IMG/VR virus record: IMGVR_UViG_3300030109_001138
Span: 1 to 28,596 of that record
Strand: one strand, 5' to 3'
Origin: a virus
DNA length: 28,596 nt
The notes under the pieces are model-generated. The model had not been told where the DNA came from. It saw nothing but the letters and a program-made list of their open reading frames with translations, and ran no database searches. A program made the translations under genes and the position numbers. Of the stretch, positions 1-28,596 are shown piece by piece (position 1 is the first letter of the stretch; the number at the start of each line of letters is the position of its first letter).

Positions 1-101
1 CGGTTCAGCAACCTGCAGGAACTACAGTTGCAGGTCAAACTAACTATTCATGGTCACAATGGGTTTTAAGTAATTCAGCACCTAATTTTGAAAGTTGTCA
101 T
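1..101. repeat. Left copy of the terminal redundancy (circular genome join)
   Basis: This segment is repeated at the right edge (28496-28596) with one difference, G at 3 against A at 28498. The reading frame of the large tail gene continues exactly across the join: the start at 27625 and the codons ending at 2582 are in one frame when 28596 is followed by 102. The simplest reading is that the contig is a closed or circularly permuted genome of about 28,495 bp. The repeat length, near 100 bp, is what an assembler overlap would leave, so it need not be a packaged terminal repeat. Confidence 0.93.
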
Positions 102-2582
102 GAAGTTGATTATATAACTATACCTATAAATTCAGTACAGTCAGATGATGCAACTACAATATGGAATACTGCACAAGAAACTTTTACAAAGATATATCCA
201 ACAATGGATTCTATACAACTTAAGCACAGAACATCAACATCTAATTTAAAAACGGGTGAGTTATGTGATAGTGATAGTATAAAATTTGATGTTATTATTG
301 AAGGTACTGATGGTACTATATATTCACAAACAACCAGAAACGTGCCTGATACTAATGACCAACAAACATTTGTACATCTTTATAGTATGGACTTGACAGC
401 TATGCCTGTTGGTGCTTCTGCTAGAATTAAGATGAGGCGTTACGCTTTTGAGCCAAACAGTTTAGCATTAAATATGTCTTTTGCTTTAGTAACAGACTTA
501 GGTTCAGATGGTTATGGTCCACAAAATAATTTAGATATAAAACTTACTATAAATTGGTCAGAATTTAATCAAGGTGTATATGGTGCTACAATTAATGTAC
601 CTGCTTGTATTGATTCTTCAATAACGCAAAAAGACTTTTTAAAAGACTTAATAGAACGTTTTAATCTTGTAGTTATTGCAGACCCCGATGATGCCTCAAA
701 TATAATTATAGAACCTTATAATGACTATTTATCACAAAGTACACTTGTTGATTGGACACAAAAGCTAGACACATCAAAAGAAGTAATAATTAGAGATACA
801 ACATCACTACAAAAAAAGACTATAAATTTAACAGACTTAGAAGATGTTGATTTGTGTAATAAAACAATAAAAGAAACACAACCAACTGCTAATGTATTTG
901 GTCATCTAAATATAACAGAAACTAATAATGATTTTGCTACAGGTGAAATGACTAACAATCCAATCTTTTCACCATACATTAATCAAAAGGTGTTTAGAGG
1001 TGATGACAATTTACAAGACCCATCATATTTAGCTAATATGACTGTTCAATATGAATTTACATATACACAAGTTGAGGGTGGTTTTGAAAACCCTACAGAA
1101 GCAACAAAGCCAAAAATATATTGGTATAATGGTTTAGCTACAACAGTAAAAGATTCAGCTGATAATACTAAAACATACTACCTACATAATAACGTATCAA
1201 ATAGTATCACACCATATTCTTTTACAACATACCCTGTATGTACTCCTTTTGATATTACACCATCTAGTGATGCTTATACATTAACACAAGCCAACAAATC
1301 TTTATATTGGAATAGTACACCACCAATAGTAGGTGAATTAGATATTTTTAATTATGAAGATGAATCTGGGAGTTGGTTTAATAATTCATTATATGGTTAT
1401 TACTGGAAGCAATATCTTGATGGTGTTTATGGTGTAGATGCACGATTGATGGAATGTTATCTTAATCTCAATGAAGTAGATATATTCAATTTTAAATTTA
1501 ATGATGAAGTATTTATAAAAGATACTTATTATAGGATTATTGAAATTAGCAATTATCAAGTAGGTGCAAAAGCATCAACAAAAGTTAAGTTATTAAAATC
1601 ACTAGACACTATTTCAACAGGTAATGATTGTGGATATGTATTAGGTAATTTTAATGGCTCAAATACTTTTTTTAATTTTTTCTATGTTTGGTGTCCGAGT
1701 AGTGAGCCGAACTGCACACCATCTGTAACTGCAGGTGATTATTCAGGACTGGTAGCACCTCCAGCGTGTTGTCTTGGTCTTGGTGGGTTTGTCAATTATA
1801 ACTATACTGCTTATGCTTCTCAAAATTTATATTTATGCAGTATTAATGCAGGTAGTATTCCAATAAGATTACAAAACATATTACGATTCAGAACCTTGTT
1901 TAATGTAGGTCAATTAAAAAGTATGTTCTATGAAAAATTAGGTGGTTTAAATAAACCCCTAATGATTGGAACAGGTAACACAAAATATGCTACACCATTA
2001 ATTAATTCATTTGGTAATGATATAGCTATTAAATACACTAATAAAAGAAAAGGATTACCACCTATTGAGGGTGAATCACATCGAATGGTTTTAACAGGAT
2101 TCACAGATGGAAATACACGTAATTATGCCTATCCTGAGGGTACTAAAAATGCAAGAAAGATATATTTACCACCAGATTGCACAACTATAATAAGAGTAAA
2201 AGGAACAGCAACTGTTGTAGGTGGTAAAAGCTCTACTTATGTTGTGGGTTATACTGAGGGTTTTGCTTATTATACGGCTTTTAAAAATATCAGTGCTAGT
2301 GTTACACAATTAAGCACAACAGGTGGCCAACAAGAGTTTAGTATTCGTGAGGGTGCTAATCCTACAACTTGCACATTATATATATCAACAGGTGATGGTG
2401 GTGAATTAAAATTTGGATTAGATGACAGCCAAACAGACACCAAAAGGGTGTGGTCATTGAGTGTTGATATTGATGTACAACAAATTTATAGTATCGGATT
2501 ACCTTATGATGAAAATTGGGCGTTATACCAAAATGGGGAAAATATACAATTTCAAAATTATAAACTAATGATATGGAACTAA
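1..2582 (+). CDS. Tail hub/fibre-like protein, 3' part (gene continues from 27625)
   Basis: This is the downstream part of a gene that starts at 27625 and crosses the contig ends; the whole protein is about 1150 residues. The frame is open from base 3, so the ATG at 204 is internal and not the start. No known enzymatic motif is seen. A cysteine-rich stretch lies around 1630-1790, and the C-terminal 250 residues are rich in Gly, Thr and Tyr with regular beta-type spacing, ending with a run of short beta-like segments. The location next to the tape measure and the N-terminal part (see 27625) suggest a baseplate hub or tail-associated protein whose C terminus may carry receptor-binding domains. 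Assignment to tail structure is fairly safe; the exact role is inferred. Confidence 0.8.
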   Translation, partial: VQQPAGTTVAGQTNYSWSQWVLSNSAPNFESCHEVDYITIPINSVQSDDATTIWNTAQETFTKIYPTMDSIQLKHRTSTSNLKTGELCDSDSIKFDVIIEGTDGTIYSQTTRNVPDTNDQQTFVHLYSMDLTAMPVGASARIKMRRYAFEPNSLALNMSFALVTDLGSDGYGPQNNLDIKLTINWSEFNQGVYGATINVPACIDSSITQKDFLKDLIERFNLVVIADPDDASNIIIEPYNDYLSQSTLVDWTQKLDTSKEVIIRDTTSLQKKTINLTDLEDVDLCNKTIKETQPTANVFGHLNITETNNDFATGEMTNNPIFSPYINQKVFRGDDNLQDPSYLANMTVQYEFTYTQVEGGFENPTEATKPKIYWYNGLATTVKDSADNTKTYYLHNNVSNSITPYSFTTYPVCTPFDITPSSDAYTLTQANKSLYWNSTPPIVGELDIFNYEDESGSWFNNSLYGYYWKQYLDGVYGVDARLMECYLNLNEVDIFNFKFNDEVFIKDTYYRIIEISNYQVGAKASTKVKLLKSLDTISTGNDCGYVLGNFNGSNTFFNFFYVWCPSSEPNCTPSVTAGDYSGLVAPPACCLGLGGFVNYNYTAYASQNLYLCSINAGSIPIRLQNILRFRTLFNVGQLKSMFYEKLGGLNKPLMIGTGNTKYATPLINSFGNDIAIKYTNKRKGLPPIEGESHRMVLTGFTDGNTRNYAYPEGTKNARKIYLPPDCTTIIRVKGTATVVGGKSSTYVVGYTEGFAYYTAFKNISASVTQLSTTGGQQEFSIREGANPTTCTLYISTGDGGELKFGLDDSQTDTKRVWSLSVDIDVQQIYSIGLPYDENWALYQNGENIQFQNYKLMIWN

Positions 2583-2746
2583 AGAAATATATAGAAAGCG
2601 TTGCAAAGGTTATTATTCCTGCAATAGACCATTTGCAGTTAGTAGATTATAAAGACAAAGAATTAGATTTTGCTTATGGTATGCAAGAATATCACACAAG
2701 TTTTAGAAAAATGTTTAAACAAATAATGAGAATAATTTTTAGATAA
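2573..2746 (+). CDS. Small hypothetical protein, 57 aa
   Basis: An ATG at 2573 overlaps the last 10 bases of the tail gene, and the ORF ends one base before the tape measure ATG at 2748. The product is basic, starts MELKKYIESVAKVIIPAID and ends in a cluster of Arg, Phe and Ile. It has no signal peptide and no recognisable motif. The tight fit between two tail genes, with an overlap at one side and a one-base gap at the other, supports real translation. The location suggests a tail assembly or chaperone accessory, but nothing in the sequence shows a function. Confidence 0.6.
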   Translation: MELKKYIESVAKVIIPAIDHLQLVDYKDKELDFAYGMQEYHTSFRKMFKQIMRIIFR

Positions 2747-2747
2747 T

Positions 2748-4130
2748 ATGTCACAAGAAAAAACAGTCAAATTAAATATAGATGCAAAAGATGCTTTAAA
2801 GAGATTAGAAGCAGTTGAAAAGGAATTAGCTAATATAGGTAAAACTGCAAAAAAAACAGAACAAGGTACAAGTGCATTAGCAACAGGGTTTAGAGGTATT
2901 GGTTTAGCATGGAAAGCTATCGGAATTGGTGCAGTTATAAGTGCGTTGCAATTTCTTGCAGATAAATTTAGTGCTAATCAAGAAATAATGGACAAGGTAA
3001 ATATAGCAAGTGCAGTATTTGGTGATGTGATGACTAAAATAGGTACTGTTGTAATTTCTGTTGTAAAAGGTTTAGGTTTATTAGGCAAGGCAGTTGGTAA
3101 GGTTTTAAAGGGCGAATTTAAAGAAGCAGGAGAAATAGCTAAACAATCTTTTGATGGTGTAAAAGAAGCAGTTGTTGGTAACAATGAAAGTTTTTCGGAT
3201 TTTATTAATAATGCTAAAGAAAGTGCAAAAGAAAGTGTAAAAGTTGCAAAAGCTATGAATAGTATGCGTAATGAAGTAAAGTTAGCAGATGCACAACAAA
3301 GACAATTGCAATTAACATACCAAAGAGATGCAGAGTTGCAAAGGCAAATTAGAGATGATACAAGTTTAACTATTCAAGAACGTATAGCTGCTAATGAAGA
3401 ACTGGGTCGAATACTAGATGAGCAATTTTCTAAAGAAGAAGCATTAGCACAAAAAAAAATAGACTTAGCAGCATTAGAATTATCAAGGAATAAAACAAAC
3501 ATTGATTTGCAAGTTGCATTAATAGATGCTAAAACAGAATTAGCAGACTTAGAAGAAAGAATTACAGGTCAGCGTTCAGAGCAATTAACTAATTTAACTG
3601 CACTAGAAGAAGAATATCAAAAAAGTATAGAAACAACAGGTGATACAGTTGTTGCTACTGCAAAAGCAGGTGTAGTAATTACTAAATTAACAGAAGACCA
3701 AAAAAGAGATATTATCTCGAATTCATTAGGGCAAATAGCAGGTGCATTAGGTGAAAATAGTAAAGCAGGAAAATCATTAGCAATAGCACAAGCTTTAATG
3801 GACACTTATGCAGGTGCTAATAAAGCTCTTGCACAAGGTGGTATATTTGGTGCTATTTCAGCTGCTGGTATTGTAGCTGCTGGTCTTGCTAATGTTGCTA
3901 GAATAAAATCAACAAACCCTGAAACGGGTGCAGGTGGTGGTGGTGGTGGTGCTGATACTAATGTACCAACACCTACAGGATTAGGTGGTGCAGGATTAAT
4001 ACCTAATTTAGAAAACATTAATCAAAATGACTTAGGAACACCAGAACCAGTACAGGCATTTGTAGTAGAAAATGATATATCAAATGCTCAGGCATTACAA
4101 GAAGAATTAGAAATACAAGCTACATTATAA
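2748..4130 (+). CDS. Putative tail tape measure protein (short)
   Basis: The 460-residue protein begins with a Lys/Glu-rich coiled-coil segment (MSQEKTVKLNIDAKDALKRL) followed by two hydrophobic Gly/Ala/Val-rich segments at about residues 46-70 and 93-115. A long Gln/Glu/Ala/Leu-rich helical region occupies about 155-290. A second Ala/Gly-rich hydrophobic stretch at about 335-385 leads into a poly-Gly tract near residue 395. Alternating helical and hydrophobic segments of this kind are typical of tape measure proteins, which set tail length and may insert into the host membrane. At roughly 0.15 nm per residue it would suit a short tail near 70 nm. It lies after the hub gene instead of before it, which is unusual. 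Confidence 0.75.
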   Translation: MSQEKTVKLNIDAKDALKRLEAVEKELANIGKTAKKTEQGTSALATGFRGIGLAWKAIGIGAVISALQFLADKFSANQEIMDKVNIASAVFGDVMTKIGTVVISVVKGLGLLGKAVGKVLKGEFKEAGEIAKQSFDGVKEAVVGNNESFSDFINNAKESAKESVKVAKAMNSMRNEVKLADAQQRQLQLTYQRDAELQRQIRDDTSLTIQERIAANEELGRILDEQFSKEEALAQKKIDLAALELSRNKTNIDLQVALIDAKTELADLEERITGQRSEQLTNLTALEEEYQKSIETTGDTVVATAKAGVVITKLTEDQKRDIISNSLGQIAGALGENSKAGKSLAIAQALMDTYAGANKALAQGGIFGAISAAGIVAAGLANVARIKSTNPETGAGGGGGGADTNVPTPTGLGGAGLIPNLENINQNDLGTPEPVQAFVVENDISNAQALQEELEIQATL

Positions 4131-4143
4131 ACAAAATTATAAA

Positions 4144-4156
4144 CTTTATATTTATA
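4144..4156 (+). promoter_or_regulatory. Recurring AT-rich motif before gene 4163
   Basis: CTTTATATTTATA ends six bases before the ATG at 4163. Near-identical copies lie before the genes at 5200, 7626 and 24327. The core fits the TAnnTTT part of the Bacteroidota -7 box, but no TTG -33 element is evident. Function is inferred only from the repeated position. Confidence 0.4.
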
Positions 4157-4162
4157 GATGTT

Positions 4163-5158
4163 ATGGGAAAAAAGAAAAAACTAATAGAATTAATAATAGA
4201 TGAAACTGCAGAACACTTTGGTGTTGATGCTATTTCAGTTGTCAAGTTTCCAGCAATAGAAGAAAACTTTGTTTTTTTCAATAATGACTTTTTATCACTT
4301 GCAAAAGTAGATGAAGAACAGAAACAATTAATTGGTGCAATTTTAATACCAGACAAAAAAATACCTAGACTAGACAAAGAAACTAACGAGGAATACGATG
4401 TTTTCTTTACTAAAGAAACTATTAAACAAGCACAAAAGTTGTTTATGAATAGTCTGAATAATAATAACCATACACTAGAACATAAAGAGCCAATAAAAGG
4501 CTTAACAGTAGTTGAATCATGGATTAAAGAAGATAAGAAATTTGATAAGTCAAATATGTATGGTTTTAAGAATATGCCTGTTGGAACTTGGTTTGTGCAG
4601 GTAAGTGCAGAAAATAATCCTGAGATTTGGGAAAAAATTAAAAATAAAGAAGTGCGTGGTTTTAGCATTGAGGGTTACTTTACTGATAAACTAATTGAAG
4701 CATCAAAAGAAAGAGATATTTTAGATGAAGTTTGTGAAGATTGTCCTGATGAAGTAATGATGGGTAAAATAAAAGATATTATCTTAGAAAACGAGTTACG
4801 CCCTGTAGGTGCATTAGATGGTGAGCCACTATTTAGGACAAAAGAAGAAGCTGAATTATATGCTGAAATGTTTAAAGGTTGCTCTGGTAGTCATGCACAT
4901 AATGTTGATGGTGTAAGGTTATTCATGCCTTGTGATGACCATGCTTCTGCAACTATGCGTGAAGAACACTCAGAAACAGGAAGAAAAAAAAGAAAACGAA
5001 AATACAAGATGCTAGAATATGTAGCTTTCGCTAAACGTAAAGCGATGCTAAAGTATTCTTGGGACGAGTGCATGAAAGACCAGATGAAAGAATACGGCAA
5101 CAAAGAAATAGCTGCTAAGGTCTGTGCTGCTATTAAAAACAAGACAGTAAAACGTTAG
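4163..5158 (+). CDS. XkdF-like prohead protease with C-terminal extension
   Basis: The 331-residue protein matches the pattern of the XkdF/S78-type prohead protease group, which matures the capsid shell by cleaving scaffold and coat. A candidate catalytic histidine pair sits in HTLEH (about residues 103-107), and a candidate nucleophile Ser168 in RGFSIEGYF. After the protease domain, at about residue 185, come two extra segments. One at about 205-255 has Cys/His residues (GCSGSHAHNVDG, MPCDDH). A basic tail starts at about 270 and ends with WDECMKDQMKEYGNKEIAAK. It is followed by scaffold and capsid genes, which supports the assignment. A 41-nt gap with the AT-rich motif separates it from the scaffold gene. 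Confidence 0.8.
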   Translation: MGKKKKLIELIIDETAEHFGVDAISVVKFPAIEENFVFFNNDFLSLAKVDEEQKQLIGAILIPDKKIPRLDKETNEEYDVFFTKETIKQAQKLFMNSLNNNNHTLEHKEPIKGLTVVESWIKEDKKFDKSNMYGFKNMPVGTWFVQVSAENNPEIWEKIKNKEVRGFSIEGYFTDKLIEASKERDILDEVCEDCPDEVMMGKIKDIILENELRPVGALDGEPLFRTKEEAELYAEMFKGCSGSHAHNVDGVRLFMPCDDHASATMREEHSETGRKKRKRKYKMLEYVAFAKRKAMLKYSWDECMKDQMKEYGNKEIAAKVCAAIKNKTVKR

Positions 5159-5178
5159 AGAAATAAACAACATTAACC

Positions 5179-5192
5179 CTTTTATATTTATA
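5179..5192 (+). promoter_or_regulatory. Recurring AT-rich motif before gene 5200
   Basis: CTTTTATATTTATA ends seven bases before the ATG at 5200. It is the best match to the copies at 4144 and 24309, and like them it sits in one of the few gaps between structural genes. It may be a late promoter element giving a near-leaderless transcript, or a translation-start signal. Confidence 0.4.
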
Positions 5193-5199
5193 GTTAGTT

Positions 5200-5859
5200 A
5201 TGGAAACAATAGAAAAAATTTTAAATATCTTGAAAATGAAAAACAAACCAAAATCTTATTCTGTTAAATTTTATGCAGAAATGAAATTAGACGATGGACG
5301 TATTATTGCTACAGAAGATGAGCAATTTATGATTGGGTCTAAAGTATTTGCCATTAGTGATGATGGTGAGGCTTCTTCATTAGAAGCAGGAAGTTATACA
5401 ATGGAAAACGGAAACAAATTGACTATTGGTGATTCATCAGAAATTCTAGACTTAGGAGAAGAAAAGGAAGCAGAAGATGTTGAGGCATCAGAAGAAGAAT
5501 TATCTGAAGAAGTTGAAGAATCTAAAGAAGAAGAATTAGCTGAGGAAGCAGATGTTGCTGATTGGAAAGGTATGGAAATAAGAATAAAAAATTTAGAAGA
5601 TGCTGTTGCTGACCTAAAAGCAGACAAAGTAGAAGCGTCTGCTGAATTATCTGAAGAAAAAACAGAAATGGGTTCAGAAATAATTGGTGAATTAACTACA
5701 CAAATTGAAGAACTTAAAAGCAAAATAGTTGAATTAAGTAACGAACCTGCTGATGAAGGCATTACATATAACCCTCAAGGTTTAGAACCAAATTCAACTA
5801 TTAATTTAAAGAAACTGTCTACTACTGAGAGGGCAGCATATTACATTAACAATAAATAA
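5200..5859 (+). CDS. Putative capsid scaffolding protein
   Basis: The 219-residue protein has a beta-rich N-terminal domain (about 1-85, with YSVKFYAEMKLDDGR). It is followed by a very acidic stretch (about 86-125, dense in Glu and Asp) and a coiled-coil-like Lys/Glu/Leu segment at about 125-180. The C terminus (about 185-219) is predicted to be flexible and contains NPQGLEP. Acidic, helical composition and a place between prohead protease and major capsid protein are typical of scaffolds, which guide procapsid assembly and are then cleaved or released. It starts seven bases after the AT-rich motif and ends nine bases before the capsid ATG. The assignment rests on position and composition. 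Confidence 0.65.
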   Translation: METIEKILNILKMKNKPKSYSVKFYAEMKLDDGRIIATEDEQFMIGSKVFAISDDGEASSLEAGSYTMENGNKLTIGDSSEILDLGEEKEAEDVEASEEELSEEVEESKEEELAEEADVADWKGMEIRIKNLEDAVADLKADKVEASAELSEEKTEMGSEIIGELTTQIEELKSKIVELSNEPADEGITYNPQGLEPNSTINLKKLSTTERAAYYINNK

Positions 5860-5868
5860 TTTTTTAAA

Positions 5869-6870
5869 ATGGCGAATAATAAATATAATTTAAGTAAAGA
5901 ATATCAATTTGATATTACTGTTACTGACAACACTTACGCGGGTAAGTTAGCGTTGCCTTATGTTACTGCTGCAGTTAAAAGTCCTGACACAGTAGCCAAA
6001 GGTTACGTTAGACAAATAGATGGTTTAAATTCAAAAGCGGTAATTTCTAACTTAGGAATTAGCGACCCTATATTGGCTGCGGGTTGTGATTTTGACACAA
6101 ACAATACGGCAGCTATGGCTCTCACAGAACAAGTTTTAACATTAACTGATTTGAGAGTAAATGAGCAAGTATGTCGAAAAACAATTTTTCCTACATGGAT
6201 TGGAGAAAATATGGACAGAAATGGAAACCTTCCTACTAATTTTGAAGATTTTTTATTATCTACAGTTGCAGGAAAAGCTGGTGAGCAATTAGAGGAATTT
6301 ATATGGACAGGTGCTGCTCCTTTTGGAACAGGATTTTTATCTAACAATGGAACATTTGACCAAACTGGATTAAACAACTCTGCACTTGCTGATTTTCCAC
6401 AAGCAACTATTGCAGGTGGTGCAGGTGTTGATTCAACAAACGCTGTTGCAGCATTTGGTAAAGTTTATGACAGTGCAGCAACAAATTCTCCCTCAATACT
6501 ATCTAAAACAGGATTAGCTTTTTATTGTAATAATAGAACTTATGGTTTTTATATTCAGCAATTAGCAGGTCAAGGTGCTTTTACTGTTCATCAAGGTATT
6601 AATAACTTAGGACCAGACCAATCTTTTCCACAAGCTACATATTTAGGTATTCCAATTTATGTTTGTCCTGGTATGCCAGATGACGCTATTGTTTTGACAT
6701 ACAAAGACAACTTAGTATTTGGAACTAACCTAGCTACTGATTGGACTGAGGCGAGAATTATACCAACTTATGAATATGATGGTTCAGACAACGTGAGAAT
6801 CGTAATGAATTTTGCAGTTGGTGTACAGGTTGCAGTTAAAACAGATGGTGTAGTCGGTTGCGATTTCTAA
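5869..6870 (+). CDS. Major capsid protein (HK97-fold candidate)
   Basis: The 333-residue protein lies directly after protease and scaffold genes and directly before a strong terminator, as expected for the most abundant virion protein. It is Gly/Ala/Asn-rich without charged clusters, cysteine use is modest, and the C-terminal part has the segments IYVCPGMPDD, VFGTNLATDW and NFAVGVQVAVKTDG. The last resembles the conserved beta-strand near the end of HK97-type capsid proteins, where the axial domain closes. No long N-terminal delta domain is present, in agreement with a separate scaffold gene. Identification is by context and overall pattern. Confidence 0.78.
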   Translation: MANNKYNLSKEYQFDITVTDNTYAGKLALPYVTAAVKSPDTVAKGYVRQIDGLNSKAVISNLGISDPILAAGCDFDTNNTAAMALTEQVLTLTDLRVNEQVCRKTIFPTWIGENMDRNGNLPTNFEDFLLSTVAGKAGEQLEEFIWTGAAPFGTGFLSNNGTFDQTGLNNSALADFPQATIAGGAGVDSTNAVAAFGKVYDSAATNSPSILSKTGLAFYCNNRTYGFYIQQLAGQGAFTVHQGINNLGPDQSFPQATYLGIPIYVCPGMPDDAIVLTYKDNLVFGTNLATDWTEARIIPTYEYDGSDNVRIVMNFAVGVQVAVKTDGVVGCDF

Positions 6871-6884
6871 AAAAACTTTAAATA

Positions 6885-6909
6885 GGGGGTTGCAATATAC
6901 CCCCTTTTT
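6885..6909 (+). terminator. Rho-independent terminator after the capsid gene
   Basis: GGGGGT (6885-6890) pairs with ACCCCC (6899-6904) around an eight-base loop, followed by five T residues. It lies 15 bases past the capsid stop codon and probably separates high-level capsid transcription from the next gene. Confidence 0.85.
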
Positions 6910-6934
6910 ATTAACCTTATAATAAAATAATAAT

Positions 6935-7528
6935 ATGGCTTGTGACTTAACAAGAGGGCGAAAAATAGACTGTAAAGATAGTATAGGTGGCTTAAAAGCA
7001 ATTTATATTTGCAAATCGTATTCTGATAACATTTCTGCTACTGCTACAATTAACACTACTGAAATGACTACTGCAGGTTTTGCAAATTGGTCTTGTTGTG
7101 GTGGTACAGTAGAGGTTTTTAAGTATAACTTAGTTGCAAATTTATCTAGTTTGACAGTTACCACAAATTCTGATAATGCAAATGGTACTTTATTTTTTAC
7201 ACAAGCATTATCAATAACACTACAAAAGATTGACCACGATATGACAAATGAGTTGCGACTTATGGGTTATAGTAGAGCGCAAATCTTTGTACAAGATGAA
7301 AACGATAATGTGTTTTTATTAGGAATTGATGGTGGTTGTCATGTTTCAGGTGGTACAGTTATCACAGGAACTGCTAAAGGTGATTTGACAGGGTACACAA
7401 TAGAGTGGAGTGCAGAAGAAAAGAATGCAGTTATTCAACTACCTGCATCGGCAGGCGTTGCTACTACTAAATATCCTTTTGATGGATTAACTGATGAAGC
7501 AAACTTAACAATTACTGAGGGTTCTTAA
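6935..7528 (+). CDS. Putative tail tube or head decoration protein
   Basis: The 197-residue protein starts MACDLTRGRKIDCKDSIGGL and is rich in Thr, Ala, Gly and beta-branched residues. Several cysteines lie in the first half, including a CCGG. The central part (SITLQKIDHDMTNELR, FVQDENDNVFLLG) and the closing Gly/Thr-rich region read as a beta-sandwich, which is the usual build of tail tube proteins. It is a single-gene unit between two strong terminators (6885-6909 and 7554-7577), suggesting a separate, high transcription level as for an abundant virion protein. Major tail tube protein is the favoured call. A head decoration protein is the main alternative. Confidence 0.55.
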   Translation: MACDLTRGRKIDCKDSIGGLKAIYICKSYSDNISATATINTTEMTTAGFANWSCCGGTVEVFKYNLVANLSSLTVTTNSDNANGTLFFTQALSITLQKIDHDMTNELRLMGYSRAQIFVQDENDNVFLLGIDGGCHVSGGTVITGTAKGDLTGYTIEWSAEEKNAVIQLPASAGVATTKYPFDGLTDEANLTITEGS

Positions 7529-7553
7529 TCGTTACTCTAATATATAAGAAAAG

Positions 7554-7577
7554 AGGGGTTTTATTACCCCTTTTTTT
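7554..7577 (+). terminator. Rho-independent terminator after gene 6935
   Basis: AGGGGT (7554-7559) pairs with ACCCCT (7566-7571) around a six-base loop, and the stem can be lengthened by flanking A/T pairs. A run of seven T residues follows. Together with the terminator at 6885 it makes the 6935 gene a single-gene transcription unit. Confidence 0.85.
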
Positions 7578-7597
7578 GTACACTAAAAAACAATTAG

Positions 7598-7615
7598 CTT
7601 ATATTTATATTTATA
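7598..7615 (+). promoter_or_regulatory. Recurring AT-rich motif after a terminator
   Basis: CTTATATTTATATTTATA is a doubled version of the motif at 4144, 5179 and 24309. It lies just past a strong terminator and ten bases before the ATG at 7626. A promoter is needed here if the terminator is efficient, so this copy is the best argument that the motif is a promoter element. Confidence 0.45.
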
Positions 7616-7625
7616 ATAAAACACT

Positions 7626-7778
7626 ATGACTTGGAAACTTAAAAAAGAATGGGAAGGCAAATTGGTTGATTCAATTAGAATACCATTAGACAATATGACA
7701 CAAAAGCAAATTAAAAGTCTTAATGAGGGCGTTAGAAATAACTTATTTGAAAAGGTAAAAACAAAAAAAGAGAAATAA
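7626..7778 (+). CDS. Small hypothetical protein, 50 aa
   Basis: The ORF runs from ATG 7626 to TAA 7776-7778, with one base before the next ATG at 7780. The product (MTWKLKKEWEGKLVDSIRIP then a Lys-rich helical tail) is basic and lacks cysteines, signal peptide or membrane segment. It is the first gene after a terminator and the AT-rich motif. The position between capsid-associated genes and the portal suggests a small virion or assembly protein. No family is recognised. Confidence 0.6.
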   Translation: MTWKLKKEWEGKLVDSIRIPLDNMTQKQIKSLNEGVRNNLFEKVKTKKEK

Positions 7779-7779
7779 T

Positions 7780-8292
7780 ATGTTTCAATTTGTAGTATCA
7801 GAACTTGTTGTAGTAAGTCAATTATTCAACACTCAATATGTGTGTTTGATGGATAAAATGACTTCAACTGATTATTTGCCTTTAGTTAGGGTTGTAAGTC
7901 AAGCAACGGGTGCTGAAAAGGTTTACAAACCTAATACGAGCTTAATGGGGCAACCTACAATCAATGAAAGGTATTACACCATAAATACTGTATTGTTAGA
8001 CACTGGAGATTCTGCTACAGGTACAACAGAAGATTTGGCTGCAGGGTTGGTTAGATTTGAAATTAATTCAAAATTTCCTTTAGGTCTTTATGACTTATAT
8101 ATATATGAAAATACTGAGGATAGTAACACATCACTTAAAGTTTCTGAAGCTATGCAACCACCACTTTATAAAGGTGTTGTGAATGTAACAAATAATGAGT
8201 TTTATCAAAATGTACATTATCTAGAATATGATAAAAATGATTCTAAGGTTGATTTTAATTATCAGACCTATGATTTTTATGAAGAAGATTAA
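7780..8292 (+). CDS. Hypothetical virion-module protein, 170 aa
   Basis: The protein is rich in Val, Thr, Tyr and Asn, with predicted beta structure throughout, for example FEINSKFPLGLYDLYIYENT near the middle. The C terminus is acidic (YDFYEED). It lies one base after the 50-residue gene and 11 bases before the portal gene, so it belongs to the head-neck operon. Its predicted beta-sandwich type and position suit a minor capsid, decoration or neck protein. I do not recognise the family. Confidence 0.6.
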   Translation: MFQFVVSELVVVSQLFNTQYVCLMDKMTSTDYLPLVRVVSQATGAEKVYKPNTSLMGQPTINERYYTINTVLLDTGDSATGTTEDLAAGLVRFEINSKFPLGLYDLYIYENTEDSNTSLKVSEAMQPPLYKGVVNVTNNEFYQNVHYLEYDKNDSKVDFNYQTYDFYEED

Positions 8293-8303
8293 AAAAATAA
8301 AAA

Positions 8304-10112
8304 ATGAATTTAGACTTAATAAAATTATCACATTATAATATACCACATCTAGTTGAGAAACATAATCAAGATTGGGTAAGTTTTGGTGAAGATAATCTCT
8401 ATCCAAACTATCTATTAGACCTATTCTTAGGAAGTGCTATCAATGGTGCTTTAATTAAGTCAATAGGTGCTATGATATATGGTGAGGGTTTGGCTGCCAC
8501 TAATGTTGATGATAATACAGACACAAAAGAATCATATTTACGATTAACAGAACTTTTAGAAAATTCTGATGATGATGTGCTAAAAGACCTAGCTATGGAC
8601 TTAAAGCTATTCGGGGGGTGTTATGTGAATGTCATTTGGTCAAGAGATAGAAGCAAGATTGCTAAAATACTTCATATACCTGCACAATACATTAGAAGTG
8701 GTAAAATGATAGATGGTGAAATAGACACATATTATTATTCTGCTGATTGGTCTAAATGGAAAAAAGGCGAATACAGACCTAGACCATATCCTGCTTTCAA
8801 TACAGAAGATAGAACACAAGCAAGTCAAATCTTAATGATTAGAGATAAAAACCCTGCATTATTTTATGGCTTTGCACCTGATTATGTGGCTGCTACAGAT
8901 TATATTCAATTAGACCTTGAGATTGCTCAATTTCATTTGTCTAATATATCAAATGGTATGTTTCCATCTATGGCTATTAATTTTGCAAATGGTGTACCTA
9001 CAGAAGAAGAAAGAAGAACTATTGAAAGACAAATAAACCAAAAGTTTACTTCTAGTGGTAATGCAGGAAAAATACTAATTACTTTCAATGATGGAAAAGA
9101 ATCAGCACCAGAAATAGTACCAATAGATAGTAATGGTGCTTCTGAAAAATATCAATTTTTATCTACAGAAGTTGTAAACAAAGTATTATCAGGGCATCGA
9201 GTTACAAGTCCTTTATTATTTGGAATACGTGCTGAGGGTGGTGGATTAGGTTCAAATGCCGATGAATTAAGAGATTCTTACAGTTTATTTAACAATACAG
9301 TTATAATACCTTTTCAAAACGTGCTTTTAAAAGGTTTAAACAAGATATTTAAAGTAAACGATATAAACCTTGATTTGTACTTCAAAACGCTTAAACCTGC
9401 TGATTTCATTGATTTGGAGGTTACTAAAACACAAAGTGAAGAAGAACAAGAAAAAGAGGGTGTATCAAAAGAAGATGTTAATTCTGATGATTTTGTTGAA
9501 ATGTCTGATGATGATTTGAATATAATCTTTGAAGAATTACATGGTGAGCAAATAGATTCTGATGTTTGGGAAATAGTAGATGAAAAAGATGAGGGTGAAG
9601 TTGATGATTATGAAGAATGGGCAAAAAGGTTAATAAAAGAAAACAAAGAAAAGTTTGCAGATGAAATAAGAAGCAAAGAAGATTTGCCCAGTCAATTAGA
9701 CAAATCATTTTATAGAGTACGTTTTAAGTATATTAAAAAGAGTAGAAAACCTAGCAAATCAACTAGAACATTTTGCAAAAATATGATGCGATTAGCTAGG
9801 GCAGGTTTTGTTTACAGAATAGAAGATATTGACAAGGCAAGTAGAGAGGGCGTAAATAAGCAATTAGGTCATAAAGGAAAACCTTATGACTTGTTTAGGT
9901 TTAAAGGTGGTGTATATTGCAGACACGCTTGGAAAATTATTTTATATAGACTAAAAGATGGAACAGAATTAAGAGATGCTGAAAGTATGGATGACTACAA
10001 AAAAACAGATAGCATACCTAAAAGCTATACACCAAAACCTAGAGGAATTAAAGATGCAGTAACAGCACCAGAAAATATGCCTAATCAAGGTCATTATCCT
10101 GGCGTAAAATAA
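8304..10112 (+). CDS. Portal protein with extra C-terminal domain
   Basis: The 602-residue protein has the build of phage portals, the 12-subunit ring through which DNA enters the head. About residues 1-380 hold portal features: SFGEDNLYPNYLLDLF, KLFGGCYVNVIW, the Pro/Tyr-rich region around WSKWKKGEYRPRPYP, and the long helix region up to GSNADELRDSYSLFNNTVI. A very acidic linker follows (about 385-455). The last 150 residues form a separate basic domain with STRTFCKNMMRLARAGFVYR, GVNKQLGHKGKPYDLF and RFKGGVYCRHAWK. Similar cysteine- and histidine-bearing segments occur in structural proteins of other Bacteroidota phages, as I recall. It lies after the capsid gene, whereas the portal usually precedes it. 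Confidence 0.82.
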   Translation: MNLDLIKLSHYNIPHLVEKHNQDWVSFGEDNLYPNYLLDLFLGSAINGALIKSIGAMIYGEGLAATNVDDNTDTKESYLRLTELLENSDDDVLKDLAMDLKLFGGCYVNVIWSRDRSKIAKILHIPAQYIRSGKMIDGEIDTYYYSADWSKWKKGEYRPRPYPAFNTEDRTQASQILMIRDKNPALFYGFAPDYVAATDYIQLDLEIAQFHLSNISNGMFPSMAINFANGVPTEEERRTIERQINQKFTSSGNAGKILITFNDGKESAPEIVPIDSNGASEKYQFLSTEVVNKVLSGHRVTSPLLFGIRAEGGGLGSNADELRDSYSLFNNTVIIPFQNVLLKGLNKIFKVNDINLDLYFKTLKPADFIDLEVTKTQSEEEQEKEGVSKEDVNSDDFVEMSDDDLNIIFEELHGEQIDSDVWEIVDEKDEGEVDDYEEWAKRLIKENKEKFADEIRSKEDLPSQLDKSFYRVRFKYIKKSRKPSKSTRTFCKNMMRLARAGFVYRIEDIDKASREGVNKQLGHKGKPYDLFRFKGGVYCRHAWKIILYRLKDGTELRDAESMDDYKKTDSIPKSYTPKPRGIKDAVTAPENMPNQGHYPGVK

Positions 10113-10120
10113 AATAAATT

Positions 10121-10735
10121 ATGGCTGAATTTAACGATACAATACAACATATTTGCTTCATATCAAGCACAAGATTAAAAAAAGATTCTGCATTAGGTGG
10201 TTCAGTAGATGACAACCTTATTATGCCTTATATCTTACTAGCTCAAGATATGAACATACTACCGATATTAGGAACAGACCTAGATGCTAAACTAAAAAAT
10301 GATATATTTGAACAATCACAATCACCATTTCCTGATATACCAGGTGCATATAAAACTTTATTAGAAAACTATGTACAACCCTGCCTTGTACAATTTGCAT
10401 TTTCTACTCTTGCACCTTTTCTTAGACTGCGTTTTAGTAACAATTCTGTTGTGGTAATGGGTGCTACAGAACAATCATCTTCTGCTACTTATGATGATAT
10501 AAAACCACTAATGGACACTGCAACTGATGCTGCTGAATTTTACCGACAAAGAATGATTGACTATTTAAGAAATAACTCTAGCTCATTTCCTGAATATACA
10601 AGCAATAGTGGTTCAGACCTCAATCCAACAACTAATAACTATTTTGCAGGAATACAATTAGAACCAACAACGCCAATGAGCAATAGATTAAAAAGTTTCT
10701 TGCAAGGTGCAAACATTACAACTTATGGGTGTTAA
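10121..10735 (+). CDS. Head-tail connector (DUF6712-like)
   Basis: The 204-residue, mostly helical protein contains DDNLIMPYILLAQDMNILPI followed by LGTDLDAKLKN, a pattern I associate with the DUF6712 group of Bacteroidota phages. These are thought to be head-completion or adaptor proteins. The middle has helices LLENYVQPCLVQFAFSTLAP and the C-terminal 50 residues are low-complexity Asn/Ser/Thr. It starts eight bases after the portal stop, the usual site of the adaptor that docks under the portal ring. Family naming is from memory and not from a search. Confidence 0.6.
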   Translation: MAEFNDTIQHICFISSTRLKKDSALGGSVDDNLIMPYILLAQDMNILPILGTDLDAKLKNDIFEQSQSPFPDIPGAYKTLLENYVQPCLVQFAFSTLAPFLRLRFSNNSVVVMGATEQSSSATYDDIKPLMDTATDAAEFYRQRMIDYLRNNSSSFPEYTSNSGSDLNPTTNNYFAGIQLEPTTPMSNRLKSFLQGANITTYGC

Positions 10736-10856
10736 GAGGCGTGAATATCCTGCGAGTAAGGAGAATTTTAAGAAATTAAAAAACTATATTAAAAAATTAA
10801 ATTATGGCTGGACAAAGACTAACAGACAAGACAGCACTAGAACAACAAGCAGGTAG
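10725..10856 (+). CDS. Possible small basic protein, 43 aa
   Basis: An ATG at 10725 overlaps the connector stop by 11 bases. The ORF (MGVKRREYPASKENFKKLKN then a Lys/Thr/Arg-rich tail) ends inside the next gene at 10856. It fills the 68-base gap between the two larger genes. The 53-base overlap with the gene at 10804 counts against it, and composition is the only support. Low confidence. Confidence 0.3.
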   Translation: MGVKRREYPASKENFKKLKNYIKKLNYGWTKTNRQDSTRTTSR

Positions 10857-11337
10857 TGGTGATTTGCTAATGGTTGTAGATGTATCAGACACTACGGGTA
10901 GTGCTGAGGGTACATCTAAACAAATGGATTTTAAATATGTTATTCAAACAGATAAAATTTCTGTTTCTAATGCAGAAATACAAGCACTAGATTCAACGCC
11001 TAAAACATTAGTTGGTGCATTAAGTGGTTATATGGTTACGCCTTTAAGTGTTACATTTTTAGTTACTTATGCTGCTTCTACAGATAGTGCTAACAAGAAT
11101 ATATATATTGGATATGATGATTCCACAACTACAAACTATTGGGATTATTCAGAACGCTTTATGAGTGGTCAAACAACTGATAACTCTTATGTATTTGGTG
11201 GTAAAATGGCTAGTAGATACCCAATGCGTACATCATCTATTTTAAACGCACCTTTTATTATTTGGTCTAATGGTGCTTTTAATGGTGGTTTTACAATGGA
11301 TGTATATATAACATACGCATATACAAAAGTATTATAA
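10804..11337 (+). CDS. Putative virion fibre-like or decoration protein
   Basis: The 177-residue protein begins MAGQRLTDKTALEQQAGSGD, then LMVVDVSDTTGSAEGTSKQM, an N-terminal pattern I associate with phage head-fibre or tail-fibre proteins of Bacteroidota phages. The remainder is a beta-rich, Tyr/Ser/Thr-rich domain (about 60-177) without cysteines. The stop codon overlaps the ATG of the next gene by one base. The start at 10804 follows an A/T-rich leader. A surface-exposed virion protein is the favoured reading. Whether it decorates head or tail cannot be told from the sequence. Confidence 0.5.
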   Translation: MAGQRLTDKTALEQQAGSGDLLMVVDVSDTTGSAEGTSKQMDFKYVIQTDKISVSNAEIQALDSTPKTLVGALSGYMVTPLSVTFLVTYAASTDSANKNIYIGYDDSTTTNYWDYSERFMSGQTTDNSYVFGGKMASRYPMRTSSILNAPFIIWSNGAFNGGFTMDVYITYAYTKVL

Positions 11338-12356
11338 TGCTAAAGTATTTATTGCTAATACCATTTTTGTCTTTCGGACAATTTTATAAATACTCTACTA
11401 TTTATGCAGGAGGTTCATTAAATTCAACAATGACACCAATAGAAACCTACGATTATAATAATGGTCAATTAATAAATACAACAAATGATGGTGGTGCTAA
11501 TTATAGACTGCATATAGGACTTAAAAAACTTTCAAGATATAAGTTTGAAAAAAAACCTAAATTCTACTATGATGGAAAAGAAGAAAATGCTACTATAAAT
11601 AGGTCATCATTAAGTGGCTTTGAATACCTCTTAGAATACGAAAAAATCAAAGATAGAGGAATAGAATTTGAGAATCATGAAATTTGGTTTAGATATTTAG
11701 GTGAACATACAAGCACAAAAATACAATCATCTAGCAACGGGTACATTGATTTGCAGTATAAAAGTATAGACTTTCGCTATAAACACGATTTTAAGCACTT
11801 TAGAGCCACTTTAGGCACTTGTCTAAGGTATCACCCTATATATGGTCTAAACCCTTTTAAAAACGATTTTCCTAATTATAATGATTTTACGGCAGTAGCA
11901 CAAGAATTAGGATATATAAAAGACTATTGGTTTATAGATGAAAACTACAATAATAATTTAGATAGGTTTGAACAATCATTTTATAGGTGGATATTGAATG
12001 GTGATACAGTAGCACAAAATACTGCACAATTTCAAGACTATTATGCTACTATACCTAGTAGATACAATAGAGAAAAATTAGCACAATTAGAAAACCAATA
12101 CACATTATCTGGTGTAGCAGGGTTATCATATTACATATATTTAGATAAATTCTTTGTTTTGGCTTATGCTAATTATTTCTTTATAAACGGAAAACTGAGT
12201 GATTATAGCTCAGACACAAAAGATTATGATTTTGGCGTTATTGCAAATTGGAAATTGAATAGGTCATTTTCTTTATATTCTCAATTAGAATACTTAAACT
12301 ATTTTAATAGAGAAAATTATACAATCAATTTAGGAATTAACTTAATACTTATATAA
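11337..12356 (+). CDS. Signal-peptide outer-membrane beta-barrel-like protein
   Basis: The 339-residue protein starts with a short signal peptide (MLKYLLLIPFLSFGQ, cleavage probably after the Gln at residue 15, the FGQ form common in Bacteroidota). The mature part is Tyr/Phe/Asn-rich with alternating polar and non-polar residues in many short stretches. It ends in a beta-strand-like NYTINLGINLILI with a hydrophobic final residue, as in outer-membrane barrels that are recognised by the BAM machinery. It is tightly coupled to virion and lysis genes (one-base overlap before, one-base gap after), so it is a resident phage gene. Possible roles are superinfection exclusion by receptor blocking, or envelope change before lysis. 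Both are inference. Confidence 0.65.
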   Translation: MLKYLLLIPFLSFGQFYKYSTIYAGGSLNSTMTPIETYDYNNGQLINTTNDGGANYRLHIGLKKLSRYKFEKKPKFYYDGKEENATINRSSLSGFEYLLEYEKIKDRGIEFENHEIWFRYLGEHTSTKIQSSSNGYIDLQYKSIDFRYKHDFKHFRATLGTCLRYHPIYGLNPFKNDFPNYNDFTAVAQELGYIKDYWFIDENYNNNLDRFEQSFYRWILNGDTVAQNTAQFQDYYATIPSRYNREKLAQLENQYTLSGVAGLSYYIYLDKFFVLAYANYFFINGKLSDYSSDTKDYDFGVIANWKLNRSFSLYSQLEYLNYFNRENYTINLGINLILI

Positions 12357-12357
12357 T

Positions 12358-12558
12358 ATGGAACTTTTAAAAAGAATACTAGATACATTTGAAGATGCTT
12401 TTCAATCAAAGAAATTTTGGTACGCAATAGGTACATTATTTGTTTTATTTTTTAGTGATTCATTTGGTATCAATGACCAAGAAATTAATAATGTAGTTTT
12501 AATTGCATTAGCACTTATTATTGCACAAGGTTTAGCTGATAAAAAATGTAACCGATGA
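12358..12558 (+). CDS. Small membrane protein, holin-like
   Basis: The 66-residue protein has two hydrophobic segments, about 20-35 (FWYAIGTLFVLFFSDSFG) and about 44-60 (NNVVLIALALIIAQGLAD), separated by a short polar turn, with a charged N-terminal helix and a basic end (KKCNR). Two short membrane helices, small size and a place directly before the lysis genes suit a holin or an antiholin. Its stop overlaps the next start by four bases. A true GTA-type holin candidate is also present at 13669, so this may be a second hole-forming or regulatory component. Confidence 0.55.
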   Translation: MELLKRILDTFEDAFQSKKFWYAIGTLFVLFFSDSFGINDQEINNVVLIALALIIAQGLADKKCNR

Positions 12559-12833
12559 AACTAACTGAAAAGTCTGAATTAACACTAGATATTAAAACTA
12601 TTGGAATAATTGTAGCTATGGTTATTTCTGTTTCAAGTACATACTTTACTTTAAAAGCTGATATTGATGAGAATAAGAAAGCATTAGAAAAAGGTAATTG
12701 GGTAAGTGCTACGGAATATGAATTAAAAGATGAATTAGTGCGAACTACAATCATGAGTAATAGCAAAAAACTAGATGCTATTGAAAACAAATTAAATACA
12801 ATAGACAACAGACTTTACAATCTTAATAAATAA
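12555..12833 (+). CDS. Single-pass membrane protein with coiled coil
   Basis: The 92-residue protein has one membrane helix at about residues 15-34 (TIGIIVAMVISVSSTYF) and a following heptad-type region at about 37-92 (ADIDENKKALEKGN, SKKLDAIENKLNTIDNRLYN). This build recalls XhlA-type hemolysin/holin partners and spanin-like proteins, which work with holin and endolysin. It overlaps the preceding gene by four bases and is followed after three bases by the secreted thioredoxin-like gene. Role in lysis is inferred from position. Confidence 0.55.
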   Translation: MKLTEKSELTLDIKTIGIIVAMVISVSSTYFTLKADIDENKKALEKGNWVSATEYELKDELVRTTIMSNSKKLDAIENKLNTIDNRLYNLNK

Positions 12834-12836
12834 ATT

Positions 12837-13178
12837 ATGAATATAGCTTATCTATTACAAATCTTAATTGCAATTTTCTTTTTTTGTATTGGTGTTTGTT
12901 TTGGTCAAGTTTCAGTTGTACAATTTAATAGTGAATGGAATGCAGACAATAATTTTGACATAACAATTTTAAAAGATTGTGATGTTGATAGTATTGTTAT
13001 TTGTCATAATCCTGAGCTACAAGAAAAGCATAAAATCAAATCTGTACCTACTATTATTATTTTTGATGAAGATAATGAGGTTACAAGATTTGAAGCTAAT
13101 ATAATGATGCAACTTGAGGCAACAAAAAAAGAGATACAGAAAGAAATTGATAAAATCTATTTAGCTAAATTTGAATGA
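12837..13178 (+). CDS. Secreted thioredoxin-like protein lacking redox cysteines
   Basis: The 113-residue protein has a signal peptide or anchor at about 1-24, ending FGQ. The mature part reads as a compact thioredoxin fold: strand VSVVQFNSEWN, a helix, strand DSIVICHNPEL, the cis-proline motif SVPTIIIFDEDNEVTRFEAN, then a C-terminal Lys/Glu helix. Where thioredoxins carry WCxxC, this protein has WNADN, so no dithiol exchange is expected. It overlaps the M15 peptidase gene by four bases. It may act as a periplasmic chaperone-like or inhibitor-binding partner for the lytic enzyme; that is inference. The fold call is from the order of motifs. Confidence 0.6.
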   Translation: MNIAYLLQILIAIFFFCIGVCFGQVSVVQFNSEWNADNNFDITILKDCDVDSIVICHNPELQEKHKIKSVPTIIIFDEDNEVTRFEANIMMQLEATKKEIQKEIDKIYLAKFE

Positions 13179-13672
13179 GATTATCTAAAAACTTTACGTT
13201 ACAAGAGCTAATTTATTCATCAACTGCGTTGAGATTAGGAATAGATAATGGTCCTACAAAAGAGGGCGTATTGAAATTGACCTTATTAGCCACTTCACTT
13301 TTACAACCTCTACGGGAACGCATAGGGGCGTTAAGAGTTACAAGTGGCTACAGGTCGCCTCAATTATCAGAAGCAATAGGGTCAAGTGCAAATTCACAAC
13401 ATTGCAGATATGAGGCAGTAGATATGCAATTTGTTAAGCGTGGAAAAATGGATAACCTTTTAATATATCAAGCATTAATTGACTTAGACTTAGACTTTGA
13501 CCAGTGCATTCTTGAGTTTGGTAATAGCACAAAAGAGTTAGACCCTACACACCCTGCGTGGATTCATCTTAGCTGGAAAGTAGCAGACAACAGAAAACAA
13601 GTCTTGATTGCTTATAAAGATGAAAATAACAAAACTAAATATAGACCAAAAATAAAATATAACTCAATATGA
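13175..13672 (+). CDS. Endolysin, M15-type peptidase
   Basis: The 165-residue protein shows the metallopeptidase M15 pattern: SGYRSPQLSEAIG, then zinc ligands His76 and Asp83 in SQHCRYEAVDM, a candidate catalytic Glu114 in QCILEFG and a third zinc ligand His131 in WIHLSW. M15 enzymes cut peptide cross-links of peptidoglycan, here from inside the cell at the end of infection. There is no signal peptide, so export would need a holin, and holin-like genes flank it on both sides. It overlaps the preceding and following genes by four bases each, which marks a translationally coupled lysis operon. Confidence 0.85.
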   Translation: MRLSKNFTLQELIYSSTALRLGIDNGPTKEGVLKLTLLATSLLQPLRERIGALRVTSGYRSPQLSEAIGSSANSQHCRYEAVDMQFVKRGKMDNLLIYQALIDLDLDFDQCILEFGNSTKELDPTHPAWIHLSWKVADNRKQVLIAYKDENNKTKYRPKIKYNSI

Positions 13673-14049
13673 AGATTTTAAAAACTTTATTTGGAAATAT
13701 AGGTTTAGATGTTAATAACTTAGTTGATAATGTTATAACCACTGATGAAGAACGCAAGACTTTAAAGATTAAATTGAAGCAAGTTTTGACACAAGCTGAA
13801 AGCTTAGCACAAGAACAAGTGACTAGAAGATGGGAAGCAGATAGCAAAGCAGGATGGCTTCCTGCAAACATAAGACCCTTAACTCTAGTATTTTTGACAT
13901 TGGTATTTGTAATAATATCTATGTTTGATGGTAATGTAGGTGGTTTTAAAATATCACCATCATATATACCAATCTATCAAACTCTATTACTTTGCGTATA
14001 CTCTGCATATTTTGCAGGTAGGAGTATAGAGAAAATTAAAAACAAATAA
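13669..14049 (+). CDS. GTA_holin_3TM-like holin
   Basis: The 126-residue protein has an N-terminal helical region (about 1-55, with a charged Glu/Lys/Gln segment), then the characteristic RRWEADSKAGWLPANIRPL, and two hydrophobic segments at about 73-88 (TLVFLTLVFVIISM) and 104-117 (IYQTLLLCVYSAYF). The motif RWxADxxxxWLxxNxRPL followed by membrane helices is that of the GTA_holin_3TM family, which form lesions in the inner membrane at lysis. It overlaps the endolysin gene by four bases. The short polar C-terminal tail IEKIKNK is typical of holins. Confidence 0.8.
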   Translation: MKILKTLFGNIGLDVNNLVDNVITTDEERKTLKIKLKQVLTQAESLAQEQVTRRWEADSKAGWLPANIRPLTLVFLTLVFVIISMFDGNVGGFKISPSYIPIYQTLLLCVYSAYFAGRSIEKIKNK

Positions 14050-14050
14050 T

Positions 14051-14776
14051 TTGAAAAGAGATTATCGTTTACGCTTAACTAAACCAGAACATGACCTGAT
14101 TAAGAATATGCGTGACACTGATGCTAATAACATTCTAGTTATTGGAGATTTGCACGAACCCTTTTGTTTAGATGAATACTTAGATTTTTGCATTGAAAAA
14201 TACTTTGAATTTCAATGTGATGAGGTGGTGATAATTGGTGACTGTTTAGATAACCATTATAGCAGTTTTCATGAGGTAAATATAGATGCAGAATATACAG
14301 GAAAAAAAGAGCTTGAGGTTGCAATTGAAAGAATAGCAAGGTGGCGTGATGCGTTTCCTGTTGCAACAGTTATCATTGGAAACCATGATAGAATTATAAT
14401 GAGGAAAAGTCAAGCATCTGCAATACCTAGCAAATGGATTAAAAGCTACAAAGAAGTGTTAGAAGTGCCTGATTGGAACTTTGTAGAAAGATACGAAAAA
14501 AATGGTGTTCAATATATTCATGGTGAGGGTGGTACTGCTAGAACTAAGTGTAGAGCTGATATGATGAATACAGTACAAGGACACCTACACACACAAGCAT
14601 ATTGTGAGCATTATGTTGGTCAAAATTTTAGAGTATTTGGTATGCAAGTTGGTTGTGGTATTGACCATGAATCTTATGCTATGGCTTATGCTAAATATGG
14701 TAAAAAACCTGCTATTGGTTGTGGTGTAGTTTTGAATAATGGAAAATTACCTGTAAATTTATTAATGGAATTATGA
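14051..14776 (+). CDS. Calcineurin-like metallophosphoesterase
   Basis: The 241-residue protein has the full set of metallophosphoesterase motifs: GDLHEPF (about 32-38), GDCLDNH (about 63-69), GNHD (about 117-120), then HGEGG (about 163) and GHLH (about 183). These bind two metal ions and cleave phosphoesters. The start is TTG at 14051, one base after the holin stop; the next in-frame ATG is residue 20 at 14108, but residues before it look conserved in style, so TTG is preferred. The substrate is unknown: DNA ends, RNA or a signalling nucleotide are possible. Placement at the end of the lysis cluster does not settle its role. Confidence 0.82.
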   Translation: MKRDYRLRLTKPEHDLIKNMRDTDANNILVIGDLHEPFCLDEYLDFCIEKYFEFQCDEVVIIGDCLDNHYSSFHEVNIDAEYTGKKELEVAIERIARWRDAFPVATVIIGNHDRIIMRKSQASAIPSKWIKSYKEVLEVPDWNFVERYEKNGVQYIHGEGGTARTKCRADMMNTVQGHLHTQAYCEHYVGQNFRVFGMQVGCGIDHESYAMAYAKYGKKPAIGCGVVLNNGKLPVNLLMEL

Positions 14777-14904
14777 AAAACGTATATAAAGAAAAGCTAG
14801 AGCTTGGTGCATATTATACATATAACAAAGACAATAAAAAAGTCTATGATATAAAAAGTATTCGCCAAGACTTCAAAGAGCTTATTAAGAAACTTAAAAA
14901 ATAA
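14773..14904 (+). CDS. Small basic hypothetical protein, 43 aa
   Basis: An ATG at 14773 overlaps the stop of the phosphoesterase gene by four bases (ATGA), and the ORF ends at the edge of the bidirectional terminator. The product (MKNVYKEKLELGAYYTYNKD then a Lys-rich helical tail) resembles no family that I know. The coupling by ATGA and the position as the last gene before a terminator support it as real. Confidence 0.55.
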   Translation: MKNVYKEKLELGAYYTYNKDNKKVYDIKSIRQDFKELIKKLKK

Positions 14905-14905
14905 G

Positions 14906-14957
14906 AGGCGTAAATAAGGTATTTAAGATTTGGTCATCTCCTACTTTAAATACGCCT
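14906..14957. terminator. Bidirectional terminator between convergent operons
   Basis: AGGCGTA (14906-14912) pairs with TACGCCT (14951-14957). A further short TTTAA pairing lies inside, separated by an asymmetric bulge. A-rich sequence precedes and TTTTGTTT follows, so it can end transcription from both the rightward and the leftward operons. Confidence 0.7.
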
Positions 14958-14962
14958 TTTGT

Positions 14963-15238
14963 TTATTTCCAAGTATTCGGGTCATATCCTAAAGTGGTTC
15001 GGTCTGTAATGCTCAAGCTATACCTTGCGACTTCCGTAAACACACTATCACCATTAGCTTTTGTAAACCTTGTTTTAACCTTAACCATATCTGTATCTAT
15101 ATTGTAACCATCTTTTTTTAGTCGAAATATAGTATCAGATAGTCTAGTATTTCCTAAGTCCCTGATGGCTTCTAAACTTGTAACGCTTCCGTAATTTTTA
15201 AGATAATCTAGTAATCTTGTTTTATGTGTTGCTCTCAT
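14963..15238 (-). CDS. Helix-turn-helix protein (HTH_39-like)
   Basis: The 91-residue basic protein has the reading THKTRLLDYLKNYGSVTSLE, AIRDLGNTRLSDTIFRLKKD, then GYNIDTDMVKV. This is the winged-helix form often called HTH_39, where recognition helix and wing follow each other closely. It is the last gene of the leftward operon, overlapping its neighbour by four bases. It lies near the bidirectional terminator. A transcription factor for phage genes is likely; the divergent intergenic palindromes are plausible targets, though this is inference. Confidence 0.65.
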   Translation of the reverse strand: MRATHKTRLLDYLKNYGSVTSLEAIRDLGNTRLSDTIFRLKKDGYNIDTDMVKVKTRFTKANGDSVFTEVARYSLSITDRTTLGYDPNTWK

Positions 15239-15486
15239 TTTTTATTAAATAATTTTTTAAAATAGTTTTCTAATTCTTCATCTTCTTCATGTACTCCTAT
15301 GACTTTAAAACTGCTTTCATCATCATAAAGTTTTTCTAAAAATGAATCTAATTGCTTTTCAGTGCCTTTAAACTCTATACACCCATACCTACACTTAATG
15401 TCTGTAAACTCTTTATTTGACAAATAAGTATCTTTAGTAATATAATTAAAGTAACCTTTTCCTTGTATTGTATATTGTTTAATCAT
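15235..15486 (-). CDS. Hypothetical protein, 83 aa, leftward operon
   Basis: This small protein has a mixed beta-alpha appearance (YTIQGKGYFNYITKDTYLSN, then YGCIEFKGTEKQLDSFLEKL) and an acidic stretch (HEEDEELEN) before a basic end. No motif is recognised. It overlaps the upstream gene by one base (TAATG) and the downstream gene by four bases, so the three leftward genes form one translationally coupled unit. Genes of this size in an early, divergent operon are often host-takeover or regulatory factors, but nothing here proves it. Confidence 0.6.
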   Translation of the reverse strand: MIKQYTIQGKGYFNYITKDTYLSNKEFTDIKCRYGCIEFKGTEKQLDSFLEKLYDDESSFKVIGVHEEDEELENYFKKLFNKK

Positions 15487-15752
15487 TATGCAGTTTCTAA
15501 GTGGTGTTTAGTAATTATTTCACTATCTATTATATTAGCTTGTATTGACCTTAATGCTTTTAATCTATCTTTTGCATTTTTAATACTAGCAGTCCACTCT
15601 CTAACATCTTGCGTTGTACCTGCACCATTAAGCTTTTCAAACCAAAAGTTAATAGATTCTATTTCATGTTCTATTTGTTTATCAATAACAACTAATAATG
15701 TAGCTGATTCATTAACACTTAAATTGATTGTCTTATATAATTCTGTTTTCAT
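15486..15752 (-). CDS. Hypothetical helical protein, 88 aa, first gene of leftward operon
   Basis: The protein is strongly helical, with NESATLLVVIDKQIEHEIES, a Trp/Phe-containing turn, and DVREWTASIKNAKDRLKALR. No domain is recognised. It is the first gene of the leftward operon, 36 bases downstream of the predicted -7 box at 15795-15802, so transcripts would have a short leader. Such first genes are commonly produced early. Confidence 0.6.
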   Translation of the reverse strand: MKTELYKTINLSVNESATLLVVIDKQIEHEIESINFWFEKLNGAGTTQDVREWTASIKNAKDRLKALRSIQANIIDSEIITKHHLETA

Positions 15753-15788
15753 AATTTCTATATTTTAATTTATAACTGTTTTTAATTG

Positions 15789-15808
15789 TTTACACAAATA
15801 TATGTAAA
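15789..15808. promoter_or_regulatory. Inverted repeat wrapped around the leftward -7 box
   Basis: TTTACA (15789-15794) and TGTAAA (15803-15808) are separated by eight bases that coincide exactly with the -7 box of the leftward promoter. Binding of a dimeric repressor here would block the polymerase. It is the expected geometry of an autoregulated operator. Confidence 0.5.
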
Positions 15809-15823
15809 ATTATTTTAATACAA
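15795..15823 (-). promoter_or_regulatory. Bacteroidota-type promoter for the leftward operon
   Basis: On the minus strand TTG (15823-15821) is followed after 18 bases by TATATTTG (15802-15795), an exact match to the TAnnTTTG -7 consensus of Bacteroidota primary sigma factor promoters with its usual -33 TTG. It is the clearest host-type promoter in the window and one of the reasons to assign the host phylum. Confidence 0.7.
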
Positions 15824-15842
15824 AAGCAATTATTCTTTTTAC

Positions 15843-15867
15843 TTATTAACAATCCGAATGTTAATAA
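15843..15867. promoter_or_regulatory. 25-bp near-perfect palindrome in the divergent region
   Basis: TTATTAAC (15843-15850) and GTTAATAA (15860-15867) form perfect arms, and the central nine bases are also nearly symmetric, with one mismatched pair. It lies between the two divergent operons, about 70 bases before the Cro-like gene. An operator for one of the flanking HTH proteins is the likeliest role. Bases 15753-15934, apart from these sites, hold only AT-rich sequence, including a TATAAT at 15917-15922 that could serve the rightward operon. Confidence 0.6.
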
Positions 15868-15934
15868 CTATTAAATTATTTTAAGTTTATATTAAATATA
15901 TTTATTATTATTGTACTATAATTTTAAATGAATA

Positions 15935-16135
15935 ATGATGAATGAAAAATTAAAAGAGCAAATAAAGTTTGCAATGTATAAATATGATATTAATAAAAAA
16001 GACTTAGCTGATATGTTAGAATTGTCTTATCCAACAATGTTATTAAGGTTAAAAGACCCTGATACTTTTAAGGTAAAAGAATTAAAACAATTATGCTATA
16101 TGCTTAATCAAGAATTGATTTTAAATATAAAATAA
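15935..16135 (+). CDS. Cro/XRE-like HTH protein
   Basis: The 66-residue protein holds a helix-turn-helix: KFAMYKYDINKKDLADMLEL, then SYPTMLLRLKDPDTFKVKEL, with the turn between the DLADML and YPTMLL helices. Its size is near that of phage Cro proteins. It is the first gene of the rightward operon and lies next to the palindromes, so it may bind them and control the switch between operons. Two start codons are in line (15935, 15938); the second gives the more standard MNEKLKEQ start. It ends one base before the next ATG. Confidence 0.65.
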   Translation: MMNEKLKEQIKFAMYKYDINKKDLADMLELSYPTMLLRLKDPDTFKVKELKQLCYMLNQELILNIK

Positions 16136-16136
16136 T

Positions 16137-16526
16137 ATGAAAGAAACTAAACAGGAGATTTTAAATAGATTGTTTATAGAAAACAATTTAACTGATGAAG
16201 ATTATTTTAAACATAAATTTTATACTATAATCACTAGAAGTGGTATTGATAAAATACAAGCATCTAATGACATTAGAATATGTTATAAATTAATCTATAA
16301 TTCACCAGATACAAAATGTGTAATAATTAAAGCAACTGCAACAATGGGTGATAAGGTTATTGAAACATTTGGTGAAGCAGCACCAATGAATAATCAAAAT
16401 TCATATCCTATTGCTATGGCTGAAAAAAGAGCTATGAGCAGGGCGTGTTTAAAGTTAGCAGGGTTTTATGAAAACAATGTATTTGGTGAAATGGAAGCAG
16501 AAGATTTTAAAAGAAGTAATAATTAA
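16137..16526 (+). CDS. Candidate single-strand annealing protein, 129 aa
   Basis: The protein contains IKATATMGDKVIETFGEAAP and then NQNSYPIAMAEKRAMSRACLKLAGFY, with an acidic end. This layout recalls the ERF/Rad52-like annealing proteins, which carry an A-E-x-x-A-x-S/G-R-A motif after a strand that contains a Gly-Glu/Ala turn. The gene is directly followed by an OB-fold protein of single-strand-binding type, the usual partner of annealing proteins in phage recombination cassettes. I have not confirmed the family; it is also possible that it is a separate conserved early protein. Start ATG is one base after the preceding stop. Confidence 0.4.
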   Translation: MKETKQEILNRLFIENNLTDEDYFKHKFYTIITRSGIDKIQASNDIRICYKLIYNSPDTKCVIIKATATMGDKVIETFGEAAPMNNQNSYPIAMAEKRAMSRACLKLAGFYENNVFGEMEAEDFKRSNN

Positions 16527-16540
16527 TAAATAAATAAATA

Positions 16541-16858
16541 ATGTATAAAATAAGAGGTAAAATAATAAGTGTTCAAAATTTAGATATTAACACTAAAAAA
16601 GGTGATTTTGTAAAAAAGCTAGTCACCATTGAAGAAACTGAAACAGGTTTTGATAATCAAATGCAATTTGAGATATTTGGACAAGAAGCTATTAATGTTA
16701 TTGAGCATGATAGAAAACTAACTGAGGGACAGTTTGTAAATATAGATTTTTATATAAAAAGTAGAGAATATAATACTAAATTCTATAATACTTTAATGAT
16801 TAAAGAAGCTAGAATTGAAGATGATGAAATACAATTAGGCAACAATCCCCCGTTTTAA
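16541..16858 (+). CDS. OB-fold single-strand binding-like protein (DUF3127-type)
   Basis: The 105-residue protein reads as an OB barrel: strand MYKIRGKIISVQNL, GDFVKKLVTIEETETGF, then MQFEIFGQEAINVIEHDRKL, VNIDFYIKSRE and YNTLMIKEARIE. This matches the pattern of DUF3127/SSB-like proteins of Bacteroidota phages. The expected role is coating single-stranded DNA in replication or recombination. The C-terminal acidic stretch of bacterial SSB is reduced to EDDEIQLGNNPPF; this still ends in Pro-Phe like the SSB tip that docks partner proteins. A long hairpin follows the gene. Confidence 0.6.
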   Translation: MYKIRGKIISVQNLDINTKKGDFVKKLVTIEETETGFDNQMQFEIFGQEAINVIEHDRKLTEGQFVNIDFYIKSREYNTKFYNTLMIKEARIEDDEIQLGNNPPF

Positions 16859-16866
16859 TTATTCCT

Positions 16867-16927
16867 GAAAGTGCTTGTGTTTTTATTTTTTTCTATATTT
16901 AATTTACTTTTTAGCACAGGCACTTTC
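16867..16927 (+). other. 13-bp stem with 35-base U-rich loop, 5' of the initiator gene
   Basis: GAAAGTGCTTGTG (16867-16879) pairs with CACAGGCACTTTC (16915-16927) over 13 pairs, including one G-U. The loop is 35 bases and nearly all T/A. No T-tract follows the stem, so it is not a standard terminator. It spans most of the gap between the OB-fold gene and the gene at 16944 and ends 16 bases before that start. Confidence 0.6.
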
Positions 16928-16943
16928 TTAATATAATACTACT

Positions 16944-17534
16944 ATGAAAAAAACATATTTTAACCACGATAGCAACGCACGAAACGATTATAGAATAATA
17001 AAACTTAGAGCTAAATTAGGTTATGAGGGTTATGGGATATTTTGGTCTTTATTAGAAATGTTATTTATAGAAGAAAATAAAATATGTATTGAAGATTATG
17101 ATGCTCTTGCATTTGGTTTGCAGTGCGATCCTAAAATTTTAAAGCAAGTAATTGAAGATTTTGATTTGTTTGTTATAGAAGATGATTGTTTTTATTCTAA
17201 GAGGTTAAATAATCATATAGAAGAAATAAATAATAAGTCTATAAAAGCAAAAGAAAACGCAAATAAAAGATGGAATAATGCAAACGCAATGCAAACGCAA
17301 AGCGACTGCAATGCTAGTAAAGTAAATAAGAGTATAAGTAAAAGTAAAAGTAAAGTAAATAAAAGTAATTATTATAATGATATTTCTTTTCCTGATTATT
17401 ATGATATTCATTATGCTAAAAGAATAGAGCAAGATGTCAATAAGACTAGAGAATACCACAAACACCTAGAATCATTAGGTTATAAAAAAGAAGTCAATAA
17501 TTATAGTGGACAAGCAAAATGGGTTAAGAAATGA
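16944..17534 (+). CDS. Replication initiator-like protein (Lin1244/Lin1753 N-domain)
   Basis: The 196-residue protein begins KKTYFNHDSNARNDYRIIKL then RAKLGYEGYGIFWSLLEMLF, the typical N-terminal domain of the Lin1244/Lin1753 (DUF4373) family, found in phage replication proteins. A winged-helix-like part follows to about residue 90. The linker (about 95-135) is low in complexity: Asn/Ala/Gln, then Ser-Lys repeats. The C-terminal 60 residues are Tyr/Lys/His-rich. The linker DNA carries tandem repeats and an A-rich tract resembling an origin. The gene begins 16 bases after a long hairpin and overlaps the nuclease gene by four bases. Confidence 0.65.
   Translation: MKKTYFNHDSNARNDYRIIKLRAKLGYEGYGIFWSLLEMLFIEENKICIEDYDALAFGLQCDPKILKQVIEDFDLFVIEDDCFYSKRLNNHIEEINNKSIKAKENANKRWNNANAMQTQSDCNASKVNKSISKSKSKVNKSNYYNDISFPDYYDIHYAKRIEQDVNKTREYHKHLESLGYKKEVNNYSGQAKWVKK
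17278..17299 (+). repeat. Tandem 11-bp repeats, candidate origin iterons
   Basis: ATGCAAACGCA occurs twice in tandem (17278-17288 and 17289-17299), with related AACGCAAA at 17256-17263 and TGCAATGC at 17307-17314. A purine-rich, A-dominated stretch follows at about 17315-17375. All of this is inside the initiator-like gene, as iterons are inside gene O of phage lambda. Confidence 0.45.
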
Positions 17535-17887
17535 AAGAATATCAATTACAAAAGGCAGTATGTAAATATCTTGACTTAAACAATGTTTTATATTGTGGCT
17601 CTATGGGTGGTCAATACCAGGCACATTTTAGTCAGCGTATAAAAGCTAAAAAGAGTGGTTACAAAAAAGGTTTTCCAGATTTGTTTATATATGAAATTTC
17701 TAAAATAGGTGATAAATTATATGCAGGGTGTGCTATTGAATTAAAAGTTGGGTATAATAAAGCAACAAATGAACAAATATGGTGGCGTGACCAATTAAGA
17801 GATAGAGGGTATAAGGCAGAAATATGTAATGGTATAGATGAAGCATTAGCACTTATTAATAGTTATTTAGAGGGAAAAATATGTTAA
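17531..17887 (+). CDS. VRR-NUC domain nuclease
   Basis: The 118-residue protein is a stand-alone VRR-NUC domain, a member of the PD-(D/E)XK nuclease group. The motifs are the N-terminal QLQKAVCKYLDL, then GFPDLFIYE with the metal-binding Asp, and AIELKVGYN with the Glu-x-Lys pair. The C-terminal helix is in DQLRDRGYKAEICNG. Phage VRR-NUC proteins are thought to act on structured DNA, such as junctions or flaps, in replication or recombination. It overlaps the initiator gene before it by four bases and the methyltransferase after it by seven. Confidence 0.8.
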   Translation: MKEYQLQKAVCKYLDLNNVLYCGSMGGQYQAHFSQRIKAKKSGYKKGFPDLFIYEISKIGDKLYAGCAIELKVGYNKATNEQIWWRDQLRDRGYKAEICNGIDEALALINSYLEGKIC

Positions 17888-19203
17888 AAATAGGAACAGA
17901 TTTTAGTGGTATAGGTTCACCAGAACAGGCATTAATTAAACTAGGAATAGAACACAAATCAATGTTTGCTTGTGATGTTGATAAATATGCTAAAAAAAGT
18001 TATTTAGCTAATTATAAAACAGAAAATTTTTATGATGATATTACTACTAGAAACCATAAAGAAACTCCTTATGTTGATTTGTATGTTGCAGGTTTTCCTT
18101 GTCAAGCATTTTCAATGGCTGGTAAAAGATTAGGTTTTGAAGATACTAGAGGTACTTTATTTTATGATTTGTTAAAATACCTAAAAGCTAAAAAACCCAA
18201 ATACTTTATACTTGAAAATGTAAAAGGTTTATTAAGTAACAATAATGGTAGAACATTTTTAACTATATTAGATTGTTTAGCTAAAACAGTCAATGGTCAA
18301 TACTCTTTTACAAACTATGAAGATGGTTTGAATTACTATGTATATTATAAAGTTTTAAATACTAAAGATTATGGAATACCACAAAATAGAGAAAGAGTTT
18401 TTATAGTAGGTTTTCGTGATGAAAAACATTCTTTTAAATTTCCTAAAAAAATACCATTAGAATTAAAATTAAAAGACTTATTGCAAGACAATGTGAATAA
18501 CAAATACTATTTAAGTGATGATTATGTAAAAAAATTAGAAGAATATAACGAAAGAAACAAAAAAAAAGGTAATGGCTTTAGAGCTAAATTTCATAATCCT
18601 GAAAATGACATAATGAGTACTCTAAAAATTAGTGGAGATAGTAAAGATGACTTAATTAAATTAACTAGATTAGAAGATTTGCAATTAAAAGTAAAAAAGC
18701 GAATTAATGAAACACCAAAAGAAATAAACGAATTTTTAAAAAAACATAAAAAAAATAGCATAAAAGAAATTGCAGAAAAATTACAAATACCTAAAACACA
18801 ATTAGAGCATTATTTTAGAACTGATAAATATAGAGCAATACCATGTCCTAAAATTTGGAAAAAATTAAAAGAGCTATTAAAATTTGATGATACTTATGAT
18901 GATGCAGTAATAGAATATGAGGAAAAATTATCTACTTTTGAAACTGCTCAAAGATTATATGATGCTAATGGTATATCAGCTACTTTGCAAACTAATGAGG
19001 GTAATTATTATAAAACATATAAAAGAATAAGAAGACTAACTCCTTTGGAATGTTTTAAATTACAGGGTTTTCCAGATAGCTTTCATAAAAAATGTGTTGA
19101 TTCAGGTTTAAGTGATACACAACTATATAAACAAGCAGGAAATTCAATTACAGTAGATGTTATGTCTTATCTAATAAAAGAAATATTAATTAATGAAAGT
19201 TAA
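17881..19203 (+). CDS. C5 cytosine-specific DNA methyltransferase
   Basis: The 440-residue protein carries the ordered motifs of 5-methylcytosine enzymes: motif I TDFSGIGSPEQA (about 6-17), motif IV GFPCQAFS with catalytic Cys74, motif VI LENVKGL (about 111-117), motif VIII PQNRERVFIVGF (about 167-178), and motif IX/X regions RRLTPLECFKLQGFPDSF (about 384-401) and QAGNSIT (about 418-424). Between VIII and IX lies the target-recognition region with an insert at about 282-345 that looks like a helix-turn-helix (NSIKEIAEKLQIPKTQLEHY). No cognate restriction enzyme is visible nearby, so protection from host restriction is the likely purpose. It overlaps the next gene by 11 bases. Confidence 0.9.
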   Translation: MLKIGTDFSGIGSPEQALIKLGIEHKSMFACDVDKYAKKSYLANYKTENFYDDITTRNHKETPYVDLYVAGFPCQAFSMAGKRLGFEDTRGTLFYDLLKYLKAKKPKYFILENVKGLLSNNNGRTFLTILDCLAKTVNGQYSFTNYEDGLNYYVYYKVLNTKDYGIPQNRERVFIVGFRDEKHSFKFPKKIPLELKLKDLLQDNVNNKYYLSDDYVKKLEEYNERNKKKGNGFRAKFHNPENDIMSTLKISGDSKDDLIKLTRLEDLQLKVKKRINETPKEINEFLKKHKKNSIKEIAEKLQIPKTQLEHYFRTDKYRAIPCPKIWKKLKELLKFDDTYDDAVIEYEEKLSTFETAQRLYDANGISATLQTNEGNYYKTYKRIRRLTPLECFKLQGFPDSFHKKCVDSGLSDTQLYKQAGNSITVDVMSYLIKEILINES

Positions 19204-19474
19204 GCCTACATTTTTTAACACTAGAACAGAAAGATTGCATTGGGATTATGTAGATACAAACAATTTATTGTTTATAATTTTATTTGATTCAGGTGCAGAG
19301 ATGTCATTTGTTTTAAGAAATTTGAAAAAAAATGATAATATAAAAAATTATATTTATAAGAAACTGCAAAAAAGATTTTCTAATATAGCAGAAATAGAAA
19401 TTAGTAAATTAAGCAGTGTAGAGTATAACCTAATGAAGCAGATGAATGTACCCTCAGTCATTAAAGTATGTTAA
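19193..19474 (+). CDS. Hypothetical protein, 93 aa
   Basis: A small basic protein with the beta-type start TFFNTRTERLHWDYVDTNN then LLFIILFDSGAEMSFVLRNL and a Lys-rich helix (LKKNDNIKNYIYKKLQKRFS). No motif or membrane segment is certain; the LLFIILF stretch is short and probably a core strand. The start overlaps the methyltransferase gene by 11 bases and the stop overlaps the sigma-like gene by seven bases, so it is part of the early operon. Function unknown. Confidence 0.55.
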   Translation: MKVKPTFFNTRTERLHWDYVDTNNLLFIILFDSGAEMSFVLRNLKKNDNIKNYIYKKLQKRFSNIAEIEISKLSSVEYNLMKQMNVPSVIKVC

Positions 19475-19971
19475 ATAAATACTTAATAGAAAACTACAAC
19501 AAACTAAAAGATGTAGCTTATAACATTACAAATGGTGATGGTGATGATTTGCTTAGTTTTGTAATTGAAGAACTTTACAAATGCGACCAAAAAAGAATTA
19601 AAGAAATAATTGAAACCAATAAAATGACTTTTTATGTCATTAGAATAATGCTTAATCAATATCACTCAAAGACAAGCAGATACTATTACAAGTACGATAA
19701 ATACTATGAGTTTCACACCACATCAACAATAGAATCCATTACACCAGATATTATTGATTATACTATACAAGACAAGATATTACTAGAAGAAAGGTTAGAA
19801 TGGGTTGAAGATAAATTACAAGATTGTTATTGGTTTGATGCACAATGTTTTAGAATTTATTATCATGAAGAACACTCATTAAATAGTATGGCTAAAGCAA
19901 CTAAGATAAATAGAAACACATTATTTAAAGCAATTAATAATGTAAAGAAGTTTTTAATTAAAGAAAAGTAA
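19468..19971 (+). CDS. Sigma factor-like protein (divergent)
   Basis: The 167-residue protein has the two-domain plan of small sigma factors. An N-terminal region-2-like helix bundle runs to about residue 80 (NGDGDDLLSFVIEELYK, then NKMTFYVIRIMLNQY). A linker of about 30 residues follows, then a region-4-like domain with a helix-turn-helix near the C terminus (FRIYYHEEHSLNSMAKATKI then NRNTLFKAINNVKKFL). Similar proteins occur in other Bacteroidota phages, as I recall. It may redirect host RNA polymerase to phage promoters or serve as a different HTH regulator. Key promoter-melting aromatic residues cannot be checked by eye. The early position would suit a middle or late gene activator. Confidence 0.5.
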   Translation: MLNKYLIENYNKLKDVAYNITNGDGDDLLSFVIEELYKCDQKRIKEIIETNKMTFYVIRIMLNQYHSKTSRYYYKYDKYYEFHTTSTIESITPDIIDYTIQDKILLEERLEWVEDKLQDCYWFDAQCFRIYYHEEHSLNSMAKATKINRNTLFKAINNVKKFLIKEK

Positions 19972-19972
19972 T

Positions 19973-20068
19973 ATGTTTAATGACCAAAAGCAAGAAAAGA
20001 TAGCAAACGTAATAGTAACATTGACTGTTATAATAGTATTAACATTTTTAGCATTTGCAATATCATGA
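19973..20068 (+). CDS. Very small single-pass membrane protein, 31 aa
   Basis: The ORF encodes MFNDQKQEKIANVIVTLTVI followed by IVLTFLAFAIS, that is one membrane helix after a charged N terminus. ATG 19973 is one base after the sigma-like stop and the stop TGA overlaps the next ATG by four bases (ATGA), the same coupling used by neighbouring genes. Its size is at the limit of what can be called, but the fit to both neighbours is good. Confidence 0.5.
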   Translation: MFNDQKQEKIANVIVTLTVIIVLTFLAFAIS

Positions 20069-20442
20069 CAAAAAGTAAAGGATTAGGAGATTCAATAGAA
20101 AAGGTATTGAAAAAAACAGGCATTGACAAAGTGGCTAAAAAAGTGTTTGGTGATGATTGTGGTTGTGAAGAACGCAAACAGGCATTAAATAAGATGTTTC
20201 CTTATGCAAAAGTTAGACAATTTACAGAAGATGAGATGTCTATATATGAATCAGTTTTACCTAGAATAAAAGGAACTATAAGTGGTGCAGACCAATCAAC
20301 TCTAGTAAAGCTATATAATAAAGTTTTTAATGCTAATAAAAAACCATCTAGTTGTGGCTCATGTGTTCAACAGACAGTTGCACAATTAGCTAAAGTATAT
20401 GTAAATAGTTGTAAAATTGAAGATAATGAATCAAATATTTAG
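20065..20442 (+). CDS. Cysteine-containing hypothetical protein, 125 aa
   Basis: The protein starts with a basic amphipathic region (GLGDSIEKVLKKTGIDKVAK) followed by FGDDCGCEERKQALNKMFPY. A helical domain with a SCGSC element near the C terminus (KKPSSCGSCVQQTVAQLAKV) completes it. The paired CxC and CxxC elements suggest metal binding. Similar small proteins with GDDCGC are known to me from flavobacterial phages, without assigned function. Its stop lies inside the start of the following zinc-ribbon ORF (overlap 17 bases). Confidence 0.6.
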   Translation: MTKSKGLGDSIEKVLKKTGIDKVAKKVFGDDCGCEERKQALNKMFPYAKVRQFTEDEMSIYESVLPRIKGTISGADQSTLVKLYNKVFNANKKPSSCGSCVQQTVAQLAKVYVNSCKIEDNESNI

Positions 20443-20575
20443 ATTTTGCCTTAGATGTGTTAGAATGTCATTAATAGAAGATGGCTGTTGTAGTTTCTGC
20501 AATACTGATATGATTATAAAAGGAGAAAATGACAAACTAAAAAAAAGAGAAAAGGAAATTGCAGAACCATACTAA
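20426..20575 (+). CDS. Small zinc-ribbon-like protein, 49 aa
   Basis: The ORF from ATG 20426 encodes NQIFRFCLRCVRMSLIEDGC with C-S-F-C following, so two CxxC pairs about ten residues apart, then a Lys/Glu-rich helix. This is the usual form of a small zinc ribbon. It overlaps the preceding gene by 17 bases and the HNH gene by 17 bases, both in different frames. Such proteins can bind nucleic acid or a partner protein. Confidence 0.5.
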   Translation: MNQIFRFCLRCVRMSLIEDGCCSFCNTDMIIKGENDKLKKREKEIAEPY

Positions 20576-20864
20576 AGTATATTTTAATTTTTTCGGATAT
20601 GATGAAAGCTCATATATTGAATGCGAAATGCAATGTGGAAGCAGAGCAGTAGATATTCACCATATAGAAAGAAGAAATAAAACTAAGAATGATTTTATTG
20701 AAAACTTAGTTGGATTATGTAGAGATTGTCATATTAACTGTAATGATAGCTCTTTTAATATGTACGTTAGAATAAAACACTTAGAAAATGTATGTATGCA
20801 AGTTTACGCATTAATAAAATTAAATAAGCAATTAGATGAAAATAGAAAAAATAGAAATAAATAA
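20559..20864 (+). CDS. HNH endonuclease-like protein next to terminase genes
   Basis: The 101-residue protein has the HNH core: CEMQCGSRAVDIHHIERR with the paired histidines at about 34-35, Asn49 in FIENLVGLC, then CRDCH with Cys54, Cys57 and His58. The two CxxxC/CxxC elements would hold a structural zinc. The start is TTG at 20559; the first ATG in frame is residue 24, inside the zinc site, so it cannot be the start. HNH proteins next to terminase genes often help the packaging motor cut DNA at cos sites, which would mean defined ends for this genome. That role is inferred from position. Confidence 0.72.
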   Translation: MQNHTKVYFNFFGYDESSYIECEMQCGSRAVDIHHIERRNKTKNDFIENLVGLCRDCHINCNDSSFNMYVRIKHLENVCMQVYALIKLNKQLDENRKNRNK

Positions 20865-21333
20865 ATTAAAACCTGCTACTTATAATCCTAGACAGATTAG
20901 CACAAAGCAATATAAAGACCTAAAGTCATCAATTGAAAAGTTTGGTCTAGTAGACCCTATCATTACTAATAAAGATTTTACAATAATTGGTGGTCATCAA
21001 AGATATAAAATATGTAAGGAATTAAAACACAAAGAAATTGATTGTGTAGTATTAGACCTATCAAAAGAAGAAGAAAGAGAATTAAATATAAGACTAAATA
21101 AAAACACAGGTGATTTTGATATGGATATTTTGGCTAATGAATTTGATATTGATGAGCTTGTTGATTGGGGTTTTAAGCACATTGACCTTGATATTAATAT
21201 AGATAAAATACAAGAAGAAGAAGAACAAGAGCAGGAATATTTTATAACTATTAAAGAAAAAAGTATAACAAAAGCTAATCAATTATTCAAAGAGCTAGAT
21301 GGTAGAGGGTTGGATGTTAAAATAAAATTATAA
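20836..21333 (+). CDS. ParB-like N-terminal domain protein
   Basis: The 165-residue protein begins with the ParB/sulfiredoxin-type domain: INKLKPATYNPRQISTKQYK, SSIEKFGLVDPIITN, then the signature IIGGHQRYKICKEL (about 51-64). A conserved follow-on NIRLNKNTGDFDMDILANEF is typical of phage ParB proteins that precede or are fused to DNA methyltransferases. No methyltransferase domain is fused here, but two stand-alone ones are found 2 kb on at 22839 and 23585. The C-terminal end is acidic, then basic. Nuclease or CTP-binding activity has been shown for some relatives; it is not known here. Confidence 0.7.
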   Translation: MKIEKIEINKLKPATYNPRQISTKQYKDLKSSIEKFGLVDPIITNKDFTIIGGHQRYKICKELKHKEIDCVVLDLSKEEERELNIRLNKNTGDFDMDILANEFDIDELVDWGFKHIDLDINIDKIQEEEEQEQEYFITIKEKSITKANQLFKELDGRGLDVKIKL

Positions 21334-21350
21334 TAGATTAAATAATACAA

Positions 21351-21704
21351 ATGGGACACAATAAAAAAGAAAAACTATTACAAGCGTTAAAAGAAACGCA
21401 AGGTTTAATATATCATGCTTGTAAAAAAGCAGGTAATATAAGCAGAAGTACATATTATAGATACTTAAAAGAAGATGAAGAATTTGCTAAAGCAGTGAAA
21501 GAAATTCAAGAAGCACAGATTGATTATGTAGAGGGTGAATTAATTAAGAATATAGCTAGAGGCAAAGAAACAAGCATAATCTTTTATTTAAAGTCTAAAG
21601 CTAAAGATAGAGGTTATACAGACAAATCATTACTAGATATTACAAGTGGTGGTAAGTCTATCACAGATATTAAAATTGAAGTTATTGACACGGGTAAAGA
21701 TTAA
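21351..21704 (+). CDS. Terminase small subunit
   Basis: The 117-residue protein has an N-terminal helix-turn-helix that would recognise the packaging site (KEKLLQALKETQGLIYHACK, KAGNISRSTYYRYLKEDEEF), followed by a helical oligomerisation region (AKAVKEIQEAQIDYVEGELI) and KDRGYTDKS. This is the standard plan for small terminase subunits, and the large subunit follows immediately. It overlaps the large subunit frame by up to 59 bases. Confidence 0.75.
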   Translation: MGHNKKEKLLQALKETQGLIYHACKKAGNISRSTYYRYLKEDEEFAKAVKEIQEAQIDYVEGELIKNIARGKETSIIFYLKSKAKDRGYTDKSLLDITSGGKSITDIKIEVIDTGKD

Positions 21705-22842
21705 AACAACGAATGTATTTAACAAGGCGTATAGGTCTAAAACTAGAATAACGTGCTTACAGGGGGGTACGCGTTCTAGCAAGACCTATTCGCTTTGTCA
21801 AATGGTTATTGTAAAAGCACTAGAAGAACCAGACAAAGTATTTAGTATTATTCGTAAAACATTACCTGCGTGTAAGGGTAGCGTGTATAGAGATTTTATA
21901 AATATCTTAAAAGAACTAGAATTATATTCTGTTGATAATCACAACAAATCAGACCTATCATACAATTTAAATAATTGTCTTATCGAATTTCTTTCAGTGG
22001 ATAACCCAGAAAAATTAAAAGGTAGGAAAAGAAATTATGCGTGGCTCAATGAGGCAACAGAATTCACCTATGAAGATTATCAACAAATAATTTTTAGAAC
22101 TACAGAACAAATATACTTAGATTATAATCCTTCAGACCCGTACTCATGGATATATGAAAAGGTTTTAACTAGAGATGATTGCACCTTTATAAAATCAACA
22201 TATAAAGCTAATCCTTTTTTAGATGAAGATACTATTGCAGAAATTGAAAGACTAAAAGATATAGACCCTGATTATTGGCGTGTTTATGGATTAGGTGAAA
22301 TTGGCTCTATACAAACAATGATATTCAGGAACTTTAATTTAGTTGATGATGTGCAAGGTAAATTGCTTGGTTTTGGTTTAGATTTTGGCTTTACGAATTC
22401 ACCTACGGCATTAGTAGAAGTAAGACAATTAGATGATAACCTATATATCAAAGAACTGCTATATGAAAAGAGATTAACAAATACAGACCTTGCAAATAAA
22501 CTTAAAGAATTTGGTATTGATAGACAAACAGAAATTGTAGGTGATAGTGCAGAACCAAAATCAATAGAAGAAATTTACAGACAAGGTTTTAACATTAAAC
22601 CTGCTAAAAAAGGTGCAGGTATTCACTTAGGACTTGATATTATGAGGCGTTATAAACTACATATTACAAAAGATAGTTTGAATGCAATAAAAGAATTTAG
22701 GGGTTACAAATGGTCTACAGATAAAAATGGTGATGTATTAAACACGCCTGTAAAAGTCAATGACCACTTAATTGATGCAACTAGATACTTATGCTTAAAT
22801 AAATTATCTGTTAATCACTCAGGCAAATACTATATATTATGA
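21646..22842 (+). CDS. Terminase large subunit
   Basis: The DNA-packaging motor: ATPase domain with Walker A LQGGTRSSKTYS, Walker B NYAWLNEATEF and coupling motif IYLDYNPSDPYSWI, then a nuclease domain with aspartates in LGFGLDFGFT, EIVGDSAEP and KVNDHLIDATRY. The protein is near the 400 residues usual for this group. The reading frame opens with GTG at 21646 (398 aa) but has no ATG before the Walker A region. TTG at 21682 is a plausible alternative, giving a shorter overlap with the small subunit. Its stop overlaps the next methyltransferase ATG by four bases. Confidence 0.93.
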   Translation: MVVSLSQILKLKLLTRVKIKTTNVFNKAYRSKTRITCLQGGTRSSKTYSLCQMVIVKALEEPDKVFSIIRKTLPACKGSVYRDFINILKELELYSVDNHNKSDLSYNLNNCLIEFLSVDNPEKLKGRKRNYAWLNEATEFTYEDYQQIIFRTTEQIYLDYNPSDPYSWIYEKVLTRDDCTFIKSTYKANPFLDEDTIAEIERLKDIDPDYWRVYGLGEIGSIQTMIFRNFNLVDDVQGKLLGFGLDFGFTNSPTALVEVRQLDDNLYIKELLYEKRLTNTDLANKLKEFGIDRQTEIVGDSAEPKSIEEIYRQGFNIKPAKKGAGIHLGLDIMRRYKLHITKDSLNAIKEFRGYKWSTDKNGDVLNTPVKVNDHLIDATRYLCLNKLSVNHSGKYYIL

Positions 22843-23588
22843 AATTATACAATGGAGATTGTTTAGATGTTATGTGTTCAATAGCTGATAAAAGTATTGA
22901 TGCAATTATAACAGACCCCCCTTATGGAACAACAGCTTGTAAGTGGGATTCTGTAATTCCTTTTGAACCTATGTGGACACAATTAAACAGAATTATTAAA
23001 GATAATGGTGCAATCGTTTTATTTGGTAGTGAGCCTTTTAGTAGTGCTTTACGAATGAGTAATATAAAAAACTACAAATATGATTGGATATGGATAAAAA
23101 AAAGATATAATAGTGGATTTGCTCACGCTAAAAATAAACCTTTAAAAAAGAATGAAAATCTTTGTGTTTTTTCATTATCTTCAATGGGTCACAAAATACA
23201 ACTCGGAAACAAAAGAATGACTTATTATCCACAAGGACTTAAAGAAATACATCTAGAAAGAAATAATAAAACTTTTCAAAATGCTTCTTTTGGAAAAAGA
23301 CCATCTTCAAGACCTACAGTGCAAAAGTATAAGGGTTATCCAAATAATATATTAAAATATGATGTTCAACAAAAAGGGAAATTTTTACACCCAACACAAA
23401 AGCCTGTTGCATTAATGGAATACTTAATTAAAACATATACCAACGAACAAGAAACTGTCTTGGACTTTACAATGGGTTCAGGCACAACAGGTGTTGCTTG
23501 TTGTAATACAAATAGAGATTTTATTGGTATTGAACGAGATAAAAACTATTTCAAAATAGCAGAACAAAGAATAAATAATTTATTATGA
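22839..23588 (+). CDS. DPPY-type DNA methyltransferase, first tandem copy
   Basis: The 249-residue amino-methyltransferase (N6-adenine or N4-cytosine) begins with motif IV ITDPPYGTTACKWDSVI (DPPY at 26-29) and ends with motif I LDFTMGSGTTGVACCN near residue 211. This IV-to-I order is that of the beta class. The central part (about 90-180), with SGFAHAKNKPLKKNENLCVF and MTYYPQGLKE, should recognise the target. It is coupled to the terminase gene by a four-base overlap (ATGA) and to the second copy in the same way. The role is probably to protect phage DNA from host restriction. Confidence 0.88.
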   Translation: MKLYNGDCLDVMCSIADKSIDAIITDPPYGTTACKWDSVIPFEPMWTQLNRIIKDNGAIVLFGSEPFSSALRMSNIKNYKYDWIWIKKRYNSGFAHAKNKPLKKNENLCVFSLSSMGHKIQLGNKRMTYYPQGLKEIHLERNNKTFQNASFGKRPSSRPTVQKYKGYPNNILKYDVQQKGKFLHPTQKPVALMEYLIKTYTNEQETVLDFTMGSGTTGVACCNTNRDFIGIERDKNYFKIAEQRINNLL

Positions 23589-24307
23589 AACTATACAATG
23601 GAGATTGTTTAGAAGTAATGAAGTCAATACAAGACAAAAGCATTGATGCTATTATAACCGACCCACCATACGGCACAACAGCCTGTAAGTGGGATAGTGT
23701 AATTGACTTTAAATTAATGTGGAAACAATTAAATAGAATAATAAAAGACAATGGTGCAATTGTGTTGTTTGGTTCTGAACCATTTTCAAGTCATTTGAGA
23801 ATGTCAAATATAAAGAATTATAAATATGATTGGATTTGGAAAAAAACAAAGGCTGGAAATTTTGCCCAATGTAGAAAAAACCCAATGAAGTATCATGAAA
23901 TAATATCTGTATTTTATAATAAATTTCCTACATTCAATTTGTTTAATTTAAGAAAATTAGAAAAACCAATTTTAAATAGTCGAAAAAATAAAGGTGCAAA
24001 ACTTGGTCATGTAAGTAATGATAGTAAAAAGTATTATCAAACTGAAACAGGTTATCACAATTCTATTATAAAATTTAGCAACAAGTCAGGAAAAAATTAT
24101 TCTTATCATCCCACACAAAAACCTGTAGCACTAATGGAATACTTAATAAAAACTTATACAAATGAATTAGAAACTGTATTAGACTTTACTATGGGTAGTG
24201 GTTCTACAGGTGTTGCTTGTTGCAATACTAACAGAGATTTTATAGGGATTGAACTTGACAAAGAGTATTTTAAAATAGCAGAACAAAGAATAAAAAACGA
24301 ATTATAA
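23585..24307 (+). CDS. DPPY-type DNA methyltransferase, second tandem copy
   Basis: The 240-residue paralogue of the gene before it has almost the same first 85 residues (YNGDCLEVM, TDPPYGTTACKWDSVI, NGAIVLFGSEPFSS) and the same C-terminal region (HPTQKPVALMEYLIKTYTNE, LDFTMGSGSTGVACCN). The middle (about 90-170), including KAGNFAQCRKNPMKYHEIIS, is quite different, so its target sequence is probably different. Many identical residues use different codons from copy one, so the pair is old, or the second was acquired from a relative. The next gene starts after 19 bases with the AT-rich motif between them. Confidence 0.88.
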   Translation: MKLYNGDCLEVMKSIQDKSIDAIITDPPYGTTACKWDSVIDFKLMWKQLNRIIKDNGAIVLFGSEPFSSHLRMSNIKNYKYDWIWKKTKAGNFAQCRKNPMKYHEIISVFYNKFPTFNLFNLRKLEKPILNSRKNKGAKLGHVSNDSKKYYQTETGYHNSIIKFSNKSGKNYSYHPTQKPVALMEYLIKTYTNELETVLDFTMGSGSTGVACCNTNRDFIGIELDKEYFKIAEQRIKNEL

Positions 24308-24308
24308 A

Positions 24309-24321
24309 CTTTTATATTTAT
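24309..24321 (+). promoter_or_regulatory. Recurring AT-rich motif before the tail gene block
   Basis: CTTTTATATTTAT ends five bases before the ATG at 24327. It is the fourth copy of the element at 4144, 5179 and 7598. Here it marks the start of the tail gene block after the methyltransferase genes. Confidence 0.4.
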
Positions 24322-24326
24322 TAGTA

Positions 24327-24908
24327 ATGAAAGAGGTTAAATTAACTATACCAGATAATTGGTCTGATATAACAATAGAAACGTATCAGAAATATGTTAA
24401 AATACAAGAGGGCAAAGGAAGTGAGAAAAACAAGGTTGTAAAGAGTTTGGCGTTATTATGTAACACTACACCTTTTGTTGTAAAGAAAATGGATTACAAG
24501 GACTTATTAGAGATAATGAGCATAATTAAAACCATGATTGATACAGAACCAAAAGATGAAGAATTTAGAAAGACTTTTATATTCAAAGAAGAAGAATATG
24601 GTTTTGTACCTAATTTGAGTAAATTAAGCACTGGAGAATATATAGACTTAGAAACTTATTGCAAAGAACCTATTGAGAATCTACATATTATCATGTCGAT
24701 ACTTTATAGAAAGATTACTTTTAAAAGGAATGAAAGATATGCTATTGAAAATTATGACCCTGATGAGTTTAAAGAAGAACTATTTAAGGACTGTCCAATG
24801 GATATAGCTCTTTCTAGCTTAGGTTTTTTTTTGACTTTAGGAAGCGTATTAGCAAAGACTTCGCAACGCTTTTTACAAGTACAGGAAATGAAACCACAAA
24901 AGCAGTAA
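24327..24908 (+). CDS. Probable tail assembly chaperone, frame-0 product
   Basis: The 193-residue helical protein starts MKEVKLTIPDNWSDITIETY and has SLALLCNTTPFVVKKMDYKD, LSTGEYIDLETYCKEPIENL and IIMSILYRKITFKRNERYAI. No enzymatic motif is seen. Its place ahead of other tail genes, the overlapping second frame and a slippery T run near its 3' end are what is seen in tail assembly chaperone pairs (gpG and gpGT in lambda). In frame 0 it ends VQEMKPQKQ at 24908; a -1 slip would give a fusion of about 248 residues. Length and helical content are in range for the family. Confidence 0.6.
   Translation: MKEVKLTIPDNWSDITIETYQKYVKIQEGKGSEKNKVVKSLALLCNTTPFVVKKMDYKDLLEIMSIIKTMIDTEPKDEEFRKTFIFKEEEYGFVPNLSKLSTGEYIDLETYCKEPIENLHIIMSILYRKITFKRNERYAIENYDPDEFKEELFKDCPMDIALSSLGFFLTLGSVLAKTSQRFLQVQEMKPQKQ
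24824..24832 (+). other. Candidate -1 ribosomal slippery site (nine T residues)
   Basis: The frame-0 codons GGT TTT TTT TTG contain the heptamer T-TTT-TTT, a classic -1 slippery sequence. The -1 frame is closed by a TAG at 24815-24817 and then open until 25072. So the overlap region opens only seven bases before the slippery run, as expected for programmed frameshifting. Confidence 0.6.
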
Positions 24909-24910
24909 CA

Positions 24911-25072
24911 ATGCAGTCAAAGTGGGGGTGGTACAATATCATCTATTCTTTGTCTAATAGCATTTTAGATATTGAAAAAATTACTAGAATACCAATTTTA
25001 GAAGTATTAACATATCTTGCATATAGTCAAGATTATAATAATAAGAAAAGAAATAATTATGAAAACTTTTAA
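24911..25072 (+). CDS. Tail assembly chaperone second frame (53 aa as a separate ORF)
   Basis: In the -1 frame relative to the preceding gene, the sequence is open from 24818 to 25072. Read from its own ATG at 24911 it gives MQSKWGWYNIIYSLSNSILD followed by IEKITRIPILEVLTYLAYSQ. The WGWYxxIYxLxxxxLxxIxxIxxxPxxEVLTYL pattern fits the C-terminal part of tail assembly chaperones in Bacteroidota phages, as I recall. It is probably made as the tail of a frameshifted fusion. Separate initiation at 24911 cannot be excluded. Its last 14 bases overlap the next ATG at 25059. Confidence 0.6.
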   Translation: MQSKWGWYNIIYSLSNSILDIEKITRIPILEVLTYLAYSQDYNNKKRNNYENF

Positions 25073-25595
25073 TAATGCAGTTGCTTTTTTTTCCACTATT
25101 GCAGAAAAGCATCATGAGATAAATTTTTTTCACTGTGGAGAATTAGATGAAGTAGATATTAGAAAACTGGGTGCAACTGATTATGTTATATTATATTTAG
25201 AACCATCAAATGCAGTAATTGATTCAGGTTACATGACTTATTCTTTCAATTTATATATCTTAGATAAAATTAATGAAACTACTGAAAATATAAAACCTGC
25301 TTCACCTGTTGGTCAATATGCAGTTGAAAACAAATTACTTAGCAGACCACTGCAAGGGCGTATTAATGCGTATTCAGAAAACCTATTAATTCTAAAAGAT
25401 GTAATTGCAGAATTTAAACAAAATTTAAATACTGCATCTTGGGTTGATGATGAAGTATATTTAGAGCTACCAATAACTGCAGAACCTTTTACTGCACGTT
25501 TTAATAATTTATTGACAGGATGGGTTGCACCAATAACATTTCAAGTTAATAATAAAAACAATTTATGTATCGCACCAATTACTGCAAATAGCTAA
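25059..25595 (+). CDS. Putative tail terminator or neck protein
   Basis: The 178-residue protein begins MKTFNNAVAFFSTIAEKHHE. The frame extends upstream to a TTG at 25017, but that extension would lie inside the chaperone frame, and the ATG at 25059 is a better start. The protein alternates helix and strand (FHCGELDEVDIRKL, then YVILYLEPSNAVIDSGYMTY and SFNLYILDKI), similar to the alpha-beta build of tail terminator proteins that cap the tail tube. Its stop overlaps the next ATG by one base. Its tail-module position supports the reading; the exact role is not certain. Confidence 0.5.
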   Translation: MKTFNNAVAFFSTIAEKHHEINFFHCGELDEVDIRKLGATDYVILYLEPSNAVIDSGYMTYSFNLYILDKINETTENIKPASPVGQYAVENKLLSRPLQGRINAYSENLLILKDVIAEFKQNLNTASWVDDEVYLELPITAEPFTARFNNLLTGWVAPITFQVNNKNNLCIAPITANS

Positions 25596-26137
25596 TGGAA
25601 TTTACAAACACAATACAAGCATTACAAAAATTAGGCTCTAATGTAGTAACTGAGGGTAAGTCTATTCTTAAACAGAAGAAAAAAACCACAAGTGGAAATA
25701 CACTCTATAATGAGTTTGATTATATGGTAACTGCATCAAAAGATTCTGTTACATTAGAATTTGAATTTGGAAATGCTGATGATTATTGGATGTTTGTTGA
25801 TGAGGGTGTGAGAGGTGCAGGTGGTTATAAAGGAAGTGGGAAAATGCGTGGACAGGGTAGTCCTTTTAAGTATAGTACAAAAATGCCTCCTAGAAGATTC
25901 ATTGACCAATGGATAGTTAGAAAACCATTAAAGGCTGCTAGAGATAAAAGTGGGCGTTTTATAAAAAGAAAGAGTTTAGCATATTTAATACAACGTGCTA
26001 TTTATCAAAGGGGGTTAGAAAGAACACAATTCTTTAGTAAACCTTTTACACAACAATTAAAAAAACAAACAGATAAAATAACAGAAGCATTTGCAGATGA
26101 TATAGAAGCTATGCTAGAACAAACATTAAAAGATTAA
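25595..26137 (+). CDS. HK97 gp10-like tail completion protein
   Basis: The 180-residue basic protein has the pattern of HK97 gp10-type head-tail joining proteins: an N-terminal helix, then VTLEFEFGNADDYWMFVDEG with a Val-Asp-Glu-Gly turn and VRGAGG, then FKYSTKMPPRRFIDQWIVRK, and a C-terminal region with SLAYLIQRAIYQRGLERTQF. In the family this protein links the connector to the tail. Here it lies beside the presumed terminator gene instead of beside the head connector at 10121. The start overlaps the preceding stop by one base; the next gene begins three bases after its stop. Confidence 0.62.
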   Translation: MEFTNTIQALQKLGSNVVTEGKSILKQKKKTTSGNTLYNEFDYMVTASKDSVTLEFEFGNADDYWMFVDEGVRGAGGYKGSGKMRGQGSPFKYSTKMPPRRFIDQWIVRKPLKAARDKSGRFIKRKSLAYLIQRAIYQRGLERTQFFSKPFTQQLKKQTDKITEAFADDIEAMLEQTLKD

Positions 26138-26140
26138 ATT

Positions 26141-27625
26141 ATGGCGTTATCTTGGAAGCAATATCCTGTTGAGGAATCAGACAAAGTACCTGTATTAACT
26201 AATTGGACACCACTAATAGGATGGATGCTATACCAAAGTGCTGTTGCTACTTATTTTTACCACAAACTAATTGTAGAAGTTAGATTAGATGATGCTAGTG
26301 GAACATTAATAGCTAAAATAAAACAAAGAAGAAATGGATATAGCGTGGATGTATCAGGTAATGCTGCTAGAGCTTTTTTTGATTTGAGAGATGTAGCAAA
26401 TAGTGTTTTAGTAGATACTGTATTTGACCAAAATGATACGGGAGTACCTTTTAGAGCTATCCATAAAGTAGGTAAAAACACATCAACAAAACCCTTTAGT
26501 GTTAATGGTGATAATACAAATGACAAAACACAAATACAATTATTACACGTTAAGGGGTTTGAAGAATACTCATTATCAGCTTCTGCTTCACCTACAGAAC
26601 AATCAGGCACATCAGTTACAGATGTTGAATTTTTTACGTCTGCTTCATTACCTTTAATGACTGCAAGAAATACTGACCCTGACTACATACAAAGTAACGC
26701 TTTTAATGTGTTTAGTTTAAGCTCATCAACTAAAAGGTTTTTAAGTGATTTGGAACAATCAGCAACAGGCACAATAGTTGGTAGCTCAACTGAAACTAAT
26801 CCTGGTGAAGTTTACAGAAATTATGTACAAAGTTTAGGTGATTATCACACAGTAGGTTTTTTAAATGGAACAACAGATTTTAGTGGTAATTGCTATAAAA
26901 TACAAGTTACATATTATGATGGTTCAAACCAATTAACACAAAATTCTTTCCTTAATAGTGATAATGATTCTGGAACTGATAGGGGTGGAAAAGCACCTAA
27001 TCTAGTTTCAACAGACCCTCAAAGAATTTTATACTTTGGTTGTGGAACAGGTAATTTAACCTTTCAATCTGTTCATGTTACTTCTAGACCTAATAATGCT
27101 AATAATTCAGGTTGGACACATTACACAATACAAGCATTAGATGGTAGTGATTCGGCAGTATCAGCTTTATATTATTTCATTAATCAAGATGGTAGTTGTA
27201 AAGGTTTTAAAATTAGAAGATTAGCTTTTAGAAATAGCTTAGGGTGTTATGATTATTTCAATTTCAAAATGAAGTCAACATCTACAATAGAAGTTACACG
27301 TGATAATTATAACTCAATGCTTGGAACATTCAATAAAAGTAGATGGAGATATAACAATACTCAAAGAGGTAAAACCACAAGACAAACTACTGCTATTTTA
27401 AAAGAAACATTACAAACAGATTGGATAAGTGAGCAAGATGCAAACCTATTAGAGAAACTTGTGTATTCAACAGATGTTTATATATTAGAAAATTTAGATA
27501 CAGACTTTACAGAGGGTGTAGTTATAACAGATTCATCATTTGTAAAAAAGACTGTTGCTAATGACAAGTTAATTCAATATACAATCAATATAGAATACGC
27601 AAATCCAATAAATACAAATAGCTAA
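26141..27625 (+). CDS. Large tail structural protein, 494 aa
   Basis: The protein has a first part (about 1-75) reading as beta strands (VPVLTNWTPLIGWMLYQSAV, FYHKLIVEVRLDDASGTLIA). A Ser/Thr/Asn-rich middle follows, and a C-terminal part with GFKIRRLAFRNSLGCYDYFN and WISEQDANLLEKLVYSTDVY. Similar long structural proteins occur beside the hub gene in other Bacteroidota phages, as I recall. It overlaps the hub gene by one base (TAATG). No signal or enzymatic motif is present. A distal tail, baseplate or tail-tip component is likely. Confidence 0.65.
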   Translation: MALSWKQYPVEESDKVPVLTNWTPLIGWMLYQSAVATYFYHKLIVEVRLDDASGTLIAKIKQRRNGYSVDVSGNAARAFFDLRDVANSVLVDTVFDQNDTGVPFRAIHKVGKNTSTKPFSVNGDNTNDKTQIQLLHVKGFEEYSLSASASPTEQSGTSVTDVEFFTSASLPLMTARNTDPDYIQSNAFNVFSLSSSTKRFLSDLEQSATGTIVGSSTETNPGEVYRNYVQSLGDYHTVGFLNGTTDFSGNCYKIQVTYYDGSNQLTQNSFLNSDNDSGTDRGGKAPNLVSTDPQRILYFGCGTGNLTFQSVHVTSRPNNANNSGWTHYTIQALDGSDSAVSALYYFINQDGSCKGFKIRRLAFRNSLGCYDYFNFKMKSTSTIEVTRDNYNSMLGTFNKSRWRYNNTQRGKTTRQTTAILKETLQTDWISEQDANLLEKLVYSTDVYILENLDTDFTEGVVITDSSFVKKTVANDKLIQYTINIEYANPINTNS

Positions 27626-28596
27626 TGAATGTCAGACTTGTAGCATATAGAAAAGCAACCACAACTGCAACCTCAGATAGTACCTATCAACTAGACCTAC
27701 AGGAAGCACCCAACATATCATTAAACTTTCAATTTAGTGATATTAAAGAACCTGAAACTAGAAAAGGTAGTTATTCACAAACTTTTAAATTACCTTTTAC
27801 TGATAATAATAATGAGTTTTTTCAAAATTGGTTTAATGTCAATTTAACAACTTTAGTATTTAGCACAAGAAAAAAATTCAATGCAGTTTTATATGTTGGA
27901 ACTGTACCACAATTTGATGGTTTTATTCAGCTAAAGGCAGTCTATAATAAAGCACAATGTTATGAGGTTGTATTAATGTCTAATACTTCTGATTTGTTTA
28001 GTGCTATTGGTGAGCAAAGACTACAAGATGTTTTTTTAAATACAGATGGTGAAACGTATAGTACAGAATTAGACCACACCTTTAATGAAACTAATGTATT
28101 AAATTCATGGAATGGTAGTAGTAGTGCTTTTCAAAATACATCAGGCGTTTCATTAAGAGATACAGATATTAATGTGCAAAAGGTTATGTATCCAATGTCC
28201 TTAACAAAACCAAACTTTTATTATGACCCTAATGATACAACAAATGGTGGTCACAATAAATATCTTTTAATGGATTCAGGAGATATTGCAGGTATGGGTG
28301 TTGATGATGCCTTGAATTATATTGTGCCTTTAACACAACTAAGACCATCAATCCAAATAAAAACATTATTCAAATTAATTTTAGCAAAGGCAGGATTTTC
28401 TTATACATCAACTTTTATAGATGGTTCATATTTTGGTAAAATATATATGACTACAGGTAATGAATTAGCTGGTGCAGGTTTACCCACATCAAGTACGATT
28501 CAGCAACCTGCAGGAACTACAGTTGCAGGTCAAACTAACTATTCATGGTCACAATGGGTTTTAAGTAATTCAGCACCTAATTTTGAAAGTTGTCAT
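27625..28596 (+). CDS. Tail hub/fibre-like protein, 5' part (continues at 102)
   Basis: From ATG 27625 the frame is open to the end of the window and resumes at base 102 to 2582, giving about 1150 residues. The N terminus (MNVRLVAYRKATTTATSDST, then NISLNFQFSDIKEPETRKGS and YSQTFKLPFTDNNNEFFQNW) is a pattern I know from large tail proteins of Bacteroidota phages, where it precedes a hub-like beta domain. TAATG coupling to the gene before it marks the tail operon. It is followed by the tape measure gene. The single mismatch between the terminal copies changes Ile to Val within this gene. Confidence 0.8.
   Translation, partial: MNVRLVAYRKATTTATSDSTYQLDLQEAPNISLNFQFSDIKEPETRKGSYSQTFKLPFTDNNNEFFQNWFNVNLTTLVFSTRKKFNAVLYVGTVPQFDGFIQLKAVYNKAQCYEVVLMSNTSDLFSAIGEQRLQDVFLNTDGETYSTELDHTFNETNVLNSWNGSSSAFQNTSGVSLRDTDINVQKVMYPMSLTKPNFYYDPNDTTNGGHNKYLLMDSGDIAGMGVDDALNYIVPLTQLRPSIQIKTLFKLILAKAGFSYTSTFIDGSYFGKIYMTTGNELAGAGLPTSSTIQQPAGTTVAGQTNYSWSQWVLSNSAPNFESCH
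28496..28596. repeat. Right copy of the terminal redundancy
   Basis: Identical to bases 1-101 except for A at 28498 against G at 3. The mismatch lies at the outer end of the overlap, as would happen if reads differ there or the assembler ended in a variant. See the entry at 1-101. Confidence 0.93.

Follow-up and report, generated by a model that had tools for sequence, protein, structure and literature searches.

A near-invariant T run very probably fuses two overlapping reading frames in a widespread phage gene, with RNA polymerase slippage as a candidate mechanism

Analysis of a 28,596-nucleotide stretch of viral DNA (a whole virus record with 30% G+C, hereafter the window) and of its relatives revealed a recoding site that is widely conserved and whose fusion product is unannotated; judged from sequence comparison, we take this site to be real. 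Recoding at a run of T very probably fuses two overlapping open reading frames (ORFs), making the fusion the conserved product and carrying translation in the -1 frame through the overlap. Standard decoding would yield a 193-residue G-like protein, and a minority of expression events would enter the -1 frame at the nine-T run and yield a 248-residue fusion, in which 168 residues of G are joined to an 80-residue T-like domain. By analogy with phage lambda, the fusion is presumably the minor of the two products. Which machine slips, RNA polymerase or the ribosome, is the most interesting remaining point, and we regard it as nearly even; there is about an even chance that, in this widespread family of phages of Bacteroidota-type bacteria, the G/GT-type fusion arises when RNA polymerase slips on a near-invariant run of at least nine T and not by ribosomal frameshifting.

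The first, frame-0 ORF of the window, as read from the sequence, lies on the plus strand at 24327-24908, encodes the proposed short product and has homologues in viral contigs, in the Nonlabens (Persicivirga) phages P12024L and P12024S and in Flavobacteriia contigs. The putative slip site within it is a run of nine T at 24824-24832, phased GGT TTT TTT TTG, which holds the in-phase heptamer T_TTT_TTT at 24824-24830. In the -1 frame the last stop codon upstream of the run is a TAG at 24815-24817 and the next one downstream is a TAA at 25070-25072. The -1 frame extension (24830-25072, 80 codons and the stop) contains the segment IPILEVLTYLAY and carries FFxxFR, WGWY and LxxL motifs, and it overlaps frame 0 in a dual-coded stretch at 24833-24908. 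Two bases past the first stop codon of frame 0, an ATG that is a secondary start at most opens a 53-residue ORF in the same -1 frame (24911-25072). Re-reading the sequence reproduced every position given in an earlier note on this DNA, namely those of the ORF, the T run and its phase, the TAG and the open -1 frame, together with the segment and the length of the fusion. The T run is not a chance occurrence, since it is the only run of nine or more T on the plus strand of the window, since such runs are rare in other genes (three on the sense strand of 1,713 other genes of related loci, compared with approximately 20 expected from synonymous shuffling), and since synonymous change fell to zero at the six codons surrounding it (codons 166-171; gene average 0.36 in 67 sequences of the window's clade). 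In this gene, by comparison, 293 of the 294 distinct sites among the matches listed carry a run of at least nine T.

The relatives were collected by several routes. A protein search identified 80 close relatives in viral contigs at 78-99% identity, and the cultured relatives were P12024L and P12024S at approximately 28% identity; a further 63 loci were gathered around P12024L. A search of bacterial genomes returned five contigs with homologues, including Winogradskyella, Galbibacter and Flavobacterium, and among cultured phages no credible sequence homologue was found beyond these two. Three profile searches, two with the second domain and one with the first, reached at least 600 matches each, indicating that the family is larger than the sample. 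Because the search peptides were back-translated degenerately, sites containing TTC were as findable as sites containing TTT. Profiles of the first (G) and second (T) domains, built without the residues of the site, were then scanned against every ORF of every locus; at least 371 loci, holding 294 distinct sites among the matches listed, contained both domains. The recoding gene is thus widespread, common to a large group of viruses infecting Bacteroidota-type bacteria. The homologous pairs in P12024L (genes 40 and 41) and P12024S (genes 38 and 39; PHROGs 32199 and 38404) likewise have nine T and an open -1 frame, with the run one base out of phase from that of the window (CTT TTT TTT TAT). 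Both pairs are annotated as two separate hypothetical proteins with no recoding noted, and for the P12024L locus (23946-24640) GenBank and PHROGs alike treat the halves as separate.

The evidence for a frame change came from the arrangement and the conservation of the two frames. At all 371 loci among the matches listed, T occupied the -1 frame relative to G, and the overlap contained an in-phase T_TTT_TTT. The distance from the site to the frame-0 stop ranged from 55 to 271 nt, and at 204 of the 294 distinct sites this stop fell past the WGWY motif, leaving T embedded in the first ORF; at 178 of the 294 there was no ATG, GTG or TTG between the run and WGWY. At the sites behind these two counts, T could be made only by a change of frame. 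In the window's clade the run and WGWY were separated by exactly 33 residues in 72 of 72 members, with the frame-0 stop at three different positions. In an alignment of 19 diverse members, the -1 frame F-F-x-x-F-R immediately after the run, W-G-W-Y and L-x-x-L were invariant, and across the bases that encode F-F-x-x-F-R frame 0 kept F-F-x-x-L-G. Both frames were conserved across the site at approximately 28% identity in G, and synonymous variation was reduced at codons 171-190, within the dual-coded overlap. These results bear out the earlier note, which had proposed programmed -1 recoding that joins the two ORFs and a comparison with related phages: the T run was kept, the -1 frame was open and residues of both frames were conserved. 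No homologue without the overlap, and none lacking the T run with both frames intact, was present in the 371 loci among the matches listed. Since in most members the first ORF encloses the second domain, ordinary gene calling would miss it there, and many phage genomes are probably without an annotation for a possibly essential assembly protein. A site of at least nine T combined with the two profiles provides a simple rule for finding this domain.

The earlier note had called the event a programmed -1 frameshift of the lambda type. Its frame change and fusion are strongly supported by the 371 loci; as for its ribosomal nature, the dependence of the pattern on homopolymer length leaves slippage by RNA polymerase about as likely. 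If RNA polymerase added one U while transcribing nine or more T, the downstream sequence would be placed in the -1 frame, and since this extra U and a ribosomal -1 step give the identical fusion (GGT TTT TTT TTT GAC...), the protein evidence is neutral with respect to mechanism. Genes with programmed transcriptional slippage (Thermus dnaX with A9, the mxiE T run, insertion-sequence transposases) resemble the present one in having approximately nine or more A or T in no fixed phase and two products, with a single-base insertion leading to the -1 frame (PMC1088944, PMC3711429, PMC5574713). Insertions by RNA polymerase at A/T runs mostly add a single base and become exponentially more frequent as the run lengthens (PMC5574713), runs of nine are a known slippage length (PMC1088944), and mxiE slippage involves Tn with n > 8 (PMC3711429). 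At the 294 distinct sites among the matches listed, the run comprised nine T in 267, ten in 24, eleven in two and eight in one; its first T occupied codon position 1 at 13 sites, position 2 at 200 and position 3 at 81. A homopolymer of the length and phase independence associated with transcriptional slippage was therefore present at 293 of 294 sites and in all three phases. On the basis of these sequence patterns we slightly favor insertion of one U by RNA polymerase over the ribosome alone, at roughly even odds of being correct, and both machines may contribute to the slip.

In the reading that is purely ribosomal, P- and A-site tRNA-Phe would slip one base back on T_TTT_TTT, as in lambda G/GT, on an mRNA that always contains nine U; we judge this quite possible, at a little under an even chance. 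It accounts for the in-phase heptamer at all 371 loci among the matches listed and for its retention at the only site with fewer than nine T (eight T, in locus L203), but every run of nine T contains an in-phase T_TTT_TTT whatever its phase. Run length is itself informative mainly in two of the three phases, because in the commonest context (V/L/I-F-F-Y/W) the heptamer and the amino acids force nine T. Two or more T followed the pair of TTT codons in 80 of the 81 sites with one T before it, compared with only nine of the 200 sites with two T before it. The two less common phases contain few independent lineages. At least 12 changes of phase were counted on the G tree, and a phylogeny-aware test of run-length compensation found three to five independent pairs, nearly all in the expected direction, with a sign test of 0.25 that is not significant alone. 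Mixed heptamers (T_TTT_TTA/C/G, A_AAA_AAG or other) never stood alone as the site in the 294, which argues against a purely ribosomal slip, as does the behavior of the Phe codons: the two at the site never switched from TTT to TTC, whereas on the same tree three other conserved Phe codons switched between TTT and TTC at least 40, 25 and 45 times. In FFY and FFW contexts such a switch at the second Phe would be silent in both frames (in the -1 frame, Leu TTA/TTG to CTA/CTG) and would leave T_TTT_TTC, which is absent from the sites. The missing TTC could also reflect an A-site preference of the ribosome for UUU; UUU is decoded through a wobble pair, which may account for the absence of TTC.

RNA structure and the wider use of homopolymers provided further evidence. 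A downstream stem-loop or pseudoknot is a frequent, not obligatory, stimulator of -1 ribosomal frameshifting. Among 80 diverse members, no structure was detected upstream or downstream of the site (mean folding z of approximately 0; pseudoknots fall outside the folding model), and no Rfam match occurred at the site; the absence of a downstream structure counts against the purely ribosomal reading. In the 1,713 other genes, long runs of T and A were increasingly avoided with length (observed/expected 0.31 for T8, 0.25 for T9, 0.23 for A10 and 0.03 for A11 or longer, with no T10 or longer), an avoidance that could arise from replication slippage. In the same genes, stronger avoidance of T runs in ribosome-slippery phases was not seen, and codon-pair noise was present at T5-T6. 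The G/GT ratio is the textbook case of ribosomal recoding. If polymerase slippage is correct, the ratio of the two proteins would instead be set at the mRNA level, and two unrelated machines would serve the same stoichiometric problem. In the literature we found, lambda-type pairs use ribosomal -1 shifting, the sole established mechanism for tail assembly chaperone fusions (PMC5009743), which favors the ribosome, and no report of transcriptional slippage for phage tail chaperones was found.

With regard to function, the earlier note had proposed a tail assembly chaperone pair. Chaperones of the lambda type are required to assemble the tail and are absent from the virion; T binds the tail tube protein, and G the tape measure protein. 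Like lambda G/GT, the present pair consists of a short ORF with a slippery site near its end and an overlapping second ORF in the -1 frame that needs no start of its own (178 of 294 distinct sites lack one), encodes a proposed minor fusion product and lies in the tail module of a dsDNA tailed phage. Unlike lambda G/GT, it has no detectable sequence relation to that pair, and the second domain lies inside the first ORF in two thirds of the distinct sites. The slip heptamer of lambda is the mixed G_GGA_AAG, whereas here a T run is kept at nine or more. The pair likely works like lambda G/GT, the likeness being one of architecture and not of family membership. From the two-part architecture and the tail-module context, G and the fusion are probably a tail assembly chaperone pair; this part of the proposal stands as likely, and homology, fold and strict gene order did not establish it.

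The gene order supports a tail role. It runs from terminase through G/T, a terminator-like gene, a tail completion-like gene and further genes to a tape-measure-like gene at 2748-4130, approximately 6 kb downstream of G/T across the circle. The gene directly after the pair (25059-25595, plus strand) is putatively terminator-like, as its place and ending resemble those of the terminator-like genes that follow the pair in two related loci, L109 and L118 (PHROG 30964 there). The next (25595-26137, plus strand) is tail completion- or neck-like through PHROG 29822, which it shares with the neighbor in L118, itself a weak phrog_5 tail completion match. In lambda G/T follows the major tail protein gene and immediately precedes the tape measure gene, in contrast to the window, where it comes after the terminase gene and two methyltransferase genes. 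The latter are tandem, similar DNA methyltransferase-like genes (22839-23588 and 23585-24307) that separate the G-like gene from the large terminase gene, and P12024L has none in this place. An identical 96-base repeat at both ends of the window (6-101 and 28501-28596) indicates that the record closes on itself and that the ORFs 27625-28596 and 3-2582 form one gene over the junction.

Alternatively, the recoded pair could be the long and short forms of another virion or assembly protein, such as a connector or minor tail protein, which we consider rather unlikely. Its position after terminase and not directly before the tape measure gene fits this alternative, as does the lack of a relation to known chaperones by Pfam, PHROGs, PDB sequence search or hhalign against lambda G and T. 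G itself had no Pfam match and matched only PHROG 32199, of unknown function. The G model (pLDDT 84) had no PDB fold match, and its good matches among predicted viral structures were unnamed phage proteins, including the P12024S homologue; the T-domain model (pLDDT 59) was too poor for a fold search. Against this alternative, size and two-part -1 architecture fit G/GT, the following genes are tail completion-like, and one predicted structure, that of a protein named tail assembly chaperone, matched G weakly. A weak Foldseek match to G was also obtained for gp10 of Flavobacterium phage 6H, near the end of which the frames show no clean -1 arrangement. At that locus (9980-10940, minus strand), gp10 ends RCFFYSTR with T_TTT_TTC, and the 300 unannotated bases that precede gp09 are open in other frames, which carry a T-like segment YFASFQKYL; the explanation is either a sequencing error in a homopolymer or a different form of recoding.

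That the 53-residue ORF is an independent gene, initiated from its own ATG after the first stop with the T run a by-product of Phe codons, is highly improbable: 70 of 72 clade members retain the ATG and P12024L has TAATG at the stop of the first ORF, but the start-codon census and the embedding of T described above exclude it as the main product, the ATG is replaced by TTA in two members of the window's clade (L016 and L155), FFxxFR is conserved upstream of it, and the run-to-WGWY spacing is invariant. The census and the two replaced start codons agree with the earlier note, which had held that this ORF is not mainly an independent gene. In P12024L and in the window's clade, where an ATG lies at the first stop, re-initiation may yield some free T as well.

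A few other homopolymers were observed. Runs of nine A in the window, at 3451-3459 (tape-measure-like gene) and 18559-18567 (DNA methyltransferase-like gene), look like chance occurrences because the shifted frames close quickly. Eight T at 25085-25092, near the start of the gene after the pair (GCT TTT TTT TCC), contain an in-phase T_TTT_TTT that is also present in one close relative, and a -1 frame stop follows soon after. The other sense-strand runs of nine T in the 1,713 genes belonged to only one small gene family, found in L113, L124 and L141, whose gene starts MAYDKKKIYEQAKEMIVKHR and has the run at one position, 63 nt into the gene.
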